NCBI GenBank assembly: GCA_021732085.1
Contig: JAKFVQ010000013.1
Location: 1-64,000 of the forward strand
Length of the DNA: 64,000 nucleotides
DNA from: Candidatus Obscuribacterales bacterium
GTDB taxonomy: Bacteria; Cyanobacteriota; Vampirovibrionia; Obscuribacterales; Obscuribacteraceae
Direction of reading: 5' to 3'
The notes below the pieces were generated by a model. The model saw only the letters and a list, made by a program, of their open reading frames with translations. It was not told the origin of the DNA and searched no databases. Below, in pieces: positions 1 to 64,000 of this stretch. Within the stretch, counting starts at the first letter, position 1. The number at the start of each line of letters is the position of its first letter. Made by a program: the position numbers and the translations under genes.

Positions 1-48
1 TAGCCTAAGTAACTTCAAATTAGGGCAGACTCCCTTTTTGTGCAACTG

Positions 49-2580
49 TCAATTTTCCTTTTCTAAGAAGGCAAAGATATTCTGTTCAAACTGGCCGTTT
101 GAGGGCAACGATATTGTGCGCATTACATGTGGACTTTTCAGAGTGAATGTATCATCCATATTCTGCGTGAGAATGCCCATCATTCCAGGCTGCGGATTCC
201 ATGTGCCATCGATCAGTTTTATGAAGGTACGAGACGTTGATCCCTGCGTTAATACAACGGCGTTATTTGTAAGACACTCATCCATTAACCATTGCGTTGC
301 AATCGCAGCTATGACCACTTTTGTCTGGTCTATGAATGCCGGATAGAAAAACAGCTCTAGATTTACCATTGCAAAACAATGAGCAATCGCGGCGGCGGCC
401 TCTTTTGGTGAGACTTCGCCAATCGCGCGCAACCCATTGCTCTGTAACGAAACCTTCGTAGCTAGATTGTGCGTCCAGCCAAATCCGAGCGGACCATCTG
501 TGAATTGCAAGTCAGAGCTATAGCTGCGTGAGAATGCCAGCGAATATGGAAATTGGCTACTTCCAACGGTCATGTCTTGGCGGTCGTAGTAGTAGCTTCC
601 AGAGAAGAACCCGACGGGGTCAGAGCTTTTATTTTCTCCAGCTCCTCTGTTCTGGGTTTGTGGGGGTGAGCTTGTTGCACCAGTCTTGACCTGTCCCTCG
701 GTTGCTGGGGTGGCCGGTCCGCCACCATGAATGTGCGCCGTCATTGTGTCAGCCATGCTGCCATAATAATATGTATAATAGCCGCCACCTTGCGCGCTTT
801 CGAACGTGGTGGCACCATCTTCGTGGATGATCACGCCACCTTCATTAAACATAATCGCGAAGTTCAATGCAGCCATAGAGCTGTCCCAGTTTACTAACAA
901 GTCGTCGACAGAGGACCACGAAAGCAAATTGGCATTGTAAAAATATTGCCCTTGCTCGTTTGCTTCCGTAATCATTCTTGCGGCGCAGATTCCTTTCACT
1001 GGCAAATTTTGTTGAATTATCCCGCCTTCCAAAGCTCCTGCATAATACATACTTGCAGCAAAGGCATGTCCTGTAGCCGCAGAATCATCGACATTGCTGA
1101 CGATTCCGGTAAGTACGCCGGCAAGGTCGAAAGCCGGTCCTTGAAAAAATGAGTTGTACTGCGATAATCCAGCGAAATGAAAACGGAAGAATGTGCACTC
1201 TGATATTTGCTGAATAATTGAATCAAACTGTGCTGTTTGAGTGAAATGCATGTAAAAATTTACAGCCAACGACTCACCCAAGACATCCTCGTCGCCATCA
1301 GCTCCCCCATTGGCGATGTTTTGCTGAAGTATCCGGCGGTGATAGTCAACCATGGCTTGTGAACAAGGTCCTGCATAGCAATTGCCAAGAAAATAAATTG
1401 ATCCAATCGACATGAAGATCCCCTGCTGCCAAATTTGATCCGCAGAAGGAAACGCAAATGGATGCTCGATCGTAAATGTCGCCGTAGCAAAGTCATCGGG
1501 AGTTTGAGCAGACCCGGTTGCTAGCAAAGCACCATCTAATTTCAGCTCGGGTTCAACGTCGCCATTTACAGTGATTGTTAAACGCTTACCGTAAATTTCA
1601 TCGGAGTAAAACGTTTCGTCAATACCGGCGAACTCAACTTGGTAGGTCGCCCTACAGACATTTGGAATGTCCTCCCATATCGTGGGTTCTGATTCAGGTG
1701 TTTGATATGGCAGTTCTGTTTGGCGCACGGGCGTTGAAGAAAGAGGCTGGATAGTTCGACCGCCAATTATGTCAATCATTCCGGCTGAAAAAGCGTTCGC
1801 TTGAATCCAGCTTAAGAGATTGGTCCCGTAGGTTGCGAATGCACTTCGAATGTTTGGTGCGTTGTAATCCTTTACGCCAAAGGCAGAGGAGCTGGTGCCA
1901 TCCAGCGCAGCAGTAATCAAAGCTCCTTCGTCAAATCCTGTGGCTGTTGCAAGATCAATTCCGGCTGTGTAGTCAAATAATTTGTAGGTCGGATCAAACA
2001 CATAGTCAACGCCATTGATTTCAACCTGCACCCAAACGTGATCAAAATCGATGTACTCCAGCAGGTTCTCAACGTCATACACAGCCGTATAAGGAATGTT
2101 GCCAGTGGATATCATTTGTTCGCTCGGATGAGCTACATCCGATTCAGTAGTGGCAAGCAAATTCTCCAATTGCGTACGGGTTAACCGAATACTGCCTTTT
2201 ACAAAATTAGCTGTATAGCCGGATTCGCGACACAGCGCCACCATCAATGCAGATTGTTCAAAAGAGCCTCCGACTTGATCGATGAGTGTGCCAAACGCTC
2301 CTTTGTGCAAACCCCACATGCAATAGAAATCGACGTTCGAATAAACCCACTCATAGATCAAATCCACGTTGTGGCGGAGTGCTCGTGCCATCTCAGAAAT
2401 AGAAGTGGGAGCAGGGATGGCACCACGCAGAGCCGCTCTTGCGGCAGACGATTCAACAGACTTGATGTTCGATGGTAGCTTTCGATTCGCGATTTTCTCC
2501 CAGGCTTCGTTTTGAGACAAAGGAACCTCAACCTTGTTCTCATATTTGATGTAACCGGCGCGTCCCTTCTTCTCTGTCAT
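49..2580 (-). CDS. Transglutaminase-like/RHS N-terminal protein
   Basis: An 843-residue protein. Residues about 60-205 look like a transglutaminase-like fold: the His (H181 in DHVWVQV) and Asp (D196 in VFDPT) of the triad are visible, but where the nucleophilic Cys is expected the sequence reads GGSFEQSAL (about 104-112), so the domain may not be catalytic. Residues about 665-765 (VGFFSGSYYYDRQDM, then SRSYSSDLQF, GFGWTHN) match the DUF6531 segment that opens RHS/YD-repeat proteins. No YD repeats follow, because the frame stops 80 residues later at the window edge, so this is either a short RHS carrier or a copy broken by a frameshift. A good Shine-Dalgarno (AGGGAGAT) precedes the ATG. It is the last visible gene of an operon running leftwards from 5367. 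No signal peptide is seen. Confidence 0.8.
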   Translation of the reverse strand: MTEKKGRAGYIKYENKVEVPLSQNEAWEKIANRKLPSNIKSVESSAARAALRGAIPAPTSISEMARALRHNVDLIYEWVYSNVDFYCMWGLHKGAFGTLIDQVGGSFEQSALMVALCRESGYTANFVKGSIRLTRTQLENLLATTESDVAHPSEQMISTGNIPYTAVYDVENLLEYIDFDHVWVQVEINGVDYVFDPTYKLFDYTAGIDLATATGFDEGALITAALDGTSSSAFGVKDYNAPNIRSAFATYGTNLLSWIQANAFSAGMIDIIGGRTIQPLSSTPVRQTELPYQTPESEPTIWEDIPNVCRATYQVEFAGIDETFYSDEIYGKRLTITVNGDVEPELKLDGALLATGSAQTPDDFATATFTIEHPFAFPSADQIWQQGIFMSIGSIYFLGNCYAGPCSQAMVDYHRRILQQNIANGGADGDEDVLGESLAVNFYMHFTQTAQFDSIIQQISECTFFRFHFAGLSQYNSFFQGPAFDLAGVLTGIVSNVDDSAATGHAFAASMYYAGALEGGIIQQNLPVKGICAARMITEANEQGQYFYNANLLSWSSVDDLLVNWDSSMAALNFAIMFNEGGVIIHEDGATTFESAQGGGYYTYYYGSMADTMTAHIHGGGPATPATEGQVKTGATSSPPQTQNRGAGENKSSDPVGFFSGSYYYDRQDMTVGSSQFPYSLAFSRSYSSDLQFTDGPLGFGWTHNLATKVSLQSNGLRAIGEVSPKEAAAAIAHCFAMVNLELFFYPAFIDQTKVVIAAIATQWLMDECLTNNAVVLTQGSTSRTFIKLIDGTWNPQPGMMGILTQNMDDTFTLKSPHVMRTISLPSNGQFEQNIFAFLEKEN

Positions 2581-2629
2581 GGTTGATCTCCCTAAGTTTC
2601 TATATGTGTTGTAATGACAGGCAAGTGGA

Positions 2630-3049
2630 TTATGTTTCGTCCCATCCGTCTTCGACTGCGATGAGCTCGATGACTCCTGAGCGTGCGGTCAGCACTAAGT
2701 CTTGATCGCTATCTCCATTTGCATGATTGATGGTTTCGGCGCCATCAAAAGCAAACGTCGACGTTCCGGCGATCACCTTGAATTTGTACACGCCACCATC
2801 CGCGGGGCTCGCTGGCAACGTCACTGTCGCGCTTGCGGTTATCCTGTAATAGACACCGGCGCCGTCACTGGCTTCGAAATTGCCACCCTTTTCGAGGATG
2901 ATGAATCGCGGGCTGCAACATTCTGGGACCTCATATGTCGTTATGCGATTCCCTAATGAATCGTAGTTGTATATCGTGCGAGCACCGTCTTCGTAGAAGA
3001 TGCTGGTGAGCCTGCCATCAGAATCGTAATTGTATGTTTCGCTAGGCAT
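2630..3049 (-). CDS. Small YD-repeat plus beta-rich tail-like protein
   Basis: A 139-residue protein. I chose the ATG at 3049 because AAGGAGA lies just upstream; the longer reading frame to 3142 would overlap the neighbouring gene. The N-terminus has two YD-repeat-like units (YNYDSDGRLTSI and YNYDSLGNRI) of the RHS type. The remaining 90 residues are Gly/Thr/Ala-rich and beta-prone (ITASATVTLPASPADGGVYKF), resembling C-terminal domains of phage tail or virion proteins. It sits 23 bp after the tail-like gene and 49 bp before the transglutaminase/RHS gene, so the three are probably co-transcribed. The function is unknown; the composition suggests an accessory structural piece of a tail-like or RHS assembly. 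Confidence 0.7.
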   Translation of the reverse strand: MPSETYNYDSDGRLTSIFYEDGARTIYNYDSLGNRITTYEVPECCSPRFIILEKGGNFEASDGAGVYYRITASATVTLPASPADGGVYKFKVIAGTSTFAFDGAETINHANGDSDQDLVLTARSGVIELIAVEDGWDET

Positions 3050-3072
3050 GTCCGTTTCTTCTCCTTGGACTA

Positions 3073-5367
3073 TTATTCTTCTGTGAAAATGACGCGAACA
3101 CTGATTTTGACGGTGCCTCCACTCGGTGATGTTCCGTTGCAATTCAATGCCAAGATATCGCTTGTGCCGCGTAGAATAATTGGTTGCCCACTTATGCTGT
3201 AGTTAAAGATCTGAACGTCAGTACTGGCTTGTGTATAAGCAAAAATTGCCGTGGACACCTGTGCCACGGGTGTCATTGTGAAACAGGCTAATTGAGATGC
3301 CGTTGTGCCCAGTGAGGACGGATTGGCCGTATAAGTCTTTATTGTGGAAGTGCTGGCACCATCATTAACGTCCATTTTCCCAGGAGTTGTGCTTGACGAT
3401 GTGCCTCCACTATTAGCTGAACTTCGGCGTAGCAGAAAAAATGTTCCAGCTCCTGCGGCGCTACCTGTGTACGAAATGGCTAACTGCAAAATTTTAATCG
3501 TTTTGGTCGATGAACCTGTCATCGTCCAGATATCAGTAGCGCTAGCTGCAGGAGTGAAAAAAGTATCCGAGGACATGTATGTAACAGTGGTGGCAGGCGA
3601 GATTGTCGTGCTACCGCCAGTTCCGCCACCTCTTATGTACACGTCTAATGCATTATGATTTGAATCGACGGATGTCACTGTGCTGGCGGCTGCAGAGGTG
3701 CTTCCCTTGGCCGCCCCAGACACTATGGTCGAGAACGCAGTGTTATCACTGGCAATACTGACGCGTTGGCAGCCATTACCGGCGGTGCCATTCCCCTGCG
3801 AGACTGTTGTCCCGTTGATTTGTGTTAGATTCGAAGTGACACTTCCCCCTCCGCCACCACCACCTCCGCCGCCAGTGGAGATGACGGACAGAAATCCCTT
3901 CACAGTGATGGTTCCGGAGCCATAGGACGAAATGCGCGCACGGACTTGAGATTGCGCTGCACAGGAGAATACCCAATCACCTGTGCTCGTGGTGCTAGTT
4001 GCGGTCGTAGTGCTACCAACTTGGGTGCCAAGTATAGATACCCACGTCGTGCCGTTGTCAGCACTCGATTCAAAGTTAATGGTAGTGCCACCACCAAGTG
4101 AGCCTGTTACAGACAGAAGGCAAGTTCCATAGCCACTGGTATTAATGGCGGTACCATTCCCGTTTCCGGCGCTGGCATTCTGAAGCGTCGTAAAAGTCGG
4201 AACTATCGAAGCCGTTTGCGCAATGGATGAGTCAGAAGATGTGATCACACGAATGGTGCCGGCATTGCTTGCACCGGATCCGGTAGCAGCTGTATTGCCA
4301 TTTATCTCAGCAACGTTCACATCTTGATTCCCAGAAAAACTAACCGGCAGGGGAGTTCCCGAGGCAACTCCTTGGATCGACAGCACATCACTACTGGGAG
4401 TCCCAGCAGTACCAAGTGCTGGCTGCTTCGCGGCAGTCGCAGCGCCAGTCGGAAGTGGCAAGCTCGAAGCTGAAACAGGCACTGTCGTGCCAGACGCATC
4501 CACTCTGAGAGCACCGGCCGTAGTTAACGACAGCGGATTTGTTTTCGCATTGGTATAACTCGGCGCAGAGGTTGATACGGCACCTTGAACCAACGGCCCA
4601 GGCTGTCCGCTTGTCGCCGAATCCTGAGCAAGCTCTAAGCCAGGAGCGGTTACTGTCAAAGAGACCCCCGAAGCATCCACCTTAAGCGGTGTCATTGAGG
4701 CAACGCCTTGAACGCTCAACACATCTGGTGAGGCAGCCCCTGCAGTACCGAAGTTAGGTTGCTTGGCCTCTACAGCAGCTCCTGTGGGTAACGAAATGCT
4801 GCCAGTGATGTCAGTCAATGAACCAATGTTGTTGGCGCCAGATGCGAGCTTCACCTGCCCTGTTGAATCACTTGCTAGAGTGCAGCGAATTGTGGCACCG
4901 CCTGCAGTTCCATTACCTACATCAACAGCGCTCCCCACTATCTCGGTCAAATTCACATCACCGCCGCCACCGCCCCCGGTGCCAACTCCCGCAGTGAACA
5001 CCGATGTGTATCCAACCACTGTAATAACACCAGCGCTGTAGTCAGAAACGCGAGCGCGCAGGTAGCCATATCCGCTGATATTTATCTGCCAATCTCCAGG
5101 CTCAATGGTGCCAGTGGCGGTATTTGTCGTCCCGACTTCGGAGCCTAGAATGGGGTTCCAATCCACGCCGTCGACGCTTGCTTCGAAGCGGATTGTTGTA
5201 CCACCACCCATCGGGGTACTTGCGGTGATATGCAGGAGGGCGAGTGCGAATCCAGAAACCGGAAGCACAGTTCCATTTCCGTCGGAGCTGGAGTTGTTCT
5301 GCATAATCACAGACGAGGCTGGAGTAGCAGCAATTAAAGACGCGAACACCGTGCCATAGGACGACAT
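3073..5367 (-). CDS. Phage tail/virion-like repetitive protein
   Basis: A 764-residue Gly/Ser/Thr/Val-rich protein without a signal peptide. The ATG at 5367 is chosen over the upstream in-frame start at 5424 because AGGGGGAA precedes it. The protein is internally duplicated: a beta-rich unit (GGGTTIRFEASVDGVDWNPI, ending in a poly-Gly linker) recurs about 370 residues later as GGGTTINFESSADNGTTW with its own poly-Gly stretch. Between them lie two copies of a motif of the type LPTGAA-AAKQP-LGTAG-DVLS-QGVAS. Motifs of this type are familiar to me from phage and prophage structural proteins. It heads the operon with the YD-repeat and RHS genes, which suggests a tail-derived or secreted assembly. 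The exact role is unknown. Confidence 0.75.
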   Translation of the reverse strand: MSSYGTVFASLIAATPASSVIMQNNSSSDGNGTVLPVSGFALALLHITASTPMGGGTTIRFEASVDGVDWNPILGSEVGTTNTATGTIEPGDWQINISGYGYLRARVSDYSAGVITVVGYTSVFTAGVGTGGGGGGDVNLTEIVGSAVDVGNGTAGGATIRCTLASDSTGQVKLASGANNIGSLTDITGSISLPTGAAVEAKQPNFGTAGAASPDVLSVQGVASMTPLKVDASGVSLTVTAPGLELAQDSATSGQPGPLVQGAVSTSAPSYTNAKTNPLSLTTAGALRVDASGTTVPVSASSLPLPTGAATAAKQPALGTAGTPSSDVLSIQGVASGTPLPVSFSGNQDVNVAEINGNTAATGSGASNAGTIRVITSSDSSIAQTASIVPTFTTLQNASAGNGNGTAINTSGYGTCLLSVTGSLGGGTTINFESSADNGTTWVSILGTQVGSTTTATSTTSTGDWVFSCAAQSQVRARISSYGSGTITVKGFLSVISTGGGGGGGGGGSVTSNLTQINGTTVSQGNGTAGNGCQRVSIASDNTAFSTIVSGAAKGSTSAAASTVTSVDSNHNALDVYIRGGGTGGSTTISPATTVTYMSSDTFFTPAASATDIWTMTGSSTKTIKILQLAISYTGSAAGAGTFFLLRRSSANSGGTSSSTTPGKMDVNDGASTSTIKTYTANPSSLGTTASQLACFTMTPVAQVSTAIFAYTQASTDVQIFNYSISGQPIILRGTSDILALNCNGTSPSGGTVKISVRVIFTEE

Positions 5368-5438
5368 ATGATTCCCCCTAGATTCCTGATTTTCCCTTTT
5401 GAACACCACACGCAAAACTTGCAAGCATGCAGCGGCTG

Positions 5439-5490
5439 CACCAAATTGATGGCGGCGCGAACAGATTACTTAGCCACCATCAATTTGGTG
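5439..5490. repeat. Perfect 14-bp inverted repeat with 24-nt loop
   Basis: The arms CACCAAATTGATGG (5439-5452) and CCATCAATTTGGTG (5477-5490) are exact reverse complements. The repeat lies 72-123 bp upstream of the ATG of the tail-like operon. There is no T-run after it, so it is not an ordinary intrinsic terminator. It could be a leader hairpin, an operator or the end of a mobile element. Confidence 0.7.
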
Positions 5491-6170
5491 TCTGGTCGTA
5501 AGCTCGTTGAATTTGCGAATAGGGGAAGGACGGCTAGCGGATTTTCCTTCGCTTATTCCTACAACTGATCAATCTAATCTCTCGATTAGCAGACCTTAGT
5601 ATCCAAACTAACACTTCTGAATATGTTGCGCAAATCAACCTGCCAACAAATTCAGTCTCCGAAAGTGAACACAGGTCTAGAATTTTCAGCACCGTACTTT
5701 GCTTCCCCGCAGCCAGAGCCGCGAAGTGCAAATTTCGTGTCGGCACCATGAGTGGTGCGAAGGTACTGTTGACGCTTTCAAAACACAGAACAAAATTGCA
5801 CGCGAAAAATCTTTACTTTTTCTAATGAAGAAAATCCGCTGCCCATGCGGCTCCTGTCAGAAATTTCCTGACAAGGAAATTGGTCTGCTCATTCAGATGG
5901 AATTCTTTTTGACGAATGGATCATCAATGGAAAACAAAATCACACCTTCGCAAGAGACAGATAACAAGCACGGATTCTTATACACAGACTGAATTTCTGT
6001 CTCACATTAGCACGCTCCACTTAAACCTTATCCCTCGAAAGGACTACACGCAATAGACTAAGTCGAATGAACTACATCGAGCGCACCTAAATAATTGGAT
6101 CCACAAAATCTCTTCCGATACCTGGGCGCGAACTCAATTCAATCAGCAGAATGTTATGCAGAACCATCAT

Positions 6171-6191
6171 GAGCAGGCAGGATGCCTGCTC
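6171..6191. repeat. REP-like short hairpin
   Basis: GAGCAGGCA (6171-6179) and TGCCTGCTC (6183-6191) form a 9-bp perfect stem with a 3-nt loop. It stands isolated in the intergenic region and no T-run follows. It resembles short dispersed palindromes; no second copy was noticed in this window. Confidence 0.5.
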
Positions 6192-6448
6192 ACCCATTAA
6201 GCGCCGAATCGTCCAGTCCTGAGCTCCCATCAAGAGCCCATGAGTCCCCCCCCGATACGCCTTACCCGAACCCCCATCAGCCCCGCTTTACTGACATCTT
6301 GGAACCGCGGGATCCGGATGAGTCCGGGCTGTGACAAGGTAAAACCTGACTCATCTCTGCGCCCCCTTCGCGTATACCGCATGGACGTCGGGTGGGGCCT
6401 GCCCTAGATTGTACTCAGGCTTGAGTTATGTGGACTTAGCAGTCGGGG

Positions 6449-8722
6449 ATGAACGAGTTTCGTGAAAGTGCAGAGAAGAAAGACACGCTGAGCAGCTCAG
6501 GGGATGGAACTGACGCGCTAATAAATAAGCTCACTGCAGACAAACTCTTCCAAGTTCAAAAGACCTCGGGCGGCGGATCGCTTCTGAGTTCCGCCCAGGC
6601 TCCGGAAGGAACCCTCAATCGTTATGCTGCTGTGACGGCTCAAGGGTTGGGCTATTTACCGCTGGGTTTGTGGAATAGCGCGAAGCACAACGCAACTCAT
6701 CCGCTTGAAGCTGCGACCACTTTTGGCATGGGCGCAGGAATGGCATTTGTTTTGAAGACTGTTTTGCCAGAAGGAGGAACTGCGGGCAAGGTTGCTGGTG
6801 CCGCAATCGGACTCTATTTCACTTACAAGTCCGCCGAGCCTATTATGCAATCCTATGCAAAGGCAAAAGACGCTCGGTCGACGGAAGATATGGATGCGGC
6901 TTCCAGGCAGCTCGGTGATGCTTTGGGAACCTTTGTGGTCGATTCTGCAATTGCTGGTGCAGGATACAAAGTTGGATCGCACTACAGTGGACGAATGTTA
7001 TCTTCTCAGGCTTTTGATGGATTCGCTGATCGCAAGGCGAACTTCTATGCGGGATTGGAGCGAGCTGGGAGCAGCTTGTTTGAAAAGTTGCCTTTCGGTG
7101 TGAATCCGAAATCTACCAGCGTGGATGCTAGCCCGGTCTCTAGTCTCTCAGCCGCAGAGCACGCCCTCGCAAAATTCGCCAGCAAGAGCCCGCTAGAGCC
7201 GGCCACACCGATGGAAGTTTCGATGATGCTCAAGTCACGAGCTAGTGATTTGCGCATCGACCGTACGCTAGCTAGAATCGCGGCGGGAAGGCAACAACCA
7301 CTTAGCGATGCGCAGTTTGCCAAAGACTTTTCCGCCCGACAGGAGTCTCTGGCAGTCGTGAAGGACTTCGCGTCCACCCATGGATTAGCGGTGAAGGATG
7401 CGAATTTGAATTCCGGTCGCGTTGTGCTGGCCGGAACAAGTGAACAACTGTCGCGTGCATTCGGTACGCGCATAAGTCAATTCCAAATGCCAGAGGGACT
7501 GAAGTTCTTTGCTCCGGAGAAGCCTCTTGTAATGCCGTCTGCGCTGGACTCACATGTAAGCGGTGTGCTTGGCTTGAATAATCGTTTCCAGGCGCATCCC
7601 AATTTTATCAAGCATGCTTTGCCACCGATGGCGGTGCCGGATGCGGGCGGTCGTCGTCCATTTCTCCCGAATGAAGTAGCTGATGCCTATAACTTTCCCA
7701 AGCAATCAATGGGAGAAGGTCAGTCTGTAGCTATTATTCAGCTCGGCGGTGGGCTGGACCGTCTGGACAATGCAAAATATTATTTGCAGCATGGCTTGAA
7801 GGAGCCGAAGATTAATGTCGTAGAAGTTGGCGAAGCGAAGAGTAAACCCGGTCACGCATTCGACAGTGAAGTCATGTTGGATTCACAAGTTATCGGAGCC
7901 GTCGCCCCCGGAGCCACGCAAAACATCATCTTTGCCGCAAACAGTGAGCGTGGTTTTGCTGACGCCATTTTACGTGCGACGTTTCCGGAAAAGGGAGAAA
8001 TTCCGAATAATGTCATTAGTATCTCCTGGGGACTTCACGAGAATGGTTGGAGCCGTGAAGGAATAAATGGAATGCATTCGGCCTTTAAGAAAGCTGCGCT
8101 CAAAGGAATCTCTGTGTTCGCCTCGGCAGGCGATGACGGCGTGCGCGACCGAGTGAACAATGGCAAGTTCAATGCGCATTATCCTGGATCCGACCCCAAT
8201 GTCACCTCTGCTGGTGGCACGCGTTTAATTGTCGACGGCAGCGGCAAGCGTATTGACGAAGTTGTTTGGAATAACAACAGGCAAGTCGATGCCGGTGGTG
8301 GTGGCGTAAGTGAGATTTTTCCCCTTCCTGAATATCAAAAGGGCGTCGGCGTTCCGCCAAATGCAAATACTGGTAAACCAGGACGCGGTTACCCGGACGT
8401 CGCCGGCAATGCCGATCCTGTAACCGGCTACATCATTCGGGTACATGGAGCAGAAGAAGTCACTGGCGGAACAAGTGCTGTCGCTCCATTGTATGCTGCT
8501 CTGATGCTGCGCATAAACGGCGCTTTAGGGCGCAATGTGAATGGTCCTCTTAACCCTTGGCTATACGAAAATCGCAACAAGGGATTCTTCAATGATATTG
8601 TTGCTGGCGACAACGGTGGTTACAAAGCCGTACCTGGATGGGATGCTGCCAGCGGACTGGGATCCATCAATGGCACTAAACTACTCGATACGTTCACTAA
8701 GTCTTTGCAAAGCCACAAATGA
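6449..8722 (+). CDS. Sedolisin-family (S53) serine-carboxyl peptidase
   Basis: A 757-residue protein. Residues about 245-400 look like the pro-kumamolisin activation domain. The catalytic domain follows: Glu and Asp in SEVMLD (E474, D478), the oxyanion region ISISWG, the nucleophile in GGTSAVAP (S676), and a C-terminal calcium-site signature FNDIVAGDNG...GWDAASGLG. All expected catalytic residues are present, so an acid endopeptidase is likely. Oddly there is no signal peptide. Residues 1-240 instead form a Gly/Ala-rich, partly hydrophobic module that resembles the N-terminus of the partial protein at 63385. The ATG follows GGGG closely, a weak ribosome-binding site. The small membrane-protein gene at 8791 follows on the same strand. 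Confidence 0.92.
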   Translation: MNEFRESAEKKDTLSSSGDGTDALINKLTADKLFQVQKTSGGGSLLSSAQAPEGTLNRYAAVTAQGLGYLPLGLWNSAKHNATHPLEAATTFGMGAGMAFVLKTVLPEGGTAGKVAGAAIGLYFTYKSAEPIMQSYAKAKDARSTEDMDAASRQLGDALGTFVVDSAIAGAGYKVGSHYSGRMLSSQAFDGFADRKANFYAGLERAGSSLFEKLPFGVNPKSTSVDASPVSSLSAAEHALAKFASKSPLEPATPMEVSMMLKSRASDLRIDRTLARIAAGRQQPLSDAQFAKDFSARQESLAVVKDFASTHGLAVKDANLNSGRVVLAGTSEQLSRAFGTRISQFQMPEGLKFFAPEKPLVMPSALDSHVSGVLGLNNRFQAHPNFIKHALPPMAVPDAGGRRPFLPNEVADAYNFPKQSMGEGQSVAIIQLGGGLDRLDNAKYYLQHGLKEPKINVVEVGEAKSKPGHAFDSEVMLDSQVIGAVAPGATQNIIFAANSERGFADAILRATFPEKGEIPNNVISISWGLHENGWSREGINGMHSAFKKAALKGISVFASAGDDGVRDRVNNGKFNAHYPGSDPNVTSAGGTRLIVDGSGKRIDEVVWNNNRQVDAGGGGVSEIFPLPEYQKGVGVPPNANTGKPGRGYPDVAGNADPVTGYIIRVHGAEEVTGGTSAVAPLYAALMLRINGALGRNVNGPLNPWLYENRNKGFFNDIVAGDNGGYKAVPGWDAASGLGSINGTKLLDTFTKSLQSHK

Positions 8723-8790
8723 CGTAGCCTGGTAAGTAGACTTCACACAAGTTTCACCTGGCAAAAATAGAGTTAAAGCAGTCTCCCACG

Positions 8791-9114
8791 TTGTCCGAGG
8801 AGCGTGCATTGCTTGCTTTCGTCGGTGGTGTATTACTTAGTTGCATAATCAGCTGGTTTTGGTCTGACAGAGTGCGTCAGGCTTTTCCGCGGCAGTCTGA
8901 AAATGAAGCCGTCGTTATAGAAACCCTAGATCAACGTGAAATGGAATTGCTCATAAACGGTGATCCATTGACTGTGTATAGACTGTCGAAGCCGAATAGA
9001 GTTTACTACAGTGTTTTCGATGGAGGAAATTCTTATTGCATCGTAGGTACGGGGGCGAAGGGGGAACTTGTTCCTGGAGTGGGTGGGCGCCCGTGGGTCT
9101 TATCAAATCAATGA
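8791..9114 (+). CDS. Small membrane-anchored hypothetical protein
   Basis: A 107-residue protein read from a TTG start, 68 bp after the protease gene. One hydrophobic segment (residues about 7-24, ALLAFVGGVLLSCIISWFW) is followed by a soluble domain with YRLSKPNRVYYSVFDGG. That suggests a single-pass protein with its C-terminus on one side of the membrane. No clear ribosome-binding site is visible and the frame is open back to 8740, so the start is uncertain. It ends 1 bp from the convergent TPR gene. The family is not recognised. Confidence 0.55.
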   Translation: MSEERALLAFVGGVLLSCIISWFWSDRVRQAFPRQSENEAVVIETLDQREMELLINGDPLTVYRLSKPNRVYYSVFDGGNSYCIVGTGAKGELVPGVGGRPWVLSNQ

Positions 9115-9115
9115 G

Positions 9116-10549
9116 CTAGAGGGGAGCTTTTAGCAAAACTGTTTCGGGATCGTTCTCGCCCAGAGCTTCTGTCGCTATTTCGATTGCTTTCTTTCGCGCT
9201 TTCTCGGTTTCTGGCAATTTCTTTTGTGCGTGATAACATTGCGCCAGTGCATGCCAGCAATATGCGATTGCAATGTTTTGTTCAAGCGGTGTACCCTCGG
9301 CATTCTTAATCGCTTTATTCAGTAGTTCTTCTGCTTCACCAAAGAACTTGCGATCTATAAAAATGCGAGCTTGCATGCTATCCAACCTTGCGTTGATGTT
9401 TCCGCCTGCTGCGACCGAATGCGAGACTTCCGTTAGAAGTGATAATAATGATTCGGCAAAATGAATGTCGCCAATTCGCAATGCAGACTCGATGGCTTGG
9501 ATGTGTTTGAACCAGGCGACTTGTGCTGCAGCATTAGCATTCGAGCCAAATACATTTGGTTTTGACTTCTCAGGTGTTGCCTGTGGGCTAGCCCCTGGGC
9601 TTGCTGCGGCAGGACTCTCGCTCTCGTCCCTCCGCTCGTCGCCTTTGCTTCGCTCTTCGGATTTTTCTTTCTTGCCGAACACGTTGAAGAGGCCAAATCC
9701 CTTCTTTTCAGTCTTGTTGTCTTTTGCTGAGTCTTTCTCTGCTTTTCTTTCTTCGCCTCTGCGTTCCTCGTTTTCTGCAGGTTTCTTTTCTTCACTTTCA
9801 GGACGCGGCGACACGGGCTTTGAAAAACCCATGCTTCCCATCCCGGATGTTGGCTCGGAGGAAGAGGCAGGCATGGACGTAGCTGCACCAGGTGTAGACC
9901 CGGCTATTGCCGAGCTAGGAGCGGCTCCCCCGAGCGGGATCGAGTTAGCGGAAGCGCCCGCGGCGGATGCTACGTTGGCACCGGGTGCACCGGATGTAGC
10001 TGCTGTCGCGCCGCCTCGAGAACCGGATGCTCCACCGCTGCCGCCGTTTTTTGCAGCTTCCTTTTCCTTCTTCTCATACTCCTCGCATTTTTTGCAAGGT
10101 GCTTCTACGTACTTCAGCACTACCTGCGGTGGCGGAGTCAGCTGGGGTAAAGGCAGCTCAGCCTGCGCCTTCGCCTCATGCTTCCCTTCTGTCCGTTTTG
10201 CTTCATGAGGAGGCTTATGTCCATTATTGTTTGCGTGGCTCTCCGCCTGAACTGAGATAGTGCCGGATAGGATTGCCTTCCCGTTGTTCTTTAGTGGCAC
10301 TCCGACAAATGCTGACAAAGCATTTCGTCTGGCTACAATGACTTGAGGGTCTTCGCTTTCTTGTGGAACGCCGCCACTAACTTTTGCACCATTGCTTTTC
10401 AAAAAATCCTTTAGCGCACCACTCTGGGATTTGATTAACTGCCTGGCTTCTGCTTCTGACATCTCACTGCCGATGGCTGCCGTCTTCTTGCTGACATCAT
10501 CTGAAAGCGTTTTCTTCAACTCTTTCAACATGGAATCCAGTTGGGACAT
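9116..10549 (-). CDS. TPR protein with long low-complexity linker
   Basis: A 477-residue soluble protein. The N-terminal 65 residues are helical and charged (LDSMLKELKKTLSDDVSKK). A short CKKCEEYEKK segment (about 150-160) could bind metal. A long Ala/Gly/Ser/Pro- then Lys/Glu-rich linker (about 170-335) follows. The C-terminal 140 residues form tetratricopeptide-like helix pairs (AEELLNKAIKNAEGTPLEQNIAIAYCWHALAQCY). GGAG precedes the ATG. It is divergent from pilT with a 204-bp gap between them. The TPRs suggest a protein-protein interaction role; no enzyme domain is visible. Confidence 0.75.
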   Translation of the reverse strand: MSQLDSMLKELKKTLSDDVSKKTAAIGSEMSEAEARQLIKSQSGALKDFLKSNGAKVSGGVPQESEDPQVIVARRNALSAFVGVPLKNNGKAILSGTISVQAESHANNNGHKPPHEAKRTEGKHEAKAQAELPLPQLTPPPQVVLKYVEAPCKKCEEYEKKEKEAAKNGGSGGASGSRGGATAATSGAPGANVASAAGASANSIPLGGAAPSSAIAGSTPGAATSMPASSSEPTSGMGSMGFSKPVSPRPESEEKKPAENEERRGEERKAEKDSAKDNKTEKKGFGLFNVFGKKEKSEERSKGDERRDESESPAAASPGASPQATPEKSKPNVFGSNANAAAQVAWFKHIQAIESALRIGDIHFAESLLSLLTEVSHSVAAGGNINARLDSMQARIFIDRKFFGEAEELLNKAIKNAEGTPLEQNIAIAYCWHALAQCYHAQKKLPETEKARKKAIEIATEALGENDPETVLLKAPL

Positions 10550-10753
10550 TTTTTTCTCCGTATGCGAAAGGCAGGCGTATCCATGTTCTTCCCGCTCCGG
10601 CCGGGATCCAACATATATCCGGCAAGATTAAACCACCTTTTCCAAGTGTTTGACTATGAGGCACATCGGGAAATCATTTGAAGTGATTGAATTTCGGTGC
10701 ATCGCCCCAGAATCCAAGTTTAATGTTACGTATAGACCAAAGGAATTCTCAAA

Positions 10754-11872
10754 ATGTCACCAGCCGTACAAACCGCGACGAAGTCTGGCAAGAAGATTGA
10801 CGCGTTTTTCCAATACATGTTCGATCAGGGTGCTTCTGACTTGCACCTCTCGGCTGGCAAGCCGCCTATGATCCGATTGCATGGCGAGCTGGAGGCTGTC
10901 GGAGAATTGCCTCCACTGCAGCATTCTGATCTTTTGGAACTTCTCGAGGAGATAGCGCCTCCGGCTAAGTGGGACCATTTCGCAAAGACTGGCGACGTTG
11001 ACTTTGGTTATGAAATCCCCGGTATGGCGCGTTTTCGTTGCAATTTTTTCAATCAAAGAGGCGGCTGCGCTGCGGTATTTCGTCAGATTCCGTCGAAGAT
11101 TGTTACTGCTGAGCAGCTTGGTCTTCCGAAGGTGTTGCTGCAGGCAGCAATGTTGAAGAAGGGCTTAGTGCTTGTCACCGGACCCACGGGAAGCGGGAAG
11201 TCTACTACTCTTGCGGCTATGATCGACCACGCGAACAAGATGCGTCGCGATCACATCATCACAGTTGAAGACCCTATTGAATTCGTGCACGAAAGCCAGG
11301 GCTGCATGGTCAACCACCGTGAAGTCGGCTTGCATACCCAGTCATTCGCGGCAGCGTTGCGCGGGGCGTTGCGCGAAGACCCGGATATTATTCTCGTTGG
11401 TGAAATGCGTGACCTGGAAACTATTCGGCTGGCTGTCGAGGCCGCTGCTACTGGTCACCTTGTATTCGGCACATTGCATACAACCAACGCCCCTAAGACA
11501 GTCGACCGTGTTATTGAAGTTTTCCCGCCGGAAGAGCAGAACCAAATTCGCAGTACTCTCTCTACGAGCTTGCGCTGCGTTGTGGCGCAGAATTTGTTCA
11601 AGCGCGTTGATGTGAAGGGGCGTTGTGCGGCTCTTGAAGTTCTGGTTTGTAGCGCTGCTATCGGTAACTTGATTCGCGAAGCTAAGACATTCCAAATTCC
11701 CTCCGCAATGCAACTTGGAAAAAAGCAAGGCATGCAGACGCTCGATGATGCCATACAAGAGCTCCTGGCTAAGAAATGGATTTCGCCTGAAGAGGCATTT
11801 GACAAAGCCATCGATAAGACACGCTTCCAGTCACTCGTGAAGGTATCGCCTGAAGACATGATGTTCATGTAG
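10754..11872 (+). CDS. pilT: Twitching motility ATPase PilT
   Basis: A 372-residue hexameric secretion ATPase of the PilT/PilU class, which powers retraction of type IV pili at the inner membrane. Visible motifs are Walker A GPTGSGKS (143-150), the Asp box ITVEDPIEFVH, Walker B DIILVGEMRD and the His box HLVFGTLHTTNA. The N-terminal PAS-like domain contains ASDLHLSAGKPPMIRLHGEL, typical of PilT. The length matches the family (about 345-380). AAAGGAAT lies before the ATG. No other type IVa pilus gene is next to it, so in this window it stands apart from the Tad locus at 22-30 kb. Confidence 0.95.
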   Translation: MSPAVQTATKSGKKIDAFFQYMFDQGASDLHLSAGKPPMIRLHGELEAVGELPPLQHSDLLELLEEIAPPAKWDHFAKTGDVDFGYEIPGMARFRCNFFNQRGGCAAVFRQIPSKIVTAEQLGLPKVLLQAAMLKKGLVLVTGPTGSGKSTTLAAMIDHANKMRRDHIITVEDPIEFVHESQGCMVNHREVGLHTQSFAAALRGALREDPDIILVGEMRDLETIRLAVEAAATGHLVFGTLHTTNAPKTVDRVIEVFPPEEQNQIRSTLSTSLRCVVAQNLFKRVDVKGRCAALEVLVCSAAIGNLIREAKTFQIPSAMQLGKKQGMQTLDDAIQELLAKKWISPEEAFDKAIDKTRFQSLVKVSPEDMMFM

Positions 11873-11907
11873 CGTTGTATTACTAACTCAAGCAAGTGAT
11901 GGAGCGA

Positions 11908-11929
11908 ACGCCTCGAAAAGTCGAGGTGT
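11908..11929. terminator. Hairpin between convergent genes
   Basis: ACGCCTCGA and TCGAGGTGT pair over 9 bp (one G-U) around an AAAG loop, exactly between the pilT stop and the stop codon of the ATP-grasp gene. There is no proper T-run on either strand, so termination is possible but unproven. Confidence 0.4.
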
Positions 11930-12799
11930 CTAAGAGATTCGGCGCAGAATTGCTTCGGCGAATTTTTCAGCTGATTCTGGTGCAAATGCGAGGAAGAGGG
12001 ACGGCTCAACCAACTCCAGTTCAAGGAGAAGTGCTTGGTTTGCGGCGTCGCGGACGAGATCGACTCGTGCATAAAGTGGTGTTGTGTCTAGATAGTCCAA
12101 AAAAGATTTGGCGATTTCGATCTCTTGCGCATTGCATTGCGCTCGGCTTTCACCCGCCTGTCCCGCTGCTGCTAGGATCTGAAAGGGCGCCTTTCGAACT
12201 GTGTGTGAATACTCGCCGTCTATGAAAATCAATGCGCGCTCGCCGTACTGATGCACTGACGGCAGGTATTCTTGCACCATCACTTCGCTGGAGCGAAGAA
12301 GCATTTCCACGTGCACTTGATCGTTGTCGGCGTTCTCCAAATTAGTGCGCTTTACACCAGCTGTCGCTAATCCAATGCTTGGCTTGATGATTGCTTCGTT
12401 CCATTGATTTTCTTGGAGGATTTGGACAAGCGATGGACCTTTTGAATCATGTATCCACGCCGTTGGGATGACAGGGAGCCCAGCTTCGTGCAAATCGGCT
12501 AGATACGTTTTTTTGCTATTCCATTTGATCATCGGTAATGGATTGAGCAGCTCGGTCTGTGCTGATACTTGTTCAGCCCAGCTCAAGAATTGCAAGTAGT
12601 GCAGATGATAATCCCACGTTGAACGAAGAATGCTGAACGAACTCTTGGACCAATCAATCGTCGGATCGTTCCATATTGCTGGAACCGCTTCCACGCCTCG
12701 CCGAGCTAATTCTGTTTGCACGAGGCGATCATCTGGATCCAAGTCCGGCAAACCCGAGTAGGTAATGAGGGAAATGAGTGGTTTGCTGCTCGTGTGCAT
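11930..12799 (-). CDS. ATP-grasp domain protein
   Basis: A 289-residue soluble protein resembling RimK/DcsG-type ATP-grasp enzymes, which form amide or peptide bonds through acyl-phosphate intermediates. The N-terminus has the pre-ATP-grasp pattern LDPDDRLVQTELARRGVEA and RSTWDYHLH. The nucleotide-binding part includes WNSKKTYLADLHEAGLPVIPT and IIKPSIGLATAGV; the metal-binding end has ALLLELELVEPSLFL, where acidic residues usually coordinate Mg. Its start lies 15 bp after the stop of the GT87 gene, so the two are probably one operon. The substrate cannot be inferred. Confidence 0.8.
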   Translation of the reverse strand: MHTSSKPLISLITYSGLPDLDPDDRLVQTELARRGVEAVPAIWNDPTIDWSKSSFSILRSTWDYHLHYLQFLSWAEQVSAQTELLNPLPMIKWNSKKTYLADLHEAGLPVIPTAWIHDSKGPSLVQILQENQWNEAIIKPSIGLATAGVKRTNLENADNDQVHVEMLLRSSEVMVQEYLPSVHQYGERALIFIDGEYSHTVRKAPFQILAAAGQAGESRAQCNAQEIEIAKSFLDYLDTTPLYARVDLVRDAANQALLLELELVEPSLFLAFAPESAEKFAEAILRRIS

Positions 12800-12814
12800 T
12801 GTTCAATAGCAATC

Positions 12815-14128
12815 CTAATGAGGTGTTGGCTTCCTTTGGAAGAATTCTTGCTTGAAGCTCCATATACTAACACTGCAGTAGATTAGTAACGCTATGAAAA
12901 ACGGGTTCAATGGATTCTTTTGCTCAAGAAGCCAGTTGTAGTGGAAGTAAATAAAGAGAGGAAGTGAATAAATCGTTACCAGTAACATCTGAGCTAATCT
13001 TCTTGGGTTGCTCGATAACTGGGCGGAAGCCTGGCGGGCTTCCAGTGAACTTGCGCAAATTAGAGCCGGCAGCAAAAGCAGGAGGTCATAATCATGGCAA
13101 TGCAAACTTGAAATGAAGCCGATGGGCAGGGCAATAGCTAGTGCCAAGCAATCTCCTATTGGGAGTTCTCCCTTGGTGCTTTTGCTGTGCAGTGAGTCAA
13201 GTGTGCGGCTTTCTGGGCTGCTGGACTGCATCGCGCCAGGTGCGGTGGCAGCTTTTCTCACGATGAAATAAGATAGTGCCATGGATATCCCGAAAACGAC
13301 AAGGGAAGCATTGTTTGCTAGAGACGTAGATGTTATCCGAAGTAGCTGGCCGCGGACGGTCGGATTGAGATAGGTGGCCATGCCGCCGGATATGGTATTA
13401 ATGCTACCTTCGATTCCTTTTGCGGCGAATTGAGTGTAGCTTGCAAAGGATTCCCACGAGAACAAGAACAGGCTGCATGTATAGATGGCAGCGAGAATCC
13501 CCACGCTCCAAGCTGCTGCCCTGAATTTGCGCAAAGCAAGAAATATCAGTAGGATGGGCAGAGCTAATTGTGGCTTCATCGCCAGTGGCGCCAATGCCAC
13601 TCCTGCCATTGCGCATGAATGCCTTTGTAAGAAGTAGAACGAAAGCACAACCGAAAGCAAGAACAGCCCGACTGGTTGACCAAGCCGCAAGGCTTCGTAG
13701 AGGGGACCACTTAGGTTCAAACACAACACGAGCCATCTATAATAAGAGTCGTTCAGTGGACAAAGTTTTCGAAGCAAAAAGATACTGGTGATGAGGCTTC
13801 CAACCTGAATGATAATCCAAATGCAGGCTGATGGGAATGGGCCAAGTAGCGCGAATGGCGCCATGAATAATAGCGCCGGCGGTGGCATGTAGAATCCAAC
13901 TACCCGCTCACTGGATGTCTCGAAGAGCTGATGCTGGGACTTTGCCATCTCAGCGATGTTGTACGCATCCGTTGCTTTACCTGCAAGAGCTAGCTTGCCC
14001 GCGCAATAGTATTCTGGAAAGTCGCTGACCGTTCCAAGAAGGTTGAGGAAGGCCCAGATCTCAATCATTGGCGCAATGAAGCTGAGCGCTAAGATCAGGT
14101 AGAAAATGGCATTGGCAAATTTTTTCAA
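12815..14128 (-). CDS. GT87-like (DUF2029) membrane glycosyltransferase
   Basis: A 437-residue polytopic membrane protein, about 10 hydrophobic segments. Near the N-terminus the first extracytoplasmic loop reads SDFPEYYCAGKLALAGKATD, a signature of the DUF2029/GT87 polyprenyl-phosphate-mannose-dependent mannosyltransferases. The later motif LAPLAMKPQLALPIL (KPQ) is also typical. The expected role is sugar transfer from a lipid-linked donor outside the cytoplasmic membrane; the acceptor is unknown. The start is a TTG. The leader carries a strong -10 box in an 18-bp block identical to one before the GT87 gene at 17145. It is followed at 15 bp by the ATP-grasp gene. Confidence 0.85.
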   Translation of the reverse strand: MKKFANAIFYLILALSFIAPMIEIWAFLNLLGTVSDFPEYYCAGKLALAGKATDAYNIAEMAKSQHQLFETSSERVVGFYMPPPALLFMAPFALLGPFPSACIWIIIQVGSLITSIFLLRKLCPLNDSYYRWLVLCLNLSGPLYEALRLGQPVGLFLLSVVLSFYFLQRHSCAMAGVALAPLAMKPQLALPILLIFLALRKFRAAAWSVGILAAIYTCSLFLFSWESFASYTQFAAKGIEGSINTISGGMATYLNPTVRGQLLRITSTSLANNASLVVFGISMALSYFIVRKAATAPGAMQSSSPESRTLDSLHSKSTKGELPIGDCLALAIALPIGFISSLHCHDYDLLLLLPALICASSLEARQASAQLSSNPRRLAQMLLVTIYSLPLFIYFHYNWLLEQKNPLNPFFIALLIYCSVSIWSFKQEFFQRKPTPH

Positions 14129-14165
14129 TTTATCAATTATGCTTTACTACTTCAGGCAATTAGAT

Positions 14166-14183
14166 TAGCATTATAAACGAAAG
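14166..14183 (-). promoter_or_regulatory. Promoter block shared by GT87 genes, copy 1
   Basis: On the minus strand this reads CTTTCGTTTATAATGCTA, containing a perfect TATAAT (14170-14175) 42 bp before the TTG start at 14128. The same 18 bases occur on the plus strand at 17105-17122 before another GT87 gene. Downstream, a second block AAAGCATAAT(T)GAT is also shared. The -35 box is weak. Confidence 0.65.
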
Positions 14184-14205
14184 CAATCTCGGACAAATTT
14201 GCAAT

Positions 14206-15471
14206 ATGCATGTACAGGAGAAAGGCGCCGGCTCATATCGCCTTCCACTCAAGATTCTTGCAATAATCTGGTCGCTGCTTTTCATGTCCCTTGTTGTCGT
14301 TGCCGATCTTGGCACGCCGGAAAACAAGGTAGAGTCTGATTATCATACGAGTTTCTACATTGCCGGAGCGATGCTTGCCGAAGGGAAAAGCGCCGAGCTT
14401 TATCCGCCAAAGAGCGTGAATACTTTCGCTGGACAACCTTTTGATAAATTGGCTCACGAGAAGTTTTCGGCTGCATCCAAAGAATATGTCTTTATGTTTA
14501 TGTACAGTCCCCTGGTAGCTTTGTTTTTCGCGCCACTGTCTATGGTGCCTCCCCATCTGGGCTTGTTGATCTTTCAATCTCTGTCTGTTACGGCTCTTGC
14601 CGTTGGCTGCTTGCTCTTCGCTAAATCAGAAGGCTACGGGAAAGAAAGCTTCTTTACCGCCTTTGCATTCCTACCTGTGATCACTACTGTTTGGATAGGT
14701 CAACTCGGTCTACTCTTTGGTTTGCTTCCCTTTTGTGCCGGCTATTATTTCCTGCGGAAGCAAAAGGATTTTTTGGCAGGATTGCTATGGTCCGCAGCTC
14801 TTTTGAAGCCGCAGCTGTTTCCGGCAGCTTGCATATGCGCTTTTCTATTGCTGTTTCAGAAGCGTGCTGGAGCAGTCCTCGGGCTCATTTGTGGAAGCCT
14901 GGTCTTTTTGCTGGCAAACCTATGTTTCGGAGTTGATCTGCTGCTGAATTGGTTCTCGTCCTTAGGAATCAGTGAGTCCATCTTGAGTGGGACGCAGTTT
15001 CAGAGTCGGAACTATCTGATTGCCAGTCTGCCGGGTGCGATTTTATCGCAGCTGCCTTCTGCTTTGCGACTTGACTGGAAGTGGCTAGTATACGGAGGAT
15101 GTTTGGCGGTGGAAGCCGCGTATTGTTTTCTCCTACATCGTTTGGTTTTGAGGCAGGAAAATAGGACTTTGGCGGAGCAGTGCATCGTGATGCTGGCTCT
15201 ACTTTCGTTGCCGATTTTCTCACCACGTCTTTTGCTCTATGACCTCTGCATCTTTATGCTGCCGGCTTTAATTGCCGTTCGCTGGCGGGACGGAATCATG
15301 TCGCGGCCGCTCTTGTTCTTTCTCTTCGGAATAAACTGCTACATTATCGCTGCGCTTTTTATCGACCATGCTTTAAGTCCTCTGACTTTGGCGGCGTGGC
15401 TTCTTCTTGCACCTGTGGCTGGGCTCCTTTATCTTCTGCGCGAACGAAAAGCACAGATCCTGGATCACTAA
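14206..15471 (+). CDS. GT87-like (DUF2029) membrane glycosyltransferase
   Basis: A 421-residue polytopic membrane protein, paralogous to the products at 12815 and 17145. The first loop has SDYHTSFYIAGAMLAEGKSAELYPP, with the conserved Asp and (Y/I)AG pattern; SPLVALFFAPLS and ALLKPQLFPAACI (KPQ) are also typical. The likely role is lipid-linked sugar transfer at the outer face of the cytoplasmic membrane. It is divergent from the GT87 gene at 12815. The 3' end overlaps the convergent gene at 15359 by 113 bp. The start lacks a clear ribosome-binding site, so the N-terminus may be shorter. Confidence 0.83.
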   Translation: MHVQEKGAGSYRLPLKILAIIWSLLFMSLVVVADLGTPENKVESDYHTSFYIAGAMLAEGKSAELYPPKSVNTFAGQPFDKLAHEKFSAASKEYVFMFMYSPLVALFFAPLSMVPPHLGLLIFQSLSVTALAVGCLLFAKSEGYGKESFFTAFAFLPVITTVWIGQLGLLFGLLPFCAGYYFLRKQKDFLAGLLWSAALLKPQLFPAACICAFLLLFQKRAGAVLGLICGSLVFLLANLCFGVDLLLNWFSSLGISESILSGTQFQSRNYLIASLPGAILSQLPSALRLDWKWLVYGGCLAVEAAYCFLLHRLVLRQENRTLAEQCIVMLALLSLPIFSPRLLLYDLCIFMLPALIAVRWRDGIMSRPLLFFLFGINCYIIAALFIDHALSPLTLAAWLLLAPVAGLLYLLRERKAQILDH

Positions 15472-16987
15472 ATACCTGCTTCCATCCACTCATTTTTTCC
15501 AGGTCGAACTGCAAAGGCAATCCCGTTGGAATCAGAATGTAGGCAAATTTGTACTTGTCTAAAACCTGTTGCCATCCTGGTTTTGTCATGAAGATCGTCA
15601 TATAGTCGTCTAACAGATTTTGCGAATAGAAGTCGGTTTTGTCATCAAGAAAAATGCTTTCGCCCAGGCGCCAGTAAAGATAAGCTCCCCAGTTGTCCTT
15701 GGTGAAACCGAGCCCGGTTACTTTGTGCTTTTGCAAGTAATTAGTTGCTTGTACTGGCAGTCGGGTGGGATCAAAATCTGCGATCTTGAAGGCAGGTACA
15801 AAAAGGAATGCGGCCGACATTGCCAGCACCAGGATAAGATGAACCCAGGATAACTTTGCTGAGTTTTTCTCTGCCAGGCTTGCTTGTTTGTCAGTTGCAA
15901 GAATGGATTTGACAATAGGTAAGGAGTTTGCCGTCTTGCTATTCTGCAAATTCGCAAGCTGTGCAGCCGCTGCCGGGATGACGGCAAGCGCGAAATAGGG
16001 GACGAGTCGCATTGCATATATGCTGGAACAGCATAACGCTGCAAGAAACAAGAACTCCCCGATGCGTGGTTTGTTTTTTGCATAAACCCAGACGCACAGG
16101 AGTGCGAAACATAAAATCAAGAATGACCATGCGGGCAGCCCCAGAGAGAAGTCGAGGCTCCGCCATTCATCGCTGTGAAACTGTATTTTGGGATTGGTTA
16201 AATACTCGATCACATATGTGAGGAATGATGCGCCGCGCACATTAATGCAGCATGCCACCACACACGATATTACGATAGCGAGGGCTTCTTTTAGTGTCCA
16301 TCTGTTTGCACTGCTTGAATCTATGTAGGATGCGGTGTCTGTTTCCGCTGCTTCATCCGAGTCAGAGAAGCCTTTGGTCTGGGATTCCACGACTGCAAAC
16401 TTTGCTATGAAGCCCTCCCACAGATCTCCTACTGCGCGCATACCGATCATCATCAACCCGAGAGGGAAGCTTCCATGAAGGTTCGCCCAGAGAAAGAAAA
16501 TCAGAGCCAGGATAGCGCAGTTCTTTTTTAGGTTTGTTGCTGCAATGAAGCATTGATAATAGGCGGCTAGGAATAATAAATAGCTGAACACGTGCGGACG
16601 CGCTGACCAGTGAACGGTGCAAGCCTCCATTGAGACAATCATCAAAATTAGTGTGGGAAGCAAGCCGCTACCACGCGAGCGAGCCATCTGGTACGACCAT
16701 ACAAATGCAAGCGCAATTGCTACGGAGCTGGCTAAAACGACCCAGTTCAGGCCAAATACAGAAAACGGAAGACCGAAAATGAGATCGCACAGTAGTTCGT
16801 GCGTTACCCACGGCCCATTAGGTTCGAGGGCTGACATGTAATTCGTGACTGGAAGTCCGTGATGTTGGGCGATATACATACCTGTGAGGAAGTGCCGACA
16901 GCTTCCACCATCACCAAGGAGCACCAGTGGGCGCCCAAATAGAAACAACGCCAACAAAAACAGCAAGATTGGAGCGCCCAACCCCAA
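15359..16987 (-). CDS. Polytopic membrane protein, GT39/PMT-like
   Basis: A 542-residue membrane protein with about 11 hydrophobic segments and a C-terminal soluble domain. The first loop (GDGGSCRHFLTGMYIAQHHG and PWVTHELLCDLIF) resembles bacterial PMT/GT39-like membrane proteins. The C-terminal part has the pattern WGAYLYWRLGESIFLDDKTD found in uncharacterised proteins of this group. A sugar-transfer or lipid-carrier role is plausible but not shown. The reading frame opens at TTG with no good ribosome-binding site. The 3' end overlaps the convergent GT87 gene by 113 bp, an unusually long overlap for two real genes. Confidence 0.78.
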   Translation of the reverse strand: MGLGAPILLFLLALFLFGRPLVLLGDGGSCRHFLTGMYIAQHHGLPVTNYMSALEPNGPWVTHELLCDLIFGLPFSVFGLNWVVLASSVAIALAFVWSYQMARSRGSGLLPTLILMIVSMEACTVHWSARPHVFSYLLFLAAYYQCFIAATNLKKNCAILALIFFLWANLHGSFPLGLMMIGMRAVGDLWEGFIAKFAVVESQTKGFSDSDEAAETDTASYIDSSSANRWTLKEALAIVISCVVACCINVRGASFLTYVIEYLTNPKIQFHSDEWRSLDFSLGLPAWSFLILCFALLCVWVYAKNKPRIGEFLFLAALCCSSIYAMRLVPYFALAVIPAAAAQLANLQNSKTANSLPIVKSILATDKQASLAEKNSAKLSWVHLILVLAMSAAFLFVPAFKIADFDPTRLPVQATNYLQKHKVTGLGFTKDNWGAYLYWRLGESIFLDDKTDFYSQNLLDDYMTIFMTKPGWQQVLDKYKFAYILIPTGLPLQFDLEKMSGWKQVFSDPGSVLFVRAEDKGAQPQVQEEATPPKSEDLKHGR

Positions 16988-17104
16988 GGCTAAAGACGAT
17001 TGGCTTTTATTCTGAGCTTCTATGATTGCGCTCTCAACATGTAAAGAATGAAAGGGTCGTGCATAAATGATAAAGCATCGAGCAATCGATGTCGCACTCT
17101 AATA

Positions 17105-17122
17105 CTTTCGTTTATAATGCTA
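17105..17122 (+). promoter_or_regulatory. Promoter block shared by GT87 genes, copy 2
   Basis: CTTTCGTTTATAATGCTA with TATAAT at 17113-17118, 27 bp before the ATG at 17145. It is identical over 18 bases to the block before the GT87 gene at 12815. The following AAAGCATAATGAT (17132-17144) is also shared, with one base inserted in the other copy. Confidence 0.65.
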
Positions 17123-17144
17123 TCTACTTGCAAAGCATAATGAT

Positions 17145-18428
17145 ATGACTGGTCAGGCAGATCGCGGTGAGCCAAGTGGGACAAAGGGCAAGCTGCGCTT
17201 CTTTGACATCATTTATTATGTACTTTGTGCGCTGATAGCTTTCTGCTCGCTCTCGATCGTATCCTCGAAAGTCGCCTCAGGAGAAAGCATAAGCCTTATC
17301 CAAAAAGGCGCATACGTAATCAATTCTGATTATCCGATGTTTTATTACGCCGGCAAGATTGCCGCCAAGCTCGGTGCGCAGAGCCTTTATGACACGGTGA
17401 CACAGCTTAGTGTGTTGAATGCTTCCGTAAAACCGGTGCAATTTCACTCCGTGCCATTGTTGCCATACCCGCCGCAGCTCTATTTGCTAATGGTTGTACC
17501 GGCATTGCTTCCAATACATCTTTCATTTTTCGCCTGGGTGCTAGGCGGAATCCTCATCTCTTTGTCTTCGGTTTTTGCGTTGTGTAAATCGAATTCTGAG
17601 CTAAGTACGGTGGAGCGAATTGCTTTCACCTTTGCGTTGCTCGCAATTTTTCCGATGTATTTTTACATGGTCACAGGCCAGGCTAGTCCGCTTTGGCTCT
17701 TGTTTTTGACCATCTTTTTCTTTGCAGCTTGCAAGCAACGCATGTTAATTTCCGCACTGTCTATCGCATTGATGGCGATGAAGCCACCGTTTGCGCTCAT
17801 CCTTTCGGTTATTTCCATTGCGTTAGGTCAGTGGAAGCAGGTGATCTATGGCAGCGGAATTTTTGCTTTGAGTATGTTGATTCCTTCCCTTATTTGGGGG
17901 TTCAAGATCTGGGGTGACTATCTCCTTTATTTTCAAGAGTGGTCCAGAAACGCCGATGGCTCAATGCACCCGGAGCGCCAGCCTTCAACCAGATGGTTGA
18001 TCAATATGGCGCCGCCCGAATGGCAATTTGCTTTGAATGGACTTTCGCTGATAATTTGCCTCACTTGTATTTGGTTTGTATGCTGGAAGTCGCGTGGTCA
18101 ACGGCGGTTGATTCCGCCGGCTTTCACTGCGAGCATCGCCTCGGTGCAATTCTGGTTCCCTTATATGCATATGTACGACTCCATCATAGTGTGGGCCGCG
18201 ATTGCAGTATCGTTGAAGAGTTTTGCGCCTTCAAAGTTGGGCTTGCTGTCTGGCTGCTCCGACAAAATCTTTCACGCTGTGGTTTTAGCCTATCCTTTTA
18301 TAGGTGTTGGCGGATTTTTGTTGATGCCTGATTTTGCAAACAAGTTCAACATTCCATTTGTATTTGCCAATGCGCTTTTGTTTGCTTCGTCCATGGGCTG
18401 CTTCTTTAATAGGTTGAAGAACCACTAA
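17145..18428 (+). CDS. GT87-like (DUF2029) membrane glycosyltransferase
   Basis: A 427-residue polytopic membrane protein, the third GT87-like paralogue in 6 kb. The diagnostic first loop reads SDYPMFYYAGKIAAKLGAQ. LPYPPQLYLLMVVPALL and ALMAMKPPFALIL (KPP where its paralogues have KPQ) follow. The expected role is transfer of a sugar from a polyprenyl-phosphate donor at the membrane. Its leader shares promoter sequence with the gene at 12815, showing descent by duplication with the upstream region. The last 4 bp overlap the convergent HTTM-like gene. Confidence 0.85.
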   Translation: MTGQADRGEPSGTKGKLRFFDIIYYVLCALIAFCSLSIVSSKVASGESISLIQKGAYVINSDYPMFYYAGKIAAKLGAQSLYDTVTQLSVLNASVKPVQFHSVPLLPYPPQLYLLMVVPALLPIHLSFFAWVLGGILISLSSVFALCKSNSELSTVERIAFTFALLAIFPMYFYMVTGQASPLWLLFLTIFFFAACKQRMLISALSIALMAMKPPFALILSVISIALGQWKQVIYGSGIFALSMLIPSLIWGFKIWGDYLLYFQEWSRNADGSMHPERQPSTRWLINMAPPEWQFALNGLSLIICLTCIWFVCWKSRGQRRLIPPAFTASIASVQFWFPYMHMYDSIIVWAAIAVSLKSFAPSKLGLLSGCSDKIFHAVVLAYPFIGVGGFLLMPDFANKFNIPFVFANALLFASSMGCFFNRLKNH

Positions 18429-19702
18429 TCGACTGTAATCTCAGAATTGCTATTCCTTTTGAAGACTCCTGTTTTCCTTAACTCACGTTTCTTGTTGATC
18501 ACGATGCTTGATGTGATTCGCAATCCTTCCGCTTGAGGGTGCTTTTTGAACAGGTATTGCGCAAGTGTGAGGAACTCGGTGTCGGAAGCGCATTCTTTCA
18601 TGCGTTTGCTTATAGGCAAGTTGAAACTCGATCCATCTTTTAGGATGAGTTCTACTCTTACGTCTTTCACATCTTGCTGAAACAGATACATCCCGAAGCC
18701 CCAGGGCGAGTGATCGAAGAGCGTCTCCTGAGTGAGCGAATATTTTGGGAAAAGGTAATAGCGCGCGGGCATCAGCATTAGAGCAAGCGCAAATAGAATG
18801 GCGCCGGTTCTCTCAAAGAGCGGGGCGTTTGCAATTTTTTCAGCTTGAGAATTTGTTGAAGCATCCTGTGCGTCTTTGGCGGGCGCTTCGACGGAACTGC
18901 TTGCCGCCCCCCATTCGCCTTGCCGGAAGAAAGTCATGTAGCCGATCAGCATAATTGCTGAGTATCCTTCGACCTGCTGAATGAACAGAGCAAACGCGAG
19001 GTGCAGCAGGATGCCGATTATAAGCGCTGATTTGCGAGTCCGTTCAAAGAAAAAGGCAAACGCCAGATACATTTCAGTTGCGAACACGACGTAGGATAAC
19101 GCTCCGAGAATTGGCATCGGAAGCGGTGCCAGTTTGAAGAGAGGCTGCCATATTTCGCGAATATCCCAACTATTATATAGAAGGTTGTTTAGCGTTTCCC
19201 CATTCAGCCATTCTGGATGCAACTTGCCAAACGCTCCATAGAAATAGCATGCCGCGAGGCTGATCTGGATCAAGCGGCGACTGCAGCTCGGTCCCTTTTG
19301 CTTGTCAAAAAGAAATGCGATGAAATATGTCGCCAGCAAAAGTTGATAGTTCATATGGAATATCTGAACTTCTCTGCTGCCGTGGTAGATGAAAACTGCT
19401 GCCATTATGGCGATGAACCATTTTTGTCTGGCGCCCAGTGCCATCATTAGCGAGCCAAAGTAAAAGATTCCCCAGAGAGTAAACTCGACAGCTAAGGGGA
19501 AGTCAGGCAGCATAAACAGCTGCTCTCCAAGTCTCCACGATGGGACGTGATAAGGGCGCGGTGGCATCTTAATCAACTGAATCCACCAGGTATATAAGAG
19601 AACTGCGCCTGTTAAACGGACAATCTTTGGAGAAAGGGGACCCGGTGCATATAGCCAATCGACAAAACGTTGGAATAAATTTTGCCGTGGCTGCACATCC
19701 AC
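18425..19702 (-). CDS. HTTM-like membrane protein
   Basis: A 425-residue protein with about eight membrane segments in the first 280 residues and a soluble C-terminus of about 95 residues. The pattern LRLGE/LFMLPDF near the N-terminus and the segment YGAFGKLHPEWLNGETL match the HTTM domain, which is related to vitamin-K-dependent gamma-carboxylase. Whether it carboxylates anything is unknown. GTG start with AAGGAGAG upstream. It lies 11 bp after the DUF362 gene and is the third gene of the operon starting at 21726. Confidence 0.75.
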   Translation of the reverse strand: MDVQPRQNLFQRFVDWLYAPGPLSPKIVRLTGAVLLYTWWIQLIKMPPRPYHVPSWRLGEQLFMLPDFPLAVEFTLWGIFYFGSLMMALGARQKWFIAIMAAVFIYHGSREVQIFHMNYQLLLATYFIAFLFDKQKGPSCSRRLIQISLAACYFYGAFGKLHPEWLNGETLNNLLYNSWDIREIWQPLFKLAPLPMPILGALSYVVFATEMYLAFAFFFERTRKSALIIGILLHLAFALFIQQVEGYSAIMLIGYMTFFRQGEWGAASSSVEAPAKDAQDASTNSQAEKIANAPLFERTGAILFALALMLMPARYYLFPKYSLTQETLFDHSPWGFGMYLFQQDVKDVRVELILKDGSSFNLPISKRMKECASDTEFLTLAQYLFKKHPQAEGLRITSSIVINKKRELRKTGVFKRNSNSEITVD

Positions 19703-19713
19703 TTTGGCTCTCC

Positions 19714-20793
19714 TTAAGTTAAGCCGCCATCAGAGGAATTTTTTAGTGACTTCAGATCCTTAGGGCGGCCATCGGCTTCAAAAGTAGGCGGCAGCTCAAA
19801 TTGTCTTTGCATTTCTGCGATTGGTCGGCCGATCAAATCAATTTGTCCGAGGTCGGAGTTGCCGATGCATTGCCCCGCCACTTTGAGGTAAGGGATATTT
19901 GCTACAGGAAGTTTCATGCAGCTTCCGCAAACAGTGTCTACTGCGACAACATCATCGCCCAAGATAACGGCGCCGAAGTCCACGCCTTTTCCGTTAAGTG
20001 GACCGTCGCCTTCCATCGCTTCGATTCCATCCACAATTGCAAAGCTTGGCTTTATGCACCCGACAAGATCCACAATTGAGCGATCGATTCCGTTTATATG
20101 TAGAATGTTTTTAGGCCAGCCGTATTTGCGGCCTGGCAGGCATCCAAAAAAGTTCTTCATTGATGCTGTCATAAGCGCCCAGTGGTGTGTCTTTAGTTTG
20201 GGCATGGAGATGATCACGTCGGCCCCAGTGATCGTGCGCGGCAATAAGTATTTGTCTTCCTTCGTGAATTTGAGATGGTTTTCGATCTCGTCGAGGTCAT
20301 CGATATTGAGATCAACAAATTGCATGTCATGTTTCTTTAGAACTTCGCCGACACCGCTTACGCTGACCAGCCGGTCGGTGTCGCGTGAGTTTGCGGGTCC
20401 ATCGCCTAGTTTAATTTCGGAAGCACCTTGCTTTGCCAACAAAGTGATAACTGCGTCGACAAATCGAGGATTTGTGCACAAGGGTCGGTCTGGTCGCCAA
20501 TCGACCAGATTCATTTTCAAGAAGACTTTTTTTCCTTTGAGGTCGATTCCAATTTGCTGCCAATATTTTTCCAGCACCGAAAGAACATCATCATATGTAG
20601 CTTTGTCGAGTGCGACATTGGAACGAGTTTTTCGTTTAAAAGTTCTGTGCTGCTCGGTCACTTGCATGCTTCCGCGCCCGCTTTCCGGTGCGCAACCGGC
20701 AAGCGCTCCTCCTGCGGCGACGAACCCCGCGCCAATCTGCAGAAATTTGCGACGGCTGGTGTCATCTGGCGGTAATTTATCTTCGGAATCCAT
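19714..20793 (-). CDS. DUF362 protein with Tat/lipoprotein signal
   Basis: A 359-residue protein. The N-terminus has a twin-arginine signal (SRRKFLQ, 13-19) followed by a hydrophobic stretch and a lipobox LAGC (C34), so it is probably exported folded and lipid-anchored. The body matches DUF362: LKMNLVDWRPDRPLCTNPRF, IKLGDGPANSRDT, ADVIISMPKLKTHHWALMTASMKN and FAIVDGIEAMEGDGPLNGK. DUF362 proteins are often tied to Fe-S or redox chemistry, but no CxxCxxC ferredoxin motif is present here. The ATG directly follows the TAA of the upstream gene, indicating translational coupling. Confidence 0.88.
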   Translation of the reverse strand: MDSEDKLPPDDTSRRKFLQIGAGFVAAGGALAGCAPESGRGSMQVTEQHRTFKRKTRSNVALDKATYDDVLSVLEKYWQQIGIDLKGKKVFLKMNLVDWRPDRPLCTNPRFVDAVITLLAKQGASEIKLGDGPANSRDTDRLVSVSGVGEVLKKHDMQFVDLNIDDLDEIENHLKFTKEDKYLLPRTITGADVIISMPKLKTHHWALMTASMKNFFGCLPGRKYGWPKNILHINGIDRSIVDLVGCIKPSFAIVDGIEAMEGDGPLNGKGVDFGAVILGDDVVAVDTVCGSCMKLPVANIPYLKVAGQCIGNSDLGQIDLIGRPIAEMQRQFELPPTFEADGRPKDLKSLKNSSDGGLT

Positions 20794-21726
20794 TTAGAAG
20801 TAGTCCATGATGTTTGAATTTTCCATCGCCAAGCAGGCGACCGACTGGGTGATTATGTTGTTGGAGAACTTGCCGTTAGCATCTTGTGCGGACAACACTT
20901 GTTCTAGCAATTTGCTATTGTCTTTGCGGAAACTCTTCAATGCTAGCGCTGCCCAAGCACTTTCCGCCAGGCTTTCGGGCTTCCTGTTTTCTATGAAGTC
21001 GATTGATTTTTGAATTGCCGGATCGTTTTCTTTTGATCGCAAAGCCAGCAATGCCAGTACGCTAAATTGTACATCGGCTGGAATGACAGTACCAAGCGGG
21101 TTTCTGTCACCGCAATTCCAACCACCAGTTGGACACGACACTTTTATCAGATACGACTCTGCAAATTCGACGACCCGTCTGATTTTTTCTTCTAGTTGCG
21201 TGTTGCGTAAGGCGACAAGCGAGTACGCCGTCGGTTCGACCCAATCGAATGTTGCCGGCGTCCAGGGCCAACCACGATTGTAGTCGTACTCCGGACCCTT
21301 CCAAATAAGCAGGGCGAAGCGGGCTTCTGGCGAATATTTCTCCGTGCGATTTTCCAGGAGCCAATCAATGGCTTTTTTCATCGCATTTCGAAACTTCTCA
21401 TCTGGTACTTCCAGCTGAAGGTTTTCATTGGCTGCGCACGACTGCAATATACGCAGCGTCATTAATACAACAGATGTTGTCCAATCGCTTCCAATGCGAG
21501 CTTGATCGTTTGACCATCCCCCGTCGGAATTTTGCGACTCGAAGATTTTTTTGAGAAAAGGTGTCAACGATTCTTTTTTTGATCTGCCGGCTAGCGCCGC
21601 CCAGCAGGCAGGTTCAATGGCACCATCCTTCCCGGAAAGATACGGCCACAAGCCATTTTCTGTTTGCCATTGATGCAAACAGTCTTGCGCTTTTTTTAGT
21701 GAGAGGTCAATAGACTTGTTGGACAC
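20794..21726 (-). CDS. Squalene-cyclase/prenyltransferase-repeat protein
   Basis: A 310-residue alpha/alpha-barrel-type protein with repeats of the squalene-hopene cyclase and prenyltransferase beta-subunit class: SQNSDGGWSNDQ, SCPTGGWNCGDRNP and LSAQDANGKFSNN. It is about half the length of a true cyclase and I see no DxDD catalytic motif, so it is unlikely to be a complete triterpene cyclase. There is no signal peptide. It starts with GTG. It is the first gene of the operon with the DUF362 and HTTM genes, which suggests one pathway or complex of unknown chemistry. Confidence 0.8.
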   Translation of the reverse strand: MSNKSIDLSLKKAQDCLHQWQTENGLWPYLSGKDGAIEPACWAALAGRSKKESLTPFLKKIFESQNSDGGWSNDQARIGSDWTTSVVLMTLRILQSCAANENLQLEVPDEKFRNAMKKAIDWLLENRTEKYSPEARFALLIWKGPEYDYNRGWPWTPATFDWVEPTAYSLVALRNTQLEEKIRRVVEFAESYLIKVSCPTGGWNCGDRNPLGTVIPADVQFSVLALLALRSKENDPAIQKSIDFIENRKPESLAESAWAALALKSFRKDNSKLLEQVLSAQDANGKFSNNIITQSVACLAMENSNIMDYF

Positions 21727-22068
21727 AATGGCGATATGAAATTAGAAGAGTCGCTGATAAAGCCTATTAAAACTTTTAAAGCTACTCTTTGCGTTAGTTT
21801 CACTACGGGAGAGGTATAACATTCTTGACAAGGTGAAGTGTCGATGCAATTATTAATCTTGTAAGACACAACTTTTGTTTTCTCTACTTTAATTTTTTTT
21901 GTTGCCCTTTACTACTCACAATTTGAATAAATGGCTTGGAGCTGCTCCAATTTGTAGTACTCTTGCTGCTTAGAGCTTGGTCGAATCAACTTTGAATCGC
22001 CTAGTTTTACTATGCACACTTTGGTACTGGAAATCGCGAGTCTGTCCAGGCCGGGAGGAATAAGATCC
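21727..22068. promoter_or_regulatory. Intergenic regulatory region before Flp pilin
   Basis: A 342-bp AT-rich gap between divergent transcription units. It holds TTGACA at 21825-21830 without a convincing -10 partner, an 8-base T-run near 21892-21899, and the palindrome TTGGAGCTGCTCCAA at 21936-21950. The palindrome is a candidate operator about 120 bp before the pilin start. The leader ends with the strong ribosome-binding site GGGAGGAA (22053-22060). Confidence 0.4.
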
Positions 22069-22278
22069 ATGATGACCACTTTCAAAAACTTCGTATCGGA
22101 TGAGTCTGGACAAGGTATCACAGAATACGGTGCTATCCTTGCATTCGTAGCCTTGCTCGTCGCTGTAGTATTCAGCTTCGCACAAGGAACACTGACCTCT
22201 GCGATTTCGCAGTCGTTCTCGACCATCGTTATGCAGCTCAACAAACTCAACAGCGTAACCTCAACCGGTTCGACATAA
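22069..22278 (+). CDS. flp: Flp/Fap-type pilin
   Basis: A 69-residue Flp pilin, the major subunit of Tad pili used for adhesion. The ATG at 22069 is chosen over the upstream frame because GGGAGGAA lies 8 bases before it. The processing motif GQGITEY (14-20) fits cleavage after G14, with Glu at +5 and Tyr at +6. A hydrophobic helix follows (AILAFVALLVAVVFSF). A terminator stands 31 bp after the stop, so the pilin is probably a separate, highly expressed transcript. It is processed presumably by the A24 peptidase at 29866. Confidence 0.93.
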   Translation: MMTTFKNFVSDESGQGITEYGAILAFVALLVAVVFSFAQGTLTSAISQSFSTIVMQLNKLNSVTSTGST

Positions 22279-22309
22279 ACCGAGAGGCACCAGAAAAAAT
22301 ACTGGGGAC

Positions 22310-22347
22310 GAACGAGGGGGATTATTCCTCCTCGTTCGCCGCTTTTT
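22310..22347 (+). terminator. Intrinsic terminator after Flp pilin
   Basis: GAACGAGGGGG (22310-22320) pairs with CCTCCTCGTTC (22327-22337) over 11 bp with one mismatch and an ATTATT loop. A T-run follows at 22343-22347. Confidence 0.85.
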
Positions 22348-23483
22348 GCTTTTCTGGCGTGCGTTTGTCAGCTGATATCCGAATAGTCCAAAACGTCAAT
22401 TCCAAAAAGTATTTACCGCGCTGACGAACATTCAGAAGATTGAACAGGCGCCGGCTAGACCTGAATCTCGTGCAGGCTGAAAATGCGCGGAACGCCGATA
22501 TAAATTCCAAGGTTTGCTAGGCGGGGCAATTCACCGGCCTAGGGAGATGCACCGTTTTTCTCACCATGACAACGGCGGGCTGGCTTTTACTGAATGCCGC
22601 TCTGACACCGTTTTCAGCTCTTGACCTGTCTTTTCGACCTGTTGTCATGGTGAGGAAAAACTCCAAATTTCAACGGAGCTGAATTTACTCCCACCACCAA
22701 CGTAGGAAGCATTACGATTGGAGGGCTCTGAAAGAAGCATCAGGTTTCAGGCCCTGCAAGAATTTCAGGGAAGCATCAACGAATCCCACTACTTTTCTTT
22801 CTCTCTTGGCCAGTTGGGGCACGATGAGCTATTTTTTTTTACTGGTAAGCCAGGCTCTGTTGAAAACTGCAAGCCTGAGGATTGTCGTCTGGCTGATATT
22901 GATTTTGACTGAGCAGTCACGGGGCTGCTCACACTAACGGGCTGTTCTTCGTAGGTGCTGACGCGAAAACAATTTGACCAAAATCGGTGGAAAAAAATTT
23001 TGCACACAAGAGTTTTGGCGCAGCTTGCTTCTTTGCAGCTCGAGGTATTTTGTCTACTTCGAATTTACCGAAACACCAACTCGTTATCAGCCGGACGCAA
23101 TCTGCTTAGAATGCGCTTCCAATTAATTTGTTGGATGCACGTGCGTCATCCTAACATCACTAGTAGTGGCATCTTGCCAACAAGCTTTACTGATTGAAAG
23201 TAGCTTGCCATGCTGGAGATCCGTCATCTGGCGGATCGCTGTAGCCGAAGAACTCCGCCCTGAGAGGAATTGCTAAGAAAGTTACAGAGAGAATTCGAGC
23301 ATGGCTGATATACCTCTTGATTAGTCACCGTGCGCTTCGCGAGCTTTCTGGTGCATCCTCTCTTTCCAAGATGTGGGCAAGATTTCAAGGATATTGAAAG
23401 AATCATTGTCCGCGTCTCAGGAATATGCGTTAATAGTATCTGGTTAATCTTTTTCGCCGTTGTAATTAGTAAGGGGGATAGAA
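22348..23483. other. 1.1-kb gap between pilin and cpaB
   Basis: No convincing gene is visible. The gap contains copy 1 of the 106-bp inverted-repeat element (22555-22660). A short TTG-initiated frame at 22718-22912 has a possible ribosome-binding site (TAGGAAG) but no recognisable product. The ribosome-binding site of cpaB (AGTAAGGGGGA) closes the region. Confidence 0.55.
22555..22660. repeat. 106-bp inverted-repeat element, copy 1
   Basis: The left arm TTTTTCTCACCATGACAAC (22555-22573) faces its reverse complement at 22641-22660, with one extra G, across 67 bp. The same arms with the same total length recur at 41504-41609. Similarity continues outside the arms: GCCTA-n5-GATGCA before, and TCCAAA-n-GGAG-n2-GAA after. 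Confidence 0.85.
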
Positions 23484-24425
23484 ATGCGAAACCTATTCCT
23501 GAGCCTTTCAAGAATGCCTCCATTCTTGATGCTTCTGATCATTGTGGGTCTGGCCGTTACCGCGACCATGCTCTACATGCAACAATCAGATAAGGCACGG
23601 AAAGAAATCACAGACATAAAGTCCGCTCAAGAAGCGCAAGCTAGCTTGAAAGGACCAGTAGTTTACGCGACCAAGGATATTCCTGAAGGAACGGAAATTA
23701 CAGCTGACGCTTTGGAAGTCAAAGAAGAAGCACAATCGAAAATTCCTGCGCAAGCAATGACCAACCCGAGTGCCGGTGTGGGTGGCGTGGCCGCCTACCC
23801 AGTTCAAGCTGGCACGATGGTTTTCATGAACGCAGTGAAGGCTCGAGCAGTACAAGTCGGCTTTGAAGGCAAAATCAAGGAAGGATATCGCGCCGTTACT
23901 TTCGGTATCGATTCCAACTCCGGGGTTGCTGGCTTCATCGCTCCCGGCAGCCATGTCGACGTTCTCTGCATCACCGGATCGGCAGCTGACACCAAAGCAG
24001 CTCCGGTTCTCTCCGATGTTGAAGTAATCGCCGTTGGTACCACCTACCGCAAGGCACCTGGTGAGACCACTGCGACTCAAGCCAGCTCCATCACGGTGTT
24101 GGTCAACCCGGACGATGCTGAAAAACTCGTCAAGGCCGTTACTGCAGGTAAACCGTACCTGACATTGCGTAACGAAAAAGATCACCAGCCTCTGGCTACC
24201 GTGGACATCACTGCGTTGTTCCCGAAACCACCAAAGGCTGAGGATGCAGGCGATATGACGGCAAGCAGCTTGCCGCCGCCCAACCTTCCCCCACCGCCGT
24301 TGCCTGGTGCTCCGGCAGCCGCTGATGTTAACGCACCAGCTGCTCCGCCACCGCCACCGCCGATGCATGAAATCGAGCTGTGGTCTGGCAGCAAGAAAGA
24401 GGTCCTCTCAGTCCCTCAGGGCTAG
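23484..24425 (+). CDS. cpaB: Tad pilus assembly protein CpaB/RcpC
   Basis: A 313-residue protein. An N-terminal membrane anchor (MLLIIVGLAVTATMLYM) is followed by a SAF domain (about 53-120, VVYATKDIPEGTEITADALEV) and the RcpC core (YRAVTFGIDSNSGVAGFIAPGSHVDVL). The C-terminal 60 residues are Pro/Ala-rich. CpaB works in the periplasm with the secretin in Tad pilus assembly; the poly-Pro tail could span the wall or contact partners. The ATG follows AAGGGGGA. It is 78 bp before cpaE. Confidence 0.92.
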   Translation: MRNLFLSLSRMPPFLMLLIIVGLAVTATMLYMQQSDKARKEITDIKSAQEAQASLKGPVVYATKDIPEGTEITADALEVKEEAQSKIPAQAMTNPSAGVGGVAAYPVQAGTMVFMNAVKARAVQVGFEGKIKEGYRAVTFGIDSNSGVAGFIAPGSHVDVLCITGSAADTKAAPVLSDVEVIAVGTTYRKAPGETTATQASSITVLVNPDDAEKLVKAVTAGKPYLTLRNEKDHQPLATVDITALFPKPPKAEDAGDMTASSLPPPNLPPPPLPGAPAAADVNAPAAPPPPPPMHEIELWSGSKKEVLSVPQG

Positions 24426-24503
24426 AGTCCTCCGTGAGGAAGGTACTGCTAGTGGGTAAATATTCACTAGTAATAATAGGTAAATCGGGAGAGCTTTAGG
24501 GTC

Positions 24504-25697
24504 ATGAAACTAACTACGCTGTTGGTATGCGATGCCGGTCTGGACAAACGCCAGACCATCGAAGACTTGATTCACAGCCAGCCTTCGCTGGCACTTGTGA
24601 GCACTGTTTCCGGCGGGATGGCGAGAGAACAGATTGGAAGTTTGCACCCGAAGCTAGTTTGGATCGAATTGAGCCCGGCTCCGGTCCGAGGTCTTTCTTT
24701 GTTGGCTGAACTGAGAGAGGCCTTCCCCGAAATCTATTTCTTTGTCAGCTATGAAGTACCGGACCCCGAGTTGATCCGCACCGCGTATCGACTCGGGGCG
24801 TCGGACTTCCTCGACGCAGAACGTTGGCGCACAGACTTGCCCGCTGCCGTTCAAAGCATTTTGCTCAAGCACCAATCCGAATCGGTTTCGACCGCGTCAG
24901 GTAAGGTCGTTGCTGTATTTAGCCCCACCGGCGGTATCGGCGCCACCACTGTCGTGACCAATATTGCCGGCTATCTCGGTAAATATGGCGAGGCTTGCAT
25001 CGTTGACCTCGACTTGCAGTTCGGCATGGTGGCACATTATCTCAATCTGGAGCCTTCCTTCTCGTTGAGCACAATTGACTTTTCACACACCAACTTCGAC
25101 TCGACATACTTGCGCAACCTAATGACCAAGTATGACGACAAGCTCTCAGTGCTGGCTGCACCACCAGAACTTGAAGACATCGGCGATATCTATGCCGCTC
25201 AAGTTCAAGAAATTCTCTACACGGCTAAGCAAGAATTCCGCTACACGGTCGTTGACCTGCCGAAGAACTTGCTCGATGAGCGCGCGATTGCCACGCTCGA
25301 CCTTGCCGACCACGTTTTAGTTTTGACTGAGTACAACTGGGCTTCAATTTTGAACACCAGAAAATGCTTAGACACATTTAAGGCTCACTACAACCAGGAG
25401 AAACTCCTCCTGGTTATCAACAAATCGGAGTGGTTGCCTCAGGACGTGCTCAGCGAATGCCGAGCCAACCTCAACTACCCTGTGTATCATGAGATACAGA
25501 ACGACCCGAAGACAGCCAAATGGGTTATCAACCAGGGTCAAATAGCTCCACCTCACACCGGACTGGGCAGGTCGATGGAATCGCTTGCTCGCAAAATTAC
25601 GGGAGGAGAGCAGCTGCTTCTTACTCAAAAAGAAGAGAAGGGCGGCGGCGGATTCAAATTCCCCGCAATTTTCGGTGGACCCAAGAAACAAAAGTAA
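24504..25697 (+). CDS. cpaE: Tad pilus MinD/ParA-like ATPase CpaE/TadZ
   Basis: A 397-residue cytoplasmic protein. Residues 1-120 form a receiver-like domain (LLVCDAGLDKRQTIEDLI); the usual phosphoacceptor context is not clear. A ParA/MinD-type ATPase follows, with a deviant Walker A SPTGGIGATT (140-149) in which the signature first Lys of KGGxGKT is absent and Ala replaces the second. VVDLPKN is the Walker B region. CpaE/TadZ directs the pilus machine to its site in the cell. It is 14 bp before cpaF, clearly co-transcribed. Confidence 0.9.
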   Translation: MKLTTLLVCDAGLDKRQTIEDLIHSQPSLALVSTVSGGMAREQIGSLHPKLVWIELSPAPVRGLSLLAELREAFPEIYFFVSYEVPDPELIRTAYRLGASDFLDAERWRTDLPAAVQSILLKHQSESVSTASGKVVAVFSPTGGIGATTVVTNIAGYLGKYGEACIVDLDLQFGMVAHYLNLEPSFSLSTIDFSHTNFDSTYLRNLMTKYDDKLSVLAAPPELEDIGDIYAAQVQEILYTAKQEFRYTVVDLPKNLLDERAIATLDLADHVLVLTEYNWASILNTRKCLDTFKAHYNQEKLLLVINKSEWLPQDVLSECRANLNYPVYHEIQNDPKTAKWVINQGQIAPPHTGLGRSMESLARKITGGEQLLLTQKEEKGGGGFKFPAIFGGPKKQK

Positions 25698-25711
25698 GAG
25701 GTTAAGCAGAA

Positions 25712-27304
25712 ATGTCTGACGACGAGAACAACCAACAGGGCGGTGGTGGTCAAAATCTGCCTGCTCGCCAGGCCTCATCTTTGATGGGTCAATTGGTGCG
25801 CCAGCGCCAAGCCAGTGAAGTGGCGCCGCAACAGCAACAAGGTGGATTGGCCGGTGGTGGTCCAGGCGCCGGTATGGCTGGTCGGGGTCCGCAGACCAAC
25901 ATGGCGGGTCAGCAGCAAGCTACCCAAATGGAATCACCAGGCAGTTTCAACAAATCGGACCTCGAAAGGCTCGATCGCAAAGACGATTCAGACATGCACG
26001 GTCAGGTCATCCATGACCCTAATGCCGATCAAAGCAAGTTTCAAGCCAACCTTCTGCTCATTCGTGAGCGCGAAAAAATCATCATCGAGCAACTAAGAAG
26101 AGAACTCGATACATCAAGACTTACGCAAATCAGCGAAGACACGCAAGCTCAAGTACGTGCTCGTATCCGTGAAATGGTGAACAGCGACCCGGCTCCTCTC
26201 ACGATGATGGAAAAGGGTATTCTCCTGCAGAACGTGCTGGACGAAATCTTCGGTTTCGGACCGCTTGGTCCACTGCTGAGAGACCCGAGCGTCGGCGATA
26301 TTTGCGTCAACAAATTCGATTCCATTTATGTAGAACGTCACGGTCGTCTGGAAAAAACAACGGTCGCCTTTGAAAACGACCGCCACTTGCGCCAGACAAT
26401 CGACAAAATCATCCAGCCCCTGGGCCGACGTCTCGACGATAACTCACCAATGGTTGACGCGCGTCTTCCAAACGGTTCACGGGTTAACGCCACAATTCCA
26501 CCAGTTACAATCGACGGTCCAACGGTCACGATCCGATGCTTCGGCACAACGATCATGTCACTTGGTCAGTTGGTTGAAAAAGGCGCCATGTCATTGCAGA
26601 TGGCTGAGGTGCTGAAAGCATGCGTTAAAGCCCGTATCAACCTTATCGTCTCCGGTGGTACAGGTTCCGGTAAAACAACTTTGCTCAACGCACTTTCAGC
26701 TCACATCAATCCGCGCGAACGAATCATCACGATCGAGGACGCGGCTGAATTGAGACTGCAGCACGAGCACTGGGTCCGCATGGAAACGAGACCGCCAAAC
26801 ATTGAAGGCAAGGGTCAAATCACCCAGCGCATGCTCGTTATCAACACCCTTCGTATGCGTCCCGACCGTATCATCCTCGGGGAATGCCGGGGAGAGGAAG
26901 CGTTCGACATGTTGCAGGCCATGAACACAGGTCACTCTGGTTCAATGACCACAATCCACGCCAATACGCCACGCGACTGCACGAAGCGTCTTGAGAACAT
27001 GATTCTCATGGGTGGTATGGACATGCCGGCAAAAGCAGCGCGTGAGCTTATAGCGTCAGCTATTCAGGTTATTGTTCAGATCAAACGTCTTGAGGACGGT
27101 ACAAGAAGAGTCACCGAAGTTGCCGAGATAACTGGTATGGAAGGCGAAACCATCGCTATTTCTACTCTCTTCCATCTCGAGCGTGAAGGTAGAGACTCAA
27201 GAGGCTTCTTCAAGTGCCGCCACGTCGGCTCCGGCTTGCCGCCGAAGTTCATGGATCAGATTGAACAGGAAGCTATTCCATTCAAGCTGGAATGGCTGCG
27301 CTAA
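25712..27304 (+). CDS. cpaF: Tad pilus secretion ATPase CpaF/TadA
   Basis: A 530-residue ATPase driving Tad pilus polymerisation. The first 90 residues are Gln/Gly-rich and disordered. The core has the N-terminal domain [19 protein letters not shown], Walker [13 protein letters not shown] (about 313-324), [21 protein letters not shown], Walker [19 protein letters not shown] and the His box [16 protein letters not shown]. All are intact. AGAGG precedes the ATG. Confidence 0.96.
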
Positions 27305-27367
27305 GGTTCGCCTAAGGTTTATTTTCCGCTCGTTCGCTAGAATGGCTTCCTGATCGTAGAAGACCTT

Positions 27368-28588
27368 ATGGATCCAAATCAAACACTAATCGCACAAACC
27401 GATCCTAACACCGGGCAACCTATGCCCGGTGGTAGTGATCCTTCTCAAACTGCTCCGACAGGAGGCGATCCTTCTCAAGGATCTACACCTGTTGATCCGT
27501 CGCAAAGCGGAACGCCCGTGGACCCGTCTCAATCGTCCGGTACCACGACTGATACGTCCAGTTATTCCAGTACTGGTACTGACACCATGTCTGGTACCAC
27601 GACTTCGACAGGTACGCCAAGTACTGAACCTTCCATGTTCATGGGGATGCCGGTCGACAGCCTTGTCGTCGGTGCGCCCTTGTTCATAGCGGGAATACTG
27701 GTTTTTGCCTGGCTAACAGGACGCCAACCTCATACCGAGCAATTAAGCCGTCTTGATAAGCAGCGTAAGCGTATTGAAGCGCGTGATGCAGCGAAGCCGG
27801 AATCGGTTGATATCTTCCAGACAGAAAAGGAAGATTTCCTTGGCAAGCTATTGTCTCAAGCGGGTCTGGAAGCGCAGTACGACAAGATGAAAACCAACTG
27901 GATTCTTGCCGTTGTCGGCACCACCGTTGGGATGATTGTTATTTGCATGTTGCAAGCACCAATACTTATGCCATTTAGCGTCGTATTAGGTCCCGGTATT
28001 GGCTCTTTCGGCTTTGTCCAATACATCAAGTGGCAAGGGGGAGAGCGCCAAAAGCGGCTGACTTCTCAACTTCCCCAGGTTCTTGAAACGATGGTGAGTA
28101 CACTCAAAGCCGGTTCGCCGGTAGTGGAGTGTTTTAAACTGCTTGCTGAAACTGCTCCTGAGCCGATTCGATCTGAATTTAGAAGAGGCTTGGTTTCCCT
28201 GCAGCTTGGTAAGCCCTTCCGCGATGTTCTTGCTGAAATGGGCACCCGTATCCGAACTGCTGACTTCAGACTTTTGACCCAGGCAATCTTCATCAGTCAG
28301 GACGTCGGTGCTAATTTGGCAGACGTGGTTGCCACCATTGCCGAGGCAATTCGTGAACGATTCCGATTGCGCGACTTCCTGAATTCTCTGACGGCTCAAG
28401 GTAAAATGACGGCGCTCTTCATCGGAAGCTTGCCTTACTTCATTACTGCAATGACTTACGTGATGGCTCCCGGTTATATCACGCCATTCTTGAATCACCC
28501 GATTGCTCGCATCATCTTCATTGGCATGATGATTTGGGAAGCAATCGGCGCGTACATTCTCGTTAAGATGACGACATTTGAGGTCTAA
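27368..28588 (+). CDS. tadB: Tad pilus inner-membrane protein TadB
   Basis: A 406-residue type II secretion F-domain protein that forms the inner-membrane platform with TadC. Residues 1-90 are an unusual Pro/Ser/Thr/Gly-rich tract with DPSQ repeats, then a membrane segment (VVGAPLFIAGILVFAWL). The T2SSF domain follows (LPQVLETMVSTLKAGSPVVECFKLLAE), with more membrane segments at about 180-225 and at the C-terminus. It ends 6 bp before tadC. The repeats DPSQxxTPVDPSQ near the start are absent from the TadB proteins I know. Confidence 0.92.
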   Translation: MDPNQTLIAQTDPNTGQPMPGGSDPSQTAPTGGDPSQGSTPVDPSQSGTPVDPSQSSGTTTDTSSYSSTGTDTMSGTTTSTGTPSTEPSMFMGMPVDSLVVGAPLFIAGILVFAWLTGRQPHTEQLSRLDKQRKRIEARDAAKPESVDIFQTEKEDFLGKLLSQAGLEAQYDKMKTNWILAVVGTTVGMIVICMLQAPILMPFSVVLGPGIGSFGFVQYIKWQGGERQKRLTSQLPQVLETMVSTLKAGSPVVECFKLLAETAPEPIRSEFRRGLVSLQLGKPFRDVLAEMGTRIRTADFRLLTQAIFISQDVGANLADVVATIAEAIRERFRLRDFLNSLTAQGKMTALFIGSLPYFITAMTYVMAPGYITPFLNHPIARIIFIGMMIWEAIGAYILVKMTTFEV

Positions 28589-28594
28589 GAATTC

Positions 28595-29521
28595 ATGGAA
28601 ATGATGGGTGCAATGATGACGTTTGGTGCGGTCCTCTTTGGACTGCTGGCGTTGTACTTGCCGATTGCTCAGATGAACTACGACCAGTATGGTGTGCGTG
28701 TTCGCCCGCGCAAGAAGACCGAAGGTCCATCGGAAGCGCAGAAGCAAAAAGAATCGGCGATTAACAATGCGCTTAAGGCTCTTGGTGAAGCGGTTCTCAC
28801 GACCTTTCCCCAGGTATGCGACGAGCGAACAAAGATTCTTCTGATTCACGCCGACTATCGAACTCCAGCTCACCTTGCCACCTTCATTGGTGTTAAGACC
28901 GCGATGGTAGCTGGTATTGACTTGCTTTGTATGTTTAGTGGAATGGACATTCTATTGAAAGTGGCAGCTATGGTCGGTGCCGCCTTCGTTGCCTGGACGA
29001 TGCCCAACTTCTTCCTTGCCGGTCGCGTAAAAAAACGGCAAGATCTGATTTTGCTCGAACTTCCAACTGTGATCGATTTGCTGATTGTTTGTGCCCAAGC
29101 CGGTCTTGGCTTGCTCATGTGTATCGACAAAGTGCAGAAGGAAACGCACGACACCTGTCCGCATCTTTCTTCTGAACTTGAACAATTGATTCACGACGTC
29201 AAAGTGTTCGCAAAATCAGTGCCGATTGCGTTGAAAGATATGGGTGAGCGTTGTGGTGTGGAAGACATCACTTCAATGGCTAGCGCCCTCATTTCAGCAG
29301 AATCGAAAGGTTCTGACATTAGCTATCCCCTCAAGCAACAAGCAGTTGCCTTGCGCGATAAGTTGAAGCGTAAGAAAGAGGAAGAAGCGTCCAAGACTCC
29401 TGTAAAAATGGTGCCTGTCATCATGTTGTTCGTTATGCCTTTGATTCTTTGCCCAATGTTAGGACCTGCCGTTATCACGATCATTCAGGCATTGGGACCG
29501 GCTTTCGGTGGGAACAAGTAG
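28595..29521 (+). CDS. tadC: Tad pilus inner-membrane protein TadC
   Basis: A 308-residue T2SSF-type membrane protein paired with TadB. It has an N-terminal membrane helix, a central pair (TFIGVKTAMVAGIDLLCMF, VAAMVGAAFVAWTMPNFFL) and the family core LILLELPTVIDLLIVCAQAGLGL. The end is hydrophobic (VPVIMLFVMPLILCPMLGPAVI). Its 3' end overlaps the next gene by 14 bp. Confidence 0.92.
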   Translation: MEMMGAMMTFGAVLFGLLALYLPIAQMNYDQYGVRVRPRKKTEGPSEAQKQKESAINNALKALGEAVLTTFPQVCDERTKILLIHADYRTPAHLATFIGVKTAMVAGIDLLCMFSGMDILLKVAAMVGAAFVAWTMPNFFLAGRVKKRQDLILLELPTVIDLLIVCAQAGLGLLMCIDKVQKETHDTCPHLSSELEQLIHDVKVFAKSVPIALKDMGERCGVEDITSMASALISAESKGSDISYPLKQQAVALRDKLKRKKEEEASKTPVKMVPVIMLFVMPLILCPMLGPAVITIIQALGPAFGGNK

Positions 29522-29876
29522 GAAGGCAACTTATTTCAACAAGACCAAGGGTGTAATGCTTGCCGAGCGCGCACGTATTGCCGATGGATTTTTTGATCGA
29601 CTTGTAGGTCTTTTGAAAACAGAGAACTTTGTCCTGGGCGACGGGCTTTTCATTGTGCCCTGTAGTCAGATTCACATGTTCGGTATGAAGTATGCTATCG
29701 ATGTTATTTTTGTTGATCGGCAGGGAGTGGTTGTTGGGCTAGTGGAGAGCATTGCGCCCGGGCAGATGTCAAAATTGTTTTCTAAAGCTCATGGCTGTTT
29801 GGAGCTTCCGTCTGGTGTCATCCGTGATACCGGGACTTCAGTTGGAGACCAGATCGAAACGCAGCTTATTCCGTAA
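29508..29876 (+). CDS. DUF192 protein
   Basis: A 122-residue protein of the DUF192 family, recognised by MLAERARIADGFFDRLVGLL, GLFIVPCSQIHMFGMKYAIDVIFVD and CLELPSGVIRDTG. The GTG start lies inside the end of tadC (14-bp overlap), suggesting translational coupling. No signal peptide is visible, unlike many DUF192 members. DUF192 genes near Tad clusters are common in my recollection, but their function is unknown. Confidence 0.88.
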   Translation: MGTSRKATYFNKTKGVMLAERARIADGFFDRLVGLLKTENFVLGDGLFIVPCSQIHMFGMKYAIDVIFVDRQGVVVGLVESIAPGQMSKLFSKAHGCLELPSGVIRDTGTSVGDQIETQLIP

Positions 29877-30459
29877 ATCCGAAGAAGAGCAATGTTTGTT
29901 TCTCGAATAGGAATGTGCAAAGCGTGCCGAGTGCAATGAACGGCGCGACCGGAATGATTTCCTTGCGAATTGCGTTTAACGCGTCCATATCTGCGGCTTG
30001 CCACTCACCGCCTGCTTGCTTTAGCTCAATGGACATTGCAAGTTGTTTCCAGGGCAGGGCCAGAACCATTCGAATCAGGCTGTAAAAGCCGAAGCAGAGG
30101 CTATAGTAGAAGTAAACCATGAGCACCGGTCCCGGACCAATGATACTGCCGACGGCGCCCATTAGTTTCGTGTCGCCGTGACCGAACTTACTCATAAATG
30201 CTTTTGTCAAAGCCATAACAAAGACGCCTGTGAACCAGCCGATAATGGCATTTGTGGCGCCGGCCGCAAGTGACAACCCGATGTCGTGCGCGCGGCTCCA
30301 TGAGGCGAAGTACAAGGCTTGCAATACTATGCCGACCAGCGCAGCAGGGAAGGTCAAGATGTTCGGTATTTTGTGAGACTTTAAGTCGGTTGCCGAAGCT
30401 ATACTCACCACGATTAGCGCGACGATTCGCAAAACAATTCCTGGAATAACAAAGAACAT
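29866..30459 (-). CDS. cpaA: Prepilin peptidase, A24 family (CpaA-like)
   Basis: A 197-residue polytopic aspartic protease that removes the leader from Flp pilin. Both catalytic Asp residues are in place: D25 in SATDLKSHKIPN and D96 in FGHGDTKLMG (the GxGD motif). Hydrophobic helices alternate as expected. It is transcribed towards the Tad operon and overlaps the convergent DUF192 gene by 11 bp. Confidence 0.9.
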   Translation of the reverse strand: MFFVIPGIVLRIVALIVVSIASATDLKSHKIPNILTFPAALVGIVLQALYFASWSRAHDIGLSLAAGATNAIIGWFTGVFVMALTKAFMSKFGHGDTKLMGAVGSIIGPGPVLMVYFYYSLCFGFYSLIRMVLALPWKQLAMSIELKQAGGEWQAADMDALNAIRKEIIPVAPFIALGTLCTFLFEKQTLLFFGFTE

Positions 30460-30630
30460 TTTGTGTTGATCGCCTTTCTTTAAGATGCGCTCGGTAGTAG
30501 CTGTGGCTGGCGGAGTCCGTTCATTGAAGAAGCGCCTTTTTCATATCAATATAAATCATCTACCCATCTTCCATTTTTACTCATCTTGGAGCCGAAATCG
30601 AAATGAATCGGGACCTTTGATCCAGCATAA

Positions 30631-30745
30631 GGGATGGCCGGCCACACCGGCCATCCCTGCAAACTTTTATAATGCCGCAACTTGTTTCCTGGCAGGGTTC
30701 TTGGGTGTTTTGTTCTCTTGCGCTAGTGGCCGGTGTAGCCGGCCA
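30631..30745. repeat. Pair of REP-like GC-rich palindromes
   Basis: Unit 1 (30631-30657) is a perfect 11-bp stem GGGATGGCCGG around CCACA. Unit 2 (30727-30745) has a 7-bp stem TGGCCGG around TGTAG. Read on the opposite strand, unit 2 gives GGCCGGCTACACCGGCC, one base different from GGCCGGCCACACCGGCC in unit 1, so these are two copies in inverted orientation, about 90 bp apart in a 350-bp intergenic gap (30460-30811) with no gene. Confidence 0.75.
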
Positions 30746-30811
30746 TTGATCCAGGGCTTTTAGGACCCGTAGCGCGGCCTGATTTCAAATGACCTGCCCG
30801 GATCTAAAAGC

Positions 30812-31198
30812 CTAACCGTGCAGAGCGATGGCGTCGATTTCTACGAGCACATCTTTAGGCAGCCGCGAAACTTCTACGCATGCGCGTGCCGGCTTGTTCT
30901 GTGCGAAAAATTCCGCATAAACTTCGTTCATTGCTTGAAACTGATTCATGTCTTTGATGAACACCGTTGCCTTTACGACTTTGTCCATGCCGGACCTTGA
31001 ACTCTCAAGCACAGCTTTGAGATTCTTCAATACTTGTCTGGTTTGATCGGCTGTATTGCCATCAATAATTTGTCCGTTGGACGGATCAATTGCAATCTGT
31101 CCTGAAACGAAGACGAATCCATTGGCGCAAATCGCTTGTGAATACGGTCCCACGGCTTGTGGAGCCTTGTCAGTGGAAATTACTTGCAGTGTAGTCAT
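30812..31198 (-). CDS. ridA: RidA-family enamine/imine deaminase
   Basis: A 128-residue RidA (YjgF/YER057c) protein, which hydrolyses reactive enamines or imines from PLP enzymes. The ATG at 31198 is chosen because AGGAG is just upstream; the longer frame has an implausible Arg-rich extension. Conserved patterns are [40 protein letters not shown] and the substrate-binding Arg in [23 protein letters not shown]. The cytosolic trimer has the usual length. Confidence 0.95.
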
Positions 31199-31377
31199 TA
31201 TGCTCCTACCTTCTGGTTCTATGGGAGCAAATAGGTTAACACATAGCAGTCGCTTGACCGAGGATGCGCCCACGTTTCTTCCACTTCTAAGAGCGAAGGG
31301 CTTCCAATTGCGTCTCAACGCGAAAGCTTGCGTTTTCCCAGGAGCTTAGCAGCAATGATAGAAATGCAGCTGGTACT

Positions 31378-31965
31378 CTAGTTAGGATAGCCCCAGGCTG
31401 ATGGGCAGTCGCTTTGGTGTCCTGTTGTGCACTGGCTGCTGACGCCGCAGTCGAGTGTTGAGAAGCTGCTATATGGTGGCAATCCATTTGTGCCTTCATC
31501 GCCGAATGCATGATCGTTCATGCCTGATGTTTTCACAAAACTTGAAAGTCTAGTGGGCGGCAATGTGTTACGTCCTTGCGCTTTCAATGCCATGTTCGCC
31601 GGGGCTGTATATGTGCCAACAAATGGCGCACCAGTTGCGGCTCCGCTCGATCCGCCTGGTCCTGCAAATTGCGCATTTGTACCGTAGCGAATATTCGGTC
31701 CGTTGGGCGAGCCGACTCCTTGCGTGCTGGTGAAATCAGCCCAGCCTTCTGGTGCCATTTGCACATTTCCCGGCGCAGCTGCGTGGTCGTAATCTTTATT
31801 AGTTTCGGTGCCACGCCAGCTGCTGTGTCCGTAGTCACCTAATTGTCCCGTGTTTCCCATGGAATCAAGCGCGTTTACTTCTCTTCCCTGAGCAAGTGCA
31901 GATGGACAAATCAGAGCGTGCGAGAAAACTGCGCATGCGGCAGCCAGCAAAGCATATTTGAGCAT
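31378..31965 (-). CDS. Exported hypothetical protein, paralogue A
   Basis: A 195-residue protein with a signal peptide (LLAAACAVFSHALICPSALAQ, cleavage after ALAQ). The mature part is Gly/Asn/Pro-rich: YGHSSWRGTETNKDYDH, APGNVQMAPEGWADFTSTQG, QFAGPGGSSGAATGAPFVGT and SAWGYPN at the end. It is about 60% identical by eye to the product at 32491. Four Cys near the C-terminus of this copy (DCGVSSQCTTGHQSDC) are absent from the paralogue. The family is not recognised. It is the last gene of an operon of exported proteins. Confidence 0.8.
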   Translation of the reverse strand: MLKYALLAAACAVFSHALICPSALAQGREVNALDSMGNTGQLGDYGHSSWRGTETNKDYDHAAAPGNVQMAPEGWADFTSTQGVGSPNGPNIRYGTNAQFAGPGGSSGAATGAPFVGTYTAPANMALKAQGRNTLPPTRLSSFVKTSGMNDHAFGDEGTNGLPPYSSFSTLDCGVSSQCTTGHQSDCPSAWGYPN

Positions 31966-32091
31966 TTAGTAAGTTCCTCACCAGCAAGCGGTCGAAATAA
32001 GTGACCGCCCGAAAATCTACATGTCTATTTCATCAGAACTTTGTAGAAGATTTGTGGATTTGTTGTGCTCGTTTTCAAACCAATTCGCTGT

Positions 32092-32475
32092 TTATGGCAA
32101 TTTGACAAAGCGCGAAATGCTCTCGTTGGGAAATTCCCACCAGTTTTTCCATGGCGCATCTTGTTCACCGGAACCTGGGTGCGGTGCTCCTGTTGCTGAG
32201 TTATCGACAGTGCACATTGGCGACTCCAACGTCTTTGTGGATACTTTTGAATTCTCTGGGATTGGCTCGCAGTGCAAAGCCCCGTCGTCTTGACGTCCAT
32301 ACATGGAGGTTGAATCCTGTGCGTTTGCTTCTTGCAAGTAAACGGGCGAACAAAGCTCGTTTGAAGATGCAAATAAAAACAAAACCAGAAATGCGCCAAG
32401 CGATCGAAGGGCATTGGATAATGACCGATGCCTGCGCTCCTGTGGCTGCACATTCAACGACCTGCAAAATTCCAT
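32092..32475 (-). CDS. Exported small hypothetical protein
   Basis: A 127-residue protein. A basic N-terminus is followed by a hydrophobic segment (ALRSLGAFLVLFLFASS) and a likely cleavage region near EANAQDS. The mature part is Ser/Glu/Pro-rich with no known motif. It lies 15 bp after the paralogue gene at 32491 and 126 bp before the one at 31378, in the same direction. The coding evidence is position and signal peptide only. An overlapping frame (32025-32453) is less plausible. Confidence 0.55.
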   Translation of the reverse strand: MEFCRSLNVQPQERRHRSLSNALRSLGAFLVLFLFASSNELCSPVYLQEANAQDSTSMYGRQDDGALHCEPIPENSKVSTKTLESPMCTVDNSATGAPHPGSGEQDAPWKNWWEFPNESISRFVKLP

Positions 32476-32490
32476 TGACTCTTTTTTGAA

Positions 32491-33072
32491 TTAGTGAGGA
32501 TAGCCCCAGGCGGACGGAGCGTCGCTCTTATGTCCGGTTGTTAGTTCTGGTGCGTTGATGCCGCGTTCAATTCTATGTCCTTCGCCGAAACCAAAATATG
32601 GTGGCAAGCCGTTTTCTCCTTCGTCACCGTAAATGGCATCGTTGAATCCGGAGTTTCTGACAAAGCTTTCAAGGCGTGTTGGCGGGAGCGTGTTTCGTCC
32701 CATGTTTTTTAATGCCATGTTCGCTGGCGCAGTGTAAGTTCCGGCGAAAGGCGCGCTGGATGCGGCGCCGCTTGATCCGCCCGGACCTGCAAATTGGCTG
32801 GTGGTACCGTATCTGATATCAGGTCCATTCGGTGAGCCGACGCCATTTGTGGAAGTCCAGTCGGCCCATCCTTGTGGTGCCATCTGGATGTTTCCTGGTG
32901 CTGCCGAGTGATCGTAATCTTTGTTTGTTTCGGTTCCGCGCCAGCTGCTGTGTCCATAACCGCCAGTCTTGCCGGTGTTGCCAGACGAGTTAAGAGCGTT
33001 TTGAGCAAGTGCCGGCGCAATACTTGTTGCGATTAAGCTCACAATTACTGCGCTGATTGTTTGTTTGATCAT
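32491..33072 (-). CDS. Exported hypothetical protein, paralogue B
   Basis: A 193-residue protein with a signal peptide (ISAVIVSLIATSIAPALAQ). The mature sequence repeats the pattern of the 31378 product: GYGHSSWRGTETNKDYDH, QMAPQGWADWTSTNGVGSPNGP, QFAGPGGSSGAASSAPFAGTYTAPANMALK, NTLPPTRLESFV and SAWGYPH. It lacks the C-terminal Cys cluster. The two genes arose by duplication, with a small gene now between them. The function is unknown; the low-complexity, aromatic-rich composition suits a surface or matrix protein. Confidence 0.82.
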   Translation of the reverse strand: MIKQTISAVIVSLIATSIAPALAQNALNSSGNTGKTGGYGHSSWRGTETNKDYDHSAAPGNIQMAPQGWADWTSTNGVGSPNGPDIRYGTTSQFAGPGGSSGAASSAPFAGTYTAPANMALKNMGRNTLPPTRLESFVRNSGFNDAIYGDEGENGLPPYFGFGEGHRIERGINAPELTTGHKSDAPSAWGYPH

Positions 33073-33113
33073 GTTTCAATCCTCTTTATCGTCACTAGCT
33101 TGCTTGGTTGGCT

Positions 33114-33803
33114 TTAGAAGCCGTTACTCGCGTGGTTTTGAATAGCATTGTTGATTTGGGTGGCTCCGCCACCAACATTTCCGTCCTGAATTTTTTGTGC
33201 ACCGTTTTGAACTTGTTGAACGGTATTTTGAATATTATTCACATTGAAATCGGGCTCCCAGTACCCGCCATTTCGAGCAAAGTCGAGAAATTTGGCGCCC
33301 GCTCCTGGAGCTCTAAGGTTGAATCCACCTTCGCCGCTGGTTACATCGAAGTCGATTGAACTTGTGGAAGTTTGAGGAAGGCTGTCGCCATAGGGTCCGC
33401 TGCGATAAGGTCCAGTGTAAGGACGCGATCCGCCACCGCCGAAGCCTAACGAGAATCCCCCACTATTCATCGGTGATGGGCTGACGGATTTTGTCGCATT
33501 CAGTCCGGTTGCGGTTTCTGGCAACCCGCCGGAATTCATCAAATAATTTTGTGTGCGCGTGCGCAGTGTGTCCTTATTGTTGCCGAAGCCGCTGCCTAGC
33601 GGTCGGTAGCGATCGAAAGCTTGGTATTGCTGATTTACTTGCGAGGCGCCGCTGTCTTGCCAGCTTTTCTCTGTGCTGTTTCCGAAGTCGCCTGTTACTG
33701 CGCCTGAGTTCACGGCAGATTGCGAACTGGCAGGAAGGCTGACTGCCAGCGCCAATAGCACTGCCGCACCTGGTATACCAATAATCGCCTGTCTTTTAAG
33801 CAT
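33114..33803 (-). CDS. Exported Gly-rich hypothetical protein
   Basis: A 229-residue protein with a signal peptide (IIGIPGAAVLLALAVSLPASSQ). The middle is Gly/Ser/Pro-rich (SLGFGGGGSRPYTGPYRSGPYG). The C-terminus has an Asn/Gln heptad-like stretch (NNIQNTVQQVQNGAQKIQDG) that may be helical. It is the first gene of the operon and lies 41 bp before paralogue B. A plausible sigma-70 promoter lies about 95 bp upstream (33898-33926). The family is not recognised. Confidence 0.75.
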   Translation of the reverse strand: MLKRQAIIGIPGAAVLLALAVSLPASSQSAVNSGAVTGDFGNSTEKSWQDSGASQVNQQYQAFDRYRPLGSGFGNNKDTLRTRTQNYLMNSGGLPETATGLNATKSVSPSPMNSGGFSLGFGGGGSRPYTGPYRSGPYGDSLPQTSTSSIDFDVTSGEGGFNLRAPGAGAKFLDFARNGGYWEPDFNVNNIQNTVQQVQNGAQKIQDGNVGGGATQINNAIQNHASNGF

Positions 33804-33897
33804 TTGCTTGCTCTGGTCGCTTAGTAAGTGCGCAGTTCCTGAATTCGCGGTTTAACTTATATACCCAAAAGGGGGCAAAATTAGCCGTGATGCCAGG

Positions 33898-33926
33898 ATC
33901 GTACTCCGTTTGACACCCCTTGTCAA
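33898..33926 (-). promoter_or_regulatory. Candidate promoter of the exported-protein operon
   Basis: On the minus strand, a perfect TTGACA (33921-33926) and TACGAT (33898-33903) are separated by 17 bp. TTGACA also appears on the plus strand at 33910-33915, making a small inverted repeat, but without a -10 box for tsaD. Confidence 0.5.
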
Positions 33927-34050
33927 CGCGATTCCGGGGCGCTTGAGCTTAAATTCTGCCACTTCGATTTTGTGACGAATACGGCATTTTTACTAGATCT
34001 TTCTGAAAGAAACTTGAGTGCTGGCTTAAACTTGAGGCTGGAGGTCCAGA

Positions 34051-35019
34051 ATGCCGACGTACTTGGGAATTGAGACAAGCTGTGACGAGACGGCCGCCGC
34101 CGTTGTGAAGGATGGTCGGGAAGTCCTCTCCAACTGCTTGCTTTCGCAGATTGACATTCACAAGCAGTTCGGGGGCGTAGTGCCGGAGGTCGCGGCCAGA
34201 GCGCATCTTGAGACCGTTAACCAAGTGATTCTAGAGGCGGTCACGGAATCGGGGCTTAGCTTTCAGGAGCTAGATGGTATTGCCTTCACTCAAGGTCCTG
34301 GCTTGGTGGGCACGTTGCTGACCGGAATGCTCGCAGCCAAGAGTTTGGCTTGGGTTTATGACCTCAAACTGATTGCCGTGGACCACTTAATGGCACACGT
34401 AGCGGCAAATTATATTGATAGCGAAATCGAGCCTCCCTTCATTTGCCTTTTGGTAAGCGGCGGGCATACTCAGATTGTCTATTTCCGAGATTATCAAAAC
34501 GGCGAGATCTTGGGCTCTACCTTGGATGACGCGGCTGGTGAGGCGTACGATAAAGTCGCTCGATTGCTTGGATTAAGCTACCCGGGCGGCGCCGTTATTG
34601 ATCGCCTTGCACAGGAAGGCAACAAAGCTGCTTTCAAGTTTCCCGAAGGTGTGGTTTCTGGCTTGAATTTCAGTTTCAGTGGGTTGAAAACGGCTGTACT
34701 TAGGACAGTGGAAAAACTTCCCAAACCTTTGCCAATGAATGATTTGGCGGCATCTTTTCAAGACGCCGTGTGCCGAGTGCTCGTTAGAAAGACGATCTTG
34801 GCGCAGCAGCAGACTGGGGCGAAGCTAATCGTGCTTGCCGGCGGTGTTGCTGCAAACAAAACGCTCAGGCAAACGCTTCAGGAGCAGTCGCCGGTTCCAG
34901 TGCATTTTCCGAAGATGGGCTTCTGCACGGACAATGCGGCCATGGTTGCTGCCGCTGCTTACTTTTGCGGCAAGCCTGTCGACCTTGATGCCTCTGTTTA
35001 TTCACGCCAGGTGGTTTAG
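34051..35019 (+). CDS. tsaD: tRNA N6-adenosine threonylcarbamoyltransferase TsaD
   Basis: A 322-residue TsaD (Kae1/Gcp) protein. It transfers the threonylcarbamoyl group to A37 of tRNAs that read ANN codons, with TsaB, TsaE and TsaC. The signature starts YLGIETSCDETAAAVV; the metal-binding His pair is in DHLMAH (H112, H116) and the third ligand is in FCTDNAAM. Its length is slightly shorter than the usual 335-345. GGAGG precedes the ATG. Confidence 0.97.
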   Translation: MPTYLGIETSCDETAAAVVKDGREVLSNCLLSQIDIHKQFGGVVPEVAARAHLETVNQVILEAVTESGLSFQELDGIAFTQGPGLVGTLLTGMLAAKSLAWVYDLKLIAVDHLMAHVAANYIDSEIEPPFICLLVSGGHTQIVYFRDYQNGEILGSTLDDAAGEAYDKVARLLGLSYPGGAVIDRLAQEGNKAAFKFPEGVVSGLNFSFSGLKTAVLRTVEKLPKPLPMNDLAASFQDAVCRVLVRKTILAQQQTGAKLIVLAGGVAANKTLRQTLQEQSPVPVHFPKMGFCTDNAAMVAAAAYFCGKPVDLDASVYSRQVV

Positions 35020-35131
35020 TTCAAGCGCTCCAATGCTCCGCCGCATTGTCCGCTTTCTCCGCTTTCTCTTCACCTCGTAAAAAGCTCGGAGCATCTTCGT
35101 CTCTGCATTCTGGCTTGTAAAGGCGATTGAG

Positions 35132-35147
35132 TCCCTCGATCGAGGGA
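35132..35147. repeat. 16-bp perfect palindrome
   Basis: TCCCTCGATCGAGGGA is a perfect 16-bp palindrome in the 260-bp gap between tsaD and the zinc-ribbon gene. It could be an operator or part of a small minus-strand frame (35021-35209, TTG start). That frame is not strong enough to call as a gene. Confidence 0.5.
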
Positions 35148-35279
35148 GGCGGCTGTAGCCATTCGACATCGAAAAAAGATTTTGTAGATGTGCTGGAAAT
35201 ATCTATCAAAAATGTCAGCGATATGTTACTATGACTCGAAATGTCTACGCCTACCCTTGTTGTCTGACAGGTGTCTCCG

Positions 35280-35624
35280 ATGTCACTTCTCGAAAAAATA
35301 CTTATTTGCCGCGATTGCAGTCAACCATTCGCTTTCTCCATCGGAGAGCAAGAGTTTTTCTTGCAAAAGGGTCTTAAGAATGAACCCAAGCGTTGTGCAA
35401 ACTGTCGCCTCGTAATGCGCGTTCAGAGAAATGGTGATGACTTAAATCGCACATGCGAAGTGCCGTGTGCCAATTGCAGCACGCCGACCAGAGTGCCATT
35501 CAAGCCTAAAGGGTATCGGCCGGTTTATTGCGTCGGTTGCTTTCAGATCAAAAAGAAAGAAGACGCCCTCGACGTTCAAGAGTCCGTCGTTGCCGTCGAG
35601 GTTCCGCAAGTCGTATTAGTTTAA
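35280..35624 (+). CDS. Double zinc-ribbon protein
   Basis: A 114-residue protein. The ATG at 35280 follows AGGTG at good spacing; a GTG at 35271 is also in frame. The first half has CRDCSQPFAFSIGEQEFFLQKG and PKRCANCR, the pattern of the probable zinc-ribbon family zf-trcl. The second half has CANCSTPTRVPFKPKG and RPVYCVGCF, the cxxc_cxxc motif. Two four-Cys zinc sites are therefore visible. The function is not known; the protein is cytosolic. Confidence 0.85.
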   Translation: MSLLEKILICRDCSQPFAFSIGEQEFFLQKGLKNEPKRCANCRLVMRVQRNGDDLNRTCEVPCANCSTPTRVPFKPKGYRPVYCVGCFQIKKKEDALDVQESVVAVEVPQVVLV

Positions 35625-35918
35625 CGAATTGCTACGCGGGCAAGTTCACCGAAATTCATTAGCTGAGCACAGTCTGAGTATCAAAGTGCGCTCGGGCATT
35701 GGTCCGCTGCTGCAAAGATTTCTTCAGCATTAAAGTCGCCACAGCTAAGTCGACTTTTAGCTTTCTCGGCTGGCTGTCATGAGCGGATGGAAACTGATTT
35801 TGCTCGTGCATAAATAAGTAAATAATGAGCAGCTGGAACGCTGTCATTTGGAAACTGCACTAGGATCGCGTATGCGCCTAATCTATAATCTTCAGAAGAT
35901 AGTGAAAGGACATTCGCT

Positions 35919-36320
35919 GTGAAGGAGCCCGCAGAGGAAAATTTTTGCCCTTGTTGTGGCGAACCTATTGGTGAAGAGGGCTATTGCACCTCTTGTTTTC
36001 GCAAACCAGATGGCGATGAAAAGCTAGAGCGTGCCTTGGCAGAAATTGTCCTGGAGAGAAGTCAATTGCACTTTGCAGTTGATTGCCGGTGGGTCCGTAT
36101 CGGCAGGGACCCTTCCAACCAGATAGTTTTGAATGATGATCGTTACACGTCAAGATATCATGCGTGGATCACCTACGAATCTGATGCTTTCTGGCTTGAG
36201 GACTTGGGTTCGACAAATGGCACGCTATTGAACGGAGAACAAGTGGAAGAGCGTGAACGTCTGCAAACAGGCGACAGAATCAGAATCGGTGAAACTGATC
36301 TGATCTTCCATTTTTTGTAG
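35919..36320 (+). CDS. FHA-domain protein with N-terminal zinc ribbon
   Basis: A 133-residue protein from a GTG start. The N-terminus has FCPCCGEPIGEEGYCTSC, a zinc ribbon. The FHA domain (about 50-130) shows the phosphothreonine-reading residues: VRIGRDPSNQIVLNDDRYTSRYHAWI and LEDLGSTNGTLLNGEQV. FHA domains bind phosphothreonine peptides, so it may act downstream of Ser/Thr kinases such as those at 44-53 kb; this is an inference. Confidence 0.88.
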   Translation: MKEPAEENFCPCCGEPIGEEGYCTSCFRKPDGDEKLERALAEIVLERSQLHFAVDCRWVRIGRDPSNQIVLNDDRYTSRYHAWITYESDAFWLEDLGSTNGTLLNGEQVEERERLQTGDRIRIGETDLIFHFL

Positions 36321-36433
36321 TGAGTTGTTTGTTTTGAGCTGATTTGAGGAATTAAATTCAAGGGGCGGCGAAGGATGCGGGGACGCAGAATCGGCGGAAG
36401 CATCCGGAGCGTTAAGTAGAGGGCAATTTAGGT

Positions 36434-37708
36434 ATGCAGGGCAAGGGAGCCGGCGCAGTCAATCGAGTAGAGCTGGAGTGTCAAGTCCTTTGTGCTGCGC
36501 TTAGACAGAGTTGGGTAAGGCGAGACAAGGTCGGCGCCTTTACCTCCATTCGAGAATTGTCTCACTTGTTTCCCGACCTCTTACCGCCACCGGAAGAGCG
36601 TGTCAGCACAAACAAAGCAAATTACTATGAAGTCCTTGGTGTGCGGCCACAGTCCGGCTTGAATTCGATTGTAGTCGGCTATCTGCGTACCGTCAGAAAA
36701 TTTCTTAAAGACTACAATCCCAAAGATCACCGTCAGTTTTACAACACAATGCTCAACGCTGGTTTCGTCTTGCGAAAACCTCGTCTGCGTTTGAGTCATG
36801 ATCTTGTTGTTGCAAGGCGTTGGCTTTACGACAGCCAAGCTCAAGACGACGAGGAAATGCTTCCAGAAGACCACGAAGAGGCCGCTCCGGTAGCAGCGAC
36901 ACCCCAACACACCCCTCCGCTGCCTCCGCAAGAAGAGCCGAAAGTTCAAGAGCCAGCTGTACGGGATCCCCATGTGCATCCAGCTGCCACCGGTAGCGAA
37001 GCGACGCCTCAGCCAGCTGCCTCTGAAGTTCACGATCCACTGGCCGCGGCGGAAGCCGCTTGGGCTGCCAATCAAGCTGCTCAACCTAAATATGATACGA
37101 CGCCGGAACAATCGCCGCCTGCTTCTGAAACGCCTCAAACCCAGTGGCAGCAACCGCAGACCGACGTTCCATACATGGACTATTCACGCTTTCAAAAAGC
37201 GCAAATCGATGAAACTCCCGCCGATGTATCGCCACCATCTGCGGTGCCTGCTCAGGAACCGGCGCCCCCGCCACCACCGGAACAGCCTAAAATGGCGCCA
37301 CCGCCGGCAGTGTCACAAGAGCCGGCAATTCCCGAGTTCAAATTCGACGAATCCCAGCTGCGTAAGCCCGAGGTCTACGTCGAGTTACCTTCCATTATCC
37401 GTTTGATGGAAGCATCCCACTTGATTGGGAAATTGGAAGTGCAAGCAATTAAAGCGCAAATGGTTCTGGCGCCGAATATCCCTGCAGAGCAGCTCGTTAT
37501 AAATGCTGGATATGCAACGAGAACCGAGCTCGCCTCCTTAAAGTTGGCGCAAGATCTTTTGTCTTCCGGAAAGATAAGCATGGCGCAATTCCAGGTCGCG
37601 ATGTACGACGAGCGGACTTCTGGTCTTCGTATGGCTGAGTCCTTGCAAGTGCGAGGTTGGCTGGAGACCGAGGTCAAGAATCCTATCGAAGAATTAAAGC
37701 AGCAATAG
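36434..37708 (+). CDS. Degenerate J-domain protein with Pro-rich linker
   Basis: A 424-residue protein. Residues about 62-135 (YYEVLGVRPQSGLNSIVVGYL and FYNTMLNAGFVLRKPRLRLSHD) follow the pattern of a DnaJ J-domain, but HPD, needed to stimulate Hsp70, is replaced by YNP. A Pro/Ala/Gln/Glu-rich linker of about 180 residues follows. The C-terminal 110 residues are helical (VELPSIIRLMEASHLIGKLEVQAIKAQ) and unrecognised. It lies downstream of the FHA gene on the same strand. Its function is unknown; a scaffold role is possible. Confidence 0.7.
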   Translation: MQGKGAGAVNRVELECQVLCAALRQSWVRRDKVGAFTSIRELSHLFPDLLPPPEERVSTNKANYYEVLGVRPQSGLNSIVVGYLRTVRKFLKDYNPKDHRQFYNTMLNAGFVLRKPRLRLSHDLVVARRWLYDSQAQDDEEMLPEDHEEAAPVAATPQHTPPLPPQEEPKVQEPAVRDPHVHPAATGSEATPQPAASEVHDPLAAAEAAWAANQAAQPKYDTTPEQSPPASETPQTQWQQPQTDVPYMDYSRFQKAQIDETPADVSPPSAVPAQEPAPPPPPEQPKMAPPPAVSQEPAIPEFKFDESQLRKPEVYVELPSIIRLMEASHLIGKLEVQAIKAQMVLAPNIPAEQLVINAGYATRTELASLKLAQDLLSSGKISMAQFQVAMYDERTSGLRMAESLQVRGWLETEVKNPIEELKQQ

Positions 37709-37780
37709 CTCGGCTTGAGCTACTATGGTCCTGCTCCCATGCCGTTGACGGGCTAGGGCAGGGAGATCGGGTAGCTTGAG

Positions 37781-38971
37781 ATGGTTCTCAATCAGGTTCC
37801 ACGTCATAGCAGGCGGGATTTCACTGTCAAAGTGAATGCGTCAGCCTGCGGAATCTTAGGCGCACTTAATGCTCCTGAAGCCCAGGAATGCGAGATTATC
37901 GATTTTTCACCGCCACCATTAACGTCGTCTTTGCGTTCCGGGGGTGATGATGGCGCCAGGCTTCTGGCTATGCTTGCAACTGAAATTCAATCTACGCACG
38001 GTCAGCAATTCGACTTCAGCCCGGCTGCAGACGATATAAGCGTCCAGCGAGCGGGCGCAAATTACTTGGCCAATATAGCTGACTCCGAAGTCGTCGACTT
38101 GCACGGAGCGGAGCGCCTTGCCCTGATCGAAAGCATGCGTCGACGTCTTAACGAAGCCCAAGACGACGAAGTCAATTTCGAAGATGGCGGTGAGATTCTC
38201 TTTAGTGAGCAGGCAAATTCTGCAGGCGATGCGCTTTACTCATGCGAGCGCGAGTCAATCGATGATAACTATTTGCAGAAAGTGTCGAAGCGCATGCATC
38301 TGCATGTTGAAGTACTTTCCTGCGGAAAACGAGTAGAGACATTTGATAACGGAAGTATTGTCTGCAAGGATGTTCTTGGGCGGGTCACTGAAATCTTCTC
38401 CTGCTTTGGCGACTCATTTTATTTCACTTATGGTGAACATGGCGAGTTGTTCTCCTTCACGCGAACCAGTAAATCCGGCAAGGTACACAGCCGGGGCGAG
38501 CGCGGACCCGATTCGGTCACCGTTCGTGATGCCGAGGGAAGAGTAAAAGCGATCGGCGAATGTATGAGTGTTGACCCGTGGGGATGCTTTTATTTGCACT
38601 CTAAAGACGGTCAGTACTTCTGTTTGGATTTGGTAGGCGGGATTCACAGTGAGCGTCGGCGCCTGATCAATTCAGATGGAAAAGTTGAGTATATAACTTC
38701 AGCGTTTGCACATGATGGTTTTCGTATGGCCACTTTGTATGCCTCGGCGTCCGGCAGCCCTTCGCGCAAACCGCTGCGGGCGACTACTTATAGATTTTAC
38801 GGACGAGATGGAACTGCTGTGGAATTCGCAAGTGAAGATCATCTACGCGAGTATTGCCCGTCGCGCTCGTTGCCGCCAGGATCTTTTCCGGTAAACTCTA
38901 CATGGATTCATGCCCGCCAGGCTCACACGGCCTGGGAATCTGTGAAAGAATATCTCTCAAGGGTTAGTTAG
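37781..38971 (+). CDS. Hypothetical protein with YD-like C-terminal part
   Basis: A 396-residue soluble protein with no signal peptide. The N-terminal 130 residues are acidic and unrecognised. From about 180 on there are beta-rich units (GRVTEIFSCFGDSFYFTYGEHGELFSFT, then VRDAEGRVKAIGE) reminiscent of YD/RHS repeats but too irregular for certainty. GGGAGAT precedes the ATG at a longer than usual distance. It is followed 46 bp later by the phosphohexomutase gene. Confidence 0.65.
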   Translation: MVLNQVPRHSRRDFTVKVNASACGILGALNAPEAQECEIIDFSPPPLTSSLRSGGDDGARLLAMLATEIQSTHGQQFDFSPAADDISVQRAGANYLANIADSEVVDLHGAERLALIESMRRRLNEAQDDEVNFEDGGEILFSEQANSAGDALYSCERESIDDNYLQKVSKRMHLHVEVLSCGKRVETFDNGSIVCKDVLGRVTEIFSCFGDSFYFTYGEHGELFSFTRTSKSGKVHSRGERGPDSVTVRDAEGRVKAIGECMSVDPWGCFYLHSKDGQYFCLDLVGGIHSERRRLINSDGKVEYITSAFAHDGFRMATLYASASGSPSRKPLRATTYRFYGRDGTAVEFASEDHLREYCPSRSLPPGSFPVNSTWIHARQAHTAWESVKEYLSRVS

Positions 38972-39017
38972 TTAATTAGTTAGTCAGTTCGTTGATCGTA
39001 GGAGGACTTCCGAAACA

Positions 39018-40466
39018 ATGTCTCAGATAACATTTGGTACCGACGGGTGGAGAGCGGTAATTGCTGAGGACTTCACCTTTGCCAATGTTGAAAAAGTCGC
39101 TTATGCAATAGGACGATATATCAACGAAACTTACCACAAAAACGGCAATCGCGTTCCAGTGCTTGTCGGCTATGACACCCGTTTCATGGCTGACAAATTC
39201 GCATTGCGTGCTGCCCAAGTTTTTATCTCGATGGGCATACCGGCTAAATTGGCGAATCGCGATGTGCCAACTCCCGTTATCGCATATGCTACTCAATCGG
39301 AACCGACTGCTGGTGCTGTTCAACTAACTGCCAGCCATAATCCTCCCGAGTATTGCGGAATGAAGTACATTCCTGACTTCGCAGGACCGGCGACAAACGA
39401 GATCACCGAGCGAATCGTCGCGCACCTCACCGATGTACCATATGAAATTGATGTGCACTCAATTGAGGTGCCACGCTTTGATCCCAAAGCACCATATATG
39501 AAGGCGCTGAAAGACATGGTCGATTTCGATCGCATTGCTAAGTCCGGAATTAGAGTCGGCGTCGAGTGTCTTTACAGTACGAGTCGTGAATATCTTGATG
39601 AAGTACTTCAAGAAAATGGAGTCGAATACAAAGTTCTGCATAACTGGCGCGACCCGCTTTTTGGTGGCGGTATGCCTGAGCCTAAGGCACAGTATCTTAC
39701 TGATTTGAGCAAGCTGGTAGTTGATGAAAAGTTGGATGTCGGCCTTGCCACCGATGGTGATGCTGATCGTTTCGCTATCATCGACGAGAAAGGCAACTAC
39801 GTATCGGCGAATCAATTGCTTTCCTTGCTTACTCGCCACTTCTTGAAGAATCGCGGAGTCACTGGATGTTTGGTTAAGACGGTTGCTACCACTCACTTCC
39901 TCGATCGCTTAGCCAAAGAGCACGGACTCGAGATTTTCGAAACTCCAGTCGGTTTCAAATACATTGGCGAGCTAATGCGCCAAAAGGATGTCTTGCTCGG
40001 TGGAGAAGAATCCGGCGGCTGCTCAGTCAAAGGACACATCCCTGAGAAGGATGGCATTCTCTGCAACTTACTGATAGTTGAGATGCTTGCTTATGAGAAG
40101 AAGCCGCTCTCGCAAATTTGGGCTGAGATGGTTGCCGCAAGCGGTGTTGAATTCGCCTATCGCCGCAGAGACTTGAAACTTACTGCCGAGAGTCAAAAGA
40201 GTTTTGTGGATAAACTCACCAATGAGCCGTTCGAAAAAATCGGAAGCACAAAGGTGACCAAGGTGGGGCGCCTTGACGGATTCAAGTACTATCTTGAAGA
40301 TGACAGCTGGATTCTCATTCGTCCAAGTGGAACTGAGCCTCTCGTCCGACTTTATTTTGAAGCACCATCTGCGGTGCGTGTCGATCAACTGAAAAATGAT
40401 TTCGACAAGATGATCGATGATATGCTTGCCGGTATGGGCGCTAAAGTTCTGGCTCTGCACGCCTGA
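39018..40466 (+). CDS. Phosphohexomutase (phosphoglucomutase/phosphomannomutase)
   Basis: A 482-residue alpha-D-phosphohexomutase. The phosphoserine loop TASHNPP has S106 as the catalytic residue. The metal site is DGDAD (246-250), the sugar-specificity loop is GGEESGG, and the phosphate-binding loop is RPSGTEPLVRLY. All four motifs are intact. The enzyme interconverts hexose 1- and 6-phosphates for glycan or storage synthesis. The exact sugar cannot be fixed from sequence alone. GGAGGA precedes the ATG at 39018. Confidence 0.93.
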   Translation: MSQITFGTDGWRAVIAEDFTFANVEKVAYAIGRYINETYHKNGNRVPVLVGYDTRFMADKFALRAAQVFISMGIPAKLANRDVPTPVIAYATQSEPTAGAVQLTASHNPPEYCGMKYIPDFAGPATNEITERIVAHLTDVPYEIDVHSIEVPRFDPKAPYMKALKDMVDFDRIAKSGIRVGVECLYSTSREYLDEVLQENGVEYKVLHNWRDPLFGGGMPEPKAQYLTDLSKLVVDEKLDVGLATDGDADRFAIIDEKGNYVSANQLLSLLTRHFLKNRGVTGCLVKTVATTHFLDRLAKEHGLEIFETPVGFKYIGELMRQKDVLLGGEESGGCSVKGHIPEKDGILCNLLIVEMLAYEKKPLSQIWAEMVAASGVEFAYRRRDLKLTAESQKSFVDKLTNEPFEKIGSTKVTKVGRLDGFKYYLEDDSWILIRPSGTEPLVRLYFEAPSAVRVDQLKNDFDKMIDDMLAGMGAKVLALHA

Positions 40467-40481
40467 TCTTTTATTTCTTGC

Positions 40482-40919
40482 CTAGATCCACTTATTGTGT
40501 TGAGTGAGAACGACTTCGGGCTGGTACTCGGACAAGCAATATCCGGCGATGCTAGCGTGGAAGAAATTGATGCCCGCTTGTAAAATGCTACAGCCAGGAT
40601 TTCTGAGCGGGAAGCCTTTTGTTGAGCCGTTCGGGACGCCTCTCCTTCCGCCGGCGCTTTCGCTCGGGTGAATGACGCTAAGAATGGCGGTGCTTTTATT
40701 CTTGTGTTTAGCGTAATGCTCAACGTGCATTGCTCTTATTCTGGGGCTGGAATCGTTGCTGCGCGGAGGATGCCAATTTGATCTCGTTATTCTCTCAATT
40801 TCTTTGACGTACTGCACCGCTTGCAGCATTGGCGTATCCTCGGCCCTGCATATTTGCGATGGTATCGAATATGATGCCAGTGCAAGGTATAAGCAGGCGA
40901 GTCCGAACCTGCACCGCAT
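40482..40919 (-). CDS. Exported TonB C-terminal-like protein
   Basis: About 145 residues from the ATG at 40919, giving a signal peptide CRFGLACLYLALASYSIPSQICRAE; an upstream in-frame ATG at 40958 is an alternative with a slightly better ribosome-binding site. The mature part starts with YVKEIERITRSNWHPPR, matching the start of TonB/TolA C-terminal domains. The following KNKSTAILSVIHPSESAGG fits the second beta strand only roughly. It is convergent with the phosphohexomutase gene. A role in envelope energy coupling is possible but not shown. Confidence 0.65.
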   Translation of the reverse strand: MRCRFGLACLYLALASYSIPSQICRAEDTPMLQAVQYVKEIERITRSNWHPPRSNDSSPRIRAMHVEHYAKHKNKSTAILSVIHPSESAGGRRGVPNGSTKGFPLRNPGCSILQAGINFFHASIAGYCLSEYQPEVVLTQHNKWI

Positions 40920-41030
40920 TATTGAATTTCTTATCCGCAATATGCGTAGTTGGGTCATTCTTATCTCGATATGTTTACCGTCTGACCTATGGAAGAATCC
41001 TGAGAAGATTACCGTCCGCAATTACGAAGT

Positions 41031-41044
41031 ATATATATATATAT
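41031..41044. repeat. (AT)7 dinucleotide repeat
   Basis: Fourteen bases of alternating AT lie in the region between the TonB-C-like gene (minus) and the FtsB-like gene (plus), about 135 bp before the latter. It could vary in length by slippage and affect promoter spacing. Confidence 0.8.
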
Positions 41045-41179
41045 CTTGCTTCACTTGCTGGGCGCCTTGGCTACCTTAGCGGGCTGACATGGACAGATTG
41101 CCATTGGCAAGGTACGCTAGTGGCGCGTCAGGACATTTATGTAAGTTCTGTGACCCCGCGCGGTATTCCTCCTGGTTTG

Positions 41180-41461
41180 ATGAACAAAACTCGGCTATTT
41201 AGAGAGCTTCTGGTGATGATGGTGACCTGTTTGGCCATTTTTCACGCATGCAAATCTATTTACGGAAGTATTGAGCACCAATTTTTCCTCCATAAGCAGA
41301 CTATTGCCTTGAAGGCTGGACACTCTCAGGCGCAGGAAGTGAATAAAGAGTTGCGCGAGGGGCTCAGCAACTATCGTTCTTCCTCTGGAATTGAACGGCT
41401 TGCTCGCGAACGCCTTAACCTGTCCGGCGCAGACGAAATAATAGTCAGAATCAGCAAATAG
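41180..41461 (+). CDS. FtsB/DivIC-family septum protein
   Basis: A 93-residue protein from the ATG at 41180; longer in-frame starts (to 40829) read through the opposite gene and are rejected. The membrane segment VMMVTCLAIFHACKSIY is followed by a coiled coil (about 33-70) and the motif GIERLARERLNLSGADEIIVRI, characteristic of FtsB/DivIC septum-formation initiators. The ribosome-binding site is weak. It would act in the divisome by linking FtsL and FtsQ/DivIB homologues, none of which is in this window. Confidence 0.78.
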   Translation: MNKTRLFRELLVMMVTCLAIFHACKSIYGSIEHQFFLHKQTIALKAGHSQAQEVNKELREGLSNYRSSSGIERLARERLNLSGADEIIVRISK

Positions 41462-41503
41462 CAGGATCGGCTAGGGTATTTTGCTCGCCTAAGTCGATGC
41501 ATC

Positions 41504-41609
41504 TTTTTCTCACCATGACAACCCTGCTGGCGCTTCAAGTCAATTGAGCAATGGTAAGGCTTTTGGGTCTCCCCTGGGGAAATCTCGGGTGTTGTCATGG
41601 TGAGAAAAA
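41504..41609. repeat. 106-bp inverted-repeat element, copy 2
   Basis: The left arm TTTTTCTCACCATGACAAC (41504-41522) faces its exact reverse complement (41591-41609). The arms match those of copy 1 at 22555-22660, the total length is the same (106 bp), while the inner 68 bp differ. Flanks GCCTA-n5-GATGCA and TCCAAA...GGAG are also shared. It lies 43 bp after the FtsB-like gene in a 444-bp gap with no other gene. Confidence 0.85.
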
Positions 41610-41851
41610 AATCCAAAAATCTAGGGGAGTCGAAGACCCTCGCTTGCACGTTGTGCTAACCGCGCGGTGATTGTTGCGGGAAGAAAACCCGTCCACCATT
41701 GATGAGCTGCAGCGAAGAAGGCTTGGCTTGGACGTGCTTAAGCGTCCGGTGTCCTTCTGGCAAATATGCAAATGTATTCTTCGTCCGGAGAATTTGGGCA
41801 AAGCTCAATCGGCCAACCATTCAGCTCCCCAGCGCTTAAAACTAGAGAAGA

Positions 41852-41868
41852 CCGCCCCTAAGAGGCGG
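41852..41868 (-). terminator. Possible terminator of the small exported gene
   Basis: CCGCC (41852-41856) and GGCGG (41864-41868) form a 5-bp stem. On the minus strand a T-rich tract (TCTTCTCTAGTTTT) follows. It lies 37 bp after the stop of the gene at 41906. The stem is short. Confidence 0.35.
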
Positions 41869-41905
41869 CCTTCCATAGAAGTCCGAAGCAAAACCTTGAT
41901 ATGGC

Positions 41906-42130
41906 CTATCTGACGAGGGCTCTTGAGAGCCAGAATGCCCGTACCTCACGGTACGTATTGAGTAGTTTCGTTTGAACCATTCCTACTTTGACGATAGGCA
42001 CCGACATCATTTTCGGACCCATCGGGACAGTAGTCGGGCCGAGCATGAGCGGACCGGCGAGCGCGGCTGTGACCGTGACTCCGAAAGCTCCTGCTACGAC
42101 TGCTGCCAAAAACATGCTTTTCAGACGCAT
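41906..42130 (-). CDS. Small exported protein
   Basis: A 74-residue protein with a signal peptide (KSMFLAAVVAGAFGVTVTAALA, cleavage after ALAG or ALA). The mature part is about 48 residues, rich in Pro, Met and Val (PMGPKMMSVPIVKVGM), with a basic tail. GGAGGT lies 7 bases before the ATG, and a good promoter is about 70 bp upstream. No family is recognised. Confidence 0.72.
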   Translation of the reverse strand: MRLKSMFLAAVVAGAFGVTVTAALAGPLMLGPTTVPMGPKMMSVPIVKVGMVQTKLLNTYREVRAFWLSRALVR

Positions 42131-42200
42131 ACGTAGACCTCCATTTCTTCGAGACTTCTATTTGTGATAAGTGCTTAGCTTCAGCTAAACTCTATGATAA

Positions 42201-42229
42201 ATACTATGTACCCTGTGCGTTCTTGACAA
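42201..42229 (-). promoter_or_regulatory. Candidate promoter for the small exported gene
   Basis: On the minus strand, TTGTCA (42224-42229) and TAGTAT (42201-42206) are separated by 17 bp, about 70 bp before the ATG at 42130. On the plus strand the same spot has TTGACA (42223-42228), which could serve the CPBP gene at 42312 with a weak -10 (AAATAA). Confidence 0.5.
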
Positions 42230-42311
42230 TTATAATAACACGAAGAAATAACATTAAACTTGCATGAATTAGGTTAAATTTTCCGCCTTTGTATGCTAAA
42301 GGTTTCCATCC

Positions 42312-43757
42312 GTGTCTGACGACATCATCGCAATCATTGCTTGTTGTATTTTAGGGTTAATCGCTCATGGTTCTCGCTCGCAGCGATGGCTTGAATGGGT
42401 AATCCGGGTCACCATCTGCGTTTTCATTGGCGGAGAGTGTCTCTACATACTCAACGCCGAGCCGACTGCTCAGATGACGACCAATCCCTGGGGGTACTCG
42501 TTATTGGTTGCCTGCGCTGCGTTGTCCGGCGTTTTGCTCTTTGAACCAGGCAGAAAGCTTTTCTCACTTCTTTTCACCGCCCTCGAGCAGGTTGTCGCGG
42601 GGCGCGTCTTATTGGCACTTTTCGGGAAGCTGGTGGCTCCGGTACCTGTCGCTGTGGAAGCGAGCCCAGGTTCGGACCGCGGTGGCGGTGCTCCCACATT
42701 GCCTGTTGCTGAAAATCATCCCGTATCTGATTCAGTAAATTCAGCGTCCTCTGTAGGAGCGAACGCGGCTGAAGAAGATGATGAAGCAATTGAGCCTGCT
42801 AAAGGACACTCGGGAGAGTCCCCGGATCATTCAGATGAAGGCGCTTCTGTCACTGGCGACACTGGTGCTTCTTCTTCTTCTTCTTCTTCTTCTGAAATGG
42901 ACAAAAGCGCTGAAGCTAATGCTTCAGCTGCCATCGAGAAGCCGGTAACTGACGACGAGGGGCATATTCCTGATCCGGTAGCTCAGCAGGGCGAGCCGCC
43001 AACCGCCACTGCTTGGGTAATGCAAAAAATCCCATTTCACAAGGCATTTTTTGCTGAGCGCATTTTTGTCCCATCTTCTATTCCACATATGAATGCATTG
43101 TGGATCTACCTCACCGTTGTCGCATTTTTGTTGACGCATACTGAGATGAGCTCCGGTTTTCAAATGCCTTCGATTATGATACCGCTGCCGGTGAGCCTCG
43201 ATCAGCTCTTCTCCTATAACTTTCTCGGCTTGATCATGCTTTCAGCTTGCGGCGTAGGCATTCTTGTCACACGAAAACCTATGGAAACTTTGAGAAGGCT
43301 GGGTATCGTAAAGCCGACCCTGGCTCAGGTCTTTATCGGAATCGCTGGAATCTTCGTCACCTTTGCCTATGACTATTTGTGGTCCACTTACACGCACGGG
43401 CAAGAGGGTTTGGGTTACGCTGACAAAATTTCGCACTATAACGAAGGCGCCTTCAATCCCACTGCATCAGCCTCCTCTGCTGGAATGCTGGCATCAGCGA
43501 CCGGCATCTGCGCTGGTATCGGCGAGGAGATTCTTTCTCGCGGTGCACTACAGCCGGTGCTGGGAATTCTTCCTTCCGCATTCTTGCACGGCGCACTCCA
43601 TGCCCAGTTCTCGCATGCTCCTATCTTGATTTTGCAGGTCTTCGGCTGGTCCACAATCATGGGCATTATTCGGCGTTATACGAACACCACCACTACGATA
43701 ATCACGCACGTTGGGTTCAACTTTATCTCCACATTCTTGTTCGCCTTTAATCCTTAG
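42312..43757 (+). CDS. CPBP family intramembrane metalloprotease
   Basis: A 481-residue membrane protein. Three N-terminal hydrophobic helices are followed by an acidic, Ser-rich linker (about 120-225), then the CPBP (CAAX/Abi) domain. Catalytic motifs are intact: EE of GEEILSRG (E405, E406, R410), FLHGALHA (H426, H430) and THVGFNF near the end. Such proteases cleave within membranes and serve in peptide maturation or immunity. The linker contains a Ser run encoded by a CTT repeat that may slip. GTG start. Confidence 0.88.
   Translation: MSDDIIAIIACCILGLIAHGSRSQRWLEWVIRVTICVFIGGECLYILNAEPTAQMTTNPWGYSLLVACAALSGVLLFEPGRKLFSLLFTALEQVVAGRVLLALFGKLVAPVPVAVEASPGSDRGGGAPTLPVAENHPVSDSVNSASSVGANAAEEDDEAIEPAKGHSGESPDHSDEGASVTGDTGASSSSSSSSEMDKSAEANASAAIEKPVTDDEGHIPDPVAQQGEPPTATAWVMQKIPFHKAFFAERIFVPSSIPHMNALWIYLTVVAFLLTHTEMSSGFQMPSIMIPLPVSLDQLFSYNFLGLIMLSACGVGILVTRKPMETLRRLGIVKPTLAQVFIGIAGIFVTFAYDYLWSTYTHGQEGLGYADKISHYNEGAFNPTASASSAGMLASATGICAGIGEEILSRGALQPVLGILPSAFLHGALHAQFSHAPILILQVFGWSTIMGIIRRYTNTTTTIITHVGFNFISTFLFAFNP
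42868..42893 (+). repeat. (CTT) triplet repeat encoding poly-Ser
   Basis: Twenty-six bases of CTT repeat inside the CPBP gene encode a run of eight Ser in the acidic linker. Triplet slippage would change Ser number without a frameshift. Confidence 0.85.
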
Positions 43758-44060
43758 AGCCTCTACTAGTCAGTCTCCTGCTGTTGGATGCTGTACAGCG
43801 GCGGCAGGTGGTGCATATTCCCGGAGCTCCAATCAAGCAATCAATGAGTTACGAAATCAATGATTTAGGAACTCATTTTAGGAATGGAATCCTCCGATCC
43901 GTCTCTGGAAAATGTCGGTGTAAGATTTTTCACGAATCATTGGACACCGTTTTGATGAGTCATCGCATCGCGTGCGTCAGGCAATGCCGCAGCAGACCGC
44001 CGGTTTGGAAGCTCCTACTGCAGGGAACGTCAGGATTGAGCGTGGACGAGGCGTGGCGCC
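43758..44060. other. Gap before the kinase genes
   Basis: A 303-bp stretch between the CPBP gene and the first kinase. A TTG-initiated frame (43784-44071) overlaps the kinase start and has no sensible product, so it is not called. No promoter or terminator is clear. Confidence 0.5.
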
Positions 44061-47000
44061 GTGGGGTCTGAAAGCGTCGACCAGAATGTGATTTTAGCCG
44101 CCGGCGCCGACATTGCCGACGGCAAATTCGAGATCGTCGCTCTCATATCCAGCGGCGCCACCTCTACTGTTTATCGAGCTCGCCATCGCCTGCTGGGAAT
44201 GGACGTCGCTCTCAAGCTCCTCAACTTCAGCCTTCTCGGGCGAGAAGACTGTTTGGCCCGCTTTCAGAAAGAGGCACGCGTCAGCAGCCAACTTATCCAC
44301 GCCAACCTGGCAAAGCTAATTGCATACGGAACACTGGATGATGGTCGTCCTTTCCTGGCTATCGAGCTCATTGAAGGCAGAACGCTTTGCGAATTATTGA
44401 TGGCGGAAGAGACCTTAAAGCCTGAGCGGGCTATCGGGTTCTTTATGCAGATTTGCGATGGACTGGAAGCACTTCATCGCAATGGTATTATTCACCGCGA
44501 TTTAAAGCCCGGCAACATTATGGTCAGCTCTGATGGCGCCATCGAGCGTGTGAAGATAATCGATTTGGGTTTGATCAAGGAGCTTCAATCCTCGGATCCC
44601 AAAATCACCAAGACCGGACAAATTCTCGGAAGCACTGCGTATATGAGCCCGGAGCAATGCCTTTCGAAGAAAATTGATGAGCGCTCAGACATATACTCGT
44701 TCGGTTGTTTGATGTATGAGTGTCTGGCCGGAACGCCTCCGTTCGGGCATGACGCAGGCTTTGTCACGATGACGAAGCAAACCAATGAAGAACCGCCGCC
44801 ACTGAGTCAGTTCAAAAAGGACTCATTGCCTCCTGGATTGGAAGAAATAATCAGGCTCGCTTTGGAAAAGGATGCTTCCAGGCGGTATCAAACCGTAGGT
44901 GAATTGAAAGATCATTTGCGCCGATGCCTGGATGGCGAACTTTCTTCCAGATTCATGCGGGCTCATAATGTTATTAGTCCCGGCACCAGATCTGGTGCCG
45001 TGGTCTGGGCGGCCGTCGCTGTTACGATTTGCTTGATAGCCGTGATTGGGATCTTCATAGCAGGAAGATCCAAGCATTCGACTTTAGCCAGTCATGAAAT
45101 TGTTCAAGTGACTCCAAAGAGGAACGATCAAAGACAGCTTCTCAATAAGGCGAGGCGAATGGCTCAGGAGCCGGTTTTGGCGCCTGAGGGGCAAATCCAA
45201 AATACGCTTCGCCAAACCGAAGTGATGATGAAGTATTACGAACTCTGGCTAGAGAATCATCCAAAGTCCGAGTTGCTCCATAAGGCTAAAGCAGAGTATC
45301 AGTTATTCATTTATTCGCAGATATTGGCTAATTCTAAGCTAGCCAGTGAGCATGAAAAGAAAGCGGAAAGGTATTTTCAGCAGTTGCTGAAGGAGAAGAC
45401 GAAAATAATAGAGACTTCGACGGACAAGTCTTCCTACGAGTTTGTTATCGCCGCAACTATTGGCGCAAATTGTGCCAAATCACTCGGAGATTTGGCTGTT
45501 CAGGCGGGGCGCCCAGCCGATGCAGCTAAATATCACAGCCTTCGTTGGCGGCTGTCTCGGGCTGCCCAACCTACGGGGTCGGAAGATAGCATTGTCGAGG
45601 ATCTTTCCATCTGCCGAACATTGCATGCGCTGGAATCTTATGTCGATGAGGAATCGGTTCTTCGCGCAATGCGCCTCGGACCTAACAATAAGCCCGCTTA
45701 CGAACTTGTTTTTGCTAGTCCCTCTGAGCTCTCGGAGTTTGCTGCTGGTCCGCAAGCCGTCAGCACGCGAATGGCGTTCTTGTCAGCGCTCTACAGAAAT
45801 CAAATTGCGCTCAAGAAGGAAAGCAATGCGATGAAGGTTTATTCCTTTATGACGGACTTTGCATCGACGGTCAAGTCTCCATGGGACATGGCTTTGGCTT
45901 ACCAGGCGCTAGCCGGTGATGCTCAAAAAGGCAGAAATTTTGAACTTGCTATTAAATTTTCCAATATTGTCCTGGAAAGTTTGTCTTGCTTGCCCGATCA
46001 AAATCGAAGGGAAGTAGTCGAGTGCAAGTTGGCAGTGCTCGTGCTTGCTGGTACAACTTCTCAGATTCTCAATCGCCAGGGCGAGGCTGCCAAGTATTTC
46101 TCCGAATGTTTGCCGTACGCGGGCAACCGGCATTATGACGTGTTGGTGCTACAGTGTCTTCGCGAGTATTTTATTACCGCCGTATCCATCCGAGATCAGA
46201 AACTGTGTGATCAATTGATCGAGCAATATAGAAAGGTTGCCGAAGCGCGAGACGATCGAGCGCAGGACGAAATAGTTCTGGGCTATTTCCGCTTGAAGCG
46301 CCTGAGCTTAATTCCCGGCGATCATCAAAAGGAATATTCCGCCATTGTCGATGAGGTTATTTCTGTTCGTACTTCAGCCAGGCAAAGCTGCCTGGCCGAA
46401 CAGATAGCGGTTGCGCGTGCATTAGCCGAGATGGGTCAGTTGCAGCTGTCTGAAAAATTGCTGCAACATGTCGTTGCTGCTAACGATAATTCAGCTGCTC
46501 TTTGGGATCATGTGCTAACGGCAAAAATAATACTTGCTGGTGTGAAAGCGGAACTGAAGGAGTACCAGGCCGCTATCGATTTGCTGGCAGGCATAAATAG
46601 ATCATTTGGGGATCCTTTCCTCACGGCAGACTTCCAGATGCAACGTGCGGTCATCGGCTTGACCAGCAGCATCGGGCTGCACAGGAATGACTTGATTAAG
46701 CACTATAGTGATCAGGGGATAATGCTGTTGAGTTCGGACTGCCTACCTGAAGGAAAAGCGGCGCTGCTAACAACGTTGTGCCGTTATTACCAGAGTACCG
46801 GGCAGGTTGATAAGAGTATCCCAGCGGCGCGCCGAGCGCTGTCCTTGACGAGGGAGTTTTGTGCGCCCAATACTTCCAGGATGGCCGCACAAGAGATACT
46901 CTTGGCGAAACAGCTTATTAACACAAATCAGTCCGAGTCTGCTAATTTATTTAAGGACGCCGTGTCTATTGCAAAATCTGCGACCGACGCTCCTGCTGAT

Positions 47001-47069
47001 GGCTCGGTAGAGACAGCGGCGATAAGAGAATACGAGGCAGCAAAGAAAATTTGGGCGAGCAAAAAATAG
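44061..47069 (+). CDS. Ser/Thr kinase with membrane anchor and TPR-like repeats (1)
   Basis: A 1002-residue protein. The kinase domain covers about 20-290: a degenerate Gly-rich loop (SSGATSTVY), catalytic Lys K52 in ALKLL, HRDLKPGN (145-152) and MSPEQ. The DFG motif is DLG (168-170). A membrane segment (313-334, AVVWAAVAVTICLIAVIGIFIAG) follows, then about 660 residues of helical repeats outside the cytoplasm (for example FQLAIKFSNIVLES-type pairs). This is a receptor kinase with a sensing or scaffolding TPR region. GTG start. The next kinase gene overlaps by 19 bp. Confidence 0.88.
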   Translation: MGSESVDQNVILAAGADIADGKFEIVALISSGATSTVYRARHRLLGMDVALKLLNFSLLGREDCLARFQKEARVSSQLIHANLAKLIAYGTLDDGRPFLAIELIEGRTLCELLMAEETLKPERAIGFFMQICDGLEALHRNGIIHRDLKPGNIMVSSDGAIERVKIIDLGLIKELQSSDPKITKTGQILGSTAYMSPEQCLSKKIDERSDIYSFGCLMYECLAGTPPFGHDAGFVTMTKQTNEEPPPLSQFKKDSLPPGLEEIIRLALEKDASRRYQTVGELKDHLRRCLDGELSSRFMRAHNVISPGTRSGAVVWAAVAVTICLIAVIGIFIAGRSKHSTLASHEIVQVTPKRNDQRQLLNKARRMAQEPVLAPEGQIQNTLRQTEVMMKYYELWLENHPKSELLHKAKAEYQLFIYSQILANSKLASEHEKKAERYFQQLLKEKTKIIETSTDKSSYEFVIAATIGANCAKSLGDLAVQAGRPADAAKYHSLRWRLSRAAQPTGSEDSIVEDLSICRTLHALESYVDEESVLRAMRLGPNNKPAYELVFASPSELSEFAAGPQAVSTRMAFLSALYRNQIALKKESNAMKVYSFMTDFASTVKSPWDMALAYQALAGDAQKGRNFELAIKFSNIVLESLSCLPDQNRREVVECKLAVLVLAGTTSQILNRQGEAAKYFSECLPYAGNRHYDVLVLQCLREYFITAVSIRDQKLCDQLIEQYRKVAEARDDRAQDEIVLGYFRLKRLSLIPGDHQKEYSAIVDEVISVRTSARQSCLAEQIAVARALAEMGQLQLSEKLLQHVVAANDNSAALWDHVLTAKIILAGVKAELKEYQAAIDLLAGINRSFGDPFLTADFQMQRAVIGLTSSIGLHRNDLIKHYSDQGIMLLSSDCLPEGKAALLTTLCRYYQSTGQVDKSIPAARRALSLTREFCAPNTSRMAAQEILLAKQLINTNQSESANLFKDAVSIAKSATDAPADGSVETAAIREYEAAKKIWASKK

Positions 47070-49735
47070 AACCGCAACTTTTGGAACTTGGAAAACTGTT
47101 CGAGGATAAGTTTGAAATCCTTTCTGTCTTGGGGCGCGGAGCTAGTGGAGTCGTGTACAAGGCGCGCCACTTGTTGCTGCAGACCTTCGTCGCTCTTAAA
47201 GTAATCAATCAAAACTCTAGTGACCCTGAACTGGCCGCTCAAAGGTTTCAAAAAGAGGCTACACTGCTCAGCAGTTTTGATCATCCCAATATCGTCAAAC
47301 TGCATTCATATGGAATATTGCCGGATGGAAGGCAGTACATGGCACTGGAGTTTATTGAAGGTGAATCGTTATCTGAGCAGATTGCAAAGTCCGGACCGCT
47401 AGAGTACTCGCGCGCAATTGCAATATTTGAACAAATATGTGGGGCTCTATCGTACTCCCATTCGCGTGGCGTTGTGCATCGCGATATCAAACCGGCCAAT
47501 GTGATGGTTGATGCCGATGGCAAAGCAAGAATTTTAGACTTCGGAATATTCAAATCGCTGGACAACTCCAGCCAGAGTTTGACAAAGACCGGCTATTTAG
47601 TTGGTAGCGCCAATTACATGAGTCCTGAGCAATGTAAGCAGCAGGACATCGATGATCGTTCCGACATCTATTCATTTGGGTGTCTGATGTATGAATGCCT
47701 CGTCGGGCAGCCTCCGATGCAAGATTCCTCCGATATGGCAATAATGGCAAATCAGATGCAGCGGACCATTGATCGCGTACCTGCTCGTTATGGTATCTCG
47801 AAAAAATTGGAGGAAACTATTCTCCGCTGCCTGGCAAAACATCCATCAAGGCGCTTTCAGTCTGCAAGTGAACTCGAGGGTTCTCTTCGCGATTGTGCCC
47901 AGGCATCGCTTTCGGAGAGGGTGGAAGCAACAAGTAATAGAAAGTGGATGTTTGCATCGATTGCTGTGGCAGCCGTCATTATTCTTTGTGGACTCGCTTC
48001 ATGGCGCTATTGGCAGGACCAGCAAACTAAAAAGGCTATTACAAATATCGCCCCGACTACACAATCGAGCCTTCAAGAGACGGGACGAATGTTGCCACCG
48101 GAAGGCAACCGAACAGTCAAAGCGACAGACCAACGGGAGCGATGGATAGCGAAAAATGGAAGCCACGAAGAGCAGAAAAAGCTGATCGAGCTGTATGCCC
48201 TTTGTTGGCATCACAGGCGGGAACAGGGACGTCCGGTGCCACCGCCTCATGGTGAAATTGTTAAAGCGAGGCTGGAGTATTTACTTGCTAATTCAGAAGT
48301 GACCGAAGGTCGTTATGGACTCCTGCGCGATCTTGCGTTTCTTTCATCAATGCTTGCTGACGACGCCTCTGTTGAGAAGTATATTAGCGAGCTTGAGAAG
48401 CGCGGTGAGTCCCTGTATGAAGCAAACCGGCGAAAGGCTTTGAATGCGGCAATTTTCAATGTCGTGACAATTTACCAGGAGCTTGGACGCGATTCTGATG
48501 GACTGCTCTTGCTTAAGCGTGAGGACGCTACCGGTCTCAGTGGCGATGAGAAAATCGTGTACAACGATGGTATCGCCATGAACTACGTCGCTCTGAAGGA
48601 CATTGAAAGTGCCAGGCCCTTTGCACTGCAATCTGCTAGTTTATTGAAAAGCCAGATGGACCAGGGAAGCTTGCCCCAGCCGAACGTTATTTATTCTGTT
48701 GTTAGTCGCCTTAATCAGGTTCAACGGCCTGATCTCGTTTTTGAGATAGTGGGGAAGCTGCCACCGATTACGGAAGAAAAGAAACGTGCAGATGGAAATT
48801 GGCGGCACGTCGAGTGTGAATTGGCGAACTCGTACCTTTATACAAATCAGCTAGAGAAAGCTAAGCAGATTTACCTGAGCAATATCGGTGAGATACGAAA
48901 CAGCGAGCCGTCTGAACAAGTGCTTGGCGCCGAGCGGCTCCTTCTTACCATATTGTATAAACAAAACAAAAAGGAAGAGGTACTTACGCAAGCCAGAAAT
49001 TATCTCGAGACGGTCCCTGCTTCATCTTACGTGACTGCTTCAAGGCAAGTCGTAAACATGTTGGTTGTATGGAAAATAGATGCAAGCTCACTGGAGCCGC
49101 TCATTTTAGCCAAGGCAAAATCTCGTGAAGGAATTGATCCCAGTCGATCTCACCGGCTCTATGAAACTCTAGGCAAAATTTTCCTCTACTCCGGAAATTC
49201 CAAGAAGGCAGGGGCATACTATGAGCAAGCCAGAAAGCTTGCTGCGTCTGCTGGAAATGAGCAAGGGGTTGCAGCTGCGCTGACTGGGAAAATGACATGC
49301 TTGATTTACGAGAACAAATTGCCAGAATTTATGGCGGTGCGCCAGTCCTTCCTACAGCTTCAGGATGTTTCTTTAGATGATCGCTTCACCGCAGAAGAGC
49401 TTATGGGCCTTTTCTATCAAACAAATAAAAACTTCAAGAAAGCAATTGAGATATACGAGAAACTGCTTTCAGAAGCAGAGCCGAAAGGCAGAAGAGATCA
49501 TATTCCGTCTGCCTATTGTGATTGCGCTCTGCACCTGGCAATGTCTTACAAAGAACTCGGGAACGATGATAAAGCCTTGCAGGCTGCGGAGCGGGGAATT
49601 AGCGCGGCAAAGACGGCCCGTAAGCATACTAATGCGGATATGCTGTACGATTATGCCGCCGACCTTTGCCAGAAATCGAATCCGCAGAAAGCTGCAAGAT
49701 ACAGAAGAACTGCAAGTAAACTACGCAAAGTCTAA
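47051..49735 (+). CDS. Ser/Thr kinase with membrane anchor and TPR repeats (2)
   Basis: An 894-residue protein from a TTG start inside the end of the previous kinase gene (19-bp overlap), which implies coupled translation. Kinase motifs: GRGASGVVY, K50 in ALKVI, HRDIKPAN (143-150), DFG (163-165) and MSPEQ. A membrane segment (299-319, WMFASIAVAAVIILCGLASWRY) is followed by about 570 residues of TPR-like helices (KKAGAYYEQARKLA, KKAIEIYEKLLSEA, DKALQAAERG). It is a paralogue of kinase 1; together they may form a heteromeric receptor, an inference. Confidence 0.9.
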   Translation: MGEQKIEPQLLELGKLFEDKFEILSVLGRGASGVVYKARHLLLQTFVALKVINQNSSDPELAAQRFQKEATLLSSFDHPNIVKLHSYGILPDGRQYMALEFIEGESLSEQIAKSGPLEYSRAIAIFEQICGALSYSHSRGVVHRDIKPANVMVDADGKARILDFGIFKSLDNSSQSLTKTGYLVGSANYMSPEQCKQQDIDDRSDIYSFGCLMYECLVGQPPMQDSSDMAIMANQMQRTIDRVPARYGISKKLEETILRCLAKHPSRRFQSASELEGSLRDCAQASLSERVEATSNRKWMFASIAVAAVIILCGLASWRYWQDQQTKKAITNIAPTTQSSLQETGRMLPPEGNRTVKATDQRERWIAKNGSHEEQKKLIELYALCWHHRREQGRPVPPPHGEIVKARLEYLLANSEVTEGRYGLLRDLAFLSSMLADDASVEKYISELEKRGESLYEANRRKALNAAIFNVVTIYQELGRDSDGLLLLKREDATGLSGDEKIVYNDGIAMNYVALKDIESARPFALQSASLLKSQMDQGSLPQPNVIYSVVSRLNQVQRPDLVFEIVGKLPPITEEKKRADGNWRHVECELANSYLYTNQLEKAKQIYLSNIGEIRNSEPSEQVLGAERLLLTILYKQNKKEEVLTQARNYLETVPASSYVTASRQVVNMLVVWKIDASSLEPLILAKAKSREGIDPSRSHRLYETLGKIFLYSGNSKKAGAYYEQARKLAASAGNEQGVAAALTGKMTCLIYENKLPEFMAVRQSFLQLQDVSLDDRFTAEELMGLFYQTNKNFKKAIEIYEKLLSEAEPKGRRDHIPSAYCDCALHLAMSYKELGNDDKALQAAERGISAAKTARKHTNADMLYDYAADLCQKSNPQKAARYRRTASKLRKV

Positions 49736-49759
49736 GAGTCTATTGCGCTTTGAGCATGG

Positions 49760-52700
49760 CTATTGGCGTTCGGACAGTCGTTTGAGAAGAGATTTTGCCT
49801 CCTCTGCATATCCGGAAACTTTGTAAAAATGCGCAGTTTCGCGCACCGTATCATCGAATGGTTTTTGAAGTGTCTTGTCAATTTTGCATTGAAGAGCTTT
49901 CTCTGAAAATTCCTCTGCGCTAGCTGGCTCGTGTAATTTGATGTACATCTGAGTAGCGGAAATGTAGATCAGCGCTTTTAAGTAGTTTGATGCACCGTCT
50001 GCGGCTTTCAACATTAGGCCAATTTGCTCTTTGGCTTTTTGAGGATCGTGTTTTCTCAAATACGCTTCCGTCATCACTTTTCGGCACTCAAAATTGAGTC
50101 GATTGTTTCCACCACTGGCCATTGATAACGCTTGTTGAGCTGCTGATAGTGAACCATCAAGATCGTAATCAAGCCTCCATGCTGATAGTTCCCACAGCTG
50201 TTGCGCCGTGGCGTTCCGATTTCCTTGCAGTGCTATGCATTCGAGTTTCTGTTTGTCAGCTACCTTCGGATTTGTGCGATAAGAGGAAGCGCTCAATGCG
50301 GCTAGTGCCTCCATCCTTCCCTCAATTAGCTCTGGATTCTTTTCGAGCAATTCACTGAGTTCGTTTCGATATTTGTCTGTCTTTTGCTTTTCATTAGAAC
50401 TAACGGCAAGAAGCAGCAAGCTAGAAAGGCTCTTCATGCGTCCGCTGTCTGTTTTTGACAAGTTAAGCGCATGCTGAAATGCGGCTTCGACATGAGGCCA
50501 GGATTTGCTCCATCCCATCCTTTCCCCATGCCGCCGCCAGTAGGCTGCCAATAGTGCTGGTTCGCTTTGGCTCAAAGACTTCGCTTTGTCGAGAGCGTCT
50601 TGTTGAATGATGAGCGCTCGCGAAAGCTCTTCCCTATTGAAATAGAGTTCCCCTAAATAAAATCGCCAAATGAGAACTTCCTTTTCGGCTCCCTTCGACT
50701 GCCATAATTTTATTCGTTCCTGAACCACGTCCTTGCTAATCTTGAGCCCCGGATTATTTGCCATTACGAGGTTTAAGAAGGAGCCAGCGAGTGTTTCCAT
50801 TTCGCTGCTATCCAGCATTTTGAATTTCTTTGCGTACCTGTAGGCTTGTTCATAAGTCGAGACACCATTTTTCCAGTCACCTCGATCTTCATAAATCCAC
50901 ATCAGGTGAGCGTAACAGGCCAAGGTCGTTAGACCGGTTGTTTGTGGTAGCCAGTCCTTGATCAGCTTCTCCGCTTCCTGGTCTTTTCTTTGAAGCCGGA
51001 GCATTGAGCAAAGGTGCAGTGTATGCACTGATCTGTAGTCCGGACGAAGATTTATCAACTCGCGATAGAGCTGCTCCCCTTTAACTCCTTCACGCTGCCG
51101 TTGGCAAAAGTCGGCATAATCGTTTAGCGTCCAATAGTATTGGTTTGGATCTCGCTGAGAAGCTGATAGAGCTTTTTCGAACTCCTGTTGGGCCGAATTA
51201 ATGTCGCGCGATTTTTCGAAGAGTAAAGCTTTCGCTTGATGGTAGAGCGCCAGCTCGGCACCGCTTTTCAGTTTTTTGATATCAATCTGCGAAAGTTTTT
51301 CCCTGCAGAAATTCAAATCGGGATCGTTATCATGTTGACCCAACCAAAAACGAATAGATTGAACTCGCTTTGGATCGGTTGTAGACATTTCAACGGATTT
51401 GCGGAAGCTCTTTCTTTTATTGCTGCTGTCGTGAAGAAGGTCATACGTGATCCCATGGGCGCAATAACAGTCAGGCACAATCTGCTCGCATTCGGGAGCG
51501 TCTTCGAATTGTTTTAGGGCTTCATTTTCAATTCGCAATGCATTTTGAAATTCGCCTTTATTTTTTAAAAGATCGGATAGTCGAAAGGTCCAATGTAGCT
51601 CCCATTGTGGACGATTTCTATTCTTGTTGAGCCTGATTCTCTCATTGGCAAACTCTGCCAGTCCTGTGTATTTCTTTTCCTGGCGAAAGAATTCGAAGTA
51701 ATCTGTTAGCACACGCTCCCATGTATCCGCTTCATCTGCGCCAAAGGAGAACTTGTCCAATTCCGGCTTTGCAGCGCTTATTACGCTTCTGGCAAGTGCT
51801 GGATCGTGCAGTTGCCTTGAAAACGATAGGACGTCGCGGGCAATCATGAGTTTGTCGTTGGCATTTGGCTGTGTCGTCAACCCGACGATCGCGCTTGGCA
51901 AATACTTGTTTCTTAGAAGGTCTGAATCCTCGCCACATTCAATTGCTGATTTGGCGTAGTGGATCAAAGTTCGTGGAATCTGAGCAAGCTCCGGTGAGCT
52001 TCTAAATGCTTCTCGAATTTTCTCCAAGCTGTTTTTGGCCTGTGAAAAATCGCCCGCCAGAATGTAGATAGTGACGTTGTTCGAAAGGGCTTCGATATAG
52101 TCGTACGGCTTTACTTTGCGGGAAATTGTAACGGCTTCGTTTGAATCGCTGATTGCAAGATCATATTGTTTGGCGGCAATTTCTCTTTCGGCCAAATTGT
52201 TCAAGAGTTTGACCAGGTCAAGGGAAGGCTTTGCCTTGCGCATAAGCTTTGTGTGAAGCTTTATCAGCGGGATGTACTGCTCGTCGGTCATAAAAGGCGA
52301 CTTCGATTCAATCTTATGCAGAAGTACGCTACCGCTTTGTATTGGCTTTGCAGCACAAATATCGCTCAGGTACGCAGTTGCCTCTTTGAGCTGCGGTATT
52401 TTTTCGAAATCGTGCTGATCCATTTGGGACAAGACACGGATAGCTTCCCAAGCCCAGTAGCTGGCATCGGAAGCGTCCTTCAGTTTGTTGACTTCTTTTG
52501 AATTTTCCAGCGCGAACTGAAAGGCTTTTATTGAACCCTTCTTTGAATAGTATTTTTCGTAGATGCGTTTTTGCAGTTGTGAGGCCGCAGTGGACGCGCC
52601 CAAGAGGCGTTCTTGTTGAATAATTTCTCGCAGAATCGCAAGGCGAAAGTTGTCCGGCTTCCAGACCAAAAGAACATCGCTGAAGATTTTCAGCCCTGCT

Positions 52701-53704
52701 TCTGTAAACCACATAACGATTGCAAGCAGGACCAGAGAGCCGATCGCGATGCCCGCGAAGAACACCGGCTTGCTCTGTTTTGATCCTGTATTCTTGTCTG
52801 GAATAGCGCTGCTCGTGTTAGCGAAAGCTGTGCTCTGTGTTCCTCGTTCTGTGAGCACGAGGTCAAGATCCGAAATGAATTCCTGCATGGTCTGGTATCG
52901 GTTTTCGGGCTTTTTTGCTAGACCTTTGAGCATTACTTCTTCAAGTCCAGCAGGCAGAGCTGGCGTCAATTTTGATGGTGGTAGAACAGACTCGGTCATG
53001 TGCTTATGCATGAGTCCGATTGGATTGTCAGCCTGGTGTGGTACTTGACCGGTAATGCATTCGTAGAAAATGCAAGCTAAGGAATAAATGTCGGAGCGCG
53101 CATCCGGTATTTGTCCGGCGGCAAGCTCTGGGCAGATATAGTGGATGCTGCCCATCAAAGCCCCAGTTTGAGTGAGCTTTTGGACGTCCTTCGAGTCCGG
53201 AGCGATAATTTTTGCCAGTCCGAAATCCAACACTTTTACAAAGTCCGGCGTGGGTTCATCAAGAAGAACTATGTTATTCGGGCTTAGATCGCGGTGGATT
53301 ACGCCCAGGTTGTGCGCATATGACATTGAATCGGCGACTTGTCTGATGATGGCGCTAGCTCTTTTCCAGGGCAGTTTCTCGGCGGTGCTCAAACGAGATC
53401 GCAGGCTCTTTCCTGCCACATATTCCATCACTATGAAAGGAAGAAGATTCTGATAGAGTCCATAGCTGTAAAAACGCCCTATGTTTTTGTGATTCAAGTT
53501 GGCGAGCGCAAGCGCCTCTCTTTCGAAGCGTGCTCGAATTTCCGGGTCGTGCATCAGGCTCGCGTGAAGTAATTTGATAGCGACATCGCGATTGAGATCT
53601 ATTTGTTTGGCGTGAAAAACTACGCCCATGCCGCCACTTCCAGCAACGGACAGTATCTGGTACTTGTCTTGAAAGATGGTTCCAACTAGATTTGGGCTGT
53701 CCAC
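49760..53704 (-). CDS. Ser/Thr kinase with membrane anchor and TPR repeats (3)
   Basis: A 1314-residue protein, GTG start. The N-terminal kinase domain has GSGGMGVVF, K44 in AIKLL, the catalytic loop HRDLSPNN (137-144) and DFG (160-162). The Ser (S141) replacing Lys of HRDLKPxN also occurs in some bacterial kinases; catalysis may persist. A membrane segment (313-334, PVFFAGIAIGSLVLLAIVMWF) is followed by nearly 1000 residues of TPR-like repeats (AEKLIKDWLPQTTG, WKNGVSTYEQAYRYAKK). It faces the kinase 2 gene, leaving 24 bp between stop codons, and starts 218 bp from ftsH. Confidence 0.9.
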   Translation of the reverse strand: MDSPNLVGTIFQDKYQILSVAGSGGMGVVFHAKQIDLNRDVAIKLLHASLMHDPEIRARFEREALALANLNHKNIGRFYSYGLYQNLLPFIVMEYVAGKSLRSRLSTAEKLPWKRASAIIRQVADSMSYAHNLGVIHRDLSPNNIVLLDEPTPDFVKVLDFGLAKIIAPDSKDVQKLTQTGALMGSIHYICPELAAGQIPDARSDIYSLACIFYECITGQVPHQADNPIGLMHKHMTESVLPPSKLTPALPAGLEEVMLKGLAKKPENRYQTMQEFISDLDLVLTERGTQSTAFANTSSAIPDKNTGSKQSKPVFFAGIAIGSLVLLAIVMWFTEAGLKIFSDVLLVWKPDNFRLAILREIIQQERLLGASTAASQLQKRIYEKYYSKKGSIKAFQFALENSKEVNKLKDASDASYWAWEAIRVLSQMDQHDFEKIPQLKEATAYLSDICAAKPIQSGSVLLHKIESKSPFMTDEQYIPLIKLHTKLMRKAKPSLDLVKLLNNLAEREIAAKQYDLAISDSNEAVTISRKVKPYDYIEALSNNVTIYILAGDFSQAKNSLEKIREAFRSSPELAQIPRTLIHYAKSAIECGEDSDLLRNKYLPSAIVGLTTQPNANDKLMIARDVLSFSRQLHDPALARSVISAAKPELDKFSFGADEADTWERVLTDYFEFFRQEKKYTGLAEFANERIRLNKNRNRPQWELHWTFRLSDLLKNKGEFQNALRIENEALKQFEDAPECEQIVPDCYCAHGITYDLLHDSSNKRKSFRKSVEMSTTDPKRVQSIRFWLGQHDNDPDLNFCREKLSQIDIKKLKSGAELALYHQAKALLFEKSRDINSAQQEFEKALSASQRDPNQYYWTLNDYADFCQRQREGVKGEQLYRELINLRPDYRSVHTLHLCSMLRLQRKDQEAEKLIKDWLPQTTGLTTLACYAHLMWIYEDRGDWKNGVSTYEQAYRYAKKFKMLDSSEMETLAGSFLNLVMANNPGLKISKDVVQERIKLWQSKGAEKEVLIWRFYLGELYFNREELSRALIIQQDALDKAKSLSQSEPALLAAYWRRHGERMGWSKSWPHVEAAFQHALNLSKTDSGRMKSLSSLLLLAVSSNEKQKTDKYRNELSELLEKNPELIEGRMEALAALSASSYRTNPKVADKQKLECIALQGNRNATAQQLWELSAWRLDYDLDGSLSAAQQALSMASGGNNRLNFECRKVMTEAYLRKHDPQKAKEQIGLMLKAADGASNYLKALIYISATQMYIKLHEPASAEEFSEKALQCKIDKTLQKPFDDTVRETAHFYKVSGYAEEAKSLLKRLSERQ

Positions 53705-53858
53705 AATCTATCTGTCTCGGACTGGTTGATTACGTAAGTACTAGAAAGATTGTACCCGCGTGTGAAGCCGAATTCGGTCAAAGCACTGGTCGTTCCCAGG
53801 GAAGCCAACGTATTGAAGTGCTTCGCTAGTTGAGTAGAGCTGAGCTGTGCAAAAAAAG

Positions 53859-53889
53859 AAGACCCCCGTCCTTTTCGGATGGAGGTCTT
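53859..53889 (-). terminator. Intrinsic terminator of the FtsH-like gene
   Basis: AAGACCCCCGTCC pairs with GGATGGAGGTCTT over 13 positions with two non-Watson-Crick pairs and a TTTTC loop. T-runs flank both sides: minus-strand Ts from the A-run at 53851-53857, plus-strand Ts at 53891-53897. It lies 33 bp after the ftsH stop and before the minus-strand kinase gene. Confidence 0.85.
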
Positions 53890-53922
53890 TCTTTTTTCTG
53901 TGGATTTCGTTAGCCGTGAGAC

Positions 53923-56900
53923 CTAGGCGTTTGGCTCCTCTTCAGGATTCTGGGCGCGAATGACGATATCGCGGTTGTTTCCCGCCCCGCCATTTCCGCC
54001 TCCATTTCCACCGGTGCTGCCTCCTGTTGGGGCTCCACCGCCAAATCCCATGAATCCGTGTAGCGAAAGCTGTGGAGTTTTTCCAACGAGCTTGCGCTCG
54101 GCAAGTTCAGCGATTTCTCTGTCAATGTCCTCGTCAGTACGGCTCGGTTCGAGAAGTCTGACAAGATCCTTGAAGTACAGGGTTTCTTTCTCCATTAATG
54201 CGTTTGCAATTGCTTCAAGTTGCGGCTTCTTGGTCATCAACAATTTCTCAGTATCAATTCTGCATTTCTCAACTACTTCTTTGATTTGCAGTTCAATTTC
54301 GCGCGACGTATCATCGCTTGCGAATTGTCCTGATCTGTCGTTTTGATATGCATAGCTGGCGCTGAAAGTGAAGTCACCCATTCCGAAGCTGGTGATCATG
54401 TTTCTTGCTACACTGGCGGCGTTTCTTAGGTCTTGGCTGACGCCGCTGCTGTTTTCACCATAGAAGAGCCGTTCAGCAACTAAACCGCCCAGCGAGATTT
54501 CGATGTCTACAAAGTAGTCATCTTTGAATTTGCCGTGCCTTTCTTCCTTGTCTACTCGCCACACGTACCCTAGTGCGTTGCCGCTTGGAACTACGGTGAC
54601 AATTTGGATACGATGGTGCTTGTTCCGGAAGTAAGCGACGACTGCATGTCCTGCTTCGTGAATGGCTGTCGCTCTGAGTTCGTCAAGGAGGATATGTCTG
54701 CTGTAAGACATACCGAAGGATTGTCGCTGTATCGCTTGGATAAGGTCGATTTGAGTAACCTCTTCACGCCCATTGCGTACGGCATTCAATCCGGCTTCGT
54801 TGACAATGTTTTGCAAATCAGCGCCGGCCTTCCAAACAGTCATGCGAGCAATTTCTTTGATGTTGACTTTGGAATCAACTTTCACCTTCTTCAAGTAATG
54901 TTCGAGAATCCCTTCGCGTCCTTCCAGGTTTGGAAGTGGTACATCGATCCTTCTATCGAATCTGCCTGGACGGAGAAGCGCTTGGTCAAGAAGTTCGGGG
55001 TGGTTGGTTGCGCCTATAGTGAGCACTTTGTGCTTGCCAAAGCCATCCAATTCCACGAGAAACTGATTGAGTGTCTTGTTTGAATCTTGGATTGCTCCGC
55101 CACCCAGGTCGATTCCTCTTTTGCCACCGATCGCATCGATTTCGTCAATAAAGACGATCGCTGGCTTGCCGCTTCTTCGAGCTTGTTCATACACGGCACG
55201 GACACGGTTTGCACCAACGCCCGCCCACATCGATTGGAAGTCCCCACCTGAGAGTGCGTAAAAAGGTACTCCGGCAGTATTAGCGATTGCTTTTGCAAGC
55301 ATCGTTTTACCTGTTCCAGGAGGTCCGACCAGAAGAACGCCTTTTGGGGCCTTCAGACCAGTTGTACGAATCTTGTCCGCATTTTTCAAGAGAGCAACGA
55401 CTTCGGCCGCCTCTCCCCGGGCTTCTTCCATTCCTTTTATGTCTTCGAGCCTGACGTCGAGGTCCGGAACTCGGGCAAGGTTCATTCCATAAGTATTGAG
55501 CTTGTGCCCAGCCGTTACCGACAATCGGTCAACCGCTGCTTCAAGATCACTCTCTTCAACATGCGTCTTACCTGATCTCACTGCGATGATTGCTGCTTCG
55601 TTTACTGTTGCGGCAATGTCGGCGCCTGAGAAGTTTGTCGTTATTTGCGCTAATGAATCCAAATCTGGCTCAGAGGCCATTTTGATCTGACCCAAATATC
55701 TTTGGAAGATTTGTTTGCGTGCCTCGGCATCGGGCAAGCCGACATAAGCTTTTCTATCGAAGCGACCGGACCGTACAAATGCAGGGTCGAGGTTCGTCTC
55801 ATTGTTTGTTGCACCAACGGTAATCACATTGCTTCGGGTGAGCCCATCCAACTCTATGAGTAGTTGATTCAAAGCGCTGGTCCGCTGATTGCCAGTGTCG
55901 GACATGGTTCCAGAGATTGCATCGATCTCGTCGATGAAAATGATTGCAGCCGGACTTTTTCTGGCTTGCGAATACAGCGCCTTAATGCGACTAGCTCCTT
56001 CGCCTGCAAATTTGCTGACGAAGTAGCTGCCAGACATTCCGAAAAATGGCACGTTCGCTTCATTCGCCATTGCTTTTGCAAGCATGGTCTTACCCACACC
56101 GGGTGGTCCAATTAAGAGGACGCCCTTTGGAATCTTTGCGCCAATTTCTCGCAGTTGATCTCCATGTTTGAGAAAATCTACGATCTCGAGAATGTCTTGT
56201 TTAACATCATCGATTCCAATCACGTCAGCTAATCTAACTGTTGAGTCAGCTGTTCCGACCTCTACGCCAGAGCCGACTAGAGTTCGGTTCACATTCTCGG
56301 CGGCATTGAAGACAGCTGTTTTAAGCACTTCTGCGTTCACAGTCCCGGGACCGCCTGGGCGTTGTCCTATCAACGCGGCCTCGTTGACTGCCGTTGAGAT
56401 GTCTGCCGGCGAATAGTTCTGTGTAAGCTTTGCAAACTCATCGAGATCAATTCCGTCTTTCTGATGTTTGACCTTATTCAGATAGTAATTGAATAGATCC
56501 TTGCGCTCGTCTGGTGTCGGTGTCTGGAAGTAGATTTTTCTGTCCATTCGTCCTGCACGCATAAGTGCTGGGTCGAGGGCACCATCATTGTTTGTGGCAC
56601 CAATGACGATGACGTTGCATCCGCGGAACCCATCCATTTCGGTCAGTAATGTGTTTAGAGACATGTTGAGATCTGCTTGACCGCCGAACCCTTTGTCGCC
56701 CTGTCTCACGCTGCCAATGGAATCGATTTCGTCGATAAATAGAATCGCTTTTCCATGTTTGCGAAGTCTGGCAAACATTGTGCGAATTTTTAGAACTCCT
56801 AGTCCCATGATGATGCCACTGAGAGCGCCGCCTTCGACACAGTAGAAGGGGCAACCAACTTCATTGGCGATTGCTCTTGCGAACAAAGTCTTACCAACAC

Positions 56901-57333
56901 CGGGCGGTCCTACAAAGAGCATGCCTTTGGGTAGCTCTGCGCCGGACTCTTCGTAATGTTTCGGATGCGAAATCATATCGATGACTTCGCGAATTTCTTG
57001 TTTTGCCCGCTCGTTCCCGATCAGGGCATCTAATGTTTGAGGTGCCTTGGGGCTAATTGGTGGATCCAAGAATAGCCATGGGAATGTGCGTTTCCAAAAT
57101 CCGACCGGAGCTTTGGCATCTGCTCGCGGTGGCATCGGGAAGATCAGCATCAACAGCACATACATCTGAATAATCATGATGATGCCGCCGAAAATTGCGC
57201 CTGAAGCCAGTGAGAGCACTGAGTACTTCAATAACGCCGGGAACGAAGTGAATGGATTCCAGACTGCCGCGGTCGTTAACAGCAGCAAAACCCAGACGAT
57301 CAAGACGGTCCAGCGTGCCCAAGGTTTTAACAT
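53923..57333 (-). CDS. FtsH-like protease with three tandem AAA+ domains
   Basis: A 1136-residue membrane AAA protease, about 500 residues longer than normal FtsH. Two N-terminal membrane segments (9-25 and 38-66) enclose only about 12 residues, so the usual periplasmic domain is absent. Three AAA+ modules follow, with Walker A at 142-149 (GPPGVGKT), 409-416 (GPPGVGKT) and 670-677 (GPPGTGKT). Each has Walker B IDEID and an arginine-finger motif (GRMDR, GRFDR, GRFDR). Then comes the M41 protease domain with zinc motif HEAGH (892-896) and third ligand D968 in SQDLRN. Normal FtsH pore loops (FVG) read IMG, FAG and WAG here. The tail is Gly-rich. Confidence 0.93.
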
Positions 57334-57355
57334 AATTTGCTTTGCGCTCCTGTTG

Positions 57356-57637
57356 CTACATATTTCCGCCGAATGGGAATTCGGCGGGTTGAGGATTGTT
57401 CTTGTCCTCGATTTCGGTAGTAAAAATCACTGGTCGGGATTTCTCATTTATGTTGATTTCGCCGACGAGGCTGTTGTCGCCTGTCTTAACTGAGCCCGTG
57501 GTGGTCCCTTTCATTTGCCCGATTCCGGAGGGCCATTCGACCGGCAGATAAGCAGGGCAAACGCCAAGAGCTGCCCCAATGCTGTTAAAGATGCAGGACA
57601 GCACAAGGCAGACTATGAAGCTAACGACGAATCTCAT
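57356..57637 (-). CDS. Small exported or membrane protein upstream of FtsH
   Basis: A 93-residue protein with an N-terminal hydrophobic segment (FIVCLVLSCIFNSIGAALGV) that is a signal peptide or anchor. The soluble part has EWPSGIGQMKGTTTGS and EININEKSRPVIFTTEIED, which looks beta-rich. It ends 22 bp before the triple-AAA FtsH gene on the same strand, so co-transcription is likely. It may be a partner that replaces the missing periplasmic domain. No family is recognised. Confidence 0.65.
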   Translation of the reverse strand: MRFVVSFIVCLVLSCIFNSIGAALGVCPAYLPVEWPSGIGQMKGTTTGSVKTGDNSLVGEININEKSRPVIFTTEIEDKNNPQPAEFPFGGNM

Positions 57638-57964
57638 GAGGGGAGGAAAGTCTCCTGTTGGTAAGGACCCGTTAAAGTATATTTTATCTCTATTGTTCCC
57701 TGTCTATCAGCATATTTACGCCGAATCTAATTCAGTGTTTTTCGCCTTTATCCCGAAAACAGTCCGCAGGACCGGATCTGGCCACTCGACGACCGACATC
57801 GGGGGATGTTCCGAAACGCAATAAAAATCCGTCATATGGACGAACTTGGAGCTAGTCTTCCCCTTCGCAGGACAGGAAGCTTTCCTGTTCAAAGCTTCCA
57901 AATATGCGGCAGCAAGTTGGCAAGCATGGAAGCCCACTGTTGAGAATTAACATCTTGAAAACCG
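57638..57964. other. Gap between small membrane gene and thioredoxin gene
   Basis: A 327-bp region. It contains a 7-bp stem hairpin (ACAGGAA-GCT-TTCCTGT at 57872-57888) about 77 bp after the thioredoxin-like gene, without a T-run. A GTG-initiated minus frame (57716-57937) has no support from a ribosome-binding site and is not called. Confidence 0.45.
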
Positions 57965-58453
57965 TTATCTAACCTGGAGCTCATTGTCAAGAACACTTGC
58001 CAGTGAGTTCTTTGGCATAGCGCCCTGAAATTGTTGTAGCTGCTTCCCGTCTTTGAACACCATGAAGGTGGGCCAGGCTTGAATCTGATACTTCTCTTTC
58101 AACAATGGATTTTGGTCGGTATCTACCTTGTAGATCTTGAATTTGCCCTCGTAGTCATGGGCAAGCTGATCGATGATCGGTCCCATTTCGCGGCAAGGAG
58201 CGCACCAGGGAGCTGAGAAATCTACTAAAACTGGCAGCTGCGACTGCAACACATCCTGGTCGAAGGAGGCATCGCTGGTCTCTGGAGCAGCAGTTGAGGT
58301 GGCTTCGGTATTGGTGCTGCCATCGGTCGTGCTTTGATCGGTCGTTGGAGTCGGTGCAGGCATAGGCGGCGTTGAAGGGCCAAATAGCCCTCCATTCAGC
58401 ATTGCGCCGATAACGACGCAGACGAGGAACGCAATGACCATATCTTTAATCAC
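57965..58453 (-). CDS. Membrane-anchored thioredoxin-like protein
   Basis: A 162-residue protein. The N-terminal hydrophobic segment (MVIAFLVCVVIGAMLNGGLF) anchors or exports it. A Pro/Thr/Ser-rich linker of about 40 residues follows, then a thioredoxin domain with active site WCAPC (C84, C87) and the cis-Pro loop AWPTFMVF. WCAPC in place of WCGPC suggests a tuned redox potential. Extracytoplasmic disulfide exchange is likely. A downstream partner is not obvious. Confidence 0.87.
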   Translation of the reverse strand: MIKDMVIAFLVCVVIGAMLNGGLFGPSTPPMPAPTPTTDQSTTDGSTNTEATSTAAPETSDASFDQDVLQSQLPVLVDFSAPWCAPCREMGPIIDQLAHDYEGKFKIYKVDTDQNPLLKEKYQIQAWPTFMVFKDGKQLQQFQGAMPKNSLASVLDNELQVR

Positions 58454-58649
58454 GAGCAGGCAACTCCAAAAGGACGGATCCTAATAGACACATACCCTAA
58501 TTCAATGCCAACTGTCCATAGCATTTATACGGATCTGCTCCCATTCATTTACCAAGTGCCAAGCTCGTAAGCCAAGCAGGCACAAGGAAATAGAGAGGTC
58601 AAATTCGCCAAACCTCTTTGGAACCTGTCAACTTCTATGAAGGTTGAAT

Positions 58650-58973
58650 TTATAGATGCTTGTTGACTGCGTTGGCGAGCGTGGACTTCGGAACTGCTCC
58701 GACCACTTGCTCGACAACTTGTCCGGACTTAAACAAGAACAAGCTAGGAATACCCTTGATAGAGTATGCTTGCGCCGTTTTCGGATTCTCGTCCGTGTTC
58801 AACTTAACAACTTTAAGTCTGCCGTCATATTCTTTAGACAAATCTTCTACTACCGGAGCGACAGCCTTACAAGGACCACACCAGGGGGCCCAGAAATCGA
58901 CCAGGACCGGGAGATCGGACTTGAGGACTTCTTGCTCAAAAGTATTGTCGGTCACGCTAACAACGCTGGACAT
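58650..58973 (-). CDS. trxA: Thioredoxin
   Basis: A 107-residue cytosolic thioredoxin, the standard length. Active site [10 protein letters not shown] (C32, C35), buried Asp in LPVLVDFW (D26), cis-Pro in GIPSLFLF and the C-terminal Gly-Ala pattern [10 protein letters not shown]. It reduces disulfides in cytosolic enzymes. GGGAGG precedes the ATG. A TATAAT sits about 75 bp upstream. Confidence 0.96.
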
Positions 58974-59047
58974 TTGGAAGGAACCTCCCTCGCCATCTCT
59001 GATTCCAAAACCTTAGCACTAAATACCATTTCGTGCAGGTTGATGAC

Positions 59048-59053
59048 ATTATA
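59048..59053 (-). promoter_or_regulatory. -10 box of trxA
   Basis: A perfect TATAAT on the minus strand about 75 bp before the trxA ATG. The -35 region is not clear. Confidence 0.4.
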
Positions 59054-59154
59054 GATTTAGTGATCACACAAAAACACATTTATCCCATAGTTTTAAGCCT
59101 TAGTACACACCAAATAATAGACAGATTCTGCCTGCAATTTTCTTTTTAGTTTTC

Positions 59155-60663
59155 ATGGGTTCATTTCAAAACACCTACAACTGGTTCTTCAAATCCCTTG
59201 CCAATCAATTGCTTGGCACCTATTTACTTGTCACGGCTTTTGCTCTTGCTATCGTGACTTTCTGGGCCCTTTTTACTATCAAAGCCGAATCCACTCGTGA
59301 ATTGCACAACAAACTTGAAGTCGAAGCGGTGCACCTTGGTCTTGAAATTGACAACGACCTTTCTCTTGACTCCGCAAAGGCCACTGAGCGCATCCAGGCT
59401 GCTGTCGATCGCCATGCCAGCAAGTTAGGTTACTCAATCACCGTTGTAAACAAGCAAGGGCACGTTTTGGCAGAGGCTGGTTCGGAAGAGCCGCAGGAAG
59501 GCCAGAATATTTCCAGCGATCCCGAAATCAGCGATGCGTTAGCCGGTATTTTGGGGCAATACAGACGACCTGTCGGAGCCAAAAAAGCAGAATGGATGTA
59601 CGTTGCATATCCGGTCCGCTCTCCGTTTGAAACACTTGGAGTGATTCGTGTCGGAATTCCATTGACCGATCTCAATCAACGTTTAAATCAGGACCTCATA
59701 TTCTTTCTTGAGATTATTGTGTCCGCGTTGATAACCACGGCGTTAATCAGTATTTGGTTGGCGCGCCGGGTGACTCAGCCTATCCGCCACATCAGTCAAC
59801 TGTCGCAGGAGATTGCTAAATCGGGCGACATTACAGCCTTTGTGCCGGTGCAAAGAAAGGATGAGATTGGCGAATTGGTGACTTCCTTCAATCAAATGAT
59901 CGGCCGTTTGCGCGAAGAGGAAAAGCTGAAGCAGGACTTCATCGCAAATGCGAGTCATGAATTGAAAACACCAACGATGGCTATTGGTTCTGTTGTAGAA
60001 GCCTTGCAGGCTGGTGCTGCCGAGGATCCAGAACTGCGTGCGCGCTTCTTACGTTCACTGGAAAATCTGGTGGAACGTCAAACAAGCCTTCTACGCGATC
60101 TTCTCGACGTCGCTCAACTAGATGCCGGCGTCAAGATTCAGTGGTCTGAAGATATTAGACTTTCTGACACTATAAAAGAAGCGGTAGAGCAAATCAGAGC
60201 CCAAGCTGATAAGAAGAAGGTGCAGTTGAAGATTGAATCGCCGCCGGATGGATTTGTTGTAATTGGCAACGGCATACAACTGCAACGTGCGTTCATCAAT
60301 CTGCTGACTAATGCAGTGAACTACACTCCATCTAATGGAGAAGTGCGAGTATCTGTCTCGCCGATCGAGGATGGTCACGTCGACATTCTCATCAGCGATA
60401 CAGGTACAGGAATTGAGCAAAAAGATCTTCCACACATCTTCGATCGATTTTACAGAGCAGATAAAGCTAGAAGCCGTTCGGGAGCCGGCGGCACTGGTTT
60501 GGGTCTGGCAATTACTCGCGAAATAATAAACAGGCATCATGGTGCAATTTCAGTCGACTCAACGCCTGGGGTAGGCACCACTTTTACCGTGCGGCTTCCG
60601 ATTAAAAACTTGCTGGCGCTGGATCAAGGAAAGGGCGCTCTCAACACAGCTCCAGAGCAATAA
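59155..60663 (+). CDS. Sensor histidine kinase
   Basis: A 502-residue membrane histidine kinase. Two membrane segments (about 19-41 and 182-202) flank an extracytoplasmic sensor region. A HAMP domain follows (RRVTQPIRHISQLSQEIAK to FNQMIGRLR). The HisKA box is SHELKTP with H268, and the ATPase has NAVNYTPSNG, DTGTGIE, FDRFYRADKA and GTGLGLAITREI. All kinase motifs are intact. No response regulator lies beside it, so it is an orphan in this window. The ATG lacks a good ribosome-binding site. Confidence 0.94.
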   Translation: MGSFQNTYNWFFKSLANQLLGTYLLVTAFALAIVTFWALFTIKAESTRELHNKLEVEAVHLGLEIDNDLSLDSAKATERIQAAVDRHASKLGYSITVVNKQGHVLAEAGSEEPQEGQNISSDPEISDALAGILGQYRRPVGAKKAEWMYVAYPVRSPFETLGVIRVGIPLTDLNQRLNQDLIFFLEIIVSALITTALISIWLARRVTQPIRHISQLSQEIAKSGDITAFVPVQRKDEIGELVTSFNQMIGRLREEEKLKQDFIANASHELKTPTMAIGSVVEALQAGAAEDPELRARFLRSLENLVERQTSLLRDLLDVAQLDAGVKIQWSEDIRLSDTIKEAVEQIRAQADKKKVQLKIESPPDGFVVIGNGIQLQRAFINLLTNAVNYTPSNGEVRVSVSPIEDGHVDILISDTGTGIEQKDLPHIFDRFYRADKARSRSGAGGTGLGLAITREIINRHHGAISVDSTPGVGTTFTVRLPIKNLLALDQGKGALNTAPEQ

Positions 60664-60709
60664 CGCGACTAAATGGCAAGCTGGTAGAGAGTGTGATATT
60701 GGTTAAAGC

Positions 60710-60931
60710 ATGAGCGAAAAAGAAGAATCAAAAACAAACGAGCAGAGTGACGACAGTTCAGCTGAAGATATCACTGTGCCCTGTTGCTCCGAGCAAGTGC
60801 ATATTGCTTATCGTGGAAAGGCTGATGACAGGCTCTACATGGTGCGCGATCGTAAGTGGCAGGAAGTAAAATACTATCAGGCAAATGGCTTGCGCGTTTT
60901 TTGCGCCCTCTGCCGCCATCGCGTGCTTTGA
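60710..60931 (+). CDS. Small Cys-rich hypothetical protein
   Basis: A 73-residue protein. Acidic Ser/Glu-rich N-terminus (EESKTNEQSDDSSAEDI), then PCCSEQVHIAYRGKADDRLYMV and VFCALCRHRVL. CC plus CxxC could bind zinc or take part in redox. It lies 46 bp after the histidine kinase gene on the same strand. No family is recognised and the ribosome-binding site is weak. Confidence 0.5.
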   Translation: MSEKEESKTNEQSDDSSAEDITVPCCSEQVHIAYRGKADDRLYMVRDRKWQEVKYYQANGLRVFCALCRHRVL

Positions 60932-61089
60932 CACTTTATGGAATAAAAATGGAAAATCTTGTGATGGATGTCCTCCTTCCCAGCGGGAACGACGTTCGTT
61001 TGATCGTTGCCGGCTTTTAGTTGAAGCGTTGTCCTAAGCTATTCCAAGAAAGAGAACTAACGAGCTCTTGCTTTAAGCGATAGCTCGGG

Positions 61090-61175
61090 ATTAGCAAGCG
61101 GATTCCGACTGCGCGATTGCGACAGAGCAAATACTCGGCTGTGTTTTTGGTCTGTCGCAAGCTATGCTTGCTAAT
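61090..61175. other. Nested two-stem inverted-repeat structure
   Basis: The outer arms ATTAGCAAGC (61090-61099) and GCTTGCTAAT (61166-61175) and the inner arms TTGCGACAGA (61117-61126) and TCTGTCGCAA (61151-61160) are both perfect 10-bp inverted repeats. The side loops are 17 and 5 nt and the inner loop 24 nt. The right end covers the stop codon of the metalloprotease gene. No T-run follows on either side. Confidence 0.7.
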
Positions 61176-63144
61176 TGTTCTTTGGGGCTATTGATTTAGG
61201 AGTTGTGCGCGGTGCTGTTGGCGCGGTGGGCTTTTTAGCCGCTGGCTGTGTTATTTTCGGCAGGGCGCTAGCGGGCTTTGTGGCGTTGGTGCTTGCCGGT
61301 TTAGCTGCTGGAGTGCTTGCCGGTTTTGCTGCTGGAGTGCTTGCTGGTTTAGCTGCTGGAGTGCTTGCTGGTTTAGTTGCTGGAGTGCTTGCTGGTTTTG
61401 CTGGTGAACTGCTTGTCGGTTTTGCTGAAGGAGTGCGTACCGCTCCGGGTTTTAAACCGGGCACCATTTTCTTCGCTGAAGGTTTACCAATAACAGCTTT
61501 TACTGTTGGTTTGGCACCGGCTTTTGCCGTCGGTTTAACTCCCGGTTTGGCCAGAGGTTTAGATCCTGTGCTGGAGAATGCCGGTGCTGTTGGCGGCATA
61601 CCGGTATCGGCAGGCGAAATATCTGCATCTGTCGTTGGTGTATTCGAACTGTCTGTAGAGCTCGAGCCTGTACTGGTATCACCATCGGTGCCTGGCTCTG
61701 GTCCTGGATTAGTGGGCTCCGGCTCTCCTGTCGGCGCGGCAGGATTATACACCGGTTTTTGCCACGGCGCGTTTCCTGATGCCGTCATTCCGCGAGGTGG
61801 TTTCATTCCAAAATGCTTGTACAAATCATTGATTTCGTCGGCGCGCGCTACTCTCGTCAAGAATACTGAATAGTTATTCAAAAGCATCGGTAAATTACCG
61901 TCGCGCACTTCTTGCTCTAAGGCCAGAGCTCTTGCAAAATGTTGTTCGACATTGGCAAGTTTGTTTTCGTTGAGCAGTTTGAGGGCGTGGTTACCTTCTG
62001 TAGTGATGATGTTCGTCTTTATCACTGTTTTGTCCGGTCGCAAGCGCAATGCCTTGTCCAGTTTTTTGAGCGCTTCATCATACTTCTGTTCGTTCATGAG
62101 TCTGATACCCTGGTCATTCAGGGTCATCCAGTTCTCTAGCTGTTCTGAATAAAGCCTTCGAATTGTCTGCACGTCGCGCGAGCTGAGCTGCGGATTCACT
62201 TTTTGCGGAGCCGAGAAAAACATGATGTCAGCGGGATTTCGGCTGTGCCCAACTATGCCCAACCCATGACCCAGCTCGTGCAAGGAAATCCAATAAACTA
62301 GCGAATCGTTTAGTCTTACAGTCGGGGAAGGATCTAGTGTAAGCAAGGTCACGTCCGCGTGGTCAATGCCGGCTGCGGTCGCGGAATAGCGGACATCACC
62401 GCCTTCGGAGCGATTCACTCCGGCAGTCAGGTCGTTCGTCCATTTTACGACGATATCACCCTTGGTGGCATCGTCTACTTTTACGATGCTCATTTTTCCC
62501 TCTAGAGCTTTAATCCAATCATCGAGCGCATTCTCGAGTGCTTGTCCGTAGCTCGGTTTGTAACCCTGCACTCCATCGCCTGGCTTCAAGTAAATCTTCA
62601 AGGGCATGCGGCTGGCTGACCAGCGCTGTTTTTGATCTGTAGATAGCTCATCAATGTAGTCAGGTTTGTTGAGCGAATCCGGTCCAACGCCAGTCGCGAG
62701 CAATTTATCGATTTCGGGAATATGAGCTTTGATGTGTTCGCTATAAGGATTATGCGGAGCCAATGCCACAAACTTCTGCAATGATGCTTTGGCGGACACC
62801 AGATCTCCCAAGCCCTCTTGTACTAATCCTAAATTTAGCCACATCAAATCGTAGTCAGGTTTTACTTGTGTCCCTCTAAGTAAGCGCTCCTTCGCTTCTT
62901 CCAGCTTCCCCATTTTCATCAATGCCAGACCATAATTGCAGAGAATGTTCGCATCGTTAGGAAGTACTTGTACGGCCTGGCTTAATACGTTCTCGGCCGC
63001 CGCAAAGTCTCCGTTCTTTATGAGAACCACACTGTTGTTGTATAGGTCTATGGCACGATTTCTGGCTTCTTCGCTTTGTGCGTTAACTGCAGAAATTGAT
63101 AGTAGGAGGCTTAGAGAAAACGAAAAAAGTTTCTTCAAAGGCAT
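61171..63144 (-). CDS. Exported matrixin-like metalloprotease with TPRs
   Basis: A 657-residue protein from the ATG at 63144, chosen because it gives a signal peptide (KLFSFSLSLLLSISAVNAQ). TPR helices occupy about 25-145. The protease domain has the long zinc motif HELGHGLGIVGH (289-300) and a Met-turn in ADIMFF (M308), marking a metzincin of the matrixin type. More TPRs follow (DEALKKLDKALRLRPDK). The C-terminal 150 residues are a Pro/Ala/Ser/Thr/Lys-rich tail with PAAKPAST repeats, perhaps a wall or surface linker. No pro-peptide Cys switch is clear. Confidence 0.87.
   Translation of the reverse strand: MPLKKLFSFSLSLLLSISAVNAQSEEARNRAIDLYNNSVVLIKNGDFAAAENVLSQAVQVLPNDANILCNYGLALMKMGKLEEAKERLLRGTQVKPDYDLMWLNLGLVQEGLGDLVSAKASLQKFVALAPHNPYSEHIKAHIPEIDKLLATGVGPDSLNKPDYIDELSTDQKQRWSASRMPLKIYLKPGDGVQGYKPSYGQALENALDDWIKALEGKMSIVKVDDATKGDIVVKWTNDLTAGVNRSEGGDVRYSATAAGIDHADVTLLTLDPSPTVRLNDSLVYWISLHELGHGLGIVGHSRNPADIMFFSAPQKVNPQLSSRDVQTIRRLYSEQLENWMTLNDQGIRLMNEQKYDEALKKLDKALRLRPDKTVIKTNIITTEGNHALKLLNENKLANVEQHFARALALEQEVRDGNLPMLLNNYSVFLTRVARADEINDLYKHFGMKPPRGMTASGNAPWQKPVYNPAAPTGEPEPTNPGPEPGTDGDTSTGSSSTDSSNTPTTDADISPADTGMPPTAPAFSSTGSKPLAKPGVKPTAKAGAKPTVKAVIGKPSAKKMVPGLKPGAVRTPSAKPTSSSPAKPASTPATKPASTPAAKPASTPAAKPASTPAAKPASTNATKPASALPKITQPAAKKPTAPTAPRTTPKSIAPKNN
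61289..61408. repeat. 24-bp tandem repeat, five units
   Basis: Five near-identical 24-bp units start at 61289, 61313, 61337, 61361 and 61385. They encode the PASTPAAK octapeptide repeats at the C-terminus of the metalloprotease. Copy number could vary between strains. Confidence 0.85.
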
Positions 63145-63384
63145 GATGTCTAAGAATGAGATTGAGTTGTAAGTTTCGCGTTCAGATAATGATATCAGTT
63201 GCGGCAGCAAAGCTTGCTGAACTGCTTAGGCTACAAATACACTGCGAATCTTCGCAGTCGGCACTGCCAGGATTACTAGAGTTCTTTTTTTTGGCTGTAA
63301 GCGGCTTCCTGATTGGGAGAACTACCATTCCCCAAACAGTGAATGGAACTTAAGCTATAGACGATTGATGTCCGTGAGCACAAG

Positions 63385-64000
63385 ATGCCAGACCGCTTCG
63401 AGATAAATGCTAACAAGCTATCGTCAGAAGACTCACAACTTCTGTCAGCGCATCAAAACGGCTTAAGCGACAAGCTCTTGCTGGAAGCTGCTTTGCTTAC
63501 AGGTGGAGCCGGCGGTGGTTTCGTTAAGCGGGTCCAGGAAGCTTGGCAGAACCCTACTCTGACTGCCATTGAATTTGGCGGAGCTGCTGGATTAGCTGCC
63601 GGAATGAAACTTATGAGCGATGCCGGTGGTGCTTGGGGAAAAGCTGCACATGCCGTCGGCACCGTGGTCTTGATTGCCGGCGGTGCGGACGCTGCCAATC
63701 GCCTCTTTAAGACCGGGTCTGCAATGGCTGATACCTGGACAAATCCTCAGAATTACGAAGCCAACAAAGAAACCGTTGGCCGCTATCTTGGTTCGGCATT
63801 TTTTGATTACCCGCTTTTGGCGGCCGGTGGTTATGCTGGCGTGCGTGGTACCGAATTTGGTGTCGGCTTGAAAAACAAGTTGACTGGCGGAACGAAGCTA
63901 TCATCGTCCGAACTCGTTAGCAATCGCGCTGCGGATATGGCGGCCGCTGCCGAGGTAAAATTCGGCGAGATCGCCCAGGTCGTTCATAGCAAATTGCGAA
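63385..64000 (+). CDS. Partial protein with Gly/Ala-rich N-terminal module
   Basis: An open frame from the ATG at 63385 runs off the window with 205 complete codons. The protein begins MPDRFEINANKLSSEDSQLL. Residues about 50-150 form a Gly/Ala-rich, alternating hydrophobic region (TAIEFGGAAGLAAGMKLM, then AAHAVGTVVLIAGGADAANRLF and VGRYLGSAFFDYPLLAAGGYAGV). This resembles residues about 85-180 of the sedolisin protein at 6449 in order and spacing. The C-terminal domain lies outside the window, so no function is assigned. No strong ribosome-binding site is visible. Confidence 0.8.
   Translation, partial: MPDRFEINANKLSSEDSQLLSAHQNGLSDKLLLEAALLTGGAGGGFVKRVQEAWQNPTLTAIEFGGAAGLAAGMKLMSDAGGAWGKAAHAVGTVVLIAGGADAANRLFKTGSAMADTWTNPQNYEANKETVGRYLGSAFFDYPLLAAGGYAGVRGTEFGVGLKNKLTGGTKLSSSELVSNRAADMAAAAEVKFGEIAQVVHSKLR

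Follow-up and report, generated by a model that had tools for sequence, protein, structure and literature searches.

A dispersed family of intergenic inverted-repeat units with near-invariant arms and a spacer of constant length in a Candidatus Obscuribacterales genome

The genome of a single bacterium (G000; 4.79 Mb in 33 contigs, 70% complete) contains some 30 short non-coding units of one family, scattered between genes. Each copy is probably a non-autonomous inverted-repeat replicator, about 139 bp long, moved or copied by a DNA-binding protein supplied in trans; the best reading is that of an element which resembles REPINs in its layout and MITEs in its nature. Two copies are located in the 64,000-nucleotide stretch which was analysed as a whole, here called the window. 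The finding contributes a repeat family from a bacterial lineage that has received little study. The combination of fixed arms, a spacer constrained in length only and no covariation of the RNA type points with unusual clarity to selection on two DNA sites at a set spacing.

The arm sequence TTTTTCTCACCATGACAAC, searched in the window with up to 3 mismatches allowed, gives 4 matches, against a mean of 0.02 in shuffled sequences: the two inverted-repeat elements with shared arms and different centres, reported in the preliminary description, are therefore real. In copy 1, the left arm (22555..22573, + strand), whose 14-mer core is nearly invariant in 21 copies, is followed by a variable spacer of 67 bp (22574..22640, +), by the inverted right arm (22641..22660, -) and by the right outer conserved end CTCCAAATTTCAACGG (22661..22676, +). 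The right arm features one extra G, so that the 19-bp repeat (matched at 22641-22659) is not perfect, and contains one mismatch or inserted base. In copy 2, the left arm lies at 41504..41522 (+) and the perfectly matching right arm at 41591..41609 (-). The cores measure 105-106 bp in copy 1 and 106 bp in copy 2. The previously given extent of 106 bp holds for the core, but not for the full unit, since conservation runs for about 22 bp beyond each arm: defined by family-wide conservation, copy 1 occupies 22538..22676 (+, termini CCTAGG...CAACGG) and copy 2 occupies 41488..41626 (+, termini CCTAAG...TCTAGGG). A family model (R1) matches them at 22538-22684 (127.7 bits) and 41488-41634 (105.3 bits), respectively.

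A profile was built from 21 copies of the main type, type 1, which it recovers at E values from 1e-12 to 1e-34; it also picks up further, more diverged copies. Alignment of the 21 copies defines a unit of about 139 bp, composed of outer ends of about 22 bp, near-invariant arms of 14 bp and a spacer of 67-70 bp. Conservation reaches about 22 bp beyond the arms on the left (CCTAGGGNNGATGCACC) and about 22-24 bp on the right: on the latter side, 1.1-1.65 bits per position are found up to +24, with a weak extension, limited to sub-families, to about 40 bp, and background is reached by about +40. Mean pairwise identity is 94% for the left arm (T run included), 92% for the right arm, 51% and 67% for the outer ends and 38% for the spacer, where a single small conserved motif is present near the middle (TTT..G; TTTTCAG in copy 1). 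Spacer length varies within 3 bp across the aligned copies, and is 67-70 bp in all intact ones. A simulation at the observed substitution level, run on a star phylogeny and only indicative, gave so narrow a range in no more than 0.04% of runs once indels were set at 3% or more of the substitution rate. The arm centres are about 82 bp apart, close to 8 helical turns.

A genome-wide search for the 14-mer CTCACCATGACAAC gives 23 + 22 sites with at most one mismatch, and none for the reversed pattern used as a control. Nearly every type-1 arm has an inverted partner, and the pair measures 95-98 bp end to end, also in all 22 intact copies. With the addition of a half-inverted copy (L045) and a decayed one (L046), type 1 reaches 24 copies. 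A second type was recognised on reading the diverged profile matches, at about 9 places, several of them decayed. Type-2 arms differ from those of type 1 (CCTNNNAAAAAGGATCTTTTTCACGCCTTGGCAAC ... GTTGTCATAGCGCAAAAAGATCCTTTTTAACAGG; near CTTTTTCACGCCTTGGCAAC...GTTGTCATAGCGCAAAAAG), and form part of more extended terminal inverted repeats with the pattern CCTNNNAAAAAGGATC, which are present at both ends and run from the CCT terminus across the arm; the spacers measure about 50-67 bp. Type 1 has the same layout, except that its left and right outer ends are now different from each other: terminal inverted repeats are clear in type 2, while the inversion in type 1 is confined to the arms and does not extend to the outer 22 bp. 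The expectation of a dispersed family without coding content, located between genes and conserved at its ends and flanks but not in its centre, is borne out by the 24 copies of type 1 and the approximately 9 of type 2.

Within type 1, sub-families may be distinguished, whose similarity spans both spacer and flanks (e.g. 79.5% over 161 bp, 81.6% over 196 bp). Likeness over up to about 160-196 bp indicates that the whole unit has spread; since it covers the spacers, these are related by descent, and are not random inserts. No two copies are near-identical, the best spacer identity being 76%, which gives no indication that units moved recently: movement, if any, is not recent, or recent copies have been lost in assembly gaps. 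Genes surrounding the copies may be convergent, co-directional or divergent, and the position relative to promoters is not constant; no ORF family recurring beside the copies was found. Two copies are rearranged. In L045 (4420-4570; G000 C14:91313-91460), half of the unit is inverted in place, flanked on its two sides by a short inverted repeat, CTTATC and GATAAG; L032 (4400-4600; G000 C1:146424-146572) is a chimera with left-type outer ends on both sides, which suggests recombination between copies at the arms.

The preliminary description had proposed a search for arms and flanks in the whole genome and in relatives. Many further copies were obtained in the genome itself, but none in relatives: no match was found in 59 related genomes, three of the same genus included. 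Low-scoring model matches in G027 and G001 turned out to be unrelated sequence, and no similar repeat family was detected in 420 kb searched of G001, which belongs to the same genus. No exact arm pair is found in GTDB contigs or IMG/VR; one exact single arm, lacking partner and flanks, occurs in a Parachlamydiaceae contig, as expected by chance. No plasmid or phage match was obtained for the element. The congeneric genome G002, where CpaB is 98% identical, allowed comparison of orthologous sites: 15 flanking genes were located, and 13 intergenic sites gave usable alignment blocks, all of which skip the element. The corresponding intergenic stretches are shorter in G002 than in the genome under study by about 210-1,400 bp, a difference larger than one unit, so that a clean single-unit insertion, or empty site, is not seen.

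Several features support a replicator. The family is dispersed and intergenic; its arms are near-invariant, and vary independently of each other, while the spacer is diverged and constrained in length; a second type exists; and the matching sites of G002 lack the element. Such features are expected of a non-autonomous mobile element, as originally suggested. The protein supplied in trans would most likely be a transposase-type enzyme: it would recognise the inverted sequences at both ends, kept at a set spacing, and would move or copy the unit into intergenic DNA, the spacer acting as a passive filler, whose length, but not sequence, would count. The contrast between arms and spacer makes the family useful as bait in a search for the protein responsible.

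Against a replicator stand several negative results. Target-site duplications, indicated in the preliminary description as a test for a MITE, were not found: no direct repeat of 2-9 bp exceeds the level of shuffled pairs, at any of the boundary pairs tried, though old copies could have lost them. In the assembly, 70% complete, neither a RAYT (PF01797), nor a longer element carrying the arm pair around an ORF, nor a linked transposase was found. To these must be added the lack of near-identical copies and of a clean empty site, and the fact that transposons can usually do without a constant spacing of their ends. CCTAG-like termini, known from ISEcp1, suggested an IS1380-type parent. This candidate was rejected: no ends resembling the element were found for the sole IS1380-family transposase detected in the assembly. 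The transposase gene itself (L226 1477-2985; G000 C31) is a single intact one, with no recognisable terminal repeats.

The preliminary description also considered a structured RNA family; as a small RNA or an mRNA-processing hairpin, its stem would be formed by the paired arms. Arms do pair, and whole units fold better than shuffled sequences in several copies (z from -1.3 to -5.6), but this stems from the arms being inverted, and nothing more is needed to explain it. Pairing is found in 96.9% of the cells in type-1 copies, against 96.6% after partner shuffling, and the covariation score is at chance (0.049 against 0.043 in shuffles, 160 out of 500 of which score as high). Ten of the 17 arm pairs never vary; the sole well-populated variable pair (T/C against A/G) changes independently on the two sides, and is unpaired in 3 of 21 copies. 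Spacer folding is at the level of dinucleotide shuffles (mean z 0.08 and -0.46 for the two strands), spacer ends are not complementary (3.1 of 12 positions, against 3 expected), Rfam has no match in the window, and no promoter-like site above chance is present near copy 1. Because the arms lack covariation and the spacer lacks a fold signal, the family is not regarded as a structured RNA, a reading which appears highly unlikely. As far as can be judged from the sequence, two recognised sites would fit the evidence, and a selected RNA stem would not. An intrinsic terminator was also considered for the element, and is ruled out by the layout, in which the stem is preceded by a T run on its 5' side and followed by an A run on its 3' side.

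Chief among the alternatives is a cellular two-site DNA element, where a host protein with an architectural, looping or regulatory role would bind both arms on the same helix face, separated by about 82 bp (8 turns), at about 22 chromosomal sites. It would account for arms kept in every copy despite strongly diverged spacers, for the fixed distance between them, for their behavior as independent inverted sites and for the absence of mobility signatures such as target-site duplications. It is nevertheless unlikely: the asymmetric conserved outer ends, the sub-families extending over spacer and flanks, and the chimeric, half-inverted and decayed copies all point to a spreading unit, while the mixed gene contexts with no constant place relative to promoters, the variable type-2 spacers of about 50-67 bp, and the absence of the family from congeneric genomes do not favor it. 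Somewhat more doubtful is the idea of paired, helically phased inverted sites extending over the chromosome and kept copy by copy, by which a putative protein would loop or organise intergenic DNA, perhaps as a domesticated mobile-element system. A true REPIN family, with the RAYT tyrosine transposase encoded in the missing part of the genome, appears quite improbable. The lack of target-site duplication is compatible with an IS200/IS605-type mechanism. Invariant inverted ends, fixed distance and a freer spacer correspond to the REPIN layout in P. fluorescens (PMC3116915). Yet PF01797 gives no match, copy number is low, and a single arm, as DNA, folds at 0 to -0.6 kcal/mol, no better than shuffles, featuring no stable hairpin or REP-like palindrome. 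Moreover, REPINs are reported with a spacer hairpin and compensatory changes (PMC3116915), neither of which is found here.

A non-autonomous replicator, then, is still the preferred reading, and three groups of known repeats are close to it. REPINs are REP doublets forming hairpins, for which both spacer length and hairpin capacity matter, according to the authors (Bertels and Rainey 2011, PMC3116915). In common with the present family, they are short, extragenic and non-autonomous, and their two invariant inverted ends keep a constant distance around a spacer that is less conserved. Here, by contrast, copies are in the tens, not hundreds, and the arms are T-rich and accompanied by outer ends of about 22 bp; no RAYT was found in the 70% complete assembly, the ends are not palindromic hairpins and compensatory changes are absent, for which reasons the family is not filed as REPIN. 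Prokaryotic MITEs, such as Correia elements and ERIC (reviewed in PMC10969869), share a size of about 100-200 bp, inverted repeats at or near the ends, intergenic localization, absence of ORFs, copy number in the tens and restriction to a lineage. They differ in that, in the present family, the most strongly conserved repeat is set in from the unit's ends by about 22 bp, and the spacer, though fixed in length, has diverged much further than the arms. Target duplications and a parent insertion sequence were sought, the latter in an assembly 70% complete, and not found, so that the family is not assigned to the MITEs proper. Stem-loop repeat families of bacterial intergenic DNA (PMC2267715) are likewise dispersed, and able to fold as a long stem-loop; here, however, the fold is a by-product of two conserved inverted sites, with no sign of selected pairing.

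Copy 1 is located in a variable stretch (about 22347-23101), between an ORF for a Flp-type pilin (22012..22278, +) and the next Tad gene, cpaB/rcpC (23484..24425, +; PF16976 RcpC, E 1.2e-21). The pilin has no Pfam match at 1e-3, and is assigned to Flp by its sequence and its place beside the Tad genes. It had been proposed that this copy splits the pilin from the rest of the Tad operon, which is misleading. An intrinsic terminator, with a 13-pair stem and a T tail, directly follows the pilin gene (22309..22338, +), and a similar sequence is present after the pilin gene of G002, where the order pilin, gap, cpaB is the same and the element is absent: with its own terminator and the same gap in a genome lacking the element, the pilin gene is not separated from the operon by copy 1.

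Other repeats were observed in the surroundings of the copies. A flanking repeat (...GTCAGGGTAAGATTTTTGATGAGGCAACAGGTGTTGTCAGGCTCAGATTTTTGATGAGTCTATGCG) is present in the left flanks of L044, L047 and L032, and also at L063 and L064; 121 bp of it are identical at both ends of contig C14, and a version about 81% identical is found at C1. This repeat seems to break the assembly. Another dispersed family, with core AGACGCAGAATGCGGCGGGAGCATCCGGAGCGTTTA, occurs at no fewer than five places (400 kb of G000, L144-L163; right flank of L049). Finally, tandem arrays of 52-57 bp units adjoin some copies (L033 3848-4214; L037 3963-4228; L049 4290-4345 and 5912-5973), and the 57-bp unit is also present singly elsewhere.

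What the first reader, a model, noticed from the sequence alone, without database searches (positions are those of the whole stretch)
53923..57333. FtsH-type protease with three tandem, intact AAA+ modules
Ordinary FtsH has one AAA+ domain and about 600-650 residues. Here three complete AAA+ modules, each with Walker A, Walker B and arginine-finger motifs, precede an intact M41 protease (HEAGH, D968). The periplasmic domain is nearly absent, and pore loops differ between modules (IMG, FAG, WAG). I know of no described FtsH of this build. It could form a stacked three-ring unfoldase feeding one protease ring.
Basis: partly seen in the sequence, partly recalled or inferred. Interest (0 to 1): 0.9.

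Follow-up and report, generated by a model that had tools for sequence, protein, structure and literature searches.

The report
FtsH protease with three ATPase modules
A whole order of uncultured cyanobacterial relatives carries, beside the ordinary FtsH membrane protease, a second FtsH in which one protein chain holds three complete ATP-driven unfolding modules before a single protease domain, a build I found described nowhere, encoded in an operon with thioredoxin-fold and small membrane proteins.

Summary
The gene at 53923-57333 (minus strand) is one uninterrupted 1136-residue ORF: a membrane hairpin with a ~12-residue outside loop, three FtsH-type AAA+ modules (residues ~99-345, 366-605, 627-872), then an M41 protease (HEAGH 892-896, D968). 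It is not an assembly fusion. 50 of 53 genomes of its order (Obscuribacterales, Vampirovibrionia) have it, 42 of them full length, normally beside a canonical ~660-aa FtsH. No other sampled genome of the class (236) or phylum (202) has it. ATPase motifs are conserved in all three modules of 22 orthologues. Pore loops are not equal: module 3 has an invariant Trp, module 1 is mostly non-aromatic, module 2 varies and is partly deleted in some. A tree makes each module one clade; all three are FtsH-type, so the gene arose by duplication before the order diversified. The gene ends a conserved block: histidine kinase (divergent), thioredoxin, membrane-anchored thioredoxin-fold protein, unknown single-TM protein, FtsH. 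I read it as a membrane protease with three stacked unfoldase rings; stacking is inferred, and the models were too poor to test it. Literature searches found no such FtsH. In nine related genomes the small neighbour has an in-frame TGA that looks like selenocysteine.

The parts
53923..57333 (-). Triple-AAA FtsH (1136 aa): membrane hairpin + 3 AAA+ modules + M41 protease + Gly/Asn-rich tail
57139..57309 (-). N-terminal membrane hairpin (residues ~9-65) with a short outside loop [13 protein letters not shown] (25-37)
   Evidence: sequence; helices 5-24 and 32-64 in a low-confidence model; loop largely invariant in 22 orthologues
56299..57045 (-). AAA+ module 1 (residues 97-345), pore loop I-M-G
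   Evidence: best NCBIfam match FtsH, 237.5 bits, next 173; alignment A1
55516..56238 (-). AAA+ module 2 (residues 366-606), pore loop F-A-G here, variable or partly deleted in orthologues
   Evidence: best NCBIfam match FtsH, 303.7 bits, next 231
54718..55455 (-). AAA+ module 3 (residues 627-872), pore loop W-A-G with invariant Trp
   Evidence: best NCBIfam match FtsH, 326.8 bits, next 255
54100..54687 (-). Peptidase M41 domain with HEAGH 892-896 and third ligand D968
   Evidence: Pfam PF01434 1.2e-40 for the whole protein; NCBIfam FtsH 1e-37; invariant residues
57356..57637 (-). Small single-TM protein of unknown family, 22 nt upstream of FtsH; conserved partner gene
   Evidence: no Pfam match; family A3 found next to FtsH in 47 of 53 genomes of the order
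57965..58453 (-). Membrane-anchored thioredoxin-fold protein; CxxC intact here, lost in many orthologues
   Evidence: Pfam Thioredoxin 4.1e-30; alignment A4; conserved position
58650..58973 (-). Soluble thioredoxin (WCGPC), conserved upstream neighbour
   Evidence: Pfam Thioredoxin 1.2e-34; synteny
59155..60663 (+). Divergent HAMP/HisKA/HATPase sensor kinase, conserved neighbour
   Evidence: synteny

Best explanation
This is a second, membrane-anchored FtsH-type AAA+ protease of Obscuribacterales whose single AAA+ module was multiplied to three within one chain by duplication inside an FtsH lineage, before the order diversified. SHOWN: one continuous gene in nearly every genome of the order; three FtsH-type AAA+ modules with complete ATPase motifs; complete M41 metal-site residues; conserved neighbours. 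INFERRED: like other FtsH proteins it forms hexamers, so the modules stack as three coaxial rings between membrane and protease ring, as in two-ring Cdc48. A substrate pulled from the membrane side would pass ring 1, ring 2 and ring 3 into the M41 chamber. Ring 3 (invariant aromatic W-A/V-G pore loop, joined to M41 as in ordinary FtsH) is probably the main threading motor. Ring 1 (mostly non-aromatic I-M-G loop) probably gates or engages substrate as Cdc48 D1 does. Ring 2 keeps ATPase motifs but a free pore loop, so it is probably regulatory or adds processivity. Its missing outside domain is probably supplied by two co-encoded membrane proteins, a thioredoxin-fold protein and a small single-TM protein. 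A quality-control role for membrane or envelope proteins linked to redox stress is likely.
For: ORF and domains. 50 of 53 order genomes, none of 236 others in the class or 202 others in the phylum. Each module alone matches the FtsH model best, well ahead of PAN or CDC48. Each module is one clade, and the three lie together with single-AAA short FtsHs of other Cyanobacteriota (bootstrap 98, SH-aLRT 94). Motifs invariant or nearly so in 22 orthologues; pore-loop differences. Inter-module linkers of ~20 residues. Operon conservation. FtsH needs an aromatic pore residue for unfolding, and Cdc48 D1 lacks it (PMC5511170).
Against: No hexamer could be modelled. Monomer models are of low confidence: the full-length model aligns with p97 over two modules (TM up to 0.64 by target length), the module 2-3 model does not (TM about 0.42, rmsd 15 A). 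No biochemistry exists. Nothing shows that substrate passes all three pores, or that the neighbours bind the protease.
Confidence: 0.62

Rival explanations
1. Modules 1 and 2 are not threading motors: the pair is a chaperone-like or assembly platform on an otherwise ordinary one-ring FtsH, and only module 3 feeds the protease.
For: The pore loop of module 2 is partly deleted in several orthologues and module 1 is mostly non-aromatic, while module 3 keeps Trp in all 22. Module 1 sits on the longest stem branch, 1.34 against 0.55 and 0.45.
Against: Walker A and B, sensor 1 and arginine fingers are kept in both modules in all or nearly all orthologues, so ATP hydrolysis in trans is under selection; the module 1 motif GLIMGLG is itself conserved.
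Confidence: 0.22
2. Two chains with three modules each form one flat six-module ring, as dynein packs six modules in one chain, instead of three stacked hexameric rings.
For: Three modules per chain would fill a hexameric ring with two chains; each module has arginine fingers that could serve the next module in the chain (motifs).
Against: M41 proteases form hexameric protease rings (established for FtsH), which two chains could not supply; tandem AAA proteins of the same clade such as Cdc48 and NSF stack (established). Not tested here.
Confidence: 0.08
3. An assembly fusion or chance join of separate ATPase and protease genes.
For: Only the single MAG sequence, before comparison.
Against: The same uninterrupted build in 42 full-length and 8 contig-edge copies over 50 genomes, 60-85% identical.
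Confidence: 0.005
4. The extra modules are a neutral duplication kept by lineage history, with function equal to ordinary FtsH.
For: A canonical FtsH is present in most of the same genomes, so the triple form need not be essential.
Against: Conservation of active-site residues in all modules and of gene order across the order argues for a kept, distinct role.
Confidence: 0.07

Closest known systems
FtsH / AAA protease (NCBIfam TIGR01241; Pfam AAA + AAA_lid_3 + Peptidase_M41)
   Same: Membrane anchor at the N terminus, FtsH-type AAA+ module directly before M41, HExxH and third Asp ligand, aromatic-X-Gly pore loop in module 3.
   Different: Three AAA+ modules instead of one; outside loop of ~12 residues instead of a folded periplasmic domain; ~1100-1180 aa instead of ~650.
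Cdc48/p97 (two-ring AAA ATPase)
   Same: Tandem AAA modules with ~20-residue linkers; first pore loop mostly non-aromatic, last one aromatic.
   Different: No N domain; FtsH-type rather than CDC48-type modules (567 bits against a cut-off of 803); three modules, membrane anchor and built-in protease.
Short single-AAA FtsHs of other Cyanobacteriota (loci L096/L140, L097/L141, L100)
   Same: Their AAA module is closest to the three modules in the tree; about 500-555 aa, apparently without a periplasmic domain.
   Different: One AAA module; their M41 domain does not group clearly with the triple form.
Two-AAA FtsH paralogue in one order genome (L122, 1037 aa)
   Same: More than one FtsH-type AAA module before M41 in one chain.
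   Different: Two modules, a larger predicted outside domain, and its M41 falls with other paralogues, so probably an independent event.

Membership tests
FtsH / M41 AAA protease family | M41 domain with HExxH and third Asp ligand | tested here: met
   Pfam 1.2e-40; HEAGH and D968 invariant in 22 orthologues
FtsH / M41 AAA protease family | FtsH-type AAA+ module next to M41 with Walker A, Walker B and SRH arginines | tested here: met
   module 3, NCBIfam FtsH 326.8 bits
FtsH / M41 AAA protease family | One or two N-terminal TM helices | tested here: met
   two hydrophobic helices read from sequence, also helical in the model; no dedicated TM predictor was available
FtsH / M41 AAA protease family | Whole-protein score above curated cut-off | tested here: met
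   TIGR01241 995.7 bits against 600
FtsH / M41 AAA protease family | Usual layout of a single AAA+ module per chain | tested here: not met
   three modules; layout as reviewed in PMC9020784. A departure in architecture rather than in descent
FtsH / M41 AAA protease family | Hexamer and ATP-dependent, Zn-dependent proteolysis | not testable with these tools
   needs purified protein
Cdc48/p97 | Curated CDC48 score | tested here: not met
   567.2 bits against cut-off 802.65; each module alone scores higher with FtsH
Cdc48/p97 | Stacked tandem AAA rings | tested here: inconclusive
   low-confidence models disagree

The most novel reading that the evidence does not exclude
A three-ring AAA+ protease: one chain forms three stacked unfoldase rings on one M41 protease ring in the membrane, with its outside domain supplied by separate redox proteins, including a small partner that carries selenocysteine in some species.
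Probability: 0.4. Interest if true: 0.85.

Novelty: new variant of a known kind. Interest (0 to 1): 0.72.

Why it matters
From my own knowledge, AAA+ proteases have one ATPase ring (FtsH, Lon, ClpX, HslU) or two (ClpA, ClpC). A natural FtsH with three, kept across an entire order, would be a direct test of what extra rings do: raise unfolding force, add processivity, or gate substrate. The unequal pore loops give clear predictions per ring. The conserved thioredoxin-fold and small membrane partners point to redox-linked membrane protein quality control in non-photosynthetic relatives of cyanobacteria.

Tried and rejected
Assembly fusion: rejected by 50 genomes. Fusion with a Cdc48- or PAN-type ATPase: rejected, each module matches FtsH best. 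A candidate 1002-aa open frame in G316 proved to be a ~500-aa single-AAA FtsH in a long open frame. Stacking by structure prediction: two monomer jobs gave low confidence (57.6 and 63.0) and conflicting comparison with p97, so I draw no conclusion. Loss of protease and partner together in G004, G037 and G030 as evidence of coupling: rejected, because these genomes also lack the kinase orthologue of the block (best 34-35% identity), so the whole block is probably missing from the assemblies. Absence of canonical FtsH in the window's own genome: not interpreted, as the genome is 70% complete and genus mates have it. Invariant Cys1024 as a thioredoxin target: noted, no test. Limits of the survey: phyla other than Cyanobacteriota were covered only by the peptide-pattern scan, which finds close relatives; independent triple-AAA M41 proteins elsewhere cannot be excluded. 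Papers: only open-licence PMC texts were searched.

Full report
WHAT IS THERE. The ORF at 53923-57333 is on the minus strand, starts with ATG and encodes 1136 residues without a stop. Pfam finds three AAA, three AAA_lid_3 and one Peptidase_M41 stretch; NCBIfam's FtsH model scores 995.7 bits against a cut-off of 600. Scanned alone, each module matches FtsH best: 237.5, 303.7 and 326.8 bits, against 173, 231 and 255 for the next model. The N terminus is a hairpin of two hydrophobic helices with an outside loop of about 12 residues.

IT IS REAL AND CONSERVED. Public relatives are Obscuribacterales MAGs. With an alignment of 22 orthologues (A1) I searched 289 genomes of the class: 42 full-length copies and 8 contig-edge or split copies lie in 50 of 53 genomes of the order; no other of 236 class genomes has one, where the best match covers only module 3 plus M41. 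Among 202 further Cyanobacteriota genomes none has it. The three order genomes without it lack the kinase orthologue of the block too, so the block is probably missing from those assemblies. Most of these genomes also have a canonical FtsH of about 660 residues and up to 11 M41 genes.

MOTIFS. In 22 orthologues the Walker A lysine and Walker B DE are invariant in each module, and the sensor-1 Asn and RxGRxDR motifs are conserved; HEAGH and D968 are invariant. Pore loops differ. Module 1: Ile in 17 and Phe in 5 at the first position, then M/F/Y, then an invariant Gly. Module 2: F, W, Y, L or V, with gaps in 4 sequences. Module 3: Trp in all 22, then A/V/Q, then Gly. FtsH needs the aromatic and Gly residues for unfolding, and Cdc48 D1 lacks the aromatic one (PMC5511170).

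ORIGIN. In a tree of AAA modules each of modules 1, 2 and 3 is one clade (100/100). All three group with short single-AAA FtsHs of other Cyanobacteriota (98/94), apart from canonical FtsH. Since both families of the order (f1, f2) carry it, duplication preceded their split. The M41 tree keeps the triple form as one clade (100/99) without resolving its sister. The tree held few non-FtsH outgroups, so the FtsH origin rests mainly.

NEIGHBOURS. The gene is the last of a conserved block: divergent sensor kinase, soluble thioredoxin, membrane-anchored thioredoxin-fold protein, a small single-TM protein, then FtsH 9-71 nt downstream in most genomes. The small protein family (A3, no Pfam match) was found in 47 of 53 genomes, with nearly all hits adjacent to the protease where both lie on one contig. 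The CxxC of the thioredoxin-fold protein is lost in many orthologues, so it is not simply an oxidoreductase everywhere. I infer that these two proteins stand in for the missing outside domain of FtsH; physical contact is not shown.

SIDE FINDING. In seven species of one genus (g21) the small protein gene has an in-frame TGA at codon 42. The frame continues and stays conserved (155 synonymous to 155 nonsynonymous differences downstream, against 231 to 409 upstream), no start codon is shared downstream, and a Cys follows about 30 residues later. G017 and G049 have a TGA near the position of that Cys. After it come hairpins: in G017 a 7-bp stem with AGGU loop, spacing 19 nt, -15.6 kcal/mol; in G049 a similar stem, -9.4 kcal/mol. 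The G017 hairpin meets the published bacterial SECIS rules (PMC13188914), and the G049 one does if its closing G-U pair is counted as loop. The hairpin in the seven species meets the spacing but not the G-in-loop rule in the folds I saw. The order has tRNA-Sec (42 of 53 over cut-off, ARAGORN confirms ten with anticodon TCA) and selB (40 of 53). Rfam gave no SECIS match. G040 and G045 showed no tRNA-Sec over the cut-off but are incomplete. All nine genomes keep CxxC in the thioredoxin-fold partner. Over all loci, Cys or Sec outside the membrane goes with intact CxxC (14 of 29 against 1 of 14, counted by hand, Fisher p 0.015; related genomes, so suggestive only). The window's own copy has no TGA.

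HOW IT PROBABLY WORKS. See the best explanation: three stacked rings, ring 3 as main motor, rings 1 and 2 as gate or regulator. Stacking rests on analogy with Cdc48 and on the need for six M41 domains. My models could not test it: the full-length model has pLDDT 57.6 and pTM 0.32, aligning with p97 at TM up to 0.64 by target; the module 2-3 model has pLDDT 63.0 and pTM 0.41, aligning at about 0.42 with rmsd 15 A.

KNOWN OR NEW. FtsH as reviewed has one AAA+ module (PMC9020784). Searches for FtsH with Obscuribacter, Melainabacteria, tandem, two or three AAA domains returned nothing of this build. It is a member of the FtsH family by descent and catalytic motifs, and a new variant by architecture.

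Noticed in passing
L142-L148 (g21), L149 (G049), L150 (G017); window counterpart 57356-57637 without TGA: Small TM protein upstream of the triple FtsH carries an in-frame TGA in nine genomes, with conserved downstream frame, nearby hairpins and tRNA-Sec/selB in the order: candidate new selenoprotein family.
   Followed up: partly
L122:1256-4369 (G036): A 1037-aa FtsH paralogue with two FtsH-type AAA modules, both with Walker A and B, before M41: a second multi-AAA FtsH in the same order, probably independent.
   Followed up: partly
order genomes, e.g. G047, G028, G036: Unusual expansion of M41 genes, up to 11 matches per genome, many 700-820-residue open frames.
   Followed up: no
L127 and L132: M41 paralogues beside genes with an HExGH membrane-protease signature resembling site-2 proteases (M50).
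   Followed up: no
window 47051-49735 (+) and 49760-53704 (-): Two large Ser/Thr protein kinases with TPR regions lie next to the protease locus.
   Followed up: partly
window 61171-63210 (-): TPR protein with a matrixin-like (M10) metalloprotease domain.
   Followed up: no
window residue C1024 of the FtsH: A Cys in the M41 region invariant in all 22 triple-AAA orthologues but absent from most other M41 proteins compared; interesting beside thioredoxin genes.
   Followed up: no
L123 and L126: TPR plus FtsH-like AAA module proteins without M41.
   Followed up: no
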